Shown piece by piece: positions 1-64,000 of a stretch of DNA of 64,000 bases. Made by a program: the position numbers and the translations under genes. The notes beneath the pieces are model-generated. The model made no database searches and was not told where the DNA came from. It saw only the letters and a list, made by a program, of their open reading frames with translations. This DNA is from Oscillatoria sp. SIO1A7 (GTDB lineage Bacteria; Cyanobacteriota; Cyanobacteriia; Cyanobacteriales; Laspinemataceae), in NCBI GenBank assembly GCA_010672965.1, contig JAAHFN010000001.1, forward strand, positions 268,118 through 332,117, written 5' to 3'. Positions within the stretch are counted from its first letter, which is position 1, and every line of letters starts with the position of its first letter.

Positions 1-1
1 T

Positions 2-730
2 CGGGAAATTGGCGATAGCCAAGGAGAAAGAGTAGCTCTGGGTAATCTGGGCAATGCTTACCATTCCCTAGGAAAGTATCGCAGCGCTATTGAATTCCAT
101 CAGCAGGATTTGGCTATTGCTCGGGAAATTGGCGCTCGCCAAGGAGAAGGAGCGGCTCTGAACAATCTGGGCAATGCCTACGATTGCCTAGGAGAGTACC
201 GCCGCGCCATTAAATGCCATCAGAAGCATTTGGCTATTGCTCGGGAAATTGGCGCTCGCCAAGGAGAAGGAAATGCTCTGGGCAATCTGGGCAATGCCTA
301 CTATTCCCTAGGAGAATACCGCCGCGCCATTGAATTCCACGAACAGCAGTTAGCTATTGCCCGGGAAATTGGCGATCGCAAAGGAGAAGGAATAGCTCTG
401 GGCAATTTGGGAGAGACTCTCCTCAAATTCGAGCGGTATTCAGAAGCTCTAGAAAACTTGCAGGCAGCTTTGGAGATTGCCAGAATAATTGCCGTTCCCG
501 AGCTTGAGGCTGAAGTTATCAAAAACATGGCCAAACTCCATCAGCAGTTAGGGGATCTGGATTTGGCGCTGGAGTGTTGCGATGAGGCTTTAGGGATTGC
601 TACGGAGTTAGGCATTCCCATAGCAAAGGAATGTCAGGAGTTGAAAGAGGAACTGCTGTCAGAGAAGGTTGGTGGCGGATGGTGGCAACGGATGGTAGCT
701 GATGTAGCGGATGGTGGCAGCAGATGGTAG
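2..730 (+). CDS. TPR-repeat protein, 5' end outside window
   Basis: The frame is open from base 2, so the gene starts upstream of the window. It encodes about four tandem 40-residue TPR units of the kinesin-light-chain/NB-ARC-associated type (pattern LAIAREIG.RQGEG.ALGNLG), each matching a 120-bp DNA repeat at roughly 1-400. TPR units of this kind are protein-interaction scaffolds; the partner is not visible. The final residues (pattern WWQRMVADVADGG) are not TPR: they are translated from the first units of the minisatellite starting near 661, so the stop at 728-730 lies inside repeat DNA. It converges on the DUF3095-type gene ending at 1546. The TPR assignment is certain; the function is unknown because the N-terminal domains are missing. 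Confidence 0.85.
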   Translation, partial: REIGDSQGERVALGNLGNAYHSLGKYRSAIEFHQQDLAIAREIGARQGEGAALNNLGNAYDCLGEYRRAIKCHQKHLAIAREIGARQGEGNALGNLGNAYYSLGEYRRAIEFHEQQLAIAREIGDRKGEGIALGNLGETLLKFERYSEALENLQAALEIARIIAVPELEAEVIKNMAKLHQQLGDLDLALECCDEALGIATELGIPIAKECQELKEELLSEKVGGGWWQRMVADVADGGSRW

Positions 731-1570
731 CGGATGGTGGCAGCGGATTGATAACGGATGTAGCGGATGGTGGCAGCGGATGTTGGCAGCGGATGTTGGC
801 AGCGGATGTAGCGGATGGTGGCAACGGATGGTAGCGGATGGTGGCAACGGATTGGTAACTGATGTAGCGGATGGTGGCAACGGATTGGTAACTGATGTAG
901 CGGATGGTGGCAGCGGATTGGTAGCGGATGGTGGCAACGGATTGGTAACTGATGTAGCGGATGGTGGCAACGGATTGGTAACTGATGTAGCGGATGGTGG
1001 CAGCGGATTGGTAGCGGATGTAACGGATGGTGGCAGCGGATTGATAACGGATGTAGCGGATGGTGGCAGCGGATGGTAGCTGATGTAGCGGATGGTGGCA
1101 GCGGATTGATAACGGATGTAGCGGATGGTGGCAGCGGATGGTAGCTGATGTAGCGGATGGTGGCAGCGGATGGTAGCTGATGTAGCGGATGGTGGCAACG
1201 GATGGTAGCTGATGTAGCGGATGGTGGCAACGGATGGTAGCTGATGTAGCTGCAACCATCCGCTACATCAGTTACTTATCAGTTGCCACCATCCGCTACA
1301 TCCGTTACTTATAGCGTTTCTCGCTCTTGATGTGAGATGCCACCGGCGTTGCATCCCAATACAGAGATTGCCGTTCGGAGCGCGCGAGATAGTAGCGGGG
1401 ATGCTGTCGCCCCTACGTTTCTAGGGTCCGATCGTTTATTACACTTATTTGAGAAACGCTATATCCGTTGCCACCATCAGCTACAAATCCGCGCTCCAAC
1501 ACCATCCGCTACATCCGTTACTTATCCGTTGCCACCATCAGTTACTTATCCGCGCTCCACCATCCGCTGC
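661..1570. repeat. Inverted minisatellite of about 33-bp units
   Basis: Degenerate units built from the words GATGTAGCG, GATGGTGGCAACG and GATTGGTAACT run from 661 to about 1249. The complementary words then continue to 1309 and from 1464 to about 1570, so the array flips orientation near 1250. A 150-bp MITE (1312-1461) interrupts the inverted part. The array supplies the C-terminal codons of both flanking convergent genes, in sense orientation for each. Long open frames inside it on both strands are repeat artefacts. The same word set occurs inside a CHAT protease gene at 33361-33419. Confidence 0.9.
1312..1461. mobile_element. MITE family A, copy 1 (TA duplication)
   Basis: A 150-bp element bounded by the inverted ends TAGCGTTTCTC and GAGAAACGCTA and flanked on each side by TA. 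It contains no gene. Its body shares the stretch GCGACAGCATCCC (here inverted) with other copies. The insertion sits in minisatellite DNA; an uninterrupted equivalent of the site is at 1514-1532, so removing the element plus one TA restores the repeat. TA duplication is typical of IS630/Tc1-mariner elements; no matching transposase is present in the window. Confidence 0.8.
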
Positions 1571-2748
1571 CACCTCGCTTTCATCGCCTTGGCCGCTAGG
1601 GCATAGCCGCCATCGGCACCATCGACAAAATGCACTTGACGCCCCGCACGCTCGAAAACCAAACAAGTCATTAGAGCCCGATCGCTAACCTGCAAGCCAT
1701 AGACCAAATTTCCTTTTTGATATTGCTCTTCCAGATAGCGGCTCAACTGTTCTCGCTTGGCCGCATCGCTGGAGATAATCATCCGCAGCATATCGTCAAA
1801 CTTGCGGTAATCGCTGGCCGATCGCGTTTCTTCCTTTAACTCTCCCCAATTCATTGCGCCGACTGTAATTTGAGCATTACACAAAAAAGAACTCAGGGCG
1901 TTTTCTACTGTTATCTTCCATAAATAGAGCTGCTTTTGCAACCTACTGCCGAAAGCAGCCCTAACCTTGGTTTCGTTGTTCAACTTCTGGGCATCGAAAG
2001 TCAGGTTGAGATTCTCGGTAAAAATTGGATTGAGATTATCATCGCTGCCATAGATGCGATAGATATGCTCTAAAACTTCTTTATAAATAGCTTGTTCCCC
2101 AGCGGCTTCCCGAGCCATAACCAGCAAGCTGACTATCTCCCCATGTTTGCTGGGGATATCTTGCCAGCGACATTCCAAACCAGAAAAATCGGCGCTTTCG
2201 GCGATCGCCCCGCCCTGGATATTATAGCGATCGCTCGTAGCAGGGTCTTTAACCAAATCCGTGGCATAGGTCAGTCCGCCGCCGATAAAGACTGCTTGAG
2301 AATAATTGCGATCGACCCGCACTTTAGCAACTTTTACTTCATAGCGATCGCCGCAAACGTCGGCAACGGGCACCGCTCCGATTCGCAAACCGAGGTTAAA
2401 TTCTTTTTTAGCAATAGCTTGGGTCGCGAGCAAAGCTGGCTTGGCTGCCTCCAACAAGCAAGGCGGAATTAAAATAGAAGCTCCATCGCCTCCAAAAACA
2501 AAAGGTATTTCCAGCTCCCCAGCAATATTCAAGAGCGCCACAATCGAGCTAGCTCCCAAAAAATTCACCTCTTTATAGCGTCCGGCTTCGATAGCTTTGG
2601 TGGAACCGACAATATCGGTGACGATAACGTACCAGTCATCGGGAATGCCGACAAAGTGACTGTGGTCGGCGATATCCAGAAAATTGTCTAAAGCTGGCAA
2701 ATCCCAATAAAAGTTTTCTGTGGAAAGCATTAGCTGCATTGTTTGCAT
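1546..2748 (-). CDS. DUF3095-type protein (adenylate-cyclase-like fold)
   Basis: A 400-residue soluble protein. The N-terminal half has the sequence features I associate with DUF3095: WYVIVTDIVGSTKAIEAGRY near residues 39-58 and FVFGGDGASILIPP near 83-96. These resemble the metal- and nucleotide-binding strands of class III adenylate cyclases (D..GST and GGDG). Whether it cyclises nucleotides is unknown. The C-terminal residues ARWQRMVERG come from the adjacent minisatellite, so the natural C terminus has been replaced or extended by repeat DNA. The start shown is the first ATG of MQTMQ; a second ATG lies three codons on. It converges with the TPR gene. Confidence 0.75.
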   Translation of the reverse strand: MQTMQLMLSTENFYWDLPALDNFLDIADHSHFVGIPDDWYVIVTDIVGSTKAIEAGRYKEVNFLGASSIVALLNIAGELEIPFVFGGDGASILIPPCLLEAAKPALLATQAIAKKEFNLGLRIGAVPVADVCGDRYEVKVAKVRVDRNYSQAVFIGGGLTYATDLVKDPATSDRYNIQGGAIAESADFSGLECRWQDIPSKHGEIVSLLVMAREAAGEQAIYKEVLEHIYRIYGSDDNLNPIFTENLNLTFDAQKLNNETKVRAAFGSRLQKQLYLWKITVENALSSFLCNAQITVGAMNWGELKEETRSASDYRKFDDMLRMIISSDAAKREQLSRYLEEQYQKGNLVYGLQVSDRALMTCLVFERAGRQVHFVDGADGGYALAAKAMKARWQRMVERG

Positions 2749-2779
2749 CCTTGATTTAGAGTTGTTTTCTTCTATAGCA

Positions 2780-3050
2780 GTCAGCTATCAGCAGTCAGCT
2801 ATCAGCACGAGCCTTGCCGTGAAAAGCCAGGAGCGAGATTTGAATTGTCCCTTCCCCGTAGGACAGGCGACACGAGCAGTCCCTAGCTGCTCTGACTGAC
2901 ATGGCGCTGAACGCTGAACGCTGAACGCTGAACGCTGAACGCTGAACGCTGAACGCTGAACGCTGAACGCTGAACGCTGAACGCTGAACGCTGAACGCTT
3001 GCCAAAAAAGGGCCAAAACGCCGATGAGGGGTTAGGGGTCGGTCCCCACC
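2780..3050. repeat. Intergenic short tandem repeats
   Basis: The 644-bp spacer between 2749 and 3392 holds CAGTCAGCTATCAG-type repeats at about 2778-2805 and thirteen perfect tandem copies of the heptamer GCTGAAC at 2906-2996. It then carries a copy of a dispersed element (3050-3196, listed separately). I see no gene here; short frames are repeat shadows. Confidence 0.9.
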
Positions 3051-3196
3051 TAGGGTGATTATCTTGTGGGCTTTTTCACCACAAGGCGTGAAATATGGGT
3101 ATTGTTAGCTCTCTTAATCCCGAAACCAGAGTCCCTGTAGAACTTTCGAGCCCTCGACAGCGGTCGGGAAATAGCATGAAGCTTCCCTACACAAGA
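3050..3196 (-). repeat. Dispersed ~130-bp element, family G, copy 1
   Basis: Read on the minus strand it contains AGGGAAGCTTCATGCTATTT, CCCGACCGCT and GACTCTGGTTTCGGG, and ends with GGTGAAAAAGCC. The same order of words recurs at 28924-29065 (+), 48350-48478 (+) and 49333-49463 (-). It contains no frame of note. Each copy lies beside arrays of GGGTGTA-type heptamers. Confidence 0.7.
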
Positions 3197-3392
3197 GCAC
3201 CCCACACCCCACACCCTAGTTCCCACCGCAAGATCTGGCCTTACCTTAAGATCTTTCAGCCGGTGCAAAGGCCAAACAGAAAACCCAATCGACTCGGAGC
3301 AGAAAATTTGAAGTGCAAAACCCGAGCGATTGACGTTATATAATATAGAGTCTGTCTAAAATTTAATTTTTTCCAACTACAGAGGAAGCTGT

Positions 3393-4001
3393 ATGTCAAG
3401 ATACAGAGGCCCGCGCCTCAGAATAGTCCGTCGCCTCGGCGAATTACCGGGCTTAAGCCGCAAAAACCCCAAACGCTCCTACCCACCCGGCCAACACGGC
3501 CAGAGCCGCAAGAAGCGCTCCGAATATGCAATTCGCTTGGAAGAGAAGCAGAAACTGCGCTTCAACTACGGTCTCTCAGAAAAACAACTACTCCGCTATG
3601 TGCGCAAAGCTCGTCGCCTCCCGGGTTCGACGGGCCAAGTTCTGCTGCAACTGCTGGAAATGCGCCTGGATAATACTGTCTTCCGTCTGGGAATGGCACC
3701 GACAATTCCTGGCGCTCGGCAGTTGGTGAATCACGGCCATGTCACTGTTAACGGCCGTAGGGTCGATATTGCTAGCTATAATTGTCGTCCTGGAGATGTC
3801 ATCGGTGTTAGAGACCTAGACAAATCCAAGAAATTAGTAGAAGCCAACTTGCAGTCTCCTGGTTTGGCTCACATCCCGAGCCATCTAGAGTTCGACAAAA
3901 ATACTCTCGTTGGCAAGGTGAATGGCAACATCGAGCGCGACTGGGTTGCCCTGCAAATAAACGAACTGCTCGTGGTTGAGTATTATTCGCGTCAAGCGTA
4001 A
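3393..4001 (+). CDS. rpsD: 30S ribosomal protein S4
   Basis: A 202-residue protein of normal bacterial/plastid S4 length. It starts [20 protein letters not shown], followed by the S4 RNA-binding domain around residues 90-155 ([37 protein letters not shown]). S4 nucleates assembly of the small subunit by binding the 5' domain of 16S rRNA. The start is set by an AGAGGAAG ribosome-binding site about 7 nt upstream. The gene is monocistronic here, as is common in cyanobacteria. About 25 nt after the stop a G-rich heptamer array begins (4028), the usual 3' arrangement in this window. Confidence 0.98.
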
Positions 4002-4309
4002 TTTTGGTATTTGTATCTGTGGGTAAATTAGGGTGTGGGGTGTAGGGTGTAGGGTGTAGGGAAGGACGAAATGAATTATTTCGTCTTCCTTATTCCGCCC
4101 TCCTCCCATACCCACACCCAATTCAAAACTCAGAGGATTCCAAGAAATAAATTATCCTGCTTCGTAGGACGGGCGTCCCGCCTGTCCCAGACCCAATTCG
4201 TAGGACGACCGTCCTACAGGGAAATGATGGAGAAATATTTATTTGGAAATCCCTCAGAACTCAAAATTTAAAACTCAAAATTCAAAACTCAAAACTCAAA
4301 ATTCAAAAC
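4002..4309. other. Spacer between convergent rpsD and moaA
   Basis: Contains a GGGTGTAGGGTGTAGGG array at 4028-4062, a hairpin GACGAAAT-gaatt-ATTTCGTC at 4065-4084 that may end rpsD transcription, a C-rich partner stretch to about 4120, copies of the dispersed word GTAGGACGGGCGTCCCGCC at 4165-4215, and a run of AAAACTCAA-type units to 4312 that also provides the moaA stop codon. No gene. Confidence 0.8.
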
Positions 4310-5311
4310 TCAGCCGCCAATTTGCGACATGGTTCGGGAATAGTTGCCGACAAGAGTTCCCGAATCGCGTTCTTTGAAGTTAATTTCTGGCTTGATGGCC
4401 AAAAGCGATCGCACTTTTTCCTGCAAAGATTCTGGAGCAACCCCATTGCGAAGAGCAGTTTTCAGGTCGATTTGACCAGTCTCGTTGAGCAGGCAGGGAC
4501 GCAACCAGCCATCTGCAGAAAGGCGCATTCGATTGCAGCGATCGCAGAAACATTCTGACATCTGAGAAATAAAGCCCAAAGTCCCCAATGCGCCGGGAAT
4601 TTGGAATACATCTGCAGGGCCGTTGCCTGTAACTCTGGATTCTTCCAAACCCCAGCGATCGCGAATTCTCTGTCTCAATTCCGCCGACGGCACCCAACCC
4701 ATATCGCCAAAAAGCTCGTTATTGCCAATCGGCATAAACTCAATAAATCTGACGTGCCAGTTGCGATCGATGGTGAGACTGGCCAAATCGAGAATTTCGC
4801 TGTCATTGACCCCGGGAATAACCACCACATTTAGCTTGAGAGGGTCGAAGCCAACTCTATGGGCCTCTACAATACCATCCCAGACTCGCTGCCACCTGCT
4901 CCGTCCTTTAGTGCCAGCGAGCAGATCGAAAGTGTCGGGATTGAGCGAGTCGAGGCTAATATTAATGCGCCGCAATCCAGCATCGTAGAGTTCTGCAGCT
5001 ATTGGGGCGAGCAAAAACCCATTGGTGGTTATGGCTAAGTCCCGGACTCCTGGGGTAGAGGCGATCGCCCGCACCAGATCCACGATACCCGGACGAATCA
5101 GGGGTTCCCCACCCGTAAGGCGAAACCGCGAAAAACCCACGGGCATAAACACCTCGCGAATTAAGGTTAGCAGTTCGTTGTAGCTCAATAAATTCTGCTG
5201 CAAAATGTAATCCAGCTCTGCCCCTTCCGGCATGCAATACTGGCAGCGAAAGTTACAGCGATCTATCAGACTTATGCGGAGGTAATCTACGACGTTCATG
5301 CTCTCCCTCAC
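4310..5311 (-). CDS. moaA: GTP 3',8-cyclase (molybdenum cofactor biosynthesis)
   Basis: A 333-residue radical SAM protein. The N-terminal cluster motif is CNFRCQYC (residues about 19-26) and the C-terminal second cluster is the CFCDRC element with a third Cys in LRPCL near 275. GGEP is the SAM-contacting motif ([10 protein letters not shown]). The enzyme converts GTP to 3',8-cyclo-7,8-dihydro-GTP, the first step of molybdopterin synthesis. The C terminus is the usual MSQIGG tail, which enters the active site. No other mo genes are adjacent. The TGA stop is formed at the edge of a TGAGTTTTGAATTTTGAG repeat run. Confidence 0.97.
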
Positions 5312-6403
5312 TGGGCGTACCGCGAATTAAAGACTGTTGGCTACATACTGTAACCAAAACAATTGACAATTGGGCTGTTGGCTGGCTGTTGACTTTGGGG
5401 CGAGGGCGATAGAGCGCCTATATGACTTTCCCCGGCGATCGTTACCGGCTTGAAATACCGAAACCCCCTAGTAGCCTGTCAAGGTAGTTTTTTCTGATGC
5501 CCAATGCGAACATGCCCCATGCCCCATGCCCCATGCCCCCATACTCATGCCCAACTATATTTTAAGAAAAATTTAGGATTTCTATAGAATTTTTTTATCA
5601 AAAAAACTTATAGCTTTCATAATGTAGATACAGAGAAAGGATTGGCCTTCAAGTTCCCAGGAGCGATCGCCATTACCGCCTCCGGAAGGTATCTTGCCTC
5701 TCATAGCTAACCAAATCTTGCCTTTATGCAAAATAGGCTCGATTTTAGCCTTTGAGAATATGTTAATCTAGCTTGAATACCTCTTGACTTGTCTGAAAGA
5801 GGCAATTTGGCTGCGGTTGCAGACTTGCCCTTTGAAACTGAATGGTAAATGAGGTGTCTGAAAAACCCGAGTTTTTTGGACAATACCTTCGCCAAAATCA
5901 AAAATGTCTCGAACGTAGGGAGCGGTCCTGGGACAAAAGCGAACAAATAACTGTTTCTTTCCCAGCGCCGGATCCCCCCAACCCCCCTTAAAAAGGGGGG
6001 CTTAAGATTCGTTCGACTATTGCCCCCCTTTTTAAGGGGGGTTGGGGGGATCGTTCCCTGCGGAAAATAGGCGTTAGTATTGTTCGATAAACCCGGTTTC
6101 TGGCTCCCATTCGCTAAGCAATTCTAATCTACAAAGAGGTATTGACAAGACTTGCGCAAATTGTAGGCTGGAAAGCTAGATATAGCGTCCAACAGTGCTA
6201 CATAGTTCCAAAGACATTTGGGCGTGGGAGATTGCCAATATAGGCTGGAAAGCTACATATAGCGTCCGAAACGCGCTGTGATACCTACATAAAGAGTATG
6301 CGTAAGTCACGATTTAGTTATTTGGGAAAGCGGTAAGGGGTCGCGAGTTAAGTTTCAATGGGTAAGTAACCTTTATTGCCAACTAGCAACAATATCTGCC
6401 ATT
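5312..6403. other. 1.1-kb spacer with palindromes and direct repeats
   Basis: No convincing gene. It holds CCCATGCC heptamer-like repeats near 5505-5540, a 30-bp inverted repeat (5971-6052, listed), part of the AAACCCGAGTTTTTTGGACAATACCTTCGCC family at about 5858-5905, and two direct copies of TAGGCTGGAAAGCTA plus ATATAGCGTCC at about 6163-6192 and 6241-6270, upstream of guaA. The last may be regulatory or another repeat; I cannot decide. Confidence 0.6.
5971..6052. repeat. 30-bp perfect inverted repeat
   Basis: The arms GATCCCCCCAACCCCCCTTA... (5971-6000) and their exact complement (6023-6052) are separated by 22 bp. The element is a small non-coding palindrome; the word GATCCCCCCAACC recurs alone near 13650. 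It may be a MITE remnant or act as a bidirectional hairpin. Confidence 0.8.
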
Positions 6404-8080
6404 ATGGAAAATGCATTATCCCTGACGGAGCGATCGCCGCTCGCAGTGGAAGAAAAAGAATCGCCTCTCCAGGGAGCGCCTTTAGAAAGTAGAAAACAAA
6501 ATACAGAAATAGCTACGTTTGCCAATCGTCAGACGATCGCAATCCTAGACTTTGGCTCCCAATATTCCGAACTAATAGCCCGCCGGATTCGAGAAACTCA
6601 AGTCTATTCGGAAGTGCTATCCTATCGCACCACTATCGAGCAGTTGCGCAACTTGAGTCCTCAAGGCATAATTCTCTCGGGCGGACCAAATTCGGTGTAC
6701 GATGATTGGGCTCCAAAATGCGACCCGGCTATTTGGGAACTTGGCATACCCGTCTTGGGGGTTTGCTACGGAATGCAGCTTATGGTCAAACAGCTTGGCG
6801 GTCAAGTAGAACGCGCCAAGCTAGCCGAATATGGGAAAGCCTCCTTGTGGATAGACAATGCTGGGGATTTGTTCGGCAATGTAGAAAATGGCACGACCAT
6901 GTGGATGAGCCACGGGGACTCTTGCACGGAATTGCCAGAAGGTTTTGAGGTACTGGCGCACACGGACAATACTGTTTGTGGAGCGATCGCCAATCCAGCC
7001 AAAAAACTCTATGGCGTCCAATTCCATCCAGAAGTGGTTCATTCCATTGGCGGCATGGCTTTAATTCGCAACTTTGTTTATAACATCTGCAAGTGCGACC
7101 CAACCTGGACAACAGAAGCCTTCATCGAACAATCAATTCGGGAAATCCGAGCCAAAGTCGGAGAAAAGCGGGTGCTGCTCGCTCTTTCTGGCGGCGTAGA
7201 TTCCAGCACTCTGGCATTCTTGCTACACCGGGCGATTGGCAACCAGCTCACTTGCATGTTTATAGACCAGGGCTTTATGCGCAAGAGAGAGCCGGAACGG
7301 TTGCTAAAACTTTTCAGCGAGCAGTTTCATATCCAAGTTGACTATGTTAATGCCCGCGAGCGCTTCTTAGCCAGAATGGAAGGAGTCACCGATCCCGAGG
7401 AAAAACGCAAGCGCATCGGCCACGAATTCATCCAAGTATTTGAAGAAGAATCGAAACGTCTCGGACCCTTTGATTACCTGGCTCAAGGCACCCTCTATCC
7501 AGATGTAATCGAGTCTGCCGATACTAATGTCGATCCGCAAACCGGCGAACGAGTGGCAGTAAAAATCAAAAGCCATCACAATGTTGGCGGTCTGCCAAAA
7601 GACCTGCGCTTTAAACTTATCGAACCCTTGCGCAAGCTCTTTAAAGATGAAGTGCGCAAACTCGGGCGCTGCGTCGGCTTGCCAGAAGAAATAGTCAACC
7701 GCCATCCCTTTCCCGGCCCGGGACTGGCGATTCGCATCTTGGGCGAAATCACTCCAGAACGATTGAAAATCTTGCGGGATGCAGACTACATCGTTCGCCA
7801 AGAGATTAACCGACAGGGGATGTACAGCCAGTTTTGGCAAGCTTTTGCCGTTTTGCTGCCGGTTCGCAGCGTCGGAGTTATGGGCGATCGCCGGACTTAT
7901 GCTTATCCCATCGTTTTGCGCTTAGTTTCCAGCGAAGACGGCATGACCGCCGACTGGTCTCGGGTGCCTTACGATTTCTTGGAAATAGTTTCTAACCGGA
8001 TTGTCAACGAAGTTGAAGGAGTAAATCGCGTGGTGTATGACATCACCTCGAAGCCTCCGGGAACTATAGAATGGGAGTAA
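6404..8080 (+). CDS. guaA: GMP synthase (glutamine-hydrolysing)
   Basis: A 558-residue protein, slightly longer than the usual ~525 because of a leader of about 45 residues before the class I glutamine amidotransferase domain. The nucleophile Cys is in GVCYGMQ (about residue 121) and the catalytic His/Glu in QFHPEV (about 207-212). The ATP-pyrophosphatase domain has the PP-loop SGGVDSS near 264, and the C-terminal dimerisation domain ends TIEWE. It converts XMP to GMP using glutamine and ATP. The start ATG at 6404 is the first in frame; whether the N-terminal leader is translated is uncertain, since a later start closer to the amidotransferase domain is possible. Confidence 0.97.
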
Positions 8081-8084
8081 TTGG

Positions 8085-8193
8085 CTAGTGCAGCGGGCGC
8101 AGAAATAATTCACGCCCGGCGATCGGGTCAAAGAGCCAGGGGACAAAGGCGTTATTACCTTGAGACTTCTGACCTTTGACTTCCGCGCAGCGG
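8085..8193 (-). pseudogene. C-terminal remnant of an unknown gene
   Basis: Just after guaA, the minus strand reads about 36 codons in good protein-like sequence (NNAFVPWLFDPIAGREL then FLRPLH and a TAG at 8085-8087), with an in-frame stop upstream near 8196. It looks like the 3' end of a deleted gene. I do not recognise the family. Confidence 0.3.
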
Positions 8194-8258
8194 CACTAGG
8201 TAAGCTCGCTCCCGTTTGCAATACCTTGTCTAGTCTTGATAATTTTTATTTTTTCCAG

Positions 8259-8285
8259 AGCCCGCCCAAAGCGGGCTTTATTTGT
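8259..8285 (+). terminator. Intrinsic terminator downstream of guaA
   Basis: Stem AGCCCGC / GCGGGCT with a 5-nt loop (8259-8277), followed by TTATTTG and preceded by a T-rich run. It lies about 180 nt past the guaA stop. The T-rich stretches on both sides could make it bidirectional. Confidence 0.7.
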
Positions 8286-8513
8286 ATGGGCAAGACGGGC
8301 AAGACTTGACTTTTTCCAGGCTTTGGTCTAATCTAAGAAATGTAACATAGCTAACATGTGGAAAAAATCCCAAAAGTCTGTGGAAAATTTTCCTTCTTTG
8401 TGGAAAACTAAGCCTACAAAGCCCGATCGCGAAAATAGCAGCAGGAATTTTCCCTATAATTTTCCCTACAACCTACACCCAACACCCAACACCCAACACC
8501 CAACACCCTAGCC
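8286..8513. repeat. AT-rich spacer ending in CCCAACA heptamers
   Basis: No gene. From 8466 to 8513 there are five units of CCCAACA (GGGTGTT on the minus strand). The TAG stop of the minus-strand NTF2-like gene is part of this array. Confidence 0.8.
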
Positions 8514-8927
8514 CTTGTATTCCCGCCAGCGGGCAATCAAACCGGAGTTAAACTCAATAAAAATAGCATTGTCAGCGCAACGATCGCGACCTGTCGCTAA
8601 ACTGCGATCGCACCAACGCCATTCCACGGCAGCTTGCTCTCCCTCCACCACTATGCGACGTATCTCGATCTTCACCTCCGCCAAAACTGCCAGATAATTG
8701 ACAGTCGCCTTTTGGATGGCCGCTTTGCCAGCAAGGCGATTCTCCCGCATAGTGCCAGAAGCGCTATTCTCCTGCTTCTCCTGCTTCTCCTGCAAAGGGC
8801 GCGTTTCGCCGGATAAAATAATTTCTCCTGTCTCCGCAAAAAGCCCTGCAAAACTTTCTGCATCTCGGGCAGAACAGGCATCCGCCGCTCGTCGGATTAT
8901 TGCTCTAATCTCTTCTGGGTTCATCAA
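8508..8927 (-). CDS. SnoaL/NTF2-like protein
   Basis: A 139-residue protein with the pattern of the NTF2/SnoaL fold: an N-terminal helix pair (EEIRAIIRRAADACSARDAE, then FAGLFAETGEI), then strands with WRWCDRS and a tail ending IARWREYKG. Members are small cone-shaped domains that act as isomerases, hydrolases or binding proteins; the substrate cannot be told. Residues about 46-52 (LQEKQEKQEN) come from a 9-bp tandem repeat (CTTCTCCTG on the plus strand), an in-frame expansion in a surface loop. The stop codon lies in a GGGTGTT array. Confidence 0.7.
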   Translation of the reverse strand: MMNPEEIRAIIRRAADACSARDAESFAGLFAETGEIILSGETRPLQEKQEKQENSASGTMRENRLAGKAAIQKATVNYLAVLAEVKIEIRRIVVEGEQAAVEWRWCDRSLATGRDRCADNAIFIEFNSGLIARWREYKG

Positions 8928-10592
<1,665 letters not shown>

Positions 10593-10648
10593 CTAGCTCT
10601 TTCCTTAACCCAAGTCGCGCCATTAAACACCATTATAGCGCTACGCAC

Positions 10649-10735
10649 AAGTCAAAAGTCAAAGGTAGTATCTGACTACTTTTGACTTTTGACTTTTAAC
10701 TTTTGACTTTTAACTTTTGACTTTTAACTGGCGAT
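10649..10735. terminator. AGTCAAAA inverted repeat after eno
   Basis: The stretch AGTCAAAAGTCAAAGGTAGT (about 10650-10669) is followed after 5 nt by its near-perfect complement ACTACTTTTGACTTTTGACT, then further ACTTTTA octamers to 10727. The transcript can form a long hairpin about 60 nt beyond the eno stop. The octamer is the one that forms the big array at 31217-31468. The preceding TATAGCGCTACGC also occurs at the end of an element at 61318. Confidence 0.6.
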
Positions 10736-11011
10736 CGCACCGCCCGCGCTCTTTGCTCTCGGCTGCCCTGGAAAACCGTCAGTTGTACCAGGCTCGCGAA
10801 GAAATAGAAAAATTTAAATTCTTTTTAAGCCTTATGTGGCAAGGGTTTGAGGCGTATTTTTCCGGCTTGCACCCGTTTGAAGTGCGGCTCAAACTCGCCA
10901 AAACAATCACAAATCGCTGCTGGCGATCGTCTTAATCGTAGAAGAACGAAAAACAATACCTCAAAGCCGGGGTTTTCTACTTGGGCTTTAGGTCACATTA
11001 GGTCACACGCT

Positions 11012-11578
11012 ATGCAAAATTATAGTCAGCTATTGAAAGCATTTCAGCCTCTCTTTAACCTAATTACCCAAGGCGAAGGAGGTCTTGACGCGATGAACCA
11101 GGGTACTATGGGCGGCCGAATTGTAGGCAGTACCCTCGATTCTCAAACAATCATTGGCGTTAAGTTAACGTCCCTGACACTTAAACAACTCATTGAGCGT
11201 CAGGATTACGAAATGGACACGAACAATCCGCAGCAAAACAATTACGGGCTTTTTGCTGCAGGAAAGTTTCAGTTTATCCCCGGCACCCTTAAAAGCCTGG
11301 TTCATTCGTCAGGCATAGACGAGAGCAAGTTGTTTGATGAAAACACCCAGGATCTTTTGTGTCTGGAGCTAATTCGTACCAGTGCCCCTGCTGCTTATAG
11401 CTATGCGCAAGGGCAGTCTAACGATTTGGATAAGGCCATAAATGAGTTAGCAAGCCAGTGGGCTTCTTTGCCGACAACCTCTGGTGGAACTGCCTATGCC
11501 GGGACGGGGAATGCTGCTTCTCACAGTATTGATAGCGTTAAGCAGGTTTTGAACGACGTTCGTCGTAATTTAGGCTAA
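11012..11578 (+). CDS. Lysozyme-like endolysin domain (gene interrupted before LysM)
   Basis: A 188-residue protein. ITQGEGGLDAMNQGT at the N terminus is the kind of catalytic-Glu segment seen in phage-type lysozymes and lytic transglycosylases. GLFAAGKFQFIPGTLKSLV, LCLELI and ASQWASLP match in order the conserved segments of lambda-R-like enzymes. It would cleave the peptidoglycan glycan strand. No signal peptide is visible. Codons upstream of ATG 11012 do not look coding, so I start there, although no good ribosome-binding site precedes it. The reading frame continues past the TAA into a LysM remnant, so the enzyme has lost its wall-binding domain. Confidence 0.65.
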   Translation: MQNYSQLLKAFQPLFNLITQGEGGLDAMNQGTMGGRIVGSTLDSQTIIGVKLTSLTLKQLIERQDYEMDTNNPQQNNYGLFAAGKFQFIPGTLKSLVHSSGIDESKLFDENTQDLLCLELIRTSAPAAYSYAQGQSNDLDKAINELASQWASLPTTSGGTAYAGTGNAASHSIDSVKQVLNDVRRNLG

Positions 11579-11792
11579 TCTGGAAAGTCCTCCAAGACAA
11601 CGGCCGAGCAGTCATCTGCTGGTGGCGGAAGTAGTGATTCAAAGGTATATGCTATCCAACCAGGCGACACCCTTTCTGGGATTGCCAGTCGCCTTGGAGT
11701 ATCGCTCCTGAAAATTAGAGGCAGCCAATCCTAAACTCAGGAATCCTAATGCGATCGCTCCTGGTGAATCTGTGCATATCCCGGAATCATAA
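11579..11792 (+). pseudogene. LysM domain remnant of the lysozyme gene
   Basis: Directly after the TAA at 11576-11578 the same frame continues through a Ser/Gly linker into VYAIQPGDTLSGIASRLGVS, a typical LysM start. It is lost by one extra base near 11717. In the next frame the domain finishes EAANPKLRNPNAIAPGESV...IPES before a TAA at 11790-11792. One nonsense and one frameshift mutation therefore separate a complete LysM domain from the catalytic domain. Confidence 0.8.
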
Positions 11793-12120
11793 CTGGGATT
11801 GAAATCGCCGTAGCGATTGTCTTAAACGTCAAAATTGCGGACAAATTCGTCTGACTCTCTCAAGATACAAGGTGGGTAGCGATAGCGTAAGCCATCGCTC
11901 CCACATCTTTGCCTGCTTAACAATTCTCTTCCAGGGGTTAAATTTTGCCGATCGCTTGTGTCAAATGTCGCTTGTTTCGATCGCTTGCCTCAAATTTACA
12001 GGAATATAATAAGTTCAAAACGACCTACAAGCATTGCTTAACAAGGGGTGCAGCTTTTACGCCAATGCAAGGCAGCAGTCAAACTAACTGAAAGACAGCT
12101 CATGCTGGAGAAGGAAAACA
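11793..12120. other. Spacer with a dispersed-type hairpin
   Basis: No gene. A hairpin with arms GTGGGTAGCGAT and ATCGCTCCCAC lies at 11872-11904; it lacks a T-run and may be a repeat rather than a terminator. A ribosome-binding site GGAGAAGGA at 12108-12116 serves the next gene. Confidence 0.6.
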
Positions 12121-12537
12121 ATGAATCCAAAAGCAAAACGATCTCCATATAAGCAGCCTCGAAAAACTAAAGCAAAAGCATCTTCAGGGCACCGTAAAAA
12201 TCGACTTAGCAAGAGCAATGCCAATGCTGACAGCAGCAAGCTTGCCTTACAAGCAGCAACAGTCGCTCACGCGGTTAAAACTATAGCTCAACAATATTAT
12301 CAGCTAGAACAAACTCCACAAAATCCTACCGATATTAGTCACCATTTTATTAGCGGTAGCGCCTTAACCTTCATGCACGTTTGTTTGCTATTTGCAATTC
12401 ACTACTTAATAGAGCATTTTAAAGCGCGACCGGGTCTAGGAAAAAAACATCCAGAAGCATATCGAGAACTTCAACATTTTTCCCGTCAGGAAAGAGAGCT
12501 TTCAGCGCAATTGAAAAACTCAGCAGGTAAGCGCTGA
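12121..12537 (+). CDS. Hypothetical protein with basic N terminus and one hydrophobic segment
   Basis: 138 residues, not recognised. The first 35 residues are very basic (KAKRSPYKQPRKTKAKA). An amphipathic helix follows, then one hydrophobic stretch around residues 78-101 (ALTFMHVCLLFAIHYLIEHF), then a charged tail. The GGAGAAGGA site 5-13 nt upstream fixes the start. It lies between a lysozyme-like gene and a C39-like peptidase gene; a membrane or holin-like role would fit such a neighbourhood but nothing in the sequence proves it. Confidence 0.6.
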   Translation: MNPKAKRSPYKQPRKTKAKASSGHRKNRLSKSNANADSSKLALQAATVAHAVKTIAQQYYQLEQTPQNPTDISHHFISGSALTFMHVCLLFAIHYLIEHFKARPGLGKKHPEAYRELQHFSRQERELSAQLKNSAGKR

Positions 12538-12644
12538 TTGTTGGTTATAGATGCCTTGTCTTTTTGTAAGACAATCTCTAAATTGCCTGTTAATTTAAAT
12601 CTCTTGCTTAGCATCTTTGCCTTGCACACAAAGGAGCTTAAATT

Positions 12645-13337
12645 ATGCGAGTCAGTCCAGAAACTCTGAATGCTATTAAGGACTACTATACCAAACTTAA
12701 AGTTCTTGACCTAAGCCAACCCAATGCCTACGCTTGCCAGAGTATCTGTATTGCTATGGCTGTTGATGAAAAAAATATTGAAAATATTCGTCAGCGCTTG
12801 AAAGCCAAAGGCGATCCTAGCTTTCCCCATGTAATGGCCGAAGTGATTTGTGAATTTCCTGTTAATTATCAATTGCATCTAGATGCCTCTCTCGATGAAG
12901 TGAAAAGCTGGCTCGAAGAGGGAGATTTTCTGATTACCCAAGGTTGGTTTACCTCTGAAGGCCATGCGATTTGCCTCGCAGGGGTGCAACCCGATCCTGA
13001 AAACAATAGTTATCGCTTTAATGTCAAAGACCCTTGGAGCAAATTCGATGCGGGTGTGTGGAAGTACAGTAATCCGAATGAGAAGTTCTACGATGGCCAT
13101 TATTCCAGCTATTGTATCTATGCGGCCTGTGTTGCCAGCACCAGTTGTGCAGATGCTGCAAATATCTACACAAATAAGGAGCTAGACTCTAGTTACAAAA
13201 AGATGTGGGTGCATCGATTTATGGCCAAATCTGCGGCAAGTTCTTCCCAGTATGCCTCCGCCAGTTCTATTCCATTTAATTTCGCCAGTTCCTCTAATTC
13301 AAAGGGGAGCATTTCAATTTTGTACGGAGCCGCCTGA
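12645..13337 (+). CDS. C39-like cysteine peptidase domain protein
   Basis: A 230-residue protein with the order of a papain-like C39 peptidase: Cys in NAYACQSICIAMA (about residue 28), His in GHAICLAG (about 108) and Asp in NVKDPWSKF (about 128). No signal peptide or transporter domain is attached. The start has an excellent AAGGAG site at 12631-12636. The tail after residue 195 is Ser/Ala-rich. The last 10 or so residues and the TGA are encoded by the left end of MITE family C (13305 onward), so the original C terminus has been replaced. Substrate unknown. Confidence 0.65.
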   Translation: MRVSPETLNAIKDYYTKLKVLDLSQPNAYACQSICIAMAVDEKNIENIRQRLKAKGDPSFPHVMAEVICEFPVNYQLHLDASLDEVKSWLEEGDFLITQGWFTSEGHAICLAGVQPDPENNSYRFNVKDPWSKFDAGVWKYSNPNEKFYDGHYSSYCIYAACVASTSCADAANIYTNKELDSSYKKMWVHRFMAKSAASSSQYASASSIPFNFASSSNSKGSISILYGAA

Positions 13338-13378
13338 CGGCTCCGCTCGCGGTTGGCGCGGCTACACAAACTCTCTAC
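13305..13378 (+). mobile_element. MITE family C, truncated copy inside a coding end
   Basis: Starts GGGAGCATTTCAATTTTGTA and contains GCGCGGCTACACAAAC, matching the full copy at 28774-28873. The right terminal repeat is missing. It encodes the end of the C39-like gene. Confidence 0.7.
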
Positions 13379-13401
13379 ACAAATGAGTTAAGACATTTAT
13401 A

Positions 13402-13510
13402 TAGCGTTTCTCAAATGAGTGTAATAAAAGAAACGTAGGGGCGACAGCATCGCGAGCGACTTTTCGAGGCTGTAGAACGGTAATTCCCGTACTGGGATAT
13501 TGCACCCCCC
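13402..13510 (+). mobile_element. MITE family A, one-ended copy
   Basis: Left end TAGCGTTTCTCAAATGAGTG preceded by TA, then the family body GTAGGGGCGACAGCATCGC and ACGGTAATTCCCGTACTGGG. The right inverted end is not found, so it is a deletion derivative. The rest of the spacer to 13685 has a C-run/G-run palindrome near 13505-13535 and a GATCCCCCCAACC word near 13650. No gene. Confidence 0.7.
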
Positions 13511-13685
13511 CCAGGGAGTTATTGTTGGGGGGGGCTGTGCCCCGGAGGGCAGCTGCGCTAACGACTCCGCGATCGCCCGAACGGGGGATTTGTTCCAGCT
13601 TCATAAATAATTGGTCTTAGCTTCTACCTTTCTTTGAAGCGATCGCCAGATCCCCCCAACCCTCCTGAGGCTTCTGGGCAAATTG

Positions 13686-14090
13686 CTAACTTCTGCCAAA
13701 TCGAGCTAACAATTCTTGGCGCTCTATCTGGGAGAACTGTAGCAGCAATTCGGTAAACTCCGGTTGCGGCAACGTCATTATTGGCGGTATCGCCGCTGCC
13801 AGTTCTTCGTCTATAGAGCCAAAGCGCGATCGCAGCAAGTTTTCAATAATAGCCTGGTTGCCTTGCTGAATTCCTTGGCGAATAGCTTGTTCGCGGTCTT
13901 GTTGATACAGTGGTTTTAAGCGCATAATTAAGTTCCTGTCCGTAGTGTTTATTTTGGCGTTTGCTTCTAAATTTTTGCGCAAGTTATACAGTAGTTTCAG
14001 AGCGATCGCCCGGTTCGGATTGTCTGGGGGTAGTGCTTCGAGTTCGTCTATAGCAGTAGATTGCACTGTTCCTCTTCCGAGAAGAGCCAG
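13686..14090 (-). pseudogene. C-terminal remnant of Rpn/PD-(D/E)XK-type nuclease gene
   Basis: The readable part (126 residues from a GTG at 14066) is only the C-terminal half of a cyanobacterial Rpn/DUF4351-type protein: AIDELEALPPDNPNRAIAL, then a helix rich in QGIQQGNQ and the end domain LLRSRFGSIDEEL. Upstream of the GTG the same frame gives ALALLGRGTVQ, which continues the family, before a TAG near 14088. The nuclease half is missing. Family members are linked to recombination and transposase-like activity. A second broken copy is at 23796-24578. Confidence 0.75.
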
Positions 14091-14399
14091 AGCCTAATTT
14101 GCTGCGCCAGTCCTGAACCTAAAAAATATGATAAGTTAAAACCCAAAAAAAAATTAGTCGGTTTCCAATCAAAGTTTAGGTACTAACTGCCTTACTGCTA
14201 TGGTTTTTCGCTCCCCTTTCTCCCCTCTCTCCCCACAGTCTTCACCCTTCCCACAGTCCCTAAAGTTCCGTCGGGCCGTTATGCCTCCGTCGGATGCAAA
14301 ACAAAGCAAGTCGTTGTAGGATTTACGAAAAGCTTGGAGGTGCTACGCCTAGTTTCCTCCCTGGTACAAATAGCCGCGTTGGCGCTTCGCGCAATCGTT

Positions 14400-14485
14400 T
14401 GCCGCAGCGCCAACAAAAGAGCGATCGCCCGCAGCGCAATCGCCCGCAGCGCGATCGCCCGCAGCGCGATCGCCCGGCAGCGAGT
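14400..14485. repeat. Tandem HIP1-containing repeat
   Basis: Four direct units of about 16 bp built on CGCAGCGCGATCGCC stand between 14410 and 14478 in the 1.28-kb spacer 14067-15346. HIP1 (GCGATCGC) is scattered through cyanobacterial genomes; tandem copies are less common. The spacer 14100-14400 otherwise shows C/T-rich runs and no gene. Confidence 0.8.
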
Positions 14486-14580
14486 GCGGAAGCTCGGGTT
14501 GGCTCGCGACGATCGCTCTTTAGGTCGTCACGTTTCCCGACTTTCCAGGCTAATTAAGTCCAGTGGTGAAAACTAGGGTG

Positions 14581-14739
14581 AATTTCTCCCAATGGGAAGC
14601 CCACCCGCTTGACGCAGCCCCGTCAGCGGCAGGGTGGGTTGTCTTCCCACCAGGCGGCGCTATTGGAGGCGTGCCAATAGACTACTTGCCCAGAGTCATT
14701 GGCTTACCCCTAAAAGCCTGGGTTTTTCAGGGAGAAATT
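14581..14739 (+). ncRNA. Structured RNA-like element, copy A
   Basis: A 159-nt segment closed by AATTTCTCCC (14581-14590) and GGGAGAAATT (14730-14739). Inside are a long hairpin (GGGAAG and CCCACCC pairing with GGGTGGG and CTTCCC), a stem CCAGGC/GCCTGG (14649-14654 with 14716-14721) enclosing CTATTGG/CCAATAG, and an exposed GGCTTACCC. About 20 nt beyond the closing stem is ACACCTCCT, then two further hairpins to about 14845. A homologue with compensatory changes is on the minus strand at 36281-36449. It contains no gene. A HEARO/omega-RNA-like element is one possibility; I cannot confirm the family. Confidence 0.6.
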
Positions 14740-14774
14740 GTTTGAGTGAAAACACCTCCTCGTTTGGATTTACG

Positions 14775-14845
14775 TCTTTCTATGACACCGGGTCGCGGCT
14801 AAACGCGGCCCTTCCCTTATGCCCCCTCTAGAGAGGCATAAATCC
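14775..14845 (+). other. Two hairpins downstream of RNA copy A
   Basis: GGGTCGCG/CGCGGCCC with a 6-nt loop (14790-14811) and TTATGCC/GGCATAA (14818-14840) around CTCTAGAG. They occupy the place of the terminator found downstream of copy B and could end this transcript, though no T-run follows. Confidence 0.4.
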
Positions 14846-14984
14846 ATATTAGCACTGTTTGGCTCGAATTTCAACATTGGATGCAGAAATTTTTTGAGAT
14901 TTCTGCGCTTTTTGCAGTTTCCCCAATTTTATATATATAGCCAAGGTAACGGCCAAGGTAGCCTCGGGGTCCACCCTAACCTCG

Positions 14985-15345
14985 CAAGAGGCCCCAAGAG
15001 GCAGGAATTATTCGTTCTCCGGCCAAGGCGGACAGGCGAGACGCCCGTCCTACGGGATTCTTAAAACTTAAATCTTTTGCGCGATCGCCCGGTGCAAAGA
15101 AACCCGGTTTTTTGGACAATACCTTCGCCAAAATCAAAAATCATAGCGATCGCATCCCGATTCCTTATATTAAGCCTTTTGCCTCAGAAACCCGGTTTTT
15201 TGGAAAAACCGGGTTTCTTTGGTTAAGGTTTTTCCAAAAAACCGGGTTTCAGCCAAGGTGTCTCCCTGTGCAAAGAAACCCGTTTTTTCCAAAAAACCGG
15301 GTTTCTGAGGTTTCTGAGGTTTCTGAGGTTTCTGAGGTTTCTGAA
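14985..15345. repeat. Dispersed palindromes and decamer array
   Basis: One GGCGAGACGCCCGTCCTACGG word near 15035-15055, several copies of the palindromic pair AAACCCGGTTTTTTGG / CCAAAAAACCGGGTTT between 15098 and 15306 (first followed by ACAATACCTTCGCC), and four tandem copies of TTCTGAGGT at 15303-15340. The last array directly adjoins the stop codon of the next minus-strand gene. Confidence 0.8.
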
Positions 15346-15346
15346 C

Positions 15347-18300
15347 TTAAAACTTAAACTTTTTGCGTTTGCGGTTGGCGAGAATGAAAGCGATCGCAGC
15401 TAAGCCAACTATCGCGCCCGGTTCCGGGGTACTCGCCCTCAAGCCGGATTGTTGCTTGAGTTCTAGGCCATCTTCTACCTCGCGACCGAAGCGATCTTTT
15501 TGGGCTTCGGCGCGTTTGAGGGCTTCTCGCTGTTCGTCATTGACCAGAACGATCGCCGAGGAATAGGGGCTGACTATATTGTAGGTTTTGGCAAGAGCGT
15601 GAATCGCATCCATTTCCGCGAGTTGCTGCAAGTCTTTTTCGCGAGCGAGCTTATCGATTAACTGTCGCGCCGCTAGTTGCTCGAAACCAACGCTGGCGAT
15701 ATTTTGGCCGGTTGTTTTTTCGGCGAACCAGGCGTAGCCATCGATAACAGATATGGCATCTTCATCCAAATTATCCAAATCTGCTTTGGCGGCCAAGCGT
15801 TGCAATGCTTCGGGAATATTCCGGGCTATGCCTCCATCGCTATCTTGAATTACCTGCAAAGTCGCATCGTCATAAGCGTTCGGCATTTTCCCCAAATGCA
15901 CCAGCCATAATGGCGCGGATTTTTCTGGTAAATCTTTGCGATTCGCCGCCAGTTCGTAGCTGCCTTCGTCAGTTAGCAATAAAATACCGTCGTAAGTGCT
16001 ATTCCCTTGCAACTGGGCGAACTGGCGCAGCATATCCTGGAATTGAACCGTGCCATAAAAAATAATTTGGCTTGGGTCGAGCTGGGAGATATCGTCGATG
16101 CGCTGGGGTTGGCTTCCTTTGGCAGCACTTATATAGATATCGACATTATTTTTAGGAGCGAAAACTTCCCTGAGCCAGCGCAGGGATTCGTTTACAGCTT
16201 GGCTTTGCTCCTTCATGCTGCGCGAGGTATCGAGAACTACGGCAAATCGCTTGCCTCGGGGTAAGGCATAATCCGTTGCTAGGGGTTTGGCGGATATGCG
16301 GTAGCCTCCCGATAAATTAATTTGGTGCAAGGCAGGTTGATATTTTTCAGTTGCAGGCAAGAATGCCGGCAGCCAATTGTCTTCGGGGAACTTGAGCGCT
16401 TCTCCGTTGTAGGCGCGCTTCGTGTCGCGATTCCAAAAAATATTGCGCTTTTCTCCTAGTTCCGGCAGCGGCCAACCTTTCTCCTGGCGCATTACTTTAT
16501 AAGTCAGCCAGAGGTGCATCTCGCTGGGACGTTCGCTCCCTTCTTCTCGCTCGCGATCGCTTAACCTTGGAGGAACCGGAAATGCTTTTAAACGATATTG
16601 TCTCGGTCCGACTTGTTCTAGGAGCGCCGGATCTATGGGTCGCACCCGGCGCACTTGGGAGTTATAGACTTGTTGCGCCGCACCTCGCGGAGAAATTCTA
16701 AAAGTAAAGCGGCGATCGCGGTCTGCGCTGTCTCCCAACCAAAGACCCGTAATTACCGCGCTTTCGGGCAAGGAAAAATAGTAGAGAACTTCTTCGACAT
16801 CGGTGGTTTTGTTTTCATAAACTTCGTAGAGTTCCACTTCCGCCCAGTCTCCGTGAGGCTCTAGGGCGACTTCCTGTTCTCTGAGCCAGACTTTCTTTTG
16901 GTCGATGTTCAGAACTCCGGCTTTGGCATCGTCCAATTCCCCAGCCGCTGCCAAGGCGCGTTGAATCCGAGTTCGTTCTGCTTTTTGCAGGGGCGTATCG
17001 AAAAACTCGGCATAAAGTTTTTCTGCTAATTCGATGTCGCGATCGCTCCCATTATATAAGAACGGGGACATCAAGCTATTGTAGCTATGCTGTAAAAATT
17101 GATATCCGACAAAAACCCCATAAATATCGCGGATGTGGGTATTGTTTTCCCAAGTTCCGACATAGCGATAGGGGTGCAAGTAGGCGTTGACAAGTCCGTC
17201 CCGAATTCGCTCCGATTTGGCGATAAGCTCTTGCTTGGCGCTCTCGGTTTGCGGCGGCGTCGCCAGCAGCTCGAATGCTTCTAGCTGCGGCTGAGTCAAC
17301 GACAGATACAAAACCATCCAGGCAGTTACTGCTGCCAGAGATCCAACCCAAGTCCGGCTGCGTCCGTATTGCTGGGCAAAGGCGCTAAAGACGCGATATC
17401 CAGATTTAATATAAAACTGGGCTAGCAACCAGGGCATTAGGGGGAAAAGCAAGGCGCTAAAAGAAAATAGAATAGCACCAAGAGATGTCCACCAAGGCTG
17501 CGAAGCCAGCGTATAAAGGAAGCCAAAGACCCAGACGAAGCTGAAGAAAGCGGGGATAATAGCTATGGCAGTAGGTATGGCATAGAATAGGAGTATTAAT
17601 CCTAAATAGACGCCAACTCCCGGCACTAGGCTGTGGGCGAGGAGTTGCCCCCAAGCCAAGGCGCGATTTTTTTCAACGCTGCCGTGGAACAGTTCGATGC
17701 TAAATGCCAGTATTGATAGGAGAACAGTTCCCAGAATTAGAGCGCTAGCGGGATTGTTGAGCAAAATCGAGAGGCTGGCAGAATTAATCTCTAATGCTAG
17801 GAACAAGGAAAGGAGAAAGAAGAAAAACAGGGGCGCTTCTATGCCGTAGAGCAGTCGCATCAACTTAATCGGCTGCTGGCGCAAGTGCCATCCCAGGCCA
17901 GTAGAGACTGTTCCGATCGCAATCCAACAGATAATAGTAATGAGAAATTGGCGATCGCTCCACCAAGAAATATCAATTTTTGGCGGTACTGTTCTCCAAA
18001 GAGCGAGATTGCATAACCAAAAAAAAATGCTTAAGGCGGCAGCCAGCTTGGCATAACTATAACTTGCCAAATTTACTTTATATGGCGATCGCTCTCGTTG
18101 CCCGCCTAATTCATCAGAATCTTCATGGCCACTTTGCTGCGGATATGACGCTTCATATCTAGTTGTAGTTTTAAACGAAGCAAAAATAACCCGCCAGACC
18201 AATAGGATAGCGATCGCTGCTCCTGCAATTAGGGTGCCACCGCCTAAGAGCAATTCTTTGGATATCGAAGACCCGACTATCGGCAGCTTGGTTACGGCGA

Positions 18301-18652
18301 TCGCTAGGAAAAAAACCAAATTGCAAATCCAGACTATTTCCTGGAAGAAAAGCGATCGAGGTATGGCTTGCGGCTGGGCTTCCGGGCGCAGCAGCCGCCA
18401 CAATCCCATTCCCATGCTAGCGGTAGATGCGACAGTCAGAGCGATAAGCACCGAGTAAAATGTTTCGAGGCCGTCTTTCCAACCGAGAATTGCTGGCAGG
18501 ATTCCCAAGCAGGAGACGAGCAAGAAGCTCAGATTGCAGAACCAGAAGATAGCCTGGAATGCAAAATAAAGTCGCTGTTTATTTTTTTTCTTTTTATTAT
18601 CTTGGTTGTTATCTTCGAGATTATCGTTCGGCTTGCCAAATAATTTTCTCAT
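15347..18652 (-). CDS. PEP-CTERM family integral membrane protein with VIT/vWA-like region
   Basis: A 1101-residue protein. After a short basic N terminus, about a dozen hydrophobic helices fill residues 25-450. A soluble part follows: an inter-alpha-trypsin-like (VIT) region around 590-720 (HGDWAEVELYEVYENKTTD), and a von Willebrand A-like domain near 810-960 beginning FAVVLDTSRSM, whose DTSRS fits a MIDAS metal site. The C terminus has STPEPG, a hydrophobic helix and NRKRKKFKF: a PEP-CTERM exosortase signal. The arrangement matches what I know as the PEP-CTERM integral membrane family (TIGR02921-like). It lies downstream of, and codirectional with, a kinase of similar outer architecture, suggesting a common surface function. 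Partners and exosortase are outside the window. Confidence 0.8.
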   Translation of the reverse strand: MRKLFGKPNDNLEDNNQDNKKKKNKQRLYFAFQAIFWFCNLSFLLVSCLGILPAILGWKDGLETFYSVLIALTVASTASMGMGLWRLLRPEAQPQAIPRSLFFQEIVWICNLVFFLAIAVTKLPIVGSSISKELLLGGGTLIAGAAIAILLVWRVIFASFKTTTRYEASYPQQSGHEDSDELGGQRERSPYKVNLASYSYAKLAAALSIFFWLCNLALWRTVPPKIDISWWSDRQFLITIICWIAIGTVSTGLGWHLRQQPIKLMRLLYGIEAPLFFFFLLSLFLALEINSASLSILLNNPASALILGTVLLSILAFSIELFHGSVEKNRALAWGQLLAHSLVPGVGVYLGLILLFYAIPTAIAIIPAFFSFVWVFGFLYTLASQPWWTSLGAILFSFSALLFPLMPWLLAQFYIKSGYRVFSAFAQQYGRSRTWVGSLAAVTAWMVLYLSLTQPQLEAFELLATPPQTESAKQELIAKSERIRDGLVNAYLHPYRYVGTWENNTHIRDIYGVFVGYQFLQHSYNSLMSPFLYNGSDRDIELAEKLYAEFFDTPLQKAERTRIQRALAAAGELDDAKAGVLNIDQKKVWLREQEVALEPHGDWAEVELYEVYENKTTDVEEVLYYFSLPESAVITGLWLGDSADRDRRFTFRISPRGAAQQVYNSQVRRVRPIDPALLEQVGPRQYRLKAFPVPPRLSDREREEGSERPSEMHLWLTYKVMRQEKGWPLPELGEKRNIFWNRDTKRAYNGEALKFPEDNWLPAFLPATEKYQPALHQINLSGGYRISAKPLATDYALPRGKRFAVVLDTSRSMKEQSQAVNESLRWLREVFAPKNNVDIYISAAKGSQPQRIDDISQLDPSQIIFYGTVQFQDMLRQFAQLQGNSTYDGILLLTDEGSYELAANRKDLPEKSAPLWLVHLGKMPNAYDDATLQVIQDSDGGIARNIPEALQRLAAKADLDNLDEDAISVIDGYAWFAEKTTGQNIASVGFEQLAARQLIDKLAREKDLQQLAEMDAIHALAKTYNIVSPYSSAIVLVNDEQREALKRAEAQKDRFGREVEDGLELKQQSGLRASTPEPGAIVGLAAIAFILANRKRKKFKF

Positions 18653-18659
18653 TTTTGCT

Positions 18660-19222
18660 CCATATGTAGAACGGGCATCTTGCCTGTTCCTAGGCGGTTA
18701 TTGCTATTTAATAGATGCCCCTATCTACCGTAGAACGGGCCTCTGGCCTGTTCCTGTAGGACGGACGAGACGCCCGTCCAGGTGGTTATTCTTATTGAAT
18801 TTAATAGATGCCCTTATCTACCGTAGAACGGGCGTCTCGCCTGTTCCGAGGTGGTTATTGCTATTTAATAGATGCCCCTATCTACCGTAGAACGGGCGTC
18901 TCGCCTGTTCCGTAGGCTTTGTTCGATCGCGGTTTCCCGACAGGCGAGACGCCCGTCCTACGCGGGAAACGAAATGGGACGGACAGCGGTTTCCCGACAG
19001 GCGAGACGCCCGTCCTACGCGGGAAACGAAATGGGATGGACAGGCGGGACGCCCGTCCTACGCGGGAAACGAAATGGGACGGACAGGCGGGACGCCCGTC
19101 CTACGCGGGAAACGAAATGGGACGGACAGGCGAGACGCCCGTCCTACGGAATACCCCACACCCCACACCCCACACCCCACACCCCACACCCCACACCCTA
19201 CACCCTAAAACTACCCCACACC
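18660..19222. repeat. Cluster of GTAGGACGGGCGTCTCGCC repeats and heptamer array
   Basis: Three direct copies of a unit with ATTTAATAGATGCCC..TATCTACCGTAGAACGGGC lie at 18695-18910, and about four 43-bp units with ACGAAATGGGACGGACAG plus GCGGGACGCCCGTCCTACG at 18940-19148. From 19150 an ACACCCC/ACACCCT array runs to 19230 and includes the stop codon of the upstream kinase gene. Frames across it are repeat shadows. Confidence 0.9.
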
Positions 19223-22200
19223 CTACACCCGGACTTTCTGGGCTTTGCGCAACATCGTCCAGCGCTTCCAACCTAAGAATAGCCCAAACATCAGGGTGGC
19301 CAAGAAGAAACTCGGCTCCGGCACGCCAGCGTGGTTGCCCGTGCCTTGAGGAGCGAGGTTAGCAACTTTTTGTTTTTGGCTGAGACTGTTTGGATTGACG
19401 CGGGGGTCGTCGCTGACCGCAACAAAAGCCGTGTATTTAGACATCAAGCGATAGGCTAGGGCAATATCCGTTACTGCTGCTATGCCCTCGGGAGTTTCAA
19501 AGCTCGCCATTTGGGTCATTAATTCTTTGATTTTGGCGCGACCCCAGAGCTGAGCGATCGCACTGTTGCCTTTATCCTCATCAAACTCCAGATAAAAAGT
19601 TTTCTCATAGCGCTTGCCTCCCGCCGCAATTCCGGTAACGCGCAGATTGCCGCTAAGGCGGTCTTGCTTGCGACCGAATAAAACTAAGGGCTGTTCGGCA
19701 AACAAATCCGGCGATCGCTCGGGATAAATTTCCGGCGCTTCTCCCAAACCTTCCCAGACAACTTCAATATTAGTCAGCACCGGATTGTTAATCTGGCTGA
19801 AAAACTTAGCAGTCACTTCGTCGATGGGTTCGTCGTGGCGCACCACATAAGAGATTCCCCGTCCTACCTCGCCCAGGCGATCGAGCAAGAAGCGATTTGG
19901 AGACGAGCCGACGCCAAAGCTATAGAGGCGATTGCCCGGTTGCAGCCCTTCTTGAATTCGGGCAATAATTTGGTTTTCATTGCTAATATAGCCATCCGTC
20001 AGCAGCACGATACTGCGCAGGCGATCGCTCTGTGCCGCCGGAAATTGCAAAACAGAGTTAAAGCCGTTAAGCAGCTTGGTGCCGCCGTTGGCTTGGAGGC
20101 CATTGATATAGTCTATCGCCTTTTGCCGGTTTTTTGGCGTATTGGCCAGAGGCTTGCGGGATAGCATCCGGGAAGTATTGGCAAAGTCGATAATCGTAAA
20201 AGTATCTTCGGGATTCAAGCCATTTACGAACCGGCGCATCAGAGCTTTAGATTGTTCTAAGGGCGCGCCAGCTTGCGAGCCAGAAGTATCCATTAAAAAG
20301 ACCACATCTTTGGGGACAATCTGGTTGCTTTGGTACTCTACTGCCGGAACTAAGTAAGTGGCAAAATGTCCGCCTCGGTTGTCCGCGTGGCTCAGCACCG
20401 TTGACTGAGTTTGCGCCCCAGCGACCCGATAGCGCAAAATTAAATCTTTGTTGGGAATAGTGTCCGAAGGGCTGAGCTGCAATTGGGCGATTCCAGGCCG
20501 ACCGGGGGCGTCAAGCTTTTGCACTTCCAGTTGGTGAGACGGAGAGCGAACATCCCAAATCGGCACCCCGGCATCGATTTCTACGGTGACGCCGATATCC
20601 CTTGCGGAACGAACTTCCGGCGGCAGCATTGGCGAGTTGACCGCGCTATCTGTTGCCCGAGCTTGTGCCTGAGCCGTTGGATTAACCGTCGTTTCAGAAT
20701 CAGAACCGGGAACGTAGCGCGGGCCGATGGTCATGGGGAAGACAAACTCGTAATCCCCTGCCTCGAATTTGAGGGATTCGGTGTAGCGAATTACGACTTC
20801 AATAGTCTCCCCCGGTCTGATGTTTGCCAGAGATTGGGTAAAGATATTCGGTCGCTCTTGTTCTAATAAAGCCGTGGTTTTGCCCTGCTGCTTGGCTTGC
20901 TGATAGATTTGTTTGGCTTCTTCTCGCTTTTTGATATCGCCTCGGATGATGCGATCGCCAATCCTAATTTCCATATCGTCCACCGCCGCTTCATCCGGCA
21001 GGGGAAATTTATAAACCGCTTCTAAAGGCGTATTGTAAGGATTGCTAAAAGTCTGGACGACCTCCACCCGAGAGAGATTGCCAGTTATCTTTGCCGTCAC
21101 CTCCGTATGCTGGAGGGTAAAAGATTCTACCTCTCCCTCTTCCGACTGAAAGTATAATCCGCCGTAATCCCGCGTTTGCCCTGTAGGTGGCGGCGCTTCT
21201 TCGGGAACGTATTTAAAAGCAGGCTCCGACGGTGGAGTTTGCGGCAGGGGCGATCGCACGGGAGCTGGCTGTATCGCAACCGGAGCTGGCGGCGCTGCCG
21301 ATCGCCGGAAGGAAACAGAACCAAATAAAGCAAGGGGAGAGAAGATAAGAATCGTGCCCGCGACCCCGCCCGCCAGCCATTTTTTAGAGACGGGTATTCT
21401 GGCGAAGGGGTTGGGTTTTTTATGCAAAGCATTGCTAACTTCCAGCGCCGATTGATAGCGCTCTTTGGTAGCGGTGCGGAGCATTTTGCCGAGAATTTGC
21501 TCCAGTTCGCGGCTCACGGGCGCTTTCAAATAATGCCGCCAAATCCAAACCGCTTCGTTGCTGTCGAACAAGTCAAACGGCGGCACCATTGTCATTAGAT
21601 GGATGCAGGTGACAGCCAGACTATATAAGTCGCTGGCAAAAACTGCTTTGCCCCGCATTTGTTCGGGAGCGGTGTAGGCAGCAGAGCCGATAATAGTTCC
21701 GGTTTTGCCCAGAGTCGCTTGAGTGGCAAACTTGGCAGCGCCAAAATCGACTAAGACTAAGTGGTTATTTTTCTGGCTGCGAATTATGTTTTCGGGCTTG
21801 ATGTCGCGGTGGATTACCTGGCGATCGTGAATAAACTGCAAAACGGGCAACAAGTCTTGGAGCAATTGGCGAATTTTGGTTTCGTCAAAGGCACCTTCTT
21901 CGGCGAGTTCTTCCGCCAGGTTCCGCCCTTCTATATATTCTTGCACCAGATACTGGGAGCCGTCTTCCTCAAAAGAACCCAGCAATTGGGGAATCTGGGG
22001 ATGAGAGCCTAGCTCTTCCAGGCGAATGGCTTCTTGGCGAAAAAGTTCGGCAGCTCGATGGCGATCGCTCGTATTTTGGGGCAAAAACTGTTTGATGACG
22101 CATTGGGGCTTGAACGCCTGGGATTCGTCCGTTGCCAGGAAAGTGCGGCCCATACCCCCGGCTCCAATGGGCCGAATAGCGTGGTAATGGCCGCCCAGTA

Positions 22201-22294
22201 GCAACGGGGAGCCGCAGCTTGCGCAAATGTCCGCGTCGGCGGCGTTTTCGGGATTCTGGCAACTCGGGTTTAGGCAATAGCGGCGATCGCTCAT
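19223..22294 (-). CDS. Ser/Thr protein kinase - VIT - vWA - PEP-CTERM protein
   Basis: A 1023-residue fusion. Residues 7-30 form a four-Cys zinc-ribbon-like start (CLNPSCQN...CASC). A Hanks-type kinase follows: GAGGMGRTFLATD, VIKQF Lys, HRDIKPEN near 160 and DFGAAK near 180, so all key residues are present. One transmembrane helix (around 310-328) and a Pro-rich linker precede a VIT domain (about 375-510), a vWA domain with MIDAS motif DTSGS (about 665), and a C-terminal VPEP-helix-RK tail of PEP-CTERM type. The kinase should be cytoplasmic and the VIT/vWA part outside, a layout for signalling from a surface adhesion module. The TAG stop is inside a GGGTGTAGGG array. It lies upstream of the PEP-CTERM membrane protein. 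Confidence 0.88.
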   Translation of the reverse strand: MSDRRYCLNPSCQNPENAADADICASCGSPLLLGGHYHAIRPIGAGGMGRTFLATDESQAFKPQCVIKQFLPQNTSDRHRAAELFRQEAIRLEELGSHPQIPQLLGSFEEDGSQYLVQEYIEGRNLAEELAEEGAFDETKIRQLLQDLLPVLQFIHDRQVIHRDIKPENIIRSQKNNHLVLVDFGAAKFATQATLGKTGTIIGSAAYTAPEQMRGKAVFASDLYSLAVTCIHLMTMVPPFDLFDSNEAVWIWRHYLKAPVSRELEQILGKMLRTATKERYQSALEVSNALHKKPNPFARIPVSKKWLAGGVAGTILIFSPLALFGSVSFRRSAAPPAPVAIQPAPVRSPLPQTPPSEPAFKYVPEEAPPPTGQTRDYGGLYFQSEEGEVESFTLQHTEVTAKITGNLSRVEVVQTFSNPYNTPLEAVYKFPLPDEAAVDDMEIRIGDRIIRGDIKKREEAKQIYQQAKQQGKTTALLEQERPNIFTQSLANIRPGETIEVVIRYTESLKFEAGDYEFVFPMTIGPRYVPGSDSETTVNPTAQAQARATDSAVNSPMLPPEVRSARDIGVTVEIDAGVPIWDVRSPSHQLEVQKLDAPGRPGIAQLQLSPSDTIPNKDLILRYRVAGAQTQSTVLSHADNRGGHFATYLVPAVEYQSNQIVPKDVVFLMDTSGSQAGAPLEQSKALMRRFVNGLNPEDTFTIIDFANTSRMLSRKPLANTPKNRQKAIDYINGLQANGGTKLLNGFNSVLQFPAAQSDRLRSIVLLTDGYISNENQIIARIQEGLQPGNRLYSFGVGSSPNRFLLDRLGEVGRGISYVVRHDEPIDEVTAKFFSQINNPVLTNIEVVWEGLGEAPEIYPERSPDLFAEQPLVLFGRKQDRLSGNLRVTGIAAGGKRYEKTFYLEFDEDKGNSAIAQLWGRAKIKELMTQMASFETPEGIAAVTDIALAYRLMSKYTAFVAVSDDPRVNPNSLSQKQKVANLAPQGTGNHAGVPEPSFFLATLMFGLFLGWKRWTMLRKAQKVRV

Positions 22295-22771
<477 letters not shown>

Positions 22772-23608
22772 TTAATCTATGGTAAAGGCCGGTGGTTGTC
22801 TGCCGTCTATATCGGTAAATCCATATTCTCGCGCCAGCTTTCCCACTGTAAGGATGCTTCCTGATTTCTCTAATATATTCGGATCGGCGGCGAGGGCAAC
22901 CACAGCGCGCCCGATATATTCTGTCGATTCGCTTCTACTCAGTTCGTCAATCTCTTGCCAATTTAGAGCCCTTGCATTGAAGCGAGCTATAACTCGCTCC
23001 GTGCGCATGAATCCAGGAGATAGTGCTATAGCAGCAATATTATATGTACTCAGGTCTTTGGCCATCCCAAATGCCATGCGGTTCATGGTATTCTTGGCCA
23101 AATCGTAAAACATATGACCTATGTATTTGTCTCGATCCCAAAAACTGGTGTTGATAATTAATCCGCGACGATGGGGTAGCATTAAGGGCACGGCAAAATA
23201 ACTGGCTGTGAAATGCGATCGCACCCCCACCACAAACATATTCCGCCAATGTTCTAGGGATATTTCCCAAAAGGGTTTGCTCTCGATCGCTAACTCATTG
23301 CCACCCCAGGCATTATTGACCAAAATATCGAGTCGCCCTTGTTCCTGTTTTACGCGATCGAAAAGTTCTTCGACCTCGGCATCTACTGCGTGGTCGCAGG
23401 GCACGGCAATCCCTATGCCGCCCCGCTTTGCAACCATCTCTGCAGTCTCGTCAATGGTTTCGGTTGGCCGATTGCTAGTTTGTTCCCTCACGCTTCTTCC
23501 GGTAACATAGACAGTCGCCCCTGCTGCCCCCAGAGCCAGAGCAATCCCCCGCCCGCAACCGCGACTAGCTCCGGTTACCACGGCCACCTTCTCTTTTAAA
23601 TTTAGCAT
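22772..23608 (-). CDS. SDR-family oxidoreductase (DHRS1-like)
   Basis: A 278-residue short-chain dehydrogenase. The NAD(P)-binding motif is VTGASRGCGRGIA (residues 12-24). NNAWGG replaces the common NNAG, the catalytic Ser is in INTSFWDRD and the Tyr-Lys pair in FYDLAKNTMNR (YxxxK). Length and the NAWGG and TSFWDRDKY features resemble DHRS1-type SDRs, whose bacterial substrates are mostly unknown; reduction of a carbonyl with NADPH is the family reaction. It is monocistronic, and repeats begin within 20 nt of the stop. Confidence 0.85.
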   Translation of the reverse strand: MLNLKEKVAVVTGASRGCGRGIALALGAAGATVYVTGRSVREQTSNRPTETIDETAEMVAKRGGIGIAVPCDHAVDAEVEELFDRVKQEQGRLDILVNNAWGGNELAIESKPFWEISLEHWRNMFVVGVRSHFTASYFAVPLMLPHRRGLIINTSFWDRDKYIGHMFYDLAKNTMNRMAFGMAKDLSTYNIAAIALSPGFMRTERVIARFNARALNWQEIDELSRSESTEYIGRAVVALAADPNILEKSGSILTVGKLAREYGFTDIDGRQPPAFTID

Positions 23609-23795
23609 ATTTTATATTTCCTCTATCGCTGCTAGAATCTTTTTAAAAAAATCTCATTCCATAGCTGCTACCTTTCCCTACAACAGCATCGGCACCTGAA
23701 GTATAATAGCTTTTTAGCAGGAGAGCGATCGGCTATTAACCGATCGCTCTTCGCTGACTGCTGACCGCTGACCGCTAATCGCTAATCCCTAATCG

Positions 23796-24578
23796 CTAAT
23801 TTTGACCAAACCAAGCGATCGGTTCTTCCCGGGACAACTGCAAAAGTAGCGGAGCCGACTCTTCTGGGGGCTTGGCCAACAAAGTCTCGATAATTGCAGT
23901 ATCAACCGGCTCCAAGGAACCAAAACGGGCGCGCAGCAAATTTTCTAACAGCAACCTTTGGCCCTGCTGCATACCCTGCTGCTCTCCCTCGCGGAAAGCT
24001 TCGCGGAAGTTTTGTTCGCGTTCCTGTTCGTAAAGAGGTGTTAGTCGCATAATTAACTCCTTATCGCTTGTGTCTCTATCTTTCCTGGCTTTCAAATGTT
24101 TCTGGAGGTTGTACAGCAACAGGACTTATATCATTTCGGTTTGAATGCGCCAAAAAAAGTCAAGTTCTCCGTTCTCTTTTGCGCAAAATCCAGACAAGAC
24201 TTTGGCGCTAGCAGTGGGGGTGAGAATCCACATTTTCGGTAACTGCTCTTCAGTCACTGGCTTTCCATCCACTCGATTGCTAGCCCGCAACTCATCTTGA
24301 CGTTTGTCTAGCAGCTTGTTGACGCAACTACAGATTTCATTCACTCCAACTGGGTTGCGAAACGGCTCGAACAAAGAAGGGTATTCCCCTCCCAAAGCCA
24401 AGCGCCCCAGCAATCCCAAATCTTCAATCCTTAGTCCCTTTAAATTTCCCGGTATAAAGCACAAGTCAATTTCTTTTACCTCGGGGCTCACTGCGAATGG
24501 GGCAGTTACCTTTCCATAACCTGAGAGCAGTTTTTCGATATAATCCTTCGAGAACTGGTCGTGAATCAATCTTGTCAT
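23796..24578 (-). pseudogene. Broken Rpn/PD-(D/E)XK-type nuclease gene with internal deletion
   Basis: Two adjacent frames are halves of one gene. 24578-24126 gives the N-terminal part (TRLIHDQFSKDYIEKLLSGY, VKEIDLCFIPGN, LFEPFRNPVGV, MWILTPTAS); 24119-23796 gives the C-terminal part (LYNLQKHLKARKD, LLRARFGSLEPVD). The central segment normally joining WRIQTE to the LYNL helix, about 60-70 residues by comparison with the copy at 13686, is missing, and the frames no longer join. Whether the N-terminal nuclease fold is functional alone is doubtful. The final TAG lies in an ATTAGCGATTAGGG repeat. Confidence 0.75.
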
Positions 24579-24650
24579 TGTTTTTCTGCGCGGAGCGGCA
24601 ACTGAGGTTTAGTATAGCAGCTATCTTGCCTTTAAGTTCATTTCTTAAAA

Positions 24651-24775
24651 TATAGATTTTCTCAAATAAATGTAATTCACATCCCGTAGGGGCGACAGCA
24701 TCCCTTCGACCATCTCTTAGCTCCGAACGGCAACCCTCATGCTGGGATGCTTCGCCCTCACATCAATTTGACAAA
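24651..24775 (+). mobile_element. MITE family A, degenerate copy
   Basis: TATAGATTTTCTCAAATAAA, then GTAGGGGCGACAGCATCCC and TGGGATGCTTCGCCC, ending CACATCAATTTGACAAAGGC; the right end has diverged from GAGAAACGCTA. It separates two pieces of Rpn-type DNA (see 24776-24838). Confidence 0.65.
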
Positions 24776-24838
24776 GGCATAATTAACTCTTTATCGCTTG
24801 TATCTCTATTTACCCTGGCTTTTAAATATTTCTAGAGG
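24776..24838 (-). pseudogene. Short third fragment of Rpn-type gene
   Basis: The bases at 24776-24838 (GGCATAATTAACTCTTTATC...) closely repeat 24047-24113 within the broken Rpn gene, covering its LYNL/DKELIMRL region. It is a duplicated scrap between the MITE and the end of the sigma-like gene. Confidence 0.6.
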
Positions 24839-26148
24839 TTCTTATAGTAGTTTTTTAGCCAGTCCTCCAATACATCGTCCAGCCCTTTAATATCTTTGAT
24901 ACCTATTCCCATCTCTTCCTTATTCGCCCAAAAAAAGATCGCCCCCATCAGTTCCCTCCTACACTTGTAATCTATGCGGGAAACGGTACTTTTATTCTTG
25001 CCAATCTTTTTCGCTATCTTTGAGCCGCTTGTATCCAGCCCATAGCGGAGCTGTAGAATCTCCTTTTGTTCCGCCGAAAATTCTTCTAGTTTACTAACGA
25101 TCGCCTCGTTTATTGCTGGTATTTTATCCCTTATATTGGCCTCAAACTCTTGGTTAGCTAAGTTATCTAGAGGATTCTCGGCTCTACCATCTCCGCTGCT
25201 ATTTAGCATTTCTAGCTCTTGGCTATTATACCCTTCATCAAGATAGCATAATTTATGAGATGGTTGCAAGGCTTGCGCACAAATTTCTATAGCTTGCTGC
25301 AACCATTCCTCATTGACCCGATCGCTATTGGGGCATTTATCGGCATAGTGGCATTTCAGGTAATCCGCTGCCTCTTGGTATTTTTTCCGCGTCGGTTCCC
25401 GCCATCGGTTATCCTTTTTAGAATAAACCTGGAATAAAGCATCCCTAGCAAAAATGTAGGAAATAGCCTCTCTTTCGGAAACCCCTACGACTTCTACGAG
25501 ACCCTCCTTAAGTTTTTTCTTGCTTGCTACCTTTAGCTTGTACCAAAGAGAATACTTGCCTTCGGTGGTTTCTTTATTTGAAATTTCTTTCATGATACTT
25601 TGCAATTCAAAATCCCAAAAAGTTTCCAACTTCGATTTGGCTGGGTTATACCTTGGCAAAAGAGCCAAGACCTTTTCCGGGTTTAAGGTAACATCCCCGG
25701 CGATAGCCAGATAATAGTCCCAGCTTTGCTCTGGGTTTTCAAAATCGCGGAAGGCATGGAAGCGAGTCAGAGCGGCTCGGTAGCGGGGTTCTTCTAAATA
25801 GGCAAAAATGCAATTACCAAACAAGGACTTTTGTCTATCGCTGCTAGCAGATTGCCAAAGCTGGAGCAAATTCTCCAGCAAAGAGCGATCGTCTCGTTCC
25901 TCCAACATTTGCTTGAGGTCGGGATTTTGTTGGACAATATTCTTGAATCTGCGTTCTAACTTGCGATCGCGTTGCCAACGAAAGCTCATCTTGCTACGAC
26001 CCTTGCGATCGAATATGCCAAAACTGACAAATTTAGCTAGGAACTCCCTGCGCGGAGGAACGTTCGGGGGCAGAAAATCGCTCAGCATCTTGGCCTCGGC
26101 TATGGTCCAAATTCTATATTTGACCTTCAGTGGCAGAAAATTAGACAT
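24832..26148 (-). CDS. Sigma-70-like RNA polymerase sigma factor (unusual type)
   Basis: A 438-residue protein. The C-terminal part has a sigma-70 region 4-like helix-turn-helix: EEFSAEQKEILQLRYGLD, then GSKIAKKIGKNKSTVSRID and a basic helix. The N-terminal two thirds are charged and helical (FRWQRDRKLERRFKNIV, YLEEPRYRAALTRFHAF) and do not show a standard region 2 -10-binding motif. Cyanobacteria have a family of such long sigma-like proteins of unknown promoter specificity. It stands alone between decayed nuclease DNA and a MITE cluster. The class is fairly sure, the regulon unknown. Confidence 0.7.
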   Translation of the reverse strand: MSNFLPLKVKYRIWTIAEAKMLSDFLPPNVPPRREFLAKFVSFGIFDRKGRSKMSFRWQRDRKLERRFKNIVQQNPDLKQMLEERDDRSLLENLLQLWQSASSDRQKSLFGNCIFAYLEEPRYRAALTRFHAFRDFENPEQSWDYYLAIAGDVTLNPEKVLALLPRYNPAKSKLETFWDFELQSIMKEISNKETTEGKYSLWYKLKVASKKKLKEGLVEVVGVSEREAISYIFARDALFQVYSKKDNRWREPTRKKYQEAADYLKCHYADKCPNSDRVNEEWLQQAIEICAQALQPSHKLCYLDEGYNSQELEMLNSSGDGRAENPLDNLANQEFEANIRDKIPAINEAIVSKLEEFSAEQKEILQLRYGLDTSGSKIAKKIGKNKSTVSRIDYKCRRELMGAIFFWANKEEMGIGIKDIKGLDDVLEDWLKNYYKNL

Positions 26149-26257
26149 TGACTTGCAAAAGCATGGGAATATAGAACAAAAAAACTGGAAAACTTGGCAT
26201 TATTCAGGCAAGCCCGACTAATAGCTAAGTTTTCCAGTTTTCTGTCAAGGCGATCTA

Positions 26258-26404
26258 TAGCGTTTCTCAAATAAGTGTAATAAACGATTGAGGTGGGAAA
26301 TGTAGGGGCGACAGCATGCCCCAAGACTATCTCTGCTGTAAAACGGGGACGATCGTATTGGGATGCAACGCCGGTGGTACCTCACATTAATTTGAGAAAC
26401 GCTA
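26258..26404. mobile_element. MITE family A, full copy
   Basis: 147 bp with ends TAGCGTTTCTC and GAGAAACGCTA, each bordered by TA (26256-26257 and 26405-26406). The body has GTAGGGGCGACAGCAT. No frame. Confidence 0.85.
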
Positions 26405-26439
26405 TATCTGGCAGCTTTCGAGCGGACTGACGGGGTATG

Positions 26440-26456
26440 GGAGCATTTCAATGAAC
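26440..26456. mobile_element. Fragment of MITE family C end
   Basis: GGGAGCATTTCAATGAA matches the terminal repeat of family C; the rest is missing, cut by the neighbouring family B element. Confidence 0.5.
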
Positions 26457-26457
26457 C

Positions 26458-26547
26458 AGGACTTACGCATTACCTCTGTATCTGGTAGGGGCGATTTCAC
26501 CATTTGCCCTACATTTAGGGTTGAACAAGACAATTTGCGTAAGTCCT
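26458..26547. mobile_element. MITE family B, copy 1
   Basis: 90 bp with inverted ends AGGACTTACGCA and TGCGTAAGTCCT and a gene-free body. Related copies are at 43751-43825 and 53721-53806. The spacer from here to 26836 shows no recognisable gene. Confidence 0.8.
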
Positions 26548-26836
26548 GTGAATGCAACAGACCTCTTTCGGGTACTGCTCCGCCAACGAATAAGGTGCCT
26601 TAAGACCGCTAGCTATTTTTAGTTTAGGCTGACCGACCTCTCCAAGCTGTTCGGTTTATTCGCTATATTGCCTTTGGCTTACGAGAGATTGCCAGCCCGC
26701 TTCTGAAATAGCGACGCGCGATCGCGAGGAGCTTATTTTAATCAAACTCCCTCGCCTCGATGCTCGCTCCGCTCCTTCTCTGGCACCGCAAGCTTGGCTT
26801 CAGCTTAAAATTCGCCTTTTTGCTGCGACTTTTTGT

Positions 26837-27028
26837 CTATTGGTGGTTCTGGTCATTAACCTGGTAAGCGGTTATCAAATAGCCAGTGGTTCCCGAGACA
26901 ATCGTTAACAGTCCTGGAACCATAAAACCAGAACAAGACGTGAGAATTCCGAGGGCTACACAAGAGCAAGTTCCCAAGACGCAAAGAAGGCCCACGGGTT
27001 TGACATTTTCAGTGTTTTCTTTTACCAT
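26837..27028 (-). CDS. Small two-helix membrane protein
   Basis: 63 residues, not recognised. Two hydrophobic segments (LLCVLGTCSCVALGILTSC near 14-32 and MVPGLLTIVSGTTGYLI near 36-52) with polar ends predict an inner-membrane hairpin. The start is ATG with no strong ribosome-binding site. It stands alone; the composition makes it plausible, but it could be chance. Confidence 0.4.
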   Translation of the reverse strand: MVKENTENVKPVGLLCVLGTCSCVALGILTSCSGFMVPGLLTIVSGTTGYLITAYQVNDQNHQ

Positions 27029-27647
27029 GACTAAGTGAGCCCATACGGAAGTAAGGGCAATAAAGGATAAAAAGGTTAGAGCAATAAAGGCTCAGGGCAC
27101 TGGTCCTGCTCTGAGTCCTGCTCTATCCAATAATTATAATCACAATTTCTAAAAATAAGCAGGCCAAAATGCTCCGACGATTTTTGGTAACAGATTACCT
27201 TTACTCAATCATCAGAGTTTAATTAGGCCCTGGTATGTGTAGAATGGTTCTTGGGTCAGTCACAGTAATTTTGGCCCCAAGCAAAGTTTCCATAGCCTTC
27301 TATATATACTTTGGGGTGCGTACATATAAGGTGTTGCACGCAATGGAATGAGGTTGCGACTGTAGAAATGCCTGAAACCTTTATAGGACAAGAGCTACAG
27401 CTATTTTAGAAAAATATTGGCTCTGGGTCGAGAGAGAGCAATTGGACCATGATTGGGGAGATAGCGAGAGGCATAGATTTCTGGGGCGAAGCATTCCAGG
27501 ATATAAGTTTAGTTTATAGCACAAGCTGTCTCGGGAATGCTATCGCCCCTACGCCTTATTTCGAGGGTTGGTCGTGGGCCAAAAAACATCAAATCTCTTG
27601 AAAGCTCCCCACCCCTCCCACACTTCCCAATTCCCAATTCCCCAGTC
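27029..27647. other. Spacer without gene
   Basis: AT-rich to about 27470. Then comes a MITE-A-like internal word pair (CTGGGGCGAAGCATTCC and CGGGAATGCTATCGCCCCTACGCC, 27480-27556), then CCCAATTCCCAATTCCCC (27627-27644). The last reads as a G-rich array in the sense direction of the aldo/keto reductase gene, 6 nt after its stop. Confidence 0.7.
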
Positions 27648-28670
27648 CTAAAGACTGCTGTTCTTATAAGGTTCGGCCAGATAGCCCGCTACATCGGCGA
27701 CTTTTTCAATCAGAGCCTCGCCCTGGGATTCGTCCATTGCCACGAAAGACTGCGCTAGAGCAATTTTTTCCTTTATCTGAGTCGCGTTTTCGGCCCCAGT
27801 AATTAAAACGGATATTGGTAAAGACCAGACAAAATGAAGCGCCTCGGCGAGACTAACCATATTGGGAATAATTGTCGGGCTCGTCCCATACTCTACATGC
27901 TTGGAACCGCCGAAAAAACTGCTATTGGCCAAAGTCTTCATGGCCAAAGTGCCTATATCCCGTTCGACCAGAGTCGGCAGCACGCTCTTGATGAAGCTTC
28001 CATCCCTTCCATAACTGGGATCGGCCAAATTGATCGGCATTTGACAGGTATCGAAAATGTCGGATCTTTCCAGAACTCTTTGGTGGGAGTGGGGCCAGCT
28101 ATGGCCGGTGAAGCCAATATGGCGAACTTTGCCGGATTCTTTCGCTTCTATCATTACGTCGAAGACGCCTTTCTCGATGCGACTGTCCACATCTTTGGCA
28201 CTTAGCAAGGTATGGACTTGCCACAAATCTAGATAGTCAGTTCGCAACCGGCGCAAGGAACCTTCTAGATGTTCTCTAGCAGTGTCGCCGTCGCGAGAAA
28301 ATGTTTTGCTCATTAGATAGATGTCGTCCCGGTATTTGGGAGTTAGGAATCGGCCAAAGCGGCTTTCGCTAGCCCCCTGCTGGTATGACTCGGCGGTGTC
28401 GAAGAATCGCACGCCTCCTTCTAGGGCCGCTTCTATGGTTTCCTGGGCATCGCGATCGCTACTTATATCGCCAATATGCCATCCCCCTAGCCCGAGCATG
28501 GTCACTGCTTCCCCAGTACGTCCTAACCGGCGCTTCGGTAGGGTCTCTCCCAACCGATCGCGATCGCTTAAACCAGCGGCTTTGCTTTCTTTGGTCTGAC
28601 CGGAAACCAAGATTCCGGCGGTCAAAGCAGTCATCCAAGTTAGGAATTGACGCCGTTCTATTTTTTTCAT
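27648..28670 (-). CDS. Tat-exported aldo/keto reductase
   Basis: A 340-residue protein. The N terminus ERRQFLTWM with a hydrophobic stretch (TALTAGILVSG) is a twin-arginine signal, so the enzyme should be exported folded. The AKR barrel follows: LGRTGEAVTMLGLGGWHIG, catalytic Asp/Tyr in FDTAESYQQG, Lys in LMSKTF and His in DLWQVHTLLS (all four tetrad residues present). AKRs reduce carbonyls with NADPH; the physiological substrate is unknown and a periplasmic or thylakoid-lumen location is unusual for an NADPH enzyme. It ends beside a GGGGAATTGGGAATTGGG run. Confidence 0.88.
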   Translation of the reverse strand: MKKIERRQFLTWMTALTAGILVSGQTKESKAAGLSDRDRLGETLPKRRLGRTGEAVTMLGLGGWHIGDISSDRDAQETIEAALEGGVRFFDTAESYQQGASESRFGRFLTPKYRDDIYLMSKTFSRDGDTAREHLEGSLRRLRTDYLDLWQVHTLLSAKDVDSRIEKGVFDVMIEAKESGKVRHIGFTGHSWPHSHQRVLERSDIFDTCQMPINLADPSYGRDGSFIKSVLPTLVERDIGTLAMKTLANSSFFGGSKHVEYGTSPTIIPNMVSLAEALHFVWSLPISVLITGAENATQIKEKIALAQSFVAMDESQGEALIEKVADVAGYLAEPYKNSSL

Positions 28671-28773
28671 AATTTTTTTTGATTGGCTATAAATTAGGGT
28701 GTGGGGTGTGGCGGTAGGGGAAGAGAGAGGGAAGACAAGGGAGAAGGGAAGACAAGGGAGAAATTATTCTATA

Positions 28774-28873
28774 GGGAGCATTTCAATTTCGTATCTAGCC
28801 GCCTTACGCCTAAAGGCGCGGCTACACAAACAAAGCCCTCCGGGCTGTCCCGTTACAAAAGTGAAATGCTCCC
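28774..28873. mobile_element. MITE family C, full copy with 8-bp duplication
   Basis: 100 bp with inverted ends GGGAGCATTTCA and TGAAATGCTCCC. It is flanked by identical ATTCTATA octamers at 28766-28773 and 28874-28881, a clean target duplication and so direct evidence of transposition. The body carries GCGCGGCTACACAAAC and no gene. An 8-bp duplication occurs in several IS families (for example IS256, IS66, ISAs1). Confidence 0.9.
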
Positions 28874-28923
28874 ATTCTATAGACCCTAATTTCGCCTACA
28901 CCCTACACAAGCGGGTGTGGGGT

Positions 28924-29065
28924 TCTCTTGTGTAGGGAAACTTCATGCTATTTCCCGACCGCTTTCGGGAGCTGGAAAGTCCTACGGGAACTCTGGATTC
29001 GGGTTTCAATTGGGAACGATCCCGGTTGTCACCGTTTTTGGCGACAACCCCGAGCGAGTCAACAC
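28924..29065 (+). repeat. Dispersed ~130-bp element, family G, copy 2
   Basis: TGTAGGGAAACTTCATGCTA, then TTTCCCGACCGCTTTCGGGA, CTCTGGATTCGGG, ending near GAGTCAACACCCTA, where the heptamer array begins. It is homologous to the copies at 3050, 48350 and 49333. Confidence 0.7.
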
Positions 29066-29232
29066 CCTACACCCTACACCCTACCCCACACCCTACACTC
29101 TACACCCTACACCCTACACCCCACACTCTACACCCTACACCCCACACCCCACACCCCACACCCCACACCCCACACTCCCCACACCCTACACCCTACACCC
29201 CACACCCCACACCCTACACCCCACACCCTATT
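29066..29232. repeat. CACCCTA/CACCCCA heptamer array
   Basis: About 24 tandem heptamers. On the minus strand the array reads GGGTGTGGGGTGTAGGG, the sense direction of the gene ending at 29228, whose stop TAG is part of the first unit. Confidence 0.9.
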
Positions 29233-29842
29233 CCAAATCGCTTGGAGCAATATCGATGGTCGGTGGAGACGATAAATTGCGCGGGGAAGAGTTGGCCAAT
29301 GTGGAAGAAACTAAGGCATAGCCGAGAAAAGCGGGTAGCGTAATAGCAGCGATCGCCGCTATTCCCAAGAAAAGCTGACTTATTTCTAGGGAAGATCCGT
29401 AATGAGAGCGATAGGGATCGAAGGAGAGAGATTCTGGGTCGATGGTTCTGCGCAATTCGATTGGGCGCTTGAATCGCACTCGGCGATCGTCGAGTTTTTC
29501 TAGCAATCTCCAACCCGCCCGAGCTTCCTCTTCGCACAATTGCAGAAAGATTTCTGAGTCGCGAAAGATATCCGAGCTAGCTCTGACAATTTTATATTCC
29601 AACTCTTCTGGTAAGTTCCCTAGAGAGCGAGGCAAACCCTTTAGGGTCGTCTCCTTTAATTTAAGCGGTGGCACCTGCTTTCTGCTTCCATTGTTTTTGC
29701 CCTGATAATCCGTCAAAGTTTCCTCCTCCTCCCGTTCTTTTTCCCCGATCGCAATATCTCTCCAGCGCAGCCATCCACTTGCCATTACTGCCTCAATCCC
29801 GAGAGTACCGACAAAAAGGCTCCAAACAAACATTTCCAGCAT
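29228..29842 (-). CDS. Conserved-looking cyanobacterial membrane protein, unknown
   Basis: 204 residues. An N-terminal hydrophobic helix (VWSLFVGTLGIEAVMASGW) leads to a cytosolic middle domain with LEYKIVRASSDIFRD, CEEEARAGWRLLEKLDD and RVRFKRPIELRR, a pattern of alternating strand and helix seen in small DUF4177-like domains. DPYRSHYG follows, then a second helix (LFLGIAAIAAITLPAFLGYAL) and a short Ser-rich tail. No catalytic motif is seen. It precedes nothing codirectional within 500 bp and lies downstream of ribD on the same strand (110-bp gap), so cotranscription with ribD is possible. Confidence 0.65.
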   Translation of the reverse strand: MLEMFVWSLFVGTLGIEAVMASGWLRWRDIAIGEKEREEEETLTDYQGKNNGSRKQVPPLKLKETTLKGLPRSLGNLPEELEYKIVRASSDIFRDSEIFLQLCEEEARAGWRLLEKLDDRRVRFKRPIELRRTIDPESLSFDPYRSHYGSSLEISQLFLGIAAIAAITLPAFLGYALVSSTLANSSPRNLSSPPTIDIAPSDLE

Positions 29843-29951
29843 ATCCCAGCAGACATAAAATTATGAACTCTCAAGGATAAAAAGCGAGTAGTGCAGTTTT
29901 CACTTGCGAGCCAGAGCCAATCTTTTCTTTGTCTCGCTAGCACTGCACGGT

Positions 29952-31118
29952 TCACTTTAAATACCCTTCAAATGAGAAGTCCGAACCCACCATTTTCCAC
30001 TGCACTCTTTCCAGGGTTAGAGCATCGGTCATGTAAGGTAATCCCAAGTCTCCCACTGGGGAAGGGGCTGACTCTCCGCCGATAATTTTCGGAGCAATAA
30101 AAGCCAGAACTTTCTGCACTGCTCCCTCGGCGATCGCTCTTGCAGCTAAAATCCCCCCACATTCCCACAGCACCGAAGATAATTGGCGATCGTAGAGATA
30201 CTCCATTACCCGGGCAGGAGCGAGCGGACTGAGTTCCACTACCTCGACACCTTTTTTCAACAGCTTCTCTTGCAGATCGGGACTAGCTCCAGATTCAGTC
30301 AGCACCAGGGTTGGTGCTTCTGACGTATCCCAAAGCTGGACGGGGGATTCCAAACCCTGGAAATGGGGATTTAGCGAACCCAGAGGAGCCGATATTCCCG
30401 GCAAATTTAGAGTTCGACTCATTACCACCCGCAAGGGATTGTGCGAATCGGCGCTATGACTCGTCAAGCGGGGATTATCGTGGCGCACCGTGCCTCCGCC
30501 TACAATCACTGCATCGCAGGCAGCTCGCAATAAATGAACTTCATGGCGAGCTGGCTTGCCCGTGACCCAGTTGCTGTGGCCTGTCGAGGCAGCTATCTTG
30601 CCATCTAAAGTCATAGCATATTTCAAAATCCCAAAAGGCCGCCGATGCAAAATGCGATGGACGAATGCTTCATTTAGCAGGCGGCAGGCTTCCTCCTCCA
30701 CCCCCACCACTACTTCTACTCCGGCAGAACGCAACCGCTCGATGCCCCCTCCTGAGACCCTAGGGTCGGGATCTACCATTCCCACTACCACCTTTGCGAC
30801 CCCTGCGGCAATTAATGCTTCCGAACAAGGAGGAGTCCGCCCGTAGTGATTGCAAGGCTCCAGACTCACATAGACAGTCGCTCCCAAAGCTCGCTCTCCC
30901 GCTTCCCGCAGGGCAAATACTTCTGCATGGGGCTGGCCCGCTCCGGGATGAAAGCCTCGCCCGACAACCTCCCCGTCTTTGACTACAACTGCGCCAACAA
31001 GGGGATTGGGAGTCGTTCTTCCTAGAGCGCGTCTCGCCAGCTCCAGGCATTCTCGCATCATCGCGCGATCGAACTCGCTGGCCTCGGTTTTGCTTTTCTG
31101 CGAATGTCCGTCATCCAT
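29952..31118 (-). CDS. ribD: Bifunctional riboflavin deaminase/reductase
   Basis: A 388-residue protein from ATG 31118. The N-terminal cytidine-deaminase-like domain has the zinc motif HAE (QPHAEVFAL) and PCNHYGRTPPC; the C-terminal RibD_C reductase begins at about residue 150 (FGILKYAMTLDGKIAAS). It carries out deamination and then side-chain reduction of the pyrimidine intermediate in riboflavin synthesis. A frame to TTG 31154 exists, but GGGAGG at 31123-31128, 4 nt before the ATG, favours the shorter form. No other rib gene is next to it. Confidence 0.95.
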   Translation of the reverse strand: MDDGHSQKSKTEASEFDRAMMRECLELARRALGRTTPNPLVGAVVVKDGEVVGRGFHPGAGQPHAEVFALREAGERALGATVYVSLEPCNHYGRTPPCSEALIAAGVAKVVVGMVDPDPRVSGGGIERLRSAGVEVVVGVEEEACRLLNEAFVHRILHRRPFGILKYAMTLDGKIAASTGHSNWVTGKPARHEVHLLRAACDAVIVGGGTVRHDNPRLTSHSADSHNPLRVVMSRTLNLPGISAPLGSLNPHFQGLESPVQLWDTSEAPTLVLTESGASPDLQEKLLKKGVEVVELSPLAPARVMEYLYDRQLSSVLWECGGILAARAIAEGAVQKVLAFIAPKIIGGESAPSPVGDLGLPYMTDALTLERVQWKMVGSDFSFEGYLK

Positions 31119-31122
31119 AGTT

Positions 31123-31128
31123 CCTCCC
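31123..31128 (-). promoter_or_regulatory. Ribosome-binding site deciding the ribD start
   Basis: GGGAGG on the minus strand, four bases before the ATG at 31118. It lies inside the longer alternative frame that begins at TTG 31154, which has no such site. Confidence 0.6.
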
Positions 31129-31216
31129 AATCCTATCCGGCGTCCTGAGGACAATTTGCCATGATTCTATCCTTATTGGGGGTTTGGGGTGTGGGGTGTA
31201 GGGGGGCCGGGAGACA

Positions 31217-31468
31217 AGTCAAAAGTCAAAAGTCAAAAGTCAAAAGTCAAAAGTCAAAAGTCAAAAGTCAAAAGTCAAAATTCAAAAGTCAAAAGTCAAA
31301 AGTCAAAAGTCAAAAGTCAAAAGTCAAAAGTCAAAGGTCAAAAGTCAAAAGTCAAAAGTCAAAAGTCAAAGGTCAAAAGTCAAAGGTCAAAAGTCAAAAG
31401 TCAAAAGTCAAAGGTCAAAAGTCAAAAGTCAAAGGTCAAAAGTCAAAGGTCAAAAGTCAAAAGTCAAA
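31217..31468. repeat. AGTCAAAA octamer array, about 31 units
   Basis: A head-to-tail array of AGTCAAAA with a few AGTCAAAGG variants, between the 5' end of ribD and the 3' end of the HEPN gene. It is preceded by GGGTGTGGGGTGTAGGGGGG. The frames through it are artefacts. The same octamer appears after eno. Confidence 0.95.
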
Positions 31469-31511
31469 ATTAAAAAGTCCTTCCAATTCCGCTCTTCCGC
31501 TCTTCCCCATA

Positions 31512-31925
31512 TCATTGGCTTATATCTCTCAAAGATGTCATAATAAGTTGAGCCAGGCTAAAAGCCTGATTTACTCGATTCTGTAGCCGAACTATCATAT
31601 CGTCGTAGTCGGCTGTGTTTCTAATCCGTCTCAATCTTGCTAAGTCTCTCCCTATATCTTGCATTTTCTTTGACTTAGAGGGATGGCGTGTAAACTCATC
31701 GGCTACATACCTATGCTCGTTAAAGTCAAAAGTCTTATTTCTGGAAAGTCGCGGATTTTTTTCGACATCTCGCAAGTAGTTGCGGGCGATACAAAATACG
31801 GAATAGTAAGCTCTACTAATTGCCGATCGCAGTTTTGCTTCTTGGCTGGCAGGGCTCTCCCCAGATATGGCCGCCAACTCTTGGGCTAGTTTGAAATACT
31901 CAGACCAATCGAATTTCATTCCCAT
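31512..31925 (-). CDS. HEPN-domain protein
   Basis: 137 residues, all helical. The helix SAISRAYYSVFCIARNYL is typical of HEPN proteins, and the late helix LARLRRIRNTADYDD has the Arg-x-x-ADY form seen in UPF0332/PF05168-like members instead of the R-x4-6-H ribonuclease motif. RNase activity is therefore uncertain. It is the last gene of a three-gene operon. ATG 31925 overlaps the upstream gene by 10 nt; a second ATG at 31919 forms an ATGA overlap with the upstream TGA and may be the true start. In other systems HEPN proteins are toxins or effectors paired with a sensor or antitoxin; the partner here would be the 239-residue protein. Confidence 0.8.
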   Translation of the reverse strand: MGMKFDWSEYFKLAQELAAISGESPASQEAKLRSAISRAYYSVFCIARNYLRDVEKNPRLSRNKTFDFNEHRYVADEFTRHPSKSKKMQDIGRDLARLRRIRNTADYDDMIVRLQNRVNQAFSLAQLIMTSLRDISQ

Positions 31926-32635
31926 CCTAGATCTATGTTCAATTTATTGCCGATCGCATAGCCAGCATCCAGCCACCAATTATAGTCAAGAGTTTTTAGC
32001 TTTTCAAAGGCTTCATCGGAATCGAGCTGGGAGTAAATCATAATCCAGAGCGATCGCCAGCCCGGAATCTCTGGATCTCTTTCGACCTCTAGAGCCAATT
32101 TAGCTTCTGCAAACAGCTCTCTAATTTTGTCATAAGCTTCGATGACCAAAGGCAACATTGCCTCATGGCCGAGCAAGAGCTGCTGCGTTTCCGCCGGTTC
32201 CTCGATCCAGTAGAGACTGTTTATTTTCTCAAAAGTGCTAGCATCCAGCGCCGGGGTATTCTGCTGGGCTTGCTGAAACCTTTTGTCGGCGGCTTTGATA
32301 ATTGCGATCGCCTGACTGATGATGCTCGCTTCGTTTTCGGCGGCGCTATTCTTCTCCAAGGTTCCGACCAACTTGCTGCGCTCTTGTCCCGAGTTCAGCT
32401 TTCTTAAGCGCAGGCGTTCGGCTCGATAGAGTTCTGCCAGCGGCGGATGCAGCTCGCCGAAATCTTCCACGAAATCTTCCAGGTCGGATATGGCAGCGAT
32501 CGGGTCTGTCTCTAATTTGGACTCCAATTGGGAACTAATTTGCCTCAGCCCAGGGGCTAGCTCCGGCGGCAGAGAGTCGAGCTGCCCCAGAGCATTTAAA
32601 AAAGCACGCAATCTAAGAGTTTCGCTGATTTTCAT
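31916..32635 (-). CDS. Unknown helical protein between CHAT and HEPN genes
   Basis: 239 residues from ATG 32635, which overlaps the CHAT stop as ATGA; a TTG 36 nt upstream is less likely. It is predominantly helical with coiled-coil character in the first 110 residues (FLNALGQLDSLPPELAPGLR, LAELYRAERLRLRKLNSGQE) and ends with an aromatic segment (LDYNWWLDAGYAIGNKL). I do not recognise the family. Tight coupling on both sides implies equimolar synthesis with the protease and HEPN proteins and suggests an adaptor, antitoxin or protease substrate. That role is inference. Confidence 0.7.
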   Translation of the reverse strand: MKISETLRLRAFLNALGQLDSLPPELAPGLRQISSQLESKLETDPIAAISDLEDFVEDFGELHPPLAELYRAERLRLRKLNSGQERSKLVGTLEKNSAAENEASIISQAIAIIKAADKRFQQAQQNTPALDASTFEKINSLYWIEEPAETQQLLLGHEAMLPLVIEAYDKIRELFAEAKLALEVERDPEIPGWRSLWIMIYSQLDSDEAFEKLKTLDYNWWLDAGYAIGNKLNIDLGWE

Positions 32636-35600
32636 CTTGGTGGCAGAGCGGCAATAGTAAAACCCGCCCAATAATAAGGATGATTATAAGGACAATAGTT
32701 CTCCTCCATCTTAGCGGCATCTTCCGCAATCTCCGCTTCGTCTTCCAAATCTCTTACTGCATTCTTCCGCTCCCTAGTCCAGGGCAAATCCGAGTCGCGG
32801 ATCTCCGCCGCCCGAAGCCGATACCACTGAGCCAGGTCGCCGTAGGTGAGATTCTGTAGCCAGCCCTGGGCTTTTTTAAGGGCCAGTGCGGGCGGGACTT
32901 CTTTGCGAACTAAGCGATAAAACTCCATCATTATTAAAGCGCTAGAAACCGACTCGGCCATCCAGAGAGAACTGACGACATTGGCGACGCCGACCCCCAT
33001 CAAAGCGCTGGCCAATCCTACATATTCAGTAGTAATAGTTTGGTTCCCGGTAATGGCGATTTCGCAAGCAGAAACACTGGCAATTTCGCAGCCGGTCAGG
33101 TCTAGCTCGCAAATATCCTCTACCGTCAATAGCTCTTTTCCTTGCAAAGCCAAAGCCGATAGTTTGGGGTTCTGGAATTCGTAGATGCCGTGCCCGGTAA
33201 AATGGAAATAGCGATGCCGCTCTTTCAGGGCAGTTTTGAGTTGCTCTTTGCTGGCTTGCTCTCCAGGAATGCAAGTCGGGTTGGCGAACATTTGGGCAAT
33301 TACTGCAGATTCTAGTTCTGCGTGTAGCAGTTCTGGCAAGCCGTGGTGGTGCGGATTTTCGACTACCAATCCGCTGCCACCATCCGCTACCAATCCGCTG
33401 CCACCCAATCCGCTGCCCAACAAATTCAATCCTACTTGGGCGCTGGGCAGGCGCACTAGAAGGAAGTCGGGAAATAAAAGTTCTAGGGGAAAGCGGTGCA
33501 AGTCTCGGTGGGGAATTAAGATTAGCTCGCCGATGCCCTGCAGTTCTGCCAAAATCGCCTCAATATGGAGAATTTCGCCGAGGCGCTGGATTTTGCTTTC
33601 CAACTCTAGCCGCCAGGGATGGTTCCTTTTATCCTCCTGTTTCTCCTTCTGGCTGTTTGGCTCTCCTTCCTTGTCCTTGTCTTCGCGATAATCCGCATAT
33701 TGTTTGTCCCAATCCGCCATCCAGGTTTCCCATTGCCGCAGTTGGGCGTCCTCGATACCGATCGCTATCGGCTCCTCAGCGCCGTCCTTAATAATAAAAG
33801 TAGTAAGGGCTGCAGGGCTGAGGTGCCAATAGACGATAGCCCGATTGGGATCGAGCAGTTCTCGAACTTGGCCATAACTCGGAGTTAGGAAATCATCGCT
33901 CCAGCCGGATAGCAGCCAGGTAAGACAGGCATTTTTGCTTTCCTCTGCTACCTCTAAAGCCGCCACTAAGTCTCCATGCTTTATTAATCGGTCAACGCTA
34001 AACTGTGTAAAGCGCGCAAATTCTCGCCGTAGTTCTTTTTTGTTGCGATCGGAGCGGTTCGGCTCGGCCAGCAAGCGCTGTAGCAGATCCGATCCTTCCC
34101 GCAAGCACAAGCGACCTTTGGTAGGATCTCCCAAGTAGACATAGCAAAAGTAGAGGCGCTGTAACGTTTCCAGTCGTTGTCGAAAAAAGCGTTCGGGCGT
34201 AAAGGCTTCAATAGCCTTCTCATAAGCCTCGGCAGCTTTCTGCCAATAAGGGCGGGGGTTTAGCATAGCCAGGTTGTTATTTGCCCAATCGCGGTGCATG
34301 TCACCCATCGCTTGGTGCAATTCTCCGCAACCTTCGGGGTGGGTGTCTGGAGGACAGTGCTGTAACCCTTCTTCTAGGCAGGTAATAGCCTCATCGTAGC
34401 GATTTAAGAAGTAGCAGAGCAAAAGGCCGCGATTCCTCCAGGGCTTGTGATAGTCTGGTTTAAGTTCTATGGCCTTTAGATAATCCCGCATCGCCTCCTC
34501 ATATAGGTTTAGCCTTCGGAACGCTAAACCGCGATAGTTCCAGGTTTCGTGGTCGTCTGGTTTAAATTCCAGAGCTTTATCGTAAGATGCGATCGCTTCG
34601 GAGTAGCGGCCTAAGCTAAACAGAGCAGAGCCCCGGCTGTTCCAGGCAAGATGGTAATCTGGTTTAAATTCCAGAGCTTTATCGTAAGATGCGATCGCCT
34701 CAGAGTAGCGGCCTAATTCATTCAGAGCGTAGCCCTGGCTGTTCCAGGCAACATGGTAATCTGATTTAATTTCCAGAGCTTTGTCTAAAGATGCGATCGC
34801 TTCGGAGTAGCGGCCTAATTCATTCAGAGCATAGCCCCGGTTGTTCCAGGCAAGATGGTAATCTGGTTTAAATTCCAGAGCTTTATCGTAAGATGCGATC
34901 GCCTCAGAGTAGCGGCCTAATTCATTCAGAGCGTAGCCCTGGCTGTTCCAGGCAACATGGTAATCTGATTTAATTTCCAGAGCTTTGTCTAAAGATGCGA
35001 TCGCTTCGGAGTAGCGGCCTAATTCATTCAGAGCATAGCCCCGGTTGTTCCAGGCAAGATGGTCATCTGGTTTAATTTCCAGAGCTTTATCGTAAGATGC
35101 GATCGCTTCGGAGTAGCGTCCTAAATTCAACAGAGCATAGCCCCGGTTGTTCCAGGCAAGATGGTCATCTGGTTTAATTTCCAGAGCTTTATCGTAAGAT
35201 GCGATCGCCTCAGAGTAGCGGCCTAATTCATTCAGAGCATAGCCCCGGCTGTTCCAGGCAACATGGTAATCTGATTTAATTTCCAGAGCTTTGTCTAAAG
35301 ATGCGATCGCCTCAGAGTAGCGGCCTAATTCATTCAGAGCATAGCCCCGGTTGTTCCAGGCAACATGGTAATCTGATTTAATTTCCAGAGCTTTGTCTAA
35401 AGATGCGATCGCCTCAGAGTAGCGGCCTAATTCATTCAGCGCAATGCATCGATTGTACCAGGCAACATAATGTGGTTTAATTTCCAGAGCCTTGTCACAA
35501 GATGCGATCGCCTCAGAGTAGCGACCTAGATCGTACAGAGCAGCTCCTCGGTTGTTCCAGAGTACAGGCATACCGGGCTTAATTTCCAGAGCTTTGTCGA

Positions 35601-35850
35601 AAGATGCCAAAGCCTCTTGGTAGCGGCCTAATTTATTCAGAAAATTGCCTCGGTTGAACCATAACATCAGGTCGTCTGGCTTAACTTCTAAATCCTTGCC
35701 TTCTAGCTTATCGATCGCCTCTTTCCGTAAGTTCCATGCCAAATAATCTGGTCTAATGGCAAGGGCGCGATCGCAACTAGCTACGGCTCCCTCAAAATCT
35801 CCGTTCCAATATTGCTCTAGCCCCTGACTGTACAACTCGTCTGCGTTCAT
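32632..35850 (-). CDS. TPR-CHAT caspase-like protease
   Basis: A 1072-residue protein. Residues 1-520 are about fifteen 34-residue TPR units (A..YDKALEIKPDDHLAWNNRGY), many nearly identical in DNA. A linker with further TPR-like helices follows, then a C-terminal CHAT domain (about 760-1040) with catalytic His in YFHFTGHGIYE and Cys in IASVSACEIAITG, both present. CHAT proteins are caspase/separase-like proteases, and TPR-CHAT proteins act in bacterial conflict systems such as Craspase. Between the CHAT strands a Gly/Ser insertion (LGGSGLVADGGSGLV) is encoded by minisatellite DNA at 33361-33419. First gene of the operon with the unknown and HEPN genes. Confidence 0.9.
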   Translation of the reverse strand: MNADELYSQGLEQYWNGDFEGAVASCDRALAIRPDYLAWNLRKEAIDKLEGKDLEVKPDDLMLWFNRGNFLNKLGRYQEALASFDKALEIKPGMPVLWNNRGAALYDLGRYSEAIASCDKALEIKPHYVAWYNRCIALNELGRYSEAIASLDKALEIKSDYHVAWNNRGYALNELGRYSEAIASLDKALEIKSDYHVAWNSRGYALNELGRYSEAIASYDKALEIKPDDHLAWNNRGYALLNLGRYSEAIASYDKALEIKPDDHLAWNNRGYALNELGRYSEAIASLDKALEIKSDYHVAWNSQGYALNELGRYSEAIASYDKALEFKPDYHLAWNNRGYALNELGRYSEAIASLDKALEIKSDYHVAWNSQGYALNELGRYSEAIASYDKALEFKPDYHLAWNSRGSALFSLGRYSEAIASYDKALEFKPDDHETWNYRGLAFRRLNLYEEAMRDYLKAIELKPDYHKPWRNRGLLLCYFLNRYDEAITCLEEGLQHCPPDTHPEGCGELHQAMGDMHRDWANNNLAMLNPRPYWQKAAEAYEKAIEAFTPERFFRQRLETLQRLYFCYVYLGDPTKGRLCLREGSDLLQRLLAEPNRSDRNKKELRREFARFTQFSVDRLIKHGDLVAALEVAEESKNACLTWLLSGWSDDFLTPSYGQVRELLDPNRAIVYWHLSPAALTTFIIKDGAEEPIAIGIEDAQLRQWETWMADWDKQYADYREDKDKEGEPNSQKEKQEDKRNHPWRLELESKIQRLGEILHIEAILAELQGIGELILIPHRDLHRFPLELLFPDFLLVRLPSAQVGLNLLGSGLGGSGLVADGGSGLVVENPHHHGLPELLHAELESAVIAQMFANPTCIPGEQASKEQLKTALKERHRYFHFTGHGIYEFQNPKLSALALQGKELLTVEDICELDLTGCEIASVSACEIAITGNQTITTEYVGLASALMGVGVANVVSSLWMAESVSSALIMMEFYRLVRKEVPPALALKKAQGWLQNLTYGDLAQWYRLRAAEIRDSDLPWTRERKNAVRDLEDEAEIAEDAAKMEENYCPYNHPYYWAGFTIAALPPR
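33361..33419. repeat. Minisatellite insertion inside the CHAT gene
   Basis: 59 bp made of the same words as the 661-1570 array (GATGGTGGCAGCGGATTGGT in the sense direction), inserted in frame. It encodes a Gly/Ser/Val loop of about 18 residues just before the ENPHHHGLPELLHAE segment. Confidence 0.85.
34480..35600. repeat. Near-identical 102-bp TPR-coding repeats
   Basis: Successive 102-bp units differ by only a few bases. The pair-unit pattern alternates (SLDKALEIKSDYHVAWN.., SYDKALEFKPDYHLAWN..), with a two-unit block repeated almost exactly. This indicates recent duplication or gene conversion, and the copy number is likely variable. Confidence 0.85.
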
Positions 35851-36192
35851 TTTGCGTCAATTGACTGACAGTAACCAGGCATGAACCTAGCGTTGCCGCG
35901 TCCTCACCTGGGCTACGACAAGTCTAGCAAAAAAAAGGTTATCGCCTCGCTTCGGGTCGGATGCTGGCGATCGCGGCGGGCGGGACAGGCGGATCCAAAA
36001 GAATTTTGAATTTTGAATTCAGCCCAAGTCTGCGGGCCGGAGATGGGGTAACGGCGATCGCTCTTTGTAAGATTAGGCTATAGGACAGTGAAGGGGGTAC
36101 GGCAAGTGCAGAAGCAGGAAAAAAATTTTTGCATTTGATGTTGTTTTTCGAGCAAACGGTGCTAATATAGTTTTTAAGCCCCGAAGAGGGGC
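35851..36192. other. Upstream region of the CHAT operon
   Basis: About 340 bp with no gene. It contains GAATTTTGAATTTTGAATTC (36001-36020) and a hairpin GCCCC-gaaga-GGGGC (36178-36192). The operon promoter should be here; TATAGT-like sequence near 36166 is on the wrong strand and I cannot place the promoter. Confidence 0.5.
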
Positions 36193-36221
36193 AAAAAAAA
36201 GGACCACGCCTAACCGTGGCC
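36193..36221 (-). terminator. Intrinsic terminator of RNA copy B
   Basis: GGCCACG-gttagg-CGTGGTCC (one bulge) followed by TTTTTTTT on the minus strand. Confidence 0.8.
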
Positions 36222-36450
36222 TTTACACTAACTAGACCTAAGTAAACCTAGTAAGGAGGTTCTTATCAATCAAGAAAAAAAACTTCTCCCTTAAAGACCG
36301 AGCTGGCATCGGGTAAGCCTTGGACTTTGGGAAAGTTGCCCAAGGCATATTCCAATAGCTAGCTCGGATGGGAAGATGACCCACCCCAAGCCCCCCGCAG
36401 ATCGTGGAGCAGATTGCGGCAGCGGGTGGGTTTTCCCTTGGGAGAAATTA
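36193..36450 (-). ncRNA. Structured RNA gene, copy B, with own terminator
   Basis: On the minus strand, core 36449-36281 begins AATTTCTCCCAAGGGAA and closes with GGGAGAAGTT. It has the same hairpin order as copy A (14581-14739): CCCACCC/GGGTGGG arm, stem CCGAGCT/AGCTCGG where copy A has CCAGGC/GCCTGG, CTATTGGA, and the exposed GGCTTACCC. After AGAACCTCCTTAC comes a CCACG/CGTGG hairpin followed by eight U (36221-36193), so an independent transcript of about 255 nt is likely. No frame spans it. A HEARO/omega-RNA-like or other cyanobacterial RNA is possible; the family is not established. Confidence 0.65.
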
Positions 36451-36459
36451 GTTTTCTTT

Positions 36460-36938
36460 TTTAGCAGTGGCCAGAGGGAGAGAGGGGGAAGTGTGGGGAG
36501 CGTGGGAGGCCGCCTACGAGGCCGCCTACGAGGTGTGGGAAGGACTGCTGAAAGTTCTCCCCTCTGTCCCCCCTCTCCCCACACTCCCCCCTCTCCCCTG
36601 GTCCCCCGGTTTCCCCTAGGTTGTAGAAAGAATTGTAGCAGTAAGAAGGTTCCTGCCCGGTCGATAGAGCGCTGCTCTGCGATCGCGCTCTGTCGCGTTC
36701 TATCGCTATTAATTGGCGATCGCGCTGCTAACAATTACTGACTTTCAACCCTTTAATTTGAGTGGAAGCTTACCAATTTTTTTTCAGCGCTTAAGTAACG
36801 AGGTTTTGTAGATTGTATCGGGGCGCGATCCGCTCTTAGCACCCATCGCGCTCCGATACCAGTTCATTACCTTTGCCTGTGGGTCAGAAACCGGGTTTTT
36901 CCAAAAAACCGGGTTTCTAAAGCAGCAAAGAGCGTGGT
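36460..36938. other. Spacer with G/C-rich inverted runs
   Basis: GAGAGGGGGAAGTGTGGGG (36475-36500) and its partner CCCCACACTCCCCCCTCTCC (36575-36597) can pair around a 75-bp loop. A palindrome AGAAACCGGGTTTTT/AAAAAACCGGGTTTCT stands at 36886-36918, 20 bp past the next minus-strand gene, and may terminate it. Frames here are shadows. Confidence 0.7.
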
Positions 36939-37178
36939 CTAAGCTTTTCTGCCGATTCCGTTTTCCGCCGATTCCGGCTGGCGCTGAGAATCGAGCAATC
37001 TTTTTGCCCTTTCCAGTCGGCGAATATATAGAGGGCTACTCCGATTAATAGCATCCATTTGGGCTATAGCGTCATCTAGAACTAGGTTCAGGGCGTCGAG
37101 CTTTCGGCAAACTTCGCGGAAACATTCGGCGCTGCGCTCAAACATTTCGGGGTCGGGGATTCGCTTTGATTTTGTCAT
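36939..37178 (-). CDS. Small helical protein, unknown (paralogue of 37640 gene)
   Basis: 79 residues. The central helix CFREVCRKLDALNLVLDDAI is followed by a basic helix (YIRRLERAKRLLDS). The same pattern (RLRESSRQLDILGVALDELL, then RR/RLEKK) is in the gene at 37640, so the two are paralogues. ATGA overlap with the upstream 114-residue gene gives translational coupling. No known family is recognised. Confidence 0.6.
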   Translation of the reverse strand: MTKSKRIPDPEMFERSAECFREVCRKLDALNLVLDDAIAQMDAINRSSPLYIRRLERAKRLLDSQRQPESAENGIGRKA

Positions 37179-37519
37179 GGTAAGTTTAAGTTTCTTTTGG
37201 CTTCTTGGAGGCTAGCCTCTACAGCAGCAATTGTACCTTCACTGCTTTCGATTGTAGCAGCTAGCAAGTTCAAGGTAGCGGAATCAGCCATTGGCTGAGA
37301 CTCAGCTACCCTCAACATGAGAGTGTACAGGCGAGAGAGAGAAGAATTTAGCCGTTCTCTAGAGTTATCAACTTCGCCTAGAGCAGAGAGACTTATCTCT
37401 GTTTCCCCATACTCCTCTAAAATTACCCAGGCTACTGCTGTCACCTCATCGATCGTTTCCCACAGCCTGCGCTGCAAGCTGAAAGCCTTGTTTACTGTTT
37501 CCTCTGGTAGTTTTGCCAT
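37175..37519 (-). CDS. Small helical protein, unknown
   Basis: 114 residues, helical, acidic, no membrane segment (LQRRLWETIDEVTAVAWVIL; SRERLNSSLSRLYTLMLRVA). It is coupled to the 79-residue gene by ATGA. The pair has the size and overlap of toxin-antitoxin or regulator pairs, but no toxin motif is visible. Confidence 0.6.
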   Translation of the reverse strand: MAKLPEETVNKAFSLQRRLWETIDEVTAVAWVILEEYGETEISLSALGEVDNSRERLNSSLSRLYTLMLRVAESQPMADSATLNLLAATIESSEGTIAAVEASLQEAKRNLNLP

Positions 37520-37582
37520 GCAATGGTTAATGGCCTCTCCTGCGTTTATAACCTATTGTCTTATATTATATCACTGTGGGGC

Positions 37583-37616
37583 AGAAACCCGGGGGTTTCC
37601 AAAAACCCGGGTTTCT
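37583..37616. repeat. Palindrome between small genes
   Basis: AGAAACCCGGGGGTTT-cc-AAAAACCCGGGTTTCT, a member of the AAACCCGGTTTTT dispersed palindrome family. It lies downstream of the 66-residue gene and could act as its terminator. Confidence 0.7.
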
Positions 37617-37639
37617 AAATCGGCAATAAAATAGCGATC

Positions 37640-37840
37640 TCATTCGGCAACTTTTTGAGATTCGCGCTGGTATTTTTTCTCCAAGCGCTCTCGGCGTTGG
37701 CGGCATAGCTCGACTTCTGCCATTGCTAGCAGCTCGTCTAGCGCTACACCGAGAATATCTAACTGCCGACTACTTTCGCGCAAGCGATGGACACTTCGCC
37801 TTCTGGTCTGCGCATCGGTAATTTTAAATGGCTCGCTCAT
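37640..37840 (-). CDS. Small helical protein, paralogue of 36939 gene
   Basis: 66 residues from ATG 37840 (a TTG four codons upstream is less likely). Sequence SEPFKITDAQTRRRSVHRLR, then a helix SRQLDILGVALDELLAMAE and a very basic C-terminal helix. It resembles the 79-residue protein. It is divergent from the AAA-type gene at 38051, with about 200 bp between them. Confidence 0.55.
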   Translation of the reverse strand: MSEPFKITDAQTRRRSVHRLRESSRQLDILGVALDELLAMAEVELCRQRRERLEKKYQRESQKVAE

Positions 37841-38050
37841 AGTAAGTTCCAATTCCTCTTCACTTCTCGGACGCTGGCAGAGGAAACGGAGCGCGATCGC
37901 ACCGCCAGAGTTGGATGGTCTGTGCTAGCAAGTCTAGTAGCAGGATCGACAGGCCTGTATGCGGTTATTATTAAGAACTAACCCTAAACACATGATAATT
38001 TTAAGTTTAAAACAAGGCACTTTCTTTGTAAAAAGTCAAACTTATTTAAG

Positions 38051-39670
38051 ATGCGTTTGCCCTGCATTCGCCACCGACTTCAAGCTGGTAGCGATACTTT
38101 GTTCGTTTACATGAGCGAATACAGCGACCTAAACCGTATCAAACTAGAATTTTTGAAAACCTTGGCCTATAGCCTCAAACGCAAGGGCAGCCAAGGTGTA
38201 ATGCAGTGGCAAGAGCTAGCAACTGCATTGGTCAATGAAGCAGAGGGGCAAAACCTGACCACAAAAGAGCTAGTCGAGACTTTTCCCGCAAGGCTTGCTG
38301 CGGATTCCAACGCGATTGAAGAGCTGACCGATCGCGTTCTAGGAGTCAGGCAAGAGTTTGAAAACCCCGACCTAGTGCTGGCTATTTTATGGACTTTATC
38401 CAAAAAACACTCTCCCTACGCAATTAAATGGCTAGCTGGCCAAAGCCTGCCCCAGTCAAGGGCTGAGGCCATGCAATTGCCTAACTCCAGCGAGGATGAC
38501 AGAGAAGCGGAAACCTTCGATACGATTCGCGAACTTCTAGACATCATCGGTTGTTACGCGACCATAGCAATCTGCTTTGACGAGCTAGATGTCCCGGAAT
38601 GTAATGACGCCGGTTTTACTAGAGCCCAAGTGGCCGCTGGTTTGGCCAAGGATTTATACAATAGCGTGAAACGGGGGGTGCTGCTGATGTCTGTATTTCC
38701 CGAAACATGGTCGCAGCAAATCAAAGCTTTGCCCTATGCCGAAGCAGTAGTAGATCGCATTGGCGAGAGAGCCGTTGATTTAAGACCGCTCAATGAAGAG
38801 AATATATTAGAGCTAGTCTCTCTGCGGTTGCGAGAGTTTTACGAGCAAAAGGGGCTAATTCCTTCTCACCCCGTTTATCCATTCGATCCAGAACAACTGA
38901 AGGAAAAAGGCAGGCAAAGAGCCACGGCGCGAGATGTCCTGCAATGGTGCAAAAACTGGTGCAAAGATCTAAACAACCTTAAGGTAAATGGCACACAGCC
39001 GCCAGTTTCTCCCCCTCCTGTTGTTGATATTCCCACTCCCGACCCCTTGGCTCCAGTTGATGCGGCTCTAAAGCAGGAGATAGCCCAGCTAGACGATGAG
39101 GAGTTGCTCGAAGACGAAACTAAAATTGCTTTGGCTCTCATTTTTGGTTTTAATCGGCTGATTGGATACGAGCTGGAAGGGGTAAAGATAGAAGATATTC
39201 AAGCCCCCGTGAAGCCGAGAAACCGATACATATATTTTAAGGTAGTTGGCCAAGAGAGCGGTCAACCTGTCAAAATTGGGGTAGCAATATTGCAAGCGTC
39301 TGGGGGCAACAGCGTGGGGGCTGGATTGACTCATTTAGCCAATTATCAAAAATACGATTTGACTCGCGGATGCTTGGTTCGCTCTAAAAAAATTAGCCAA
39401 AGCGCCAAAAAGGCACAAGATAAGCTAAATCATCTTTTACAGGAGCAAGGAGGAGAATGGGTTTATCTGAAAAGCGAGGAAGTAAAGCCGATAGTCGCCA
39501 TTAAAGCAGTTTATGACAAGCGAGAAGACTACGAGCTGAGCCAGGAGCAGATTTGGGATTTCATTTCCAGTAATAAGCTGGCCGCAGAGAATCCTCTATT
39601 GCTGGAAATTTTAAGCGATCCATCGGGGCAAGTTCCTGAAGATGCAGTAGATGAGGAGGCGATGGAATGA
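38051..39670 (+). CDS. AAA-type ATPase-like protein lacking Walker A
   Basis: 539 residues. The order is that of a STAND/AAA ATPase from just after the P-loop: SDTLFVYMSEYSDLN, then Walker B AICFDELDVPE near 175-185, sensor-like VLLMSVFPETW, and lid helices with RPLNEENILELVSLRLREFY. A Pro-rich linker (about 317-338) precedes a C-terminal domain with VKIGVAILQASGG. No GxxxxGK[ST] exists here or upstream in any frame, so the first 50-100 residues are missing: either a 5'-truncated gene or an ATPase-dead partner. Residues before SDTLF look non-native; ATG 38111 is an alternative start. A PD-(D/E)XK nuclease gene follows 128 bp downstream. Confidence 0.6.
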   Translation: MRLPCIRHRLQAGSDTLFVYMSEYSDLNRIKLEFLKTLAYSLKRKGSQGVMQWQELATALVNEAEGQNLTTKELVETFPARLAADSNAIEELTDRVLGVRQEFENPDLVLAILWTLSKKHSPYAIKWLAGQSLPQSRAEAMQLPNSSEDDREAETFDTIRELLDIIGCYATIAICFDELDVPECNDAGFTRAQVAAGLAKDLYNSVKRGVLLMSVFPETWSQQIKALPYAEAVVDRIGERAVDLRPLNEENILELVSLRLREFYEQKGLIPSHPVYPFDPEQLKEKGRQRATARDVLQWCKNWCKDLNNLKVNGTQPPVSPPPVVDIPTPDPLAPVDAALKQEIAQLDDEELLEDETKIALALIFGFNRLIGYELEGVKIEDIQAPVKPRNRYIYFKVVGQESGQPVKIGVAILQASGGNSVGAGLTHLANYQKYDLTRGCLVRSKKISQSAKKAQDKLNHLLQEQGGEWVYLKSEEVKPIVAIKAVYDKREDYELSQEQIWDFISSNKLAAENPLLLEILSDPSGQVPEDAVDEEAME

Positions 39671-39733
39671 TAGATAGGCTAGCACCGAGAAATGTAGCAC
39701 TACGCATTAAGGTTAGGGCAATTAAAGGCGCGG

Positions 39734-39761
39734 GTAGGGGCGAACGGCCGTTCGCCCCTAC
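39734..39761. repeat. 28-bp perfect palindrome between ATPase-like and nuclease genes
   Basis: GTAGGGGCGAACGG and its exact complement, with no loop. The word GGGGCGA..TCGCCCC recurs near 56960-56985. It may attenuate readthrough into the nuclease gene, or be an inserted palindrome. Confidence 0.7.
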
Positions 39762-39797
39762 AACTTACAGCCGTTCGCTAGGGGGTGCCGAAAATTA

Positions 39798-41297
39798 ATG
39801 ACGAATCAATCTCCGATCGCAACAACGGCTCTATGTCTGCCCGCTCCCGACATAGAAGCCTTAATTCAAGGGCGGGCGATCGCTGCTCTGCCTCGGTTCT
39901 TTATCCACCGGGAGCGAATATTTGCTTTGTATCCAGGGAAAGCCTCGGTTAACCCCGTGCCAGCTCAGTCGTATTACCGCCCCAGTTTTTTGGCTGCTGC
40001 CCAGACTAGCGCCGCTCCAGATTCCGAAACCGTCTTAATTAAAGCTTGGGCGAGATGCGAACAATGCCAAATCGTAAGCGAGTCGGAATCTTTAGAGACC
40101 TTATCGGCTTTAACGGTCTGGACTGCAGAGGGATTGGAGCAAATCCGGCAGAGGCAACAGATGTTTTTAACCTACTTGCGCGTTTATCTGCTGCCGGAGC
40201 CGACTGAGATTAGCGCGCATCCCCAAGAATCAGAGAAAAACGGCAAATTTATTTCTTTGCCCGATCGCCTGACAGTGACAGAATCTTTGCCGGTGCTGAG
40301 CGATCGCCTTTTTGCCCAGCAGCGAAAGCGGCTCTTTAACCGACAGCCGCCGCCGCATCCAGAACTAGAAAAATTGCAAGGAGCGATCGCGCCCTTAGTC
40401 GCCGCCAGCTCGGACGCTCTACAGCTCGACCGAGATATCCGACAATTTCTCGGCTGGTCGGATTTAGAACCAGATTTAGAAACCAATTTAGAAACCCTAG
40501 CGCCCGCCGACCCGGATTTGGCTTGGATTGAGACTATTGCCGAAACGGGCAACTCCAGCGACGGCCACGGCTTTGAAAAATTAGTGCGCCGCAGTTTTAT
40601 CGAGCTGGGCTTTAGCAACTCGAACCGCAATCCGAAAGCCAGCCTCGACCCAGAAGCAACCGGAGGCGCTGCCGGTATAGACCTTTATTGCGAAGCTCCC
40701 TATCCCGTAGTAGGAGAATGCAAAGCCAGCAAACAGAAAAAAGTGCCCAATAGCGTAACCAGCCAGCTTATCCACTTGGGGGTTACTCAGTTGGGTCAAA
40801 CAGAATTTGACCGTTGTATAAAACTGCTCGTCGCAGCAGGTCAGTTAACCAAAGAAGCTCTTAAGGCGGCGATCGAAAATAAAATGAATGCTATGCGACC
40901 GGAAACCTTACAAAAGCTCGTCGAACTCAAAGCCAAGTATCGAGGCTCTATCGACCTCTGGGAATTGAAAAAATGCCTGGAAGCGGAGCCCTTTGGCGTA
41001 GTTGACGATAAAATAAGCGCTTATATCGATCGCGTGCAACAAAATATAGAGCTGCGATCGCTCGTCATCCGCTTGGTGAAAACTTATCAAGAAAACAGCG
41101 GAGATAAGGAGGTTGGTGTCGAGGCCATCTATGGCTCTTATAACATAAGCCCCAATCGACCCCAGCGTTTGGAGAAATCAGACTTGCACGAAATTTTGAT
41201 AGAGCTTTCCTCTCCCTTAACCGGCTACTTGGGTCGAACTAAGGGCAGCGAATGGCAAGGCGATCGCTTTTATTTCCTGCGCGAAATTAGGGTGTAG
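39798..41297 (+). CDS. PD-(D/E)XK (Mrr-like) nuclease with extra N-terminal domain
   Basis: 499 residues. The N-terminal domain (LCLPAPDIEALIQGRAIAAL, then FALYPG) is of a type I have seen in cyanobacterial hypotheticals but cannot name. The nuclease core starts GFEKLVRRSFIELGF near 260 and has GAAGIDLYCEAPYP, then VVGECKAS: the Asp and Glu-x-Lys of a PD-(D/E)XK active site, typical of Mrr-like restriction enzymes. The C-terminal helices may bind DNA. The last two codons and the TAG come from a GGGTGTAGGG array. It is probably cotranscribed with the ATPase-like gene; together they resemble an ATPase/nuclease defence pair. Confidence 0.7.
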   Translation: MTNQSPIATTALCLPAPDIEALIQGRAIAALPRFFIHRERIFALYPGKASVNPVPAQSYYRPSFLAAAQTSAAPDSETVLIKAWARCEQCQIVSESESLETLSALTVWTAEGLEQIRQRQQMFLTYLRVYLLPEPTEISAHPQESEKNGKFISLPDRLTVTESLPVLSDRLFAQQRKRLFNRQPPPHPELEKLQGAIAPLVAASSDALQLDRDIRQFLGWSDLEPDLETNLETLAPADPDLAWIETIAETGNSSDGHGFEKLVRRSFIELGFSNSNRNPKASLDPEATGGAAGIDLYCEAPYPVVGECKASKQKKVPNSVTSQLIHLGVTQLGQTEFDRCIKLLVAAGQLTKEALKAAIENKMNAMRPETLQKLVELKAKYRGSIDLWELKKCLEAEPFGVVDDKISAYIDRVQQNIELRSLVIRLVKTYQENSGDKEVGVEAIYGSYNISPNRPQRLEKSDLHEILIELSSPLTGYLGRTKGSEWQGDRFYFLREIRV

Positions 41298-41592
41298 GGT
41301 GTGGGGTGTAGGGTTTAGGGTGTGGGGTGTGGGGAGGGTGGGAGGTGTGGGGAGAGGGGGGAGAGAGAAAATTTTCAGCAGTCCTTCCCACCCTTCCCAC
41401 AGTCCCCAAGTCCCCCAAGTCCCCAAGTCCCCAAGTCCCCCAAACCCCAAACCCCAAACCCCACACCGATGGCGGCCCCAAACCCCAAACCCCACACCCC
41501 ACACCCCACACCCTAAACCCCACACCGATGGCGGCCCCACACCCCACACCCTACACCCCACACCCCACACCCTAAACCCCACACCCTAAACC
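41284..41592. repeat. Inverted heptamer arrays between two convergent genes
   Basis: GGGTGTAGGGTGTGGGG units at 41290-41335 face CCCACACCCTAAA units at 41440-41592, with GGGAGGTGTGGGGAGAGG and CCCAAGTCCCC filler between. Two copies of CACACCGATGGCGGCCCC occur at 41460 and 41520. Both flanking stop codons (41295-41297 and 41586-41588) lie inside array units. The transcript from either side could fold into a very long hairpin or G-quadruplex. Confidence 0.9.
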
Positions 41593-43616
41593 AAAGCGCC
41601 CGAACAAATCTGGCACAGGGGAATCTCGATCGCAAATTCAGTTCCATTGCCCGGGGTTGAATCGCAGGTCAGCTTGCCTCGATGTTTTTCAGTAATAATA
41701 GAGTAGGAAATAGCCAAACCGAGGCCGGTGCCTTTGCCCATCGGTTTAGTAGTAAAGAAAGGATCGAAAATATGCTTCAAAGTTTCCTCCTTTATACCCG
41801 GACCGTTGTCGGCTATTCTAATCGCAACCCAATCTCTATCCACCGCAGTGCTAACAAAAATCTTTCTCGGTTTGCCCTTATCTGCGACTCCCGTAAAACT
41901 CTCGCTATCTTCTTCAATAGCATCAATGGCGTTAGCGAGCAAATTCATAAATACTTGGTTGAGCTGGCCGGGGTAGCATTCCACCGGAGGCAGCTCGCCA
42001 TAATTTTTAACGACCTGAATAGCCGGACGGTTTGGTTTTGCTTTGAGGCGGTTTTGCAAAATCATTAGGGTACTCTCGATGCCATCGTGGATATCCACCT
42101 CTTTCATCTGAGCTTCGTCCACCCGCGAGAAGTTGCGCAAGGATTGGACAATTTCCCTAATGCGATCGGCTCCCACTTGTATCGAACCCAGAACATTCGG
42201 TAAGTCTTCTCTGACAAAATCCAGCTCTGCTGCTTCTATTTCTTCTTGTATTTCCGGTGCCGGGTTTGGGCAATGCTCCTGGTACAGTTGCAAGACTCTA
42301 TCTAAAATCTCCCCATAATCCTTAATATGGCAGATATTGCCGTAGATAAAATTAACCGGATTATTGATTTCATGGGCGACCCCGGCCACCAACTGTCCGA
42401 GGCTAGAGAGTTTCTCGCTTTGAATCAACTGAGCTTGGGTTTCCGTGAGTTCGCGCATGGCCGTCTTTAGCTCGGCGTTTTTGTCTCTGAGCTTGATAGA
42501 AGTTGCTTCCAAAGTTGCTACTGTTTCTAGCATCGCTACTTCGGCGTGCTGGCGATCGCTAATTTCCTGGTGCAACTTCTGGTTGGCTTTGCTCAACTCA
42601 AGAGTGCGCTGCTCGACTCTTGCTTCTAGCTCTTCGTTGGCAACCTTGAGAGCGACTTCTGCGCGATCGCGCTGTTTGTCGAGCGCGCCTATTTCCCGGG
42701 CATTCCACCAAATTAGAATTGCAAAAACAACAATATTGACAACCGTCAAAAGAGATATTCCGGTCTCCGGGTCGTAGGCATGCCAGCGGTAGCCGACCAA
42801 AATCGACCAGCCCAAAATTGGCGGAATAGCTACTGCTGCTGGGGAGAGGCGTCGAGCCATAATACTTCCGGCATGGTTCTTGACGACAACAGCCATCAAG
42901 CCTCGGTCGGGGCTGGCGAGCAGCATCCCCAGACTTTGCAATACAAAAGCGATCGCCGTATGCAAAGCCATCTGAGTATAAGAGCCAATGCCATAAAAAG
43001 AGGTAATCCCATAGGCATAGCCCAGAAATCCCAAAAAGGCAACTAAGAAAGCCGCTAAAGTCAGAACCTGGGCTAATATATAGTTTCTGCGCCGCCTAGA
43101 AAGTAATAGCAATTGCGCCCAGCCCAGAAAGAAAAAATTCAGAGCGCTATTGGGTGCCATTCTATTCGGCGCATATGTGCCTACGGCATCCGTTGCTTCT
43201 TTAAATATAAGTTCGTCTATGCCGAGATTCCAGCCAAAGCAATACTCGACCAGGGTCAGCGCACCAATAAGCAGAACCAGGCCAGAAGATGTATAAATGA
43301 TAGAGTATAAATGTTTTCCACTCGGTCTCGGAGCTTGGCCGTCCCTGCTTTGGATCGAAGTCCACAGCCAGAGGGACAATCCTCCCAGGACAAAGCCCAA
43401 GGCCGTATTGGTTTTCATGGTGACCAGCCCGGGCAAGACGCTCTTGAGCATACCCACATCAAACAGCCAACCAACCATAACCAGGCCGCCAATGGCCGTC
43501 ACGGCAATCCCCGCATTCCGAGATAAGGATTGCAGCATTTTAAGCAGAGTTGAATTCTGTCGGACGGCCTTCGCGCAATGTCTCCTGCGGAAAATCCCCT
43601 GTTGAAATATTGCCAT
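41586..43616 (-). CDS. Membrane-bound sensor histidine kinase
   Basis: 676 residues. Seven or eight hydrophobic helices in residues 30-310 form a membrane sensor domain, followed by a coiled coil ([40 protein letters not shown]). The HisKA box is [20 protein letters not shown], with His near 410, and the ATP-binding domain has [26 protein letters not shown]. It autophosphorylates and passes phosphate to a response regulator not encoded here. The start may be the ATG of [10 protein letters not shown] at about 43541 instead. The stop TAG is in the heptamer array. Confidence 0.9.
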
Positions 43617-44469
43617 TTTTACAACCTCCCAAGTTCGAGCCGCACCAACAAGCCACCTTCCCGGTCAACCGTTTTACCCTATTCGCACCAACAGGCCACC
43701 TTCCCGGTCAACCGTTTTACCTTATTTCTATTGGCACCGGCTTTTTATTTAGGACTTACGCATAGGGGCAACTACGGAGGGATTGCCCCTACAGATACTA
43801 AATACGGACATTTTGCGTAAGTCCTATTATTGACGGGCTTCCACATTCTGTTATCCTGGCTAGACAAACCCTTGCTTTTTTACCGCCCACCGCTCGGACC
43901 CTATAGTATTTTTTCTTCTATGCCGATTATAGCCTACTGTTTTTAGTTACTGTCAATACGGAAATTGCCTATTTTTTACCTCAATGTTTTGGTAGCGCTT
44001 TTTGACAGCACTGCCTGTTTTTATCCTAGAGAGCAACGACTGCCTGCGGGCTACCGAAATGCTACCTAAATTGTCAATTTCAAAAAAAAGAGATTTTTCG
44101 CAGGATTCCGGGAGATGAGTTGTTAGATAGAATCCGCTTAATTACCCACAAAAAAAATTAAACCTACCGCAGGACAGGCGGGACGCCCGTTCTACGGGAA
44201 AAGCTTGCGAGCTATTAAACGGATCTGATATTATAAGAAACAATAAAAAAAATGCGATCGCCGTTCCCTCCCACCCTTCCCACACCTCCCACACTTCCGA
44301 CACTTCCCACACTTCCCATACCCTCTCTCCCACACTTCCCACCCTTCCCACACCTCCCACACCTCCCACACTTCCCACACTTCCCAGCCTCCAGGACTTG
44401 GCGGAGCGATCGCTTAGTATAGCTGTAAGTGCTTTGGCAACAATCTTGGCAACAATCCTACGGTGACAG
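43617..44469. other. Spacer with direct repeats, a MITE and CCCACACTT array
   Basis: Two direct copies of CACCTTCCCGGTCAACCGTT with flanks (43650-43680, 43692-43722), MITE B (43751-43825), then AT-rich DNA, one GGCGGGACGCCCGTTCTACGG word at 44173-44195, and a TTCCCACAC/CTCCCACAC array at 44262-44390. No gene. Confidence 0.8.
43751..43825. mobile_element. MITE family B, copy 2
   Basis: 75 bp, ends AGGACTTACGCA and TGCGTAAGTCCT. Taking GGACTTACGCA as the end, TA flanks both sides. The body includes GGGGCAACTACGGAGGGATT. Confidence 0.8.
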
Positions 44470-46701
44470 ATGGCAGCAGAACATAATTTTATTTTAGATT
44501 TGGCAACAGTTTTAGGAGCTTCTGCTCTAGGAGGATACGTCGCGAACCGGCTGCGCCAGCCCGTACTACTAGGCTACTTGGTCAGCGGTTTGCTCGTCGG
44601 CCCAAAAGGTCTCGGGCTCTTAACCAATATCAGCGAGATTAAATCCTTGGCGGAAATTGGCATTGTTTTGCTCTTATTCGACCTCGGGATAGAATTCTCA
44701 TTAAAAGAGATAAAAAGATTTAAAGACCTAATCTTAAAAGGAAGTTTCTTGCAAATCGGCCTGACCATCGCCCTAGTAGCTTTTATTGCAACCATCTTGG
44801 GCTGGGTCAGGGAACCGAGTCAGGGGATATTTTTAGGAGCGGTTCTCTCTCTATCCTCCACTGCTGTAGTTATCAAAACCTTGATGGAACGAGGAGAAAC
44901 CAATACCTCCCACGGGCAAGTAATGAGAGCTATGTTGATTGCCCAAGATTTATCAGTAGGTTTGATGCTAGCAGTTCTCCCCGCCCTGAAGAGTCCAGAA
45001 GACATCGGCTTGGCATTGCTCGGTGCCGTCCTCAAAGCTCTGGTATTTATTGCCTTTGCTGCTGTCGCCGGTCGCTGGCTGGTTCCGCCGCTAATTAAGA
45101 ATATTGCCCGGACTGAGAGTAGCGAGCTATTTTTGCTTACGGTCATCGCCCTGTGCTTGGGAGTAGCATTGATTAGCGATCGCTTCGGTATTTCCATCGA
45201 GCTGGGCGCTTTTATTGCGGGCTTAATGATTTCCGAAATTGACTATGCAGACCAAGCTTTAGCGAAATTGCTGCCCCTGCGAGACACTTTTGCCAGCCTC
45301 TTCTTTGCTTCCATCGGGATGCTGATTGCTCCAGAAATTATCATCCAGAACTTTGGCACTATCCTGGGCTTAGTGGCCCTGGCGATGCTGGGCAAAGCAG
45401 CTATTATTTTACCTATAGTTATCAAATTTGGCTATTCCTTTAAGACTGCTTTTATCGTCAGCTTTGGCCTCAATCAGATTGGAGAATTTTCCTTTGTCCT
45501 AGCGGGGTTGGGTTTAGAGCTGGGTTTTATAGGCGAAGAAAAATACCTGCTGCTTTTGGGAACGATCGCGATCGCCCTAGTGCTAACCCCCATCTGGATG
45601 AGATGGTCTCCCCGTCTCGCAGACGAGCTGGCGAAACTTCCCTTTCTAGCCAAATATCTGCGCCAATTTCGCAAAAGTAAAGCCATATCCGTTCCCGAGA
45701 CCATTCGCAATCATGTAGTAGTTGCCGGATACGGAAGAGTCGGCCAAGTTATTGTCAACATTCTGCAAAACCAAGGACATAATGTGCTGGTGATGGAAAA
45801 TAGCGAAGCTGCCATCCAAGAGCTAAGACAACGGGAGATTCCTTATATTTTTGGCGATGCCCACTCGGAGCTAGTCTTGGAAAACGCACATCTGGAAAAA
45901 GCCAAAGCCTTGGCGATCGCCCTGCCAGACCCTGCCAGTACCCGATTGTTACTAAAACGCGCCCTAGAGTTTGCACCAGAACTAGATATTGTTGCCCGTT
46001 CCCACAAGAATAGCGAAATTGATTTGTTAACTCAGTTGGGCGCTAGAGAAGTAGTGCAACCGGAATTTGAAGCGGCTCTGGAAATAGGGGCGCACCTGCT
46101 CGGAACCCTGGGCGAAACAGAATGGCAAATTCAGTCGGCGGTTAATGCTATTAGGACAAATCGCTATCTGAGCATCCGACCGGAAGGAAATCTCCGGGAG
46201 CAGCAGCAAGATTTGCGAGATGTCGAAGTGGAACTGCATGGCGAATGGGTAACCCTAGCCGATGAATCGCCATTATATGGGATGAGCTTGGCAGTGGCAG
46301 ATATTAGAAATTTAACTGGGACAACTATAATGACAATTCAGCAGGGTTCCCAGACCATCCATTATCCTAAAGGTAAGATAGCCTTGAATTCCCAAGACCG
46401 ATTGCTGGCGATCGGCTCTCCCGAGGAACTGGGAGCTTTTCGAGACTTAATCGCCGGTCGCTGTATAGTTGGGGAAGGCGATCGCCATTGGGTGACCTTA
46501 GCAGAAAGTTCAATACTTATCGATACCAAACCCGAGCAGTTGGAGAATCAATATAATGTGACGATTCAGGCAGTGCGCAGACATGGCAAACTCTATTCGG
46601 CGGCGCAGGGTTCTATGAAACTCAAGCCCGAAGATCGTCTGCTTTTACAAGGAAATAGCGATCGTCTGGAGCAAGTCACCAAACTCGCCGACCCTAGTTA
46701 G
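44470..46701 (+). CDS. Kef-type cation:proton antiporter with TrkA domains
   Basis: 743 residues. The N-terminal CPA2 antiporter domain has about 12 helices (residues 8-390), including GLLVGPKGLGLL, LLFDLGIEFSLKEIK, LSLSSTAVVIKTL and LNQIGEFSFVLAGLG. A RCK/TrkA-N domain begins HVVVAGYGRVGQVIVNILQN near 418 (GxGxxG dinucleotide motif), and a TrkA-C-like domain ends the chain. It exchanges K+ or Na+ for H+ across the membrane under ligand control, with a role in ion and pH balance. It is monocistronic; the stop is followed at once by TTGAGTTTTGAG repeats. Confidence 0.93.
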   Translation: MAAEHNFILDLATVLGASALGGYVANRLRQPVLLGYLVSGLLVGPKGLGLLTNISEIKSLAEIGIVLLLFDLGIEFSLKEIKRFKDLILKGSFLQIGLTIALVAFIATILGWVREPSQGIFLGAVLSLSSTAVVIKTLMERGETNTSHGQVMRAMLIAQDLSVGLMLAVLPALKSPEDIGLALLGAVLKALVFIAFAAVAGRWLVPPLIKNIARTESSELFLLTVIALCLGVALISDRFGISIELGAFIAGLMISEIDYADQALAKLLPLRDTFASLFFASIGMLIAPEIIIQNFGTILGLVALAMLGKAAIILPIVIKFGYSFKTAFIVSFGLNQIGEFSFVLAGLGLELGFIGEEKYLLLLGTIAIALVLTPIWMRWSPRLADELAKLPFLAKYLRQFRKSKAISVPETIRNHVVVAGYGRVGQVIVNILQNQGHNVLVMENSEAAIQELRQREIPYIFGDAHSELVLENAHLEKAKALAIALPDPASTRLLLKRALEFAPELDIVARSHKNSEIDLLTQLGAREVVQPEFEAALEIGAHLLGTLGETEWQIQSAVNAIRTNRYLSIRPEGNLREQQQDLRDVEVELHGEWVTLADESPLYGMSLAVADIRNLTGTTIMTIQQGSQTIHYPKGKIALNSQDRLLAIGSPEELGAFRDLIAGRCIVGEGDRHWVTLAESSILIDTKPEQLENQYNVTIQAVRRHGKLYSAAQGSMKLKPEDRLLLQGNSDRLEQVTKLADPS

Positions 46702-47240
46702 AGAGTGTTGAGTCTTGAGTTTTGAGTTTTGAGTTATTAGAATTGCTCAAATAAGTGTAATGAACGAAGCGTAGGGGCGATAGCATCCCTCTTGACTATC
46801 TCTTAGCTCCGAACGGTAATTCCCATACTGGGATGCTTCGCCCCAGACAGTCTCGGCTATAAATGAGAATCTCTGTATAACCTACAGTTCTCTCGGGAAT
46901 GCTATCGCCCCTACGCCCTTTTTGATGTTGTCGGTGGGTTCCCGAGCTTTCTGGGGCGAAGCATTCCAGTATAATACATTTCTTTTATAAACTACAGTTA
47001 TCTCGGGAATGCTGTCGCCCCTACGCCTTGCCTTGTTTCGAGGGTTGGTCGTGACCTTACAACATCAAATCTAAAAAACATACCCACCCTTCCCCATCTG
47101 TCCCAATGCGAACATGCGAACATGCGAACATGCGAACATGCCCGATGCCACCCACCCCCAACCCCTCTCCTCCTGGGAGTGCCCGATGCCCAATGCCCGT
47201 AGTATAATCAAATATTGTTCTATAAATATCGCGAACGACT
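46702..47240. other. Spacer of MITE-A fragments and AACATGCG repeats
   Basis: One degenerate MITE A copy at about 46740-46860 (CTCAAATAAGTGTAATGAAC, GTAGGGGCGATAGCATCCC), then two further inverted internal pieces (CGGGAATGCTATCGCCCC at 46897 and CGGGAATGCTGTCGCCCC at 47005). A CATGCGAA octamer repeat stands at 47105-47140. No gene; the gvpF promoter should lie near 47200-47235. Confidence 0.7.
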
Positions 47241-47981
47241 ATGGGGTATGGCTTGTATCTCTATGGGATTTTCCCAGCGCCTGGACCGCAAAAATTGCAC
47301 CTGCAAGGCTTGGACAAGCAACCCGTGCAGATAAAAATTATTGATGAATTTGCCTTTTTGTATTCCGAAGCGCAGCAAGAACGATATCTGGCGAGCCGTC
47401 GCAATTTGCTCGGTCACGAAAAAGTGCTAGAGGCAGCAATGGAAAAAGGCTATCGTACTCTGCTACCTTTGCAATTTGGATCTATTGTCTCGGAGTGGGA
47501 GTCCGCAGCGGATAGCCTGACAATTCCCTACGGCGCTAATTTGAAAGAGCTATTTGCTAAATTAGAAGGAAGGCGGGAGGTGGGAGTAAAGATTTTTTGG
47601 GAAACTTCAGCGGAACTGCAGTTGCTGCTGGAGGAGAACCAAGAATTAAAGGCAAAACGCGATCGCCTAGAAGGAACGCCCTTGAGTATGGAGCAGACAA
47701 TCGCGATCGGCCAAGAACTCGAAGGAGCCCTCCAGAACCGACAAGAAAAAATTATCGAGGAATTTCAAGCTGCTCTCAACCCTTTAGCCTTAGAAATTGT
47801 AGAAAACGATTTGCTAACGGATACCATGATTTACAACGCTGCTTATCTGATTCCTTGGCAAGAGGAAACGGATTTTGGCGAGCGAGTAGAATCCCTCGAT
47901 CGCAAATTTAACGGTCGCCTCCGCATTCGTTACAACAACTTCACCGCCCCTTTCAACTTCGCTACTCTCAATCCCGATTAA
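47241..47981 (+). CDS. gvpF: Gas vesicle protein GvpF/GvpL
   Basis: 246 residues, normal for the family. The start GYGLYLYGIFP, the segment EKYL/ERYLASRRNLLGHEKVLE, LLPLQFGSIV, and the end RLRIRYNNFTAPFNFA match cyanobacterial GvpF closely. GvpF is a minor gas-vesicle component or assembly factor that binds GvpA. The gene is followed by gvpG (46-bp gap) in the same direction. The structural genes gvpA/C and gvpN/J/K that usually precede it are absent here; an antiporter gene lies upstream instead. Confidence 0.93.
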   Translation: MGYGLYLYGIFPAPGPQKLHLQGLDKQPVQIKIIDEFAFLYSEAQQERYLASRRNLLGHEKVLEAAMEKGYRTLLPLQFGSIVSEWESAADSLTIPYGANLKELFAKLEGRREVGVKIFWETSAELQLLLEENQELKAKRDRLEGTPLSMEQTIAIGQELEGALQNRQEKIIEEFQAALNPLALEIVENDLLTDTMIYNAAYLIPWQEETDFGERVESLDRKFNGRLRIRYNNFTAPFNFATLNPD

Positions 47982-48027
47982 TTCCTGCTTTGCCTTTTCA
48001 CCCACCATTAGCCCGGATAGAAAAATT

Positions 48028-48267
48028 ATGATTCTGCGTCTGCTAACCTTACCTATCTCTGGTCCGATTCAAGGCATCACCTGGATTGGCGAACAAATCC
48101 TAGAGCGAGCTAATGCCGAATTGGACGACAAAGAGAATTTACAGAAAAAGCTCTTGGCCTTACAATTAGCCTTTGACTTAGGCGAAATGTCTGAAGAAGA
48201 GTTTGAAGAGCAAGAAGAAGAGTTATTGCTCGCGATTGAGGAAATGGAAAAGAATAGTCAGGAATAG
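48028..48267 (+). CDS. gvpG: Gas vesicle protein GvpG
   Basis: 79 residues. The start LRLLTLPISGPIQGITWIGE followed by an acidic coiled coil (ELDDKENLQKKLLALQ; EEEFEEQEEELL) is characteristic of GvpG, an assembly protein acting with GvpF/L. It probably shares a transcript with gvpF. The stop TAG is followed directly by AATTTGGGCATGGGG, the first unit of a G-rich array. Confidence 0.93.
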   Translation: MILRLLTLPISGPIQGITWIGEQILERANAELDDKENLQKKLLALQLAFDLGEMSEEEFEEQEEELLLAIEEMEKNSQE

Positions 48268-48268
48268 G

Positions 48269-48622
48269 AATTTGGGCATGGGGCATTGGGCATTGGGCAT
48301 GGGGAGGGGAAGACCCGGGGACCGGGGGACAAGGGGACTCGGAGGATGTTCACCTTGTGAGGGTGGAAAATTCCGCTATTTTCCCGATCGCGCTTCTGGA
48401 GCTGGAAAAGCCTAAGGGAATGGAGGTTTCCAAGGGTTGTAACCAATTGGAGTGAAAAAAGCCTCAGAGTCAACACCGTTATATTACCTCTCTCCCCTTG
48501 TCTCCTTGTCTCCTTGTCTCCTTGTCTCCTTGTCCCCTTGTCCCCTTGTCCCCGGGTCTCCCCAATGCCCAATGCCCAATGCCCAATGCCCAATGCCCAA
48601 TGCCCAATGCCCAAATTTAATA
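48269..48622. repeat. Inverted GGGCATT arrays between gvpG and gvpV
   Basis: TTTGGGCATGGGGCATTGGG units (48272-48303) face ATGCCCA units (48565-48615). Between them are a family G element (48350-48478) and a CTTGTCTC octamer array (48495-48552). Both gvp stop codons touch the arrays. Confidence 0.9.
48350..48478 (+). repeat. Dispersed ~130-bp element, family G, copy 3
   Basis: Contains CGCTATTTTCCCGATCGCG, GGAGCTGGAAAAGCCTAAGG and the end GTGAAAAAAGCCTCAGAG plus TCAACACC. Homologous to 28924-29065. Confidence 0.65.
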
Positions 48623-48964
48623 TTCCAACACCACTGTTTCAAAATTGTTCTCGGGTGGGTTTGCTGCATCCTTCTGGAGTTGCGATCGCGCCCCTTCCGC
48701 TAGAGCTGGCGTTTGCTGGTTAGATGGGGTATTTGTCCGCAATTGACGAGCTACATCTTCTGCCTCAGCAATGTCCTTGTCCAAAACATCCAGGCGCTGA
48801 CAAATCTGTTGGCGTCTGCTTTCGATGGTTTGCAGTTCTTGCTGGAGGCGTTGCTTTTCTACCACTAGCTGATAGACTCTCAGATAGGCCGTGGCCTCCG
48901 ACTGCTGGCGGGGCATAGCGGTGAGCTTGGGACGAATGGTCTTGCGAGGGAAAGGCGATCGCAT
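48617..48964 (-). CDS. gvpV: Gas vesicle protein GvpV-like
   Basis: 115 residues. A basic N terminus (RKTIRPKLTAMPRQQSEAT) leads to a long coiled coil (VEKQRLQQELQTIESRRQQ; RLDVLDKDIAEAEDVARQL) and a short acidic end. This is the layout of cyanobacterial GvpV, a poorly understood gas-vesicle accessory protein; the position next to gvpG supports it. It is transcribed towards gvpG, not with it as in many cyanobacterial clusters. It could also be an unrelated coiled-coil protein. Confidence 0.7.
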   Translation of the reverse strand: MRSPFPRKTIRPKLTAMPRQQSEATAYLRVYQLVVEKQRLQQELQTIESRRQQICQRLDVLDKDIAEAEDVARQLRTNTPSNQQTPALAEGARSQLQKDAANPPENNFETVVLEY

Positions 48965-49009
48965 AAATCTCTCCTAGCAATTTTCTATTCTTATATTCTA
49001 CAGGATTGA

Positions 49010-49590
49010 GGGGTTTAGGGTGTGGGGTGTGGGGTGTGGGGTGTCGGGTGTGGGGTGTAGGCGGAAATTAGGGTGTAGGGTGTGGGGTGTGGGGTGTGGG
49101 GTGTAGGCGGAAATTAGGGTGTAGGGTGTAGGGTGTAGGGTGTGGGGTGTGGGGTGTGGGGAATTGGGAATTGGAAATTGGGAATTGGAAAAGTAAATAG
49201 TGAATAGTTAGATAAATAATTAGGTTTCTTGACTTTTGACTTTTGAATTTTGACTTTTGACTTTTGTCTTCCCCCTCTCCCTTGTCTTCCCCCCACACCC
49301 CACACCCTACACCCCACACCCTACACCTAGGGTGTTGATTTTGAGGCTTTTTCACGCTAATTAGTGAAGGAGCGGGAGCGTTAGCTATAGAAACCAGAAA
49401 CCTCCCTCCCTTTAGGATTTTCCGGCTCCCGAAAGCGGTCGTAAAAAAGCATGAATTTTCCCCACACCCTACACCCGACACCCGACACCCGACACCCTAC
49501 ACCCTACACCCTACACCCCACACCCCACACCCCACACCCCACACCCCACACCCCACACCCTACACCCCACACCCTACACCCTACAACCTA
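49010..49590. repeat. Large inverted heptamer array with family G copy
   Basis: GGGTGTGGGGTGTAGGC units at 49016-49160, GAATTGGGAATTGGAAATTG at 49160-49190, a TTTTGACTT octamer run at 49225-49268, then CACCCTACACCCC units at 49290-49330 and 49462-49590. The family G element (49333-49463) sits inside. The first unit on the right contains the stop of the minus-strand gene ending at 49588. No gene. Confidence 0.9.
49333..49463 (-). repeat. Dispersed ~130-bp element, family G, copy 4
   Basis: On the minus strand: AAATTCATGCTTTTTTACG, ACCGCTTTCGGGAGCCGG, GTGAAAAAGCCTCAAAATCA. Same word order as the other three copies. Confidence 0.65.
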
Positions 49591-52500
49591 TTCCCTAAAA
49601 ATCTTATTTAGCAAATCATTGTTAGCCTGAGATTGATAGACTTTAGCAATCAAAGCCCTTGCGTCGGAGCTGTTGAGGGGTTTGGCGAAAAAGTAACCTT
49701 GAGCGTTGTCGCATCCGATCGCCTTCAGCTCGGCCAATTGCTCGGCGGTTTCTACTCCTTCGGCAATGACATCCATATCTAAGGTATGAGCTAGGGTGAC
49801 TATGGCTTGGACAATCTTAGTATTTTTACTTTCCGTGCCAATGCGGTTGATGAAAGAGCGATCGATTTTCAAAGTATTGCATGGAAACTGGTGCAAGTAG
49901 CTAAAAGAAGAATAACCAGTGCCGAAGTCATCTAGAGACAGACTAACTCCCCGTTCTCTGACAGAAAAAAGCTTTTCCATCGCGGACTCGGTATTCTCGA
50001 TTAACACGCTTTCGGTAATTTCCAGCTTCAAACTGCTTGGATCGAGACCCGTTTCCTCTAGAGCCAGATCTATTTCTTCTAGCAAATCCGGCTGTAAAAA
50101 CTGTTTGCCAGACAAATTCACGCTCATGGTCAAGGGTTCTTGGCTAGCAAAGTCCTGCCCCATTGAGGCTTTGCCCCGGTAAACCACTAGAAACAACTGC
50201 CACTGGCGCAGTTGGCGGCAAGCTTCTTGAAGAATCCAATTGCCTAGGGGGACGATTAGGCCGCTTTCTTCTGCAATCGGGATGAATTCTGCCGGTGAAA
50301 TAGGGCCGCGAGTGGGGTGATTCCAGCGTACTAGAGCCTCGAAACCGACTAGAGAGCCAGTAGCCAGGGAGAAAATCGGCTGGTAAGCTAGCCAAAGAGC
50401 CGAAGATGAAGATTTTGCCGATGAAGCTTTTGCCGATGAAGATTTTGCCGATGAAGGTTTTAGCGATGAAGATTTTGCCGATGAAGGTTGTGACTTTAGT
50501 TTCACGATCGCCCCAGGACTATGTTCCCAATCGCCCACCACTTCTTCTATAGCTCGGCGCAGGTCGTTTTCCAACTGCAAGAGAGCTACAGCGCGATCGC
50601 GCATGGCCTTATCAAAAACAACGGACCGAGCCCGACCCATCTCCTTAGCTCGGTACATGGCCAAGTCTGCATCTCGCAGCAGGTCTGCGGGTCGGAGATA
50701 ATCGCTAGAACTAAGAGCAATACCAATACTGGCGGTGACATGCAGTTCGTTCCCGTGAAGGGCGAACGGCTCTTTAAGATTATTGTGGATTTTATCTGCT
50801 ATCTCTATAGCCTCGCTAGGGTCTTTGATATTTTCCAGCAGAACGACGTAATGGTCTCCTCCCAACCGCGCTAAGGTATCTCCAGAACGCATACAAGCCT
50901 GTAGCCGCAGGGAAATGACAATCAGCAGCATATCTCCCACAGTATGGCCGAGGCTGTCGTTTACGACCTTGAACCTGTCTAGGTCAATAAACAAAATTGC
51001 CAACAAACCATCCTGTTGGTATCTAATTTTGGCGGCTCCGAGTCGTAGGCGTTCCATAAATAGCCCCCGATTCGCCAATCCCGTCAGGGAATCGTGATAG
51101 GCTTGGTGGGTTAATTGCTCTTCAGCGGCTTTGCGATGGCTAATGTCGCTCTGCACGCCGATAAAATTAGTCAGCTCCCCTCGCTCGTTATAAACTGGCG
51201 AAACATGCAGCTCGTTCCAGAAAAGAGTGCCATCCTTGCGGTAATTTCGCAATTCCACCGTACAGTCGCGCCCTTCTTTTATAGCTGCGCGCAGCTCCTC
51301 TAATTCAGATTGATTGCGGTCTTTGCCAAGTAAAAACCGGCTATTGCGTCCGATACATTCGGCAGCGGAATAGCCCGTAATCTCCTCGTAACTGGGATTT
51401 ACATACACTAATACATTATCTTTGGTAGCATCGGTAATAACAATACCATCGCTACTGGCTGCGATCGCCCTTTCCAACAGGCGCAAGCGTTCCTCTTGTT
51501 GCTTGCGTTCTGTCACATCCCGCGAATTCACCACCAACCCTCTGATGCTAGCATCCTCCAACCTGTTGCTACCCACCGCCTCCAAATAAACCCACCTCGT
51601 CTCGCCTTCGCTTTCTGCTTCAGCTCGACCAAAACGAAACTCTATTTCCACCGTCCGTTGGGCATCTAGGAGCGCTAATGCTAATGTCTCCATTACCCTT
51701 TCTCGGTCTTCTGGGTGAATGTAGTCGAAAGCATTTTGTCCCACTAATTCTGCCGGATTGTAACCGAGAATACGCTCTGCAGAGGGACTTTGATAGAAGA
51801 TAGTTCCGTTAGGTTCTAGAATCGTAATTAGGTCGGAAGAGTTCTGCACTAAGGAACGGAAGCGCTCTTCGCTTTTGGCCAGGGCATCTACTGCCAAATG
51901 GCGATCGTTAATATCCAAAGCACTGAAACATACTCCGATTACCTCGTCGCCATCGTCAAAAACTGGATGATACCTGAATTCAAACCATTTTTCTCCGGCT
52001 TGGCTCTCTATCTTTTTTTGAAAGTGAATATCCCGTCCTTGAAGTGCCCCTTGAAAATCTAGATCGAATTTTTCTAATATTGCTTGGTTTATATAATCGT
52101 GAATTGAATTCCCTTCCTCTAGTTCCTTGCCCCAAATGCTTGGTGCCGTTTCTCTAGCTAGTTTATTAAATGCTTGAATCTTATAATCGCGGTCTATCAG
52201 TACAATAGATTGCACTGATGAATTAAAAATAGCCTTTAACTTGGCCTCTGATTCTGTCAGGGCAGCCTCTGTTTGTTTGCGATCGGTTACATCCATAAAT
52301 GTTCCAGTTAAACGCAAGCTCTCGGTCGTGGCATCCCAGGTAACATTTCCTCGGACTGCAATCCAGCGCGTGCAACCGTCCGGTAGCAATATACGGTGTT
52401 CGATTTTTAACACCCCTCTATCTTTAACCGTGCTGGCGATCGCTTCTTTGACCCCAGTCAACTCCTCGGGATGGATAACTTGCCAATAATCTTCGGCAGT

Positions 52501-53313
52501 ATCCGAACCGGCAGGCAATCCCAAAATCAACTTTGCTTCATAAGACCAAACGATAGTTTCCGCATCTAGATCCCAATCCCACCTTGCTAAATTGGCCCCA
52601 TTGAGTACCATTTGTAGCCTGGATTCGCTTTCTTCCAGAGCCTTATCGGAACGCAAGCGCTCCAGTTCTGCTGAGGCCCGCGCTGCCAAAAACCTCAGAC
52701 TCAATATGGCTTGCTCTTCAAGGCATAACGGTTTGTCGTCTAAAACGTAGATAGCGCCTAGAGTTTTTCCCTTGCGATCGCGCATAGCAATACCCAGATA
52801 ACTCTCGGCACCGAGGGCAGCCAAATCCTTATTTTTGGGAAAGCGCTGCTGAATTCCGGAGGATTGCAAGCATATTCCTTCTTGGACTGCTATCTTCCAG
52901 GGCGCAAGCGTCAGATCCAGTTTGCAATTCGACTGAATTTGGCCGTCGGCGCAGAACGCCAATACCTTCAGTCGATCTTGTCTTGCTCCGACTAATTCTG
53001 AGAGTAATACATAGCGCGTCCCCAATACCGACGCCACCGATCGCGCCCATCCTGGAAAAAACTTGTCCCCAGAAAACTCTGTCGTACCTTCGACTAGCTT
53101 TTGCATCAATGCGGTCTCTGTCAGAGACGAAGGCGGGCAACCCCTATTGCTTGTCCTGACGGGTTTTGCTCCTGCCTGCTGCGGGGCGATCGCTTCACTA
53201 GCCTGACTATTGGCAGAGTAACTTAGGCCCCCATAATCCGCCCTGTTTTCTAGCGTTGGCTTTTTTCTTTCTTGCCCCGTATTTTTTTCGTTCTTTGTAG
53301 GCTCAACTAACAT
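49588..53313 (-). CDS. GAF-PAS-GGDEF-EAL signalling protein with degenerate GGDEF
   Basis: 1241 residues. A GAF domain (about 80-220) is followed by four PAS/PAC domains (230-730; for example DWDLDAETIVWSYEAKLILG, VNPSYEEITGYSAAECIG), a GGDEF-fold domain (about 745-905) whose signature is GGDHY instead of GGDEF, and an EAL domain with intact EALVRW, DDFGTGYSS and KIDRSFI. It should be a c-di-GMP phosphodiesterase rather than a cyclase. At the GGDEF/EAL boundary, between LRRAIE and LAYQPIF, about 45 extra residues (SSAKSSS repeats) are encoded by a 15-30-bp tandem repeat at 50400-50490. No transmembrane segment. The stop lies beside a heptamer array. Confidence 0.92.
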   Translation of the reverse strand: MLVEPTKNEKNTGQERKKPTLENRADYGGLSYSANSQASEAIAPQQAGAKPVRTSNRGCPPSSLTETALMQKLVEGTTEFSGDKFFPGWARSVASVLGTRYVLLSELVGARQDRLKVLAFCADGQIQSNCKLDLTLAPWKIAVQEGICLQSSGIQQRFPKNKDLAALGAESYLGIAMRDRKGKTLGAIYVLDDKPLCLEEQAILSLRFLAARASAELERLRSDKALEESESRLQMVLNGANLARWDWDLDAETIVWSYEAKLILGLPAGSDTAEDYWQVIHPEELTGVKEAIASTVKDRGVLKIEHRILLPDGCTRWIAVRGNVTWDATTESLRLTGTFMDVTDRKQTEAALTESEAKLKAIFNSSVQSIVLIDRDYKIQAFNKLARETAPSIWGKELEEGNSIHDYINQAILEKFDLDFQGALQGRDIHFQKKIESQAGEKWFEFRYHPVFDDGDEVIGVCFSALDINDRHLAVDALAKSEERFRSLVQNSSDLITILEPNGTIFYQSPSAERILGYNPAELVGQNAFDYIHPEDRERVMETLALALLDAQRTVEIEFRFGRAEAESEGETRWVYLEAVGSNRLEDASIRGLVVNSRDVTERKQQEERLRLLERAIAASSDGIVITDATKDNVLVYVNPSYEEITGYSAAECIGRNSRFLLGKDRNQSELEELRAAIKEGRDCTVELRNYRKDGTLFWNELHVSPVYNERGELTNFIGVQSDISHRKAAEEQLTHQAYHDSLTGLANRGLFMERLRLGAAKIRYQQDGLLAILFIDLDRFKVVNDSLGHTVGDMLLIVISLRLQACMRSGDTLARLGGDHYVVLLENIKDPSEAIEIADKIHNNLKEPFALHGNELHVTASIGIALSSSDYLRPADLLRDADLAMYRAKEMGRARSVVFDKAMRDRAVALLQLENDLRRAIEEVVGDWEHSPGAIVKLKSQPSSAKSSSLKPSSAKSSSAKASSAKSSSSALWLAYQPIFSLATGSLVGFEALVRWNHPTRGPISPAEFIPIAEESGLIVPLGNWILQEACRQLRQWQLFLVVYRGKASMGQDFASQEPLTMSVNLSGKQFLQPDLLEEIDLALEETGLDPSSLKLEITESVLIENTESAMEKLFSVRERGVSLSLDDFGTGYSSFSYLHQFPCNTLKIDRSFINRIGTESKNTKIVQAIVTLAHTLDMDVIAEGVETAEQLAELKAIGCDNAQGYFFAKPLNSSDARALIAKVYQSQANNDLLNKIFRE

Positions 53314-53846
53314 ATACGCTACTTTTCTCGCCCGAGGTTAATCTACATCCCAATAAACTCCGAAGCACCTCCGAAATTATTGTAATATTTTTAGTGACAA
53401 TATGAAAAAAATCTTAATTTAACTTTTTTTAAACTTCATCAAACTTAACAAAAATTTTCCCCAAACATTGCTGCGGTATCTTAGAAGACATTATGATTTG
53501 CCTACATAACTGTCTATGCGGCTAAATATATCTTATGCGAGCTAGCACTTTTGCAAGTTTTAAGTTTTCAAGTTTAAGGTTTAATTGTTTATATGCATAA
53601 AACAAGTTACAGACAAGTTATTAATGTCAAAAGCTCAAAACTTAAAACTCAACGCGAAACAGCCAAAACTGCTATGCAATGGGGGTAGTGAGTTTCTTAT
53701 GCTAGAAAAAGCAAAATTGGGACTTACAGAACGGCGCTTTTTGTAGCGTGCTGAATTAGTATAAGACACTATATGTAGATTTAGTTCCTATAATTTGCGT
53801 AAGTCCTCAAAATATTGCCGATGTCGTTAGCGAAAAAAAATCTGAA
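53314..53846. other. Spacer upstream of acnB with a MITE
   Basis: AT-rich, with AACTTTTTTTAAACTTCATC-type runs and a TTTTAAGTTTTCAAGTTTAAGG stretch. A family B element at 53721-53806 ends 41 bp before the acnB start, so it may carry or disturb the promoter. No gene. Confidence 0.7.
53721..53806. mobile_element. MITE family B, copy 3 (divergent)
   Basis: Left end GGGACTTACAGA, right end TTGCGTAAGTCC, 86 bp. The left end has drifted from the family consensus. Confidence 0.65.
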
Positions 53847-56468
53847 ATGCTAAAATCTTATCGCCAACAAGTTACAGAGAGAGGAGCTTTGGGCATTCCC
53901 GCCCTGCCCTTAACAGCGGAGCAAACTGCGGATTTGTGCGAGTTGCTTAAAAAACCACCGGCTGGGGAAGAAGAAGCCTTATTAGAGCTGTTGCGCGATC
54001 GCGTTCCTCCTGGAGTGGATGGAGCTGCATATGTCAAAGCGTCTTTTTTAACGGCGATCGCCAAAAGCGAAGTTAGCTCTCCCCTAATTTCTCCCCTAAA
54101 AGCCATAGAACTACTGGGCACAATGGTCGGAGGCTACAACGTGCAATCCCTAGTAGATATGCTCCAGCATTCTCAGACAGACCCAAAAAACGAGGACCTA
54201 GGGAAAGCAGCGGTAGAAGCTCTCAGCAAAATCCTGCTAGTTTACGACGCCTTCCACGACGTTCTAGAGCTATCGAAAAGCAACCCTTACGCCAAGCAGG
54301 TCATCGACTCTTGGGCAGAAGGAGAGTGGTTCGCATCTCGATCGCCCCTCCCAGAAGCCATTACCGTCACGGTCTTCAAAGTTCCTGGAGAAACCAACAC
54401 CGACGACCTCTCTCCTGCTCCCCATGCCACCACTCGGCCCGATATTCCCCTCCATGCCCTAGTAATGCTAGAGTCTCGGATGCCTGGTGCCCTGGAAACC
54501 ATTGCCCAGCTCAAAGAAAAAGGGCATCCGGTGGCGTATGTCGGAGATGTAGTGGGTACGGGCTCTTCCCGCAAGTCCGCCATCAATTCTCTTTTGTGGC
54601 ATATCGGCGAAGATATTCCCTTCGTGCCCAACAAGCGAGCCGGGGGATATATTCTCGGTGGAGCGATCGCCCCTATCTTCTTCAATACTGCCGAAGACTC
54701 CGGAGCCTTGCCCATCGAATGCGACGTTACCAAGATGGAAACTGGCGAGACAATTACCATCCATCCTTATAAAGGAGAAATTACCAACGAAGCCGGGGAA
54801 GTAATCTCCAGTTTTACTCTGAAACCAGAAACTATTTTTGATGAAGTCCGCGCTGGTGGTCGGATTCCCTTGCTGATTGGCCGCAGCCTCACGGACAAAA
54901 CTCGGGAAGCTCTTGGTCTAGAACCGAGCGATCGCTTCATCCGACCGACAATACCCGCCGAAAGCAACAAAGGCTTCACCCTAGCTCAAAAAATGGTTGG
55001 CAAAGCCTGCGGTGTAGCCGGCGTGCGTCCGGGCACCTCCTGCGAACCCGTAATGAGTGCCGTCGGTTCCCAGGACACCACCGGACCGATGACCCGCGAC
55101 GAACTCAAAGAACTCGCCTGTCTCGGCTTCTCCGCCGACATGGTGATGCAGAGCTTTTGCCATACTGCTGCCTATCCCAAGCCAGTTGATATCAAAACTC
55201 ACCAAGAAATGCCGGATTTCTTTGCCTCGCGAGGTGGCGTAGCCCTGCGTCCGGGAGATGGCATCATCCATTCCTGGCTCAATCGGATGCTACTTCCCGA
55301 TACCGTAGGCACTGGCGGCGACTCCCACACCCGCTTCCCCTTGGGCATTTCCTTCCCCGCCGGTTCTGGATTAGTCGCCTTTGCTGCGGCCTTGGGAGTT
55401 ATGCCCCTGGATATGCCGGAATCTGTATTGGTGCGCTTCACTGGAAAGCTTCAGCCCGGAGTGACCCTGCGGGATATTGTCAATGCTATTCCCTATGTGG
55501 CCATCCAGAAAGGTCTGCTCACCGTGCCCAAGAAGAACAAAAAGAATGTCTTCGGCGGACGGATTATGGAGATGGAAGGTTTGCCGGACTTGAAGCTAGA
55601 GCAAGCCTTTGAGCTAACCGATGCTACGGCAGAGCGCTCTTGTTCCGGCTCTACTATTAAGCTCGGGGTGGAGACGATTGCCGAATATCTGCGATCGAAT
55701 ATTGCCTTACTTAAAAATATGGTGGCGCGAGGGTATAAAGACGAGCGCACCATCATGCGTCGCGTAGCCAAGATGGAGCAGTGGTTGGCCAATCCCGAAC
55801 TCATGTCCGCCGATGCCGATGCCGAATATGCCGAGACCGTCGAAGTTGACCTAAATCAAATAACCGAACCAATCGTCGCCGCTCCGAACGATCCGGATAA
55901 TGTCAAGTTAATGTCCGAATGTACCGGGGATAAAATTGACGAGGTATTCATCGGATCTTGCATGACCAATATCGGTCACTATCGCGCTGCCGCCAAAGTG
56001 CTAGAAGGTGCCGGCCCGGTAAAGGTGCGGCTCTGGATTTGTCCCCCCACTCGCATGGATGAAAAGCAATTGCGAGAAGAAGGAATGTATGGCATTTTTG
56101 CCGCTGCTGGCGCTCGCACGGAAATGCCCGGGTGCAGTCTCTGTATGGGCAACCAGGCTCGGGTTGGCGATGGCACTACTGTCTTCTCGACTTCTACTCG
56201 CAATTTCAATAACCGCATGGGCAAAGGAGCCCGCGTTTATCTCGGTTCCGCAGAACTAGCAGCGGTCTGCGCCCTATTGGGTCGGATTCCTTCTCCAGAG
56301 GAATATTTAGAGATTGTCTCTAAGAAAATCGATCCCTTTGCGGCGGATTTGTATCGCTATCTCAATTTCAATGAGATGGTTGGTTTTGAGGATGAAGGTC
56401 GCGTCATTCCTGTTGAGGAAATGCCCAAAATAGAAGAGTTTCGCGAGCTAACTGCAGGGGCTGTATAG
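53847..56468 (+). CDS. acnB: Aconitate hydratase B
   Basis: 873 residues, full length for AcnB. The N-terminal HEAT-like domain ([20 protein letters not shown]) is followed by the swivel domain with [15 protein letters not shown] and then the 4Fe-4S aconitase core. Cluster Cys residues are in [13 protein letters not shown] and [29 protein letters not shown] is the substrate-binding segment. It interconverts citrate and isocitrate and possibly 2-methylisocitrate. It is the usual cyanobacterial aconitase. A MITE A begins 10 bp after the stop. Confidence 0.98.
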
Positions 56469-56478
56469 CACTAAGCTA

Positions 56479-56615
56479 TAGAGTTTCTAAAATAAGTGTA
56501 ACCCGCAAAACGTAGGGGCGACAGCATCCCCGAGACAATCTCAGCTCTCCGAACGGGAACTTGCCTTTTTGGGATGCTTCGCCCCAGAAACGTCACATCA
56601 ATTTGAGAACCGCTA
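56479..56615. mobile_element. MITE family A, full copy next to acnB stop
   Basis: Ends TAGAGTTTCTAAAATAAGTG and GAGAACCGCTA, with TA on both sides (56477-56478, 56616-56617). Body GTAGGGGCGACAGCATCCCC and TGGGATGCTTCGCCCC. It starts 10 bp after acnB, so it forms its 3' UTR. CAGCAGT repeats follow (56618-56650). Confidence 0.85.
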
Positions 56616-56713
56616 TATCAGCAGTCAGCAGTCAGCAGTCAGCAGTCAGCTAAAGTTCTGCCATCTTATATTACGCATATATGCGCGTTTTGATTCCTGT
56701 CCACATTGGCAGC

Positions 56714-56836
56714 TTACTCAGCCCCTTCGAGCTTCTCCCTCAAAATCGCTTCTACCTCAGCTTCGGGATTTGCGAGTTCAAAAGGATAGCGGGCGATCGC
56801 AATGGAGTTGGCAGGGAAATCATATCGTTTTTAAAT
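56714..56836 (-). pseudogene. C-terminal fragment of an unknown gene
   Basis: The minus strand reads KRYDFPANSIAIARYPFELA, then NPEAEVEAILREKLEGAE and a TAA at 56714-56716. The composition is that of real coding DNA but the 5' part is replaced by non-coding sequence. Family not recognised. Between here and 57040: GCGGGACGCCCGCC and GGGGCGATTCGCGAATCGCCCC palindromes. Confidence 0.35.
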
Positions 56837-57039
56837 TTTGGATAATGAATTGGTACAAAAAGCGGGACTTGTCACCGGGCAGACGGGGGCAGGCGGGACG
56901 CCCGCCCTACGGAATATTTTATATTCTAGTCATTTCCAATAAAAACGAGACAAGATGTAGGGGCGATTCGCGAATCGCCCCTACATTTAGGAAGACCGTA
57001 AATGTCTCATCCTTAATTGAAATGACTATACTATTTTAA

Positions 57040-57089
57040 TTCCCAATGCCCAATTCCCCATGCCCAATTACCCATGCCCAATTCCCCAT
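57040..57089. repeat. G-rich array at CHAT gene stop
   Basis: In the sense of the minus-strand gene it reads ATGGGGAATTGGGCATGGG, TAATTGGGCATGGGG and so on, starting directly after the TAA. Confidence 0.8.
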
Positions 57090-60000
57090 TTATTCCATCT
57101 CAATCAGCTTTTGCCAATCGCTAATAGCCGAGGTTGGCCACATCCAATTTTGGCCTAAAGTATTCGGTTCAAAATAAACGGCATTGGTAGCCATAACCCA
57201 TTTACGATTCTTAATCGCTTTACTGAGCAGCATCCTTTGCTCTGCGGCGGGCTTATCTTCTGCAGACTGTTTTAAAACCAGCGCCAGTCCGGCATAGGCG
57301 GCGAGAGAATCGGGACTATCCTGAAATTCTGTAGCTTCCAGCAAAGCTACCACCTCCAACCACATATGCTTGGCACGAGCCAGATTCCCTTCCGCATAAT
57401 AGGCAAAACCCAGAGCATTATGATAGAGAGGGGATTTTGGTTGGGCTTTATTCACTGCAGCTTCCCAGAAGCGCCTCGCATCATCGACGCTATAATCCTT
57501 ATTGCCGGTACGAGCGAACTGCCAAGCCAAGCGACCGTAGAGAAAATTAATATCGGGGCGATCGCGTCTATTATTAGGTATTGTTTGCAAAGCGCCCCGA
57601 GCTTGAGGCAGAGCCCCGCGATCTAGCAGAGCCGTTACCGCCATAAACCCAGCGCTATGCCTTTCGCCAGCAAAATTTTGAATTGCGATCGCCGTTAGTT
57701 CCCCAGTGGCTATTTTCCGCAACTCTTCGAGATATTTGCTCTGGACTTGCCGATATATCTTTTGAAAAGACAATTCAGACTTTTGCTCCTGGGACGCTCT
57801 ATCCAAAACAGTTAGAGCAGATCCCAAGTCATTGCGATAGAGCAATAGCTTAACCGCTTGGACTCCAGCCTTGTGTCGTCCTTGAGAAAACTGTTCCGTT
57901 GCAAAAGCCGCCACTTTTTTATTAGGTTGAGTTCCCAAATCCTTCGGGAAGCCCGGGATAGATTTAAACTCTTCCATTGTAAACTCCGTTGCCGTTTTCA
58001 GAGGTTCCGAAGTCAAATATCCCTTATTTCTCGACCCCTGCCAGTTCCATAGCCCCATACCTAAAATAGCGATCGCCATAATACCCACCGCGCCGCTCAA
58101 CCAAACTTTTAAACTCTGCGGTTGTAAGCTCTGAGAACCCCGAGTATTTCTCTCCTTCAGAAGCCGCTTGGCATCTAATTGCTCTGACTTTGCCTGCGAT
58201 GCTATTGCCGTCGGACGCTCTCCTGCTGTCACTCGGCCATTGCCCTTATCTTGCGAGGGCTTCCTATATTGGGCTGGGCTTTTCGGCATTGCCGCCGCGC
58301 CCATAGGGGTTTGGCTCGCTCCTGCATCTCCCTTTGGTAGCGTTCTAAAAATATCGCCAACTAGCGCTGCTGCATCATCTTCCTCCCAGTCTTGCTCCTG
58401 TTGCTCCTGTTGTCGGGGGGAGCGATCGCTCAAGGGCAGAGTTCTAAAAATATCGCTAACAAGAGCTGCTGCATCATCTTCCTCCCAGTCTTGCTCCTGT
58501 TGCTCCTGTTGTCGGGGGGAGCGATCGCTCAAGGGCAGAGTTCTAAAAATATCGCTAACAAGAGCTGCTGCATCATCATCATCTAGATCTAAATCGTTGT
58601 AGGCGGTATTTTCATATCTGCGATCGTCGTAGGCTGGATTTTCGTAGGCTTGATTCTCGTATTCCTCGTCGTCGAGCCAATCCAAATCCTCGTCTAATTC
58701 TTCTTCAGTTGGGGCAACCATCGCTCCCATTCTGGAAAAGTTATGAGGTAGCCTTGGAGCATCGCCTTCCATTTGCTCGTATTGGCCGTAAGCTTTTTCG
58801 TAGGGAGGATTGGCAGAATTGATTTTCGTTCTGCGGGCAATTGGAGTAGCAGTTTGAGAAATCTGCCCTTGAGGAGCTATTAAATAACCATCAAATTCCT
58901 GATGCAGATAGAGAACCGGCAAAGCCCAGTAAAGTTGATTAGAACTGTAACTAGAAATCAACCCCTGTCTGGCTCGATTCAGACTCATATCTACGGGGTA
59001 ACCCTGTTTGAGGTTGTAATAAAAAAGCCTGGTTAGAGTCAGGGCTACCTCATCGGGAATCCGTTCTGCCATTGCCAAAACTCCGGGAACGCCGCGCTTG
59101 ACCAGAACTTCTGCGAGGTTGCGCCGACTTAAAGCATCGGTTAGGTCTGATGTAGCGGTGTAGGCTCCTTTGCAGGAGTTGAATACAGCCAAGCGAATGC
59201 CATTGTTGACTAACAATCCAGCCAGGTCGTCTCCAGTTAATACCTCGCTTAAGCCAGTTTTTTGATTTACCAAATACAGCTCCCCTCCAGAAGCGCCCAA
59301 ATCGCTGTGACCGGCATAGTGGAGGACCTGGTAGTGGTTTTGTTCTAGGGCTTGGGTTAGGGTTTCTCTATCCGGGCGATCCAGGATTTCCAGCTCTATT
59401 TCTGGAGAGCTTTCTGTTGCTGAATTGACAGGCGATCGCCTTTCCAGTTCTTCGCTCAGTCGTTGCGCTTCCTCTCTGAGAGCCAGGTGTTCTCTATCCG
59501 CCGGTGCCGCCAATACCATCAATATTTTTAGCGGACCATTGGGCTGGGATGGCAGGGACACTGGCGCTAAAGTCGGCTGATAGCGGGAAAAGACTACATC
59601 AAAACCCGTAGCAATCGGGCGAGTTTCTTCGTGGAGTACCTCCCAGGGAAGGCGGGGCAAAAGCGCATCTTTGAGCCCCAAGCGCAGTCGCAATACACTA
59701 TCTTGGTTATGAGCGATCGCTTGGGCTCGGTTGAGGCGATCGCCTACGCTACCTTGAAACAGCGCATTGTATAGCTGCTGGCCTAAAGCAACTAGGGTTC
59801 TTGCTCTCTCGGGATTTTCGTTACCGGGTAAAAAACCTTGCTCCCCTGCTTGGGCGGAATTTTCCCAATCTGGATTTTCCCAATTTTCTTCATATAAATA
59901 GGAGTCATCCAAATAGAAATCCTCCCTGGCCAGATTTTCGCCATTTCCCCGCAGCAAACCAAGCAGAGGATCGTCCATTAGCTGACGGGCTTGGCGCAAC

Positions 60001-60134
60001 CAATCTTCCACGGGCCAGCTCACCTGCTCCTCCGCAGGCAACACGCCTTTTGGTGCCTGTTCGGTTCGCACCAGATATTCATTATCCCCTATGGGAGTTA
60101 CAGAAATGTGCAATTCCTCAAATTTCTGGGTCAC
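57090..60134 (-). CDS. Membrane-anchored CHAT protease with acidic repeats
   Basis: 1014 residues from GTG 60134. A leader with NEYLVRTEQAPKGVLP precedes a CHAT domain at about 100-410; catalytic His is in VLHYAGHSDLG and Cys in AVFNSCKGAY. A very acidic linker (480-600) holds two and a half 33-residue repeats (DDAAALVSDIFRTLP) encoded by 99-bp DNA repeats. One transmembrane helix lies near 680 (WLSGAVGIMAIAILGMGLW), and the C-terminal TPR-like region should be outside the cytoplasm. A protease facing the cytoplasm with an external TPR sensor is a plausible reading. No partner gene is adjacent. Confidence 0.87.
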   Translation of the reverse strand: MTQKFEELHISVTPIGDNEYLVRTEQAPKGVLPAEEQVSWPVEDWLRQARQLMDDPLLGLLRGNGENLAREDFYLDDSYLYEENWENPDWENSAQAGEQGFLPGNENPERARTLVALGQQLYNALFQGSVGDRLNRAQAIAHNQDSVLRLRLGLKDALLPRLPWEVLHEETRPIATGFDVVFSRYQPTLAPVSLPSQPNGPLKILMVLAAPADREHLALREEAQRLSEELERRSPVNSATESSPEIELEILDRPDRETLTQALEQNHYQVLHYAGHSDLGASGGELYLVNQKTGLSEVLTGDDLAGLLVNNGIRLAVFNSCKGAYTATSDLTDALSRRNLAEVLVKRGVPGVLAMAERIPDEVALTLTRLFYYNLKQGYPVDMSLNRARQGLISSYSSNQLYWALPVLYLHQEFDGYLIAPQGQISQTATPIARRTKINSANPPYEKAYGQYEQMEGDAPRLPHNFSRMGAMVAPTEEELDEDLDWLDDEEYENQAYENPAYDDRRYENTAYNDLDLDDDDAAALVSDIFRTLPLSDRSPRQQEQQEQDWEEDDAAALVSDIFRTLPLSDRSPRQQEQQEQDWEEDDAAALVGDIFRTLPKGDAGASQTPMGAAAMPKSPAQYRKPSQDKGNGRVTAGERPTAIASQAKSEQLDAKRLLKERNTRGSQSLQPQSLKVWLSGAVGIMAIAILGMGLWNWQGSRNKGYLTSEPLKTATEFTMEEFKSIPGFPKDLGTQPNKKVAAFATEQFSQGRHKAGVQAVKLLLYRNDLGSALTVLDRASQEQKSELSFQKIYRQVQSKYLEELRKIATGELTAIAIQNFAGERHSAGFMAVTALLDRGALPQARGALQTIPNNRRDRPDINFLYGRLAWQFARTGNKDYSVDDARRFWEAAVNKAQPKSPLYHNALGFAYYAEGNLARAKHMWLEVVALLEATEFQDSPDSLAAYAGLALVLKQSAEDKPAAEQRMLLSKAIKNRKWVMATNAVYFEPNTLGQNWMWPTSAISDWQKLIEME
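58325..58570. repeat. 99-bp in-frame repeats in the CHAT gene
   Basis: Two nearly identical 99-bp units plus a partial third, differing by a few bases near the first copy. They encode the VSDIFRTLPLSDRSPRQQEQ motif with the following QDWEEDD; the QQEQQEQ part is itself a TTGCTCCTG-type 9-bp repeat. Confidence 0.85.
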
Positions 60135-60720
60135 AGCTTAATCGCACTCCTGCTCGGTGTCTGGGTCCTCTATATGCACCACCTCTGGCTATATATGGCG
60201 CTAAATGCCCAATGCATTCCAGCTACGGCTCTGTCCGCAAGCTTTGGAGATCGCCACAATAAATTTTTATTTTTTGAAAGCGACTGGAAATTTTGATAAC
60301 GCCAACTAAGCGATCGGACGAAGGCAGTACCTAAAAAGTTACCTACCGCGAATTATTCTTATGGTCCGCGAAATTAGGGTGTAGGGGGTGGGGTGTAGGG
60401 TGTGGGGGGTGGGGTGTAGGGGGTGGGGTGTAGGGAGTGGGGAGTGGGGTGTGGGTTTAGGCAAAGAGAGTGTGGGAAGAGTGGGAAGAGTGGGAAGCGT
60501 GGGAAGAACTACGCAAAATTTTCTCTTTCCTCTCCCCACTCTCTCCCCACTCCCCAAACCCCACTCCCCACACCCTACACCCCACCTCTCCCGAGCGCCC
60601 TCCTGAGAGATCTCTTCTCTTACACCCCTACACCACCCCTACACCCTACACCCTACACCCTACACCCTACACCCTACACCCTACTAGCCCAATGCCAATT
60701 TTTAATTCCGTCCGGAGCGG
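60135..60720. repeat. Spacer with inverted G-rich/C-rich arrays
   Basis: After a short gene-free stretch, AAATTAGGGTGTAGGGGGTG units run 60371-60458, GTGGGAAGA units 60470-60505, then CACTCCCC and CACCCTA units 60535-60685. The two halves can pair. No gene. Confidence 0.85.
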
Positions 60721-60744
60721 CAATGTATTTTAGGAAAAATAGAG

Positions 60745-60801
60745 TGGTAGATGCACCCCGATTGAACCTCTCCCGGCTTTAAGCAGTCGGGATTTTTTTT
60801 T
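60745..60801 (+). ncRNA. Small RNA-like unit 1 of tandem family
   Basis: Conserved head TGGTAGATGCACCCCGATTG, then a hairpin TCCCG..CGGGA and nine T. It shares this layout with 61087 and 61237. No reading frame. Likely a short transcript of about 55 nt. Confidence 0.6.
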
Positions 60802-60899
60802 GGAAGATAGGCCAAAATATTACCTCTAATACTGAATTAGGTGGAAAGCAAGAAAAAATCAACAGGTCTGGTAATGCGATCGCCCCGCCCGGAACAAAA

Positions 60900-60955
60900 A
60901 AAATAGAAAAATTTCCCGATGACCTTGCAGTCAGATAGTATAAGGGAATGCTTGA
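60900..60955 (+). promoter_or_regulatory. Orphan promoter-like segment of the small-RNA family
   Basis: CCCGATGACC, then GCAGTCAGATAGTATAAGGG and AATG match the DNA just upstream of unit 3 (CCTGATGGGCGTACTCAGAC, AAAGAATAAGGGAATG), including a TATAAG -10-like hexamer. The TGGTAGATGCACC head does not follow, so this looks like a decayed fourth unit. Confidence 0.4.
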
Positions 60956-61086
60956 GTCTCTACATTAGAATGGTTCTGAATTTATGGAGTCGGTATTTTT
61001 ATTTTTTTAAAATTTCGCTCTTTTTAAGACAATCTATACAATTGCAAAAAATCCCGATGCGATCGCCGATACAATGAAAAATTAAA

Positions 61087-61147
61087 TGGTAGATGCACCT
61101 CGATCTAAAACTTCCCGGCTATTGCAACTGGGAAGTTTTTTATTTGG
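61087..61147 (+). ncRNA. Small RNA-like unit 2
   Basis: TGGTAGATGCACCTCGATC head and an ACTTCCC/GGGAAGT hairpin followed by TTTTTTATTT. The stem bases differ from units 1 and 3 but stay paired. A GATACAAT -10-like box is 17 nt upstream. Confidence 0.65.
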
Positions 61148-61236
61148 TTGCTAAGGCTTTGAGAACTTGAAAAATAAATAAGGCAATCGCTTTTCACTTT
61201 TTCCTGATGGGCGTACTCAGACAAAGAATAAGGGAA

Positions 61237-61293
61237 TGGTAGATGCACCCCGATTGACGCCTCCCGGCTTTCACAAGCCGGGAATTTTTTTGT
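61237..61293 (+). ncRNA. Small RNA-like unit 3
   Basis: TGGTAGATGCACCCCGATTG head, perfect CCCGGCTT/AAGCCGGG terminator stem (61263-61282) and TTTTTTT. AGAATAAGGG upstream is promoter-like and resembles the orphan segment at 60900. Confidence 0.65.
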
Positions 61294-61317
61294 CTTGCTG
61301 TCAAGGTATTGGCCAGA

Positions 61318-61522
61318 TATAGCGCTACGCGCAAGTCAAAAGTCTCAAGGTAAGAAGTCAAAAGTAGAATCTGACTAACAAGACCTTCGCCATTTTCCCG
61401 TAGGTTGGGTTTCACTTCGTTCAACCCAATCTACGAATCAAGACATTTTTTGATTTTGGCGAAAGTCTTGGACTAAGGAACGAGCATTTATAAATGTCCT
61501 AATTTATTTGCGTAGTGCTATA
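61318..61522. mobile_element. MITE-like element with nested inverted repeat
   Basis: Ends TATAGCGCTACGCGCAAGTC and TTTGCGTAGTGCTATA. Inside, AAGACCTTCGCCA (61380) and TGGCGAAAGTCTT (61458) bracket a second palindrome with GTAGGTTGGGTTTC/CAACCCAATCTAC. The left end recurs after eno (10634). No gene. The spacer to 61815 continues with CTTAAAACTTAAAACT repeats and a GGCGGGACGCCCGTCCTACGG word. Confidence 0.6.
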
Positions 61523-61819
61523 TTTTTCTTGGCGATACGATTGGGAAATCAAAACTCTCAAGCTAAGAACTTAAAACTTAAAACTCTCAAGCTAAGAACT
61601 CAAAACTTAAAACTTATATCAAATACGGTTAAATGCCCATTGCATTGGATATCGAAGATTCCGTAGGACGGTATCGGCGAAAAGTCCCTTGGAGCGGGAG
61701 GGACAGGCGGGACAGGCGGGACGCCCGTCCTACGGATTTGATATCAAAACTCTCAAGCTAAGAACTCTCAAGCTAAGAACTTAAAACTTAAAACTTAAAA
61801 CTTAAAACTTTAAAAAGAC

Positions 61820-61848
61820 AAAAGGGGACGCATTGCGTCCCCTTTTAT
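61820..61848 (-). terminator. Terminator of the subtilase operon
   Basis: AAAAGGGGACGCA/TGCGTCCCCTTTT hairpin with a T-rich tail on the minus strand, 14 nt past the stop of the small gene at 61862. The A/T flanks on both sides make it potentially bidirectional. Confidence 0.85.
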
Positions 61849-61861
61849 CTTTTTCTAAGGC

Positions 61862-62086
61862 TTAACCGATCGCCTCAAAGCTTAACACTTCTAAAACTGG
61901 CCCAATCATAGCCATTGTCATCACGTCATCCCGAACCCGACCTTCTACTTTAACCATCATTCCCGCTTGTAACAGCGGCTGAGGTGGTTCGTAGAGTTCG
62001 TAGGACATACCTTCTTCGCTCTCTAGAGCCCAGGTTCCGGTGCCGATATCGACATATTTAATCGTGCCAGTTACCGCAATACTCAT
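61862..62086 (-). CDS. Small OB-fold-like protein coupled to subtilase
   Basis: 74 residues, predicted all beta (TGTIKYVDIGTGTWALES, LLQAGMMVKVEGRVRDD, GPVLEVLSFEAIG), resembling a minimal OB-fold. No signal peptide, so cytosolic. Its ATG overlaps the subtilase stop as ATGA, so the two proteins are made together. Function unknown; an inhibitor or chaperone of the protease is possible but unproven. Confidence 0.7.
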   Translation of the reverse strand: MSIAVTGTIKYVDIGTGTWALESEEGMSYELYEPPQPLLQAGMMVKVEGRVRDDVMTMAMIGPVLEVLSFEAIG

Positions 62087-63867
62087 GCAACCCTTGCCTC
62101 ATCTTTCATTGCTAAACGAGCTAGCCCTATGCAGAGCAAAGCATTGACTAGGAGGAAGGCACGGGCAAAAATGCCGCTGCCAAACCATACCAGAGTAGGC
62201 GATGCGATCGCGCTAACAATCAAGCAGCTCGCTACCCCAATGCTAGTCCCTATAGCGAACCATTTCCATTGAGGATGTCCTAGGAACAGCACTATCAAAA
62301 CAGCGGGAACGATGATGCTGGCAAAAATAGGATTGAGAGCGCTACTGCCGCTAATAGCAGTACCCAATTCCGGAATCGAGCTGCCCAGCACCCGGAAAGG
62401 CGCTTGGGGCAAATCGAATATATAGAGACCGCGCAGGAAGAACAGGCCGCTACTACCGGCAACCAAACCAGCGCCCATACCCCAACTCCAGTTGAACGGG
62501 AAGTATTTCCGCAAGAACCAGGCCAGCAGATAGGAGCCGATTACCATTAGCAGCTTGGGCAGCAGTGCATAGACGCCGCCATCAATCCAGAAGCGAGGAT
62601 TCAGATAGCCATTGTCTCGCAACCAACGGAAGAAGTCGCGGAAGCTGATTTGACCGTTCCCCGCCATTTCAACAGCAGTTTTGGCATCCAGATAACCAGC
62701 GCCATAGTAGTTTTGGGGGTCGTCTTGCTCAACCTTCCGAGCGCTTTGCAGCAGAATGGCGGTAACTTCATCGGGGTTTTTGACCCCAGTAGCGTTAATC
62801 AGAGCGGCAACCCCAGCCACATGGGGCGATGCCATACTGGTGCCTTGCAAATAAGCAAAAATGGGTTGGCCGGTTTTGGGATCGATGGTATGTTGCAGAA
62901 TGCCATCGGCTTCGTTTTGGGACTTATCACCACCCGGTGCGGAGATATCCACCCCAGCACCATAGTTGGTGTAGAATGCTGGTTTTCCAGATGGCCCAGT
63001 AGAAGATACGCCTATTACCCGAGCATAGCGAGCGGGATAGGAAGCACCATTCCGCTTCTCATTACCTGCTGCGGCGATAATCGTGACGCCTTTACTGTGG
63101 GCGTATTCGATTGCCTCTTTCATCGCAGCGCTTTCGCCACCACCACCGAGGCTCATGTTAATCACAGTGGCCCCATTGTCCGCAGCAAATTTGATGGCTT
63201 CGGCAATATCCGCCACGGTGCCGCCACCGCTAGCACTCAATACTTTTAAAGGCATGAGCTGGGCTTCGTAGGCGATGCCTGCTACCCCGAAGTTGTTATT
63301 GGTGCTTTGGGCAACGGTGCCAGCAACGTGGGTGCCATGCCCGTTATCATCGGCAGCGTTTTCGCGATCGTTCACGAAATCATAGCCTTTGACGAATTTG
63401 GTATCTTTTAAGTCGGGAACCGGACTGATGCCCGTGTCGATTACCGCCACCGTCGCGCCGCTACCTTTGGTTTCCTCCCAAGCCGCCTCTGCATTTATAG
63501 CTTTGAGGTTCCACTGCTTGCTATAGTCGGGGTCATTGGGCATCCCCAAGGCCCGATATTGATAGTCTGGCTCTATATACTCCGTATATTTGGAGAGTTC
63601 CGAGCGCTTGAGACTGTCGAGCATTTCCCGGTTGCCCCTAACAATGTAGAGATTGTCCGTAGTGGAAAATATACTGTTTAGGCGAGGGGTTACTTTGTAT
63701 GTTTCAGCTATTTCTCCGACCTGGTTCCGGATCTCGGCGGCTGGGATATCCTCCCGGAAGTCCAGGACAATAGAGTTATAGGTTCCTTGGCTAGCTAGGC
63801 CGTCGAAGCTGGCGATCGCCCAAATCAGTCCAACTACAAACAAACCTAGCAACAGTAGTTTTTTCAT
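62083..63867 (-). CDS. S8 subtilisin-like protease with C-terminal membrane domain
   Basis: 594 residues from ATG 63867. A signal peptide (KKLLLLGLFVVGLIWAIAS) is followed by an inhibitor-I9-like propeptide (to about 110) and the S8 domain: Asp in VAVIDTGIS, His in NGHGTHVAGT, Ser in GTSMASPHVAG, all present. After residue 400 come four or five hydrophobic helices forming a membrane domain. The protease should be secreted or lumenal yet anchored. A frame to TTG 63921 exists, but GGAAAG at 63876-63881 supports the ATG. Coupled to the small downstream gene. Confidence 0.92.
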   Translation of the reverse strand: MKKLLLLGLFVVGLIWAIASFDGLASQGTYNSIVLDFREDIPAAEIRNQVGEIAETYKVTPRLNSIFSTTDNLYIVRGNREMLDSLKRSELSKYTEYIEPDYQYRALGMPNDPDYSKQWNLKAINAEAAWEETKGSGATVAVIDTGISPVPDLKDTKFVKGYDFVNDRENAADDNGHGTHVAGTVAQSTNNNFGVAGIAYEAQLMPLKVLSASGGGTVADIAEAIKFAADNGATVINMSLGGGGESAAMKEAIEYAHSKGVTIIAAAGNEKRNGASYPARYARVIGVSSTGPSGKPAFYTNYGAGVDISAPGGDKSQNEADGILQHTIDPKTGQPIFAYLQGTSMASPHVAGVAALINATGVKNPDEVTAILLQSARKVEQDDPQNYYGAGYLDAKTAVEMAGNGQISFRDFFRWLRDNGYLNPRFWIDGGVYALLPKLLMVIGSYLLAWFLRKYFPFNWSWGMGAGLVAGSSGLFFLRGLYIFDLPQAPFRVLGSSIPELGTAISGSSALNPIFASIIVPAVLIVLFLGHPQWKWFAIGTSIGVASCLIVSAIASPTLVWFGSGIFARAFLLVNALLCIGLARLAMKDEARVA

Positions 63868-63875
63868 AACAGTTG

Positions 63876-63881
63876 CTTTCC
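63876..63881 (-). promoter_or_regulatory. Ribosome-binding site deciding the subtilase start
   Basis: GGAAAG on the minus strand, eight bases before ATG 63867. The window's last 20 bp (CTATTAGCTCTCAGCTCT) are the edge of another AGCTCTC repeat. Confidence 0.55.
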
Positions 63882-64000
63882 TAGCGCTAGCTTCTTCCCA
63901 CGATAGCTTATGTTTCTCCAATCGTGGGGCTGACTGTTTCCGGACATTTGACTAAGTATTTTTGCTTAAGAATGTTTTCAAGCTATTAGCTCTCAGCTCT

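Follow-up and report, generated by a model that had tools for sequence, protein, structure and literature searches.

The DNA analysed here (the window, 64,000 nt of Oscillatoria sp. SIO1A7) carries three tandem small-RNA units beside a divergent hetF homologue and, judged by their sequence, these units are almost certainly nsiR1 genes. NsiR1 is known from nitrogen-fixing heterocyst cells, is HetR-dependent and is specific to differentiating cells. The main interest of the locus is that the head of this RNA goes with HetR, not with nitrogen fixation, across the sampled genomes, and that it has a sister class of small RNAs preceded by a putative HetR box.

Three tandem units, their promoters and hetF

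Three units with a common head had been placed at 60745, 61087 and 61237 in the original prediction. The sequence TGGTAGATGCACC was found exactly at these positions, always on the + strand, with no further exact copy in the window. When up to two mismatches were allowed, the window gave 4 matches (shuffle mean 0.84), a number reached by 1 of 100 shuffles. Each unit is 56 nt long, and the start-to-start spacing is 342 nt, then 150 nt. A different but intact terminator stem with a T-run had been predicted for each unit, and such a stem was indeed present 3' of every head. A simple terminator scan detected units 1 and 3 and missed unit 2, because the loop of unit 2 is 9 nt and the limit of the scan is 8 nt.

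The units were scored with the Rfam covariance model RF02399 (NsiR1; gathering score 39 bits), as follows: 48.7 bits and E 1.5e-6 for unit 1 (60745-60800, + strand; head TGGTAGATGCACCCCGAT, 8-pair stem, T-run; fold z -1.30), 39.8 bits and E 2.4e-4 for unit 2 (61087-61142, + strand; head TGGTAGATGCACCTCGAT, 11-pair stem, T-run; fold z -3.48), and 48.7 bits and E 1.6e-6 for unit 3 (61237-61292, + strand; head TGGTAGATGCACCCCGAT, 9-pair stem, T-run; fold z -2.65). The gathering score was exceeded by all three units (by unit 2 barely), and the small RNA that had been left without a named match is therefore identified as NsiR1.

DIF1 is described as the motif TCCGGA at -35 (PMC6133370). Unit 1 has an exact match to this consensus at -34 (60711-60716, + strand), and units 2 and 3 have DIF1-like motifs with one mismatch at -35 (TCCCGA, 61052-61057, and TCCTGA, 61202-61207, both + strand). 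A scan for ordinary sigma-70 promoters between 60100 and 61900 gave none. Among 186 non-redundant NsiR1 copies, a set limited to rows with at least 70 bases of upstream DNA, TCCNGA was present upstream in 163 (shuffled upstream DNA: mean 1.9, maximum 7); the stretch tested was -42 to -26, and all matches in fact fell at -36 to -32. In three genomes (loci L103, L111 and L124) a copy of NsiR1 whose TCCGGA lies at -35 begins about 14 nt past a long same-strand ORF, so that its promoter falls inside the ORF end.

Promoter-like DNA had also been predicted in an orphan piece at 60900-60955, in agreement with what was found there: the piece reads TTTCCCGATG...ATAAGGGAATG and, relative to the aligned T (60949), has TCCCGA (60914-60919) at -35. 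The NsiR1 head is absent from the orphan, and its next 63 nt fold like shuffles (z -0.16). Being headless and no better folded than shuffles, it was rejected as a fourth small RNA and kept as a promoter remnant (60914-61011, + strand), i.e. a promoter of the DIF1 type whose RNA was lost or never existed. It is probably a decayed NsiR1 copy.

The hetF homologue (57090-60134, - strand) encodes a protein of 1014 aa with a CHAT domain (PF12770), is divergent from the array and starts 611 bp from unit 1. The sole NCBIfam match of this protein is HetF, a cell division protein (NF045509, 825 bits, E 7e-248), below the equivalog cut-off of 1200 bits. That cut-off was passed by only 22 of the 388 class genomes, all in family f6 (f1, f6 and so on being the family labels of the genome sample), which nifH, HetF scores and array size suggest to be the heterocyst-forming family. 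Together with the three RF02399 matches and the DIF1-like motifs at -34 or -35, the divergent hetF bears out the earlier suggestion of tandem small RNAs of the NsiR1 type.

Low-complexity purine/pyrimidine repeats (60376-60686, unstranded; GGGTGTAGG.../CCCTACA) separate hetF from unit 1; these heptamers form inverted arms and extend the hetF leader region. Sub-threshold Rfam matches (miRNA and others) on the CCCTACA/GGGTGTAG repeats were discarded as low-complexity artefacts. Beyond the array lies a 74-aa ORF (61862-62086) with no Pfam or NCBIfam match; two other loci (L055 and L068) seem, by eye, to have this gene near their NsiR1 copies.

Across genomes, the nearest listed NsiR1 copy was divergent from hetF and within 3 kb of it in 29 of 50 (20 in f6 and 9 outside, host included); this count covers listed places only, "not near" meaning that no listed copy is near, and leaves out 11 genomes with no hetF place. 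The divergent layout is also seen in Pantanalinema sp. GBBB05, with one NsiR1 copy at 724 (- strand) and a hetF match from 1115 (+ strand) of locus L012.

Head conservation and further copies in the host

In copies from the NsiR1-model loci, the exact core GATGCACCCTGAT was present in 156 of 190 (set allowing up to two mismatches, in which a few chance rows remain). Head position 15 is C in the three window units alone (3/190) and T in the other 187; with this C, pairing of the window units may differ or be relaxed. The head had been described as conserved and single-stranded: the conservation stands, but in the predicted folds of the window units a weak hairpin of 5-6 bp covers part of the head. 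Such predicted pairing would speak, only mildly, against a free seed.

The host genome (9.08 Mb, 182 contigs, rated 100% complete) gave 18 matches to the NsiR1 model at E <= 0.001, and an exact 12-mer search added one on contig C95. The host total is thus 19 head-bearing copies: 3 in the window and 16 outside it, with nearly the same head, on four other contigs (11 on C24, 2 on C13, 2 on C136 and 1 on C95). The copies on C24 form an array (8569-10779 of locus L009) at intervals of mostly about 146 bp; their upstream motif is TCCCGA or TCCGGA, their heads are of the GATGCACCCTGATGG type, and all score below the Rfam gathering score. Some spacers of this array hold inverted repeats that resemble small mobile elements by eye. 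The C13 copies have TCCAGA and TCCGGA as promoter motifs. The C136 copies have no TCCNGA and carry GGGTCAAACCC and GGGTGAAACCC at -35, which are exact matches to the HetR box; the C95 copy, between gatB and argJ, has an imperfect HetR box. The contrary case envisaged in the original prediction, units absent from all relatives, does not apply: NsiR1 matches were present in all 11 same-family genomes listed (8 to 12 each, dispersed).

HetR is present in the host as one HetR_C match, in an ORF of 337 aa. No NifH match of the host was over the cut-off; the best (E 6e-65) is like those of many genomes without nifH, and intact NifH genes among the matches listed gave E 2e-134 or stronger. With no nifH over the cut-off, the host is probably not heterocystous, although it has HetR.

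Targets of the head were sought in several ways. Duplexes between the window heads and the hetF leader were no better than shuffles, no conserved complement of the head was found in hetF leaders, and exact 12-mer complements of the head outside the small RNAs of 13 genomes included no conserved site. The 24 stretches examined for extra sites (L101-L124) contained further small RNAs, or scattered sites unshared between genomes. The hetF leader of the host was considered as a trans target for its GGTGCAT (7 nt) at -46 and was rejected, as 10-16% of shuffles match and the site is unconserved. The proposal that the head is a regulatory seed is plausible in view of the strong conservation, but the search for a conserved perfect complement in targets or hetF leaders gave none.

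The HetR-box class and distribution with HetR

A second class of small RNAs was recognised by GGGN5CCC about 35 nt upstream of the shared head core and by a terminator of its own. HetR is reported to bind GAGGGGTCTAACCCCTC in the hetP promoter, where GGGnnnnnCCC is required (PMC4192349), and the putative HetR box of one locus (L119) reads GAGGGGTCTCACCCCTCATT. The search pattern (GGGN5CCC, 25-34 bases, then the core GATGCACCCTGA) gave 210 matches in 172 of 388 genomes and 0 with the reversed control; at least one of the 210 sites (in G369) was counted twice, and three matches that stand in tandem in G095 resemble, by eye, the ordinary TGGTA type.

In loci L132-L161, which are the first obtained and not a random draw, 33 sites each have a stem and Ts after the head, with a short T-run in some f6 copies. 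The usual stem is GGGAGAGT...ACTCTCC (34 aligned examples); all seven predicted stem pairs show some two-sided change, each pair being broken or gapped in 0 to 4 of these sequences. The core GATGCACCCTGA is identical throughout this alignment (A2) by construction, since the search pattern demanded it. Within the flanks covered, gatB and/or argJ adjoined 21 of the 30 loci (both in 10) and neither adjoined the other 9; Pfam searches of nine flanking proteins assigned 4 to GatB and 5 to ArgJ.

The two promoter types are separate: among 243 copies of the fetched loci, in which a few chance rows are also left, TCCNGA was found in 169, a HetR box in 48, neither in 26 and both in 0, so that the HetR-box class lacks the DIF1 promoter. 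When RF02399 was applied to 11 sources of this class, only L123 exceeded 39 bits; L010 (34.2 and 31.7 bits) and L122 (33.8 bits) scored lower, and the other 8 gave no match at E <= 0.05. Just beyond the HetR-box copy of L123 lies a HEARO RNA (854-1090; RF02033, 98 bits). No earlier report of the class was found in the literature covered, which did not include the founding NsiR1 papers; the class is apparently undescribed so far, and its novelty is provisional.

The distribution was assessed across a class-wide sample of 388 genomes, with HetR scored by HetR_C (PF18460). Matches over the cut-off were obtained for NsiR1 in 201, HetR_C in 195 and NifH in 110. NsiR1 and HetR occurred together in 193 genomes, NsiR1 only in 8, HetR only in 2 and neither in 185; for NsiR1 and nifH the corresponding numbers were 76, 125, 34 and 153 (shared ancestry ignored in both comparisons). 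Within the order of the window (62 genomes), 35 had both NsiR1 and HetR, 0 had NsiR1 only and 2 had HetR only. The 201 NsiR1 genomes exclude eleven with matches below the cut-off, two of them HetR-positive (G164 and G238). At E <= 0.001, a match under the cut-off was also found in E. coli, one of 14 control genomes.

If partial or interrupted nifH is counted as present, the NsiR1 genomes without nifH number 117 of 201. In nine f6 genomes (G087, G097, G129, G178, G212, G225, G245, G336 and G357) the nifH matches end near model position 140-148, and 8 of these 9 short matches hold one internal TAA, as if the copies were interrupted. Among the eight NsiR1-only genomes, seven are HetR-negative by protein search, and the eighth has a HetR fragment close to the end of a contig; G006 and G021, which belong to the seven, are rated 99% complete, so exceptions to the pairing of NsiR1 with HetR seem to exist.

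The HetR-box class gave a similar picture: 167 of its 172 genomes have HetR and 108 have no nifH over the cut-off, and the remaining five (G006, G093, G309, G368 and G386) belong to the eight NsiR1-only genomes. It was found in 10 of the 23 f6 genomes. Both HetR-only genomes (G164 and G238) carry it, so that no HetR-positive genome is without a head-bearing RNA; one or both classes were present in 195/195 HetR-positive genomes vs 8/193 HetR-negative ones. That the head tracks HetR rather than nitrogen fixation suggests that the system may predate heterocysts.

Proposed role, alternatives and known systems

We consider it likely that the locus as a whole is an nsiR1 array delivering a HetR-driven seed RNA, which would repress mRNAs by pairing; for the part of this proposal that concerns seed-based trans repression under HetR control, our analysis leans towards it with more reserve. 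We infer expression of the array, targets and HetR control in the host as follows. Each unit would be a trans-acting small RNA of about 56 nt, beside hetF, with a DIF1-type promoter and an intrinsic terminator of its own. The array would be turned on when nitrogen limitation or some other cue makes HetR rise in part of the filament's cells, with HetR acting directly at the HetR-box copies and indirectly or via a partner at the DIF1 copies, and the multiple copies would produce a burst of RNA. The conserved 5' head would then pair with a few mRNAs, in their translation start regions, and block translation. A precedent is the hetP homologue alr3234 of Nostoc, described as repressed at its start codon by one NsiR1 version; use of the conserved head is an assumption here, the Nostoc pairing having been mapped for that version (PMC9045159). 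In a filament without nitrogenase, the RNA would be part of an older cell-fate programme based on HetR and PatX, e.g. necridia or filament breakage, and not heterocysts; HetR and PatX are said to predate heterocysts (PMC7761841). The uneven spacing of the array and the one promoter with no RNA after it count against the proposal, as do the C at head position 15, the negative target searches and the seven HetR-negative genomes with NsiR1. A further point against it comes from Anabaena, where a hetF reporter is reported to change little when nsiR1.1 is disabled (PMC8406250).

Alternatively, the array could act in cis only, with unit 1 transcribed antisense to the hetF 5' untranslated region and the head no more than a transcription start region. 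NsiR1.1 of Nostoc is indeed reported to be antisense to the hetF leader and to lower HetF translation (PMC9045159). Among the f6 loci whose hetF start could be read, 7 of 11 have an antisense head 187-197 nt before that start; among the remaining 22 loci such a head was present in the stretch in L028 alone, at 220. In the host, however, the 611 bp from unit 1 to the hetF start cross a repeat-rich stretch and most copies are on other contigs, and the HetR-box class, with the same head core, is mostly beside gatB or argJ. We therefore regard an exclusively antisense role as improbable.

Still less probable is that the array is a relic, inherited from an ancestor that formed heterocysts and now in decay, the host having given up nitrogen fixation. 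The lack of a nifH over the cut-off in a genome rated 100% complete, the promoter without its RNA and the head substitution confined to the window units would fit such decay, but all three units retain their promoter motif, their terminator and most of their head, one array of the host holds 11 more copies preceded by TCCNGA promoters, and NsiR1 is present in 125 genomes without nifH over the cut-off, for which a recent loss would hardly account in general. It is very improbable that the units are ordinary terminators or attenuators belonging to a protein operon, or copies of a mobile repeat: an intrinsic terminator does end each unit and copies are dispersed in the genome, but every unit is preceded by a promoter motif of its own at an almost constant distance, the units match a curated small-RNA family, and the + strand ORFs of at least 60 aa that reach them look by eye like chance frames.

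Extended to filamentous cyanobacteria, the seed-RNA proposal would make a small-RNA family with a shared seed a core output of HetR, older than heterocysts, in which two classes deliver the same head core GATGCACCCTGA and heterocyst formers later enlarged the hetF array; we favour this extension by a modest degree. The NsiR1 class would be the one with DIF1 promoters, often at hetF, and the second class the one with a HetR box, usually a GGGAGAGT-type terminator and often a place between gatB and argJ. If both classes follow HetR and not nitrogen fixation, they would be ready-made reporters, and perhaps effectors, of the older programme, which bears on what HetR does in filaments without heterocysts. 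The common head of NsiR1 and its HetR-box sister would, if this is true, point to one shared set of targets, and "heterocyst-specific" would describe the site of expression in Nostoc and not the original purpose of NsiR1.

The closest known system is NsiR1 of Nostoc (Anabaena) sp. PCC 7120, described as a small RNA of about 60 nt in tandem copies divergent from hetF, with DIF1 promoters, a head plus terminator and slightly divergent siblings (PMC9045159, PMC8406250, PMC6133370). By its sequence, the window array shares all these features. Twelve nsiR1 copies are reported upstream of hetF in PCC 7120, in the opposite direction (PMC9045159, PMC8406250); the host has only three at hetF, 611 bp away and with C at head position 15. 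It also differs in having no nifH over the cut-off and in its 16 extra head-core copies on four other contigs, three of which are of the HetR-box type (two with an exact box, one with an imperfect one). NsiR8 and NsiR9 are likewise described as HetR-dependent, yet they are 171 and 122 nt long (PMC4734099).

The HetR-box small RNAs resemble hetP promoters in carrying GGGN5CCC, here about 35 nt before the head; the hetP site drives a protein gene (PMC4192349), whereas the putative box precedes a short RNA that bears the head core of NsiR1. An NsiR1-like RNA in a non-heterocystous filament is already published: RNA162 of Limnospira indica PCC 8005, a filament with hetR and neither nitrogen fixation nor heterocysts, differs from the present case in being reported as a single RNA of 57 nt (PMC8400943). 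On the evidence of its sequence, the window array is a genuine NsiR1 locus; its kind is known, but the host is unexpected and some features are unusual.
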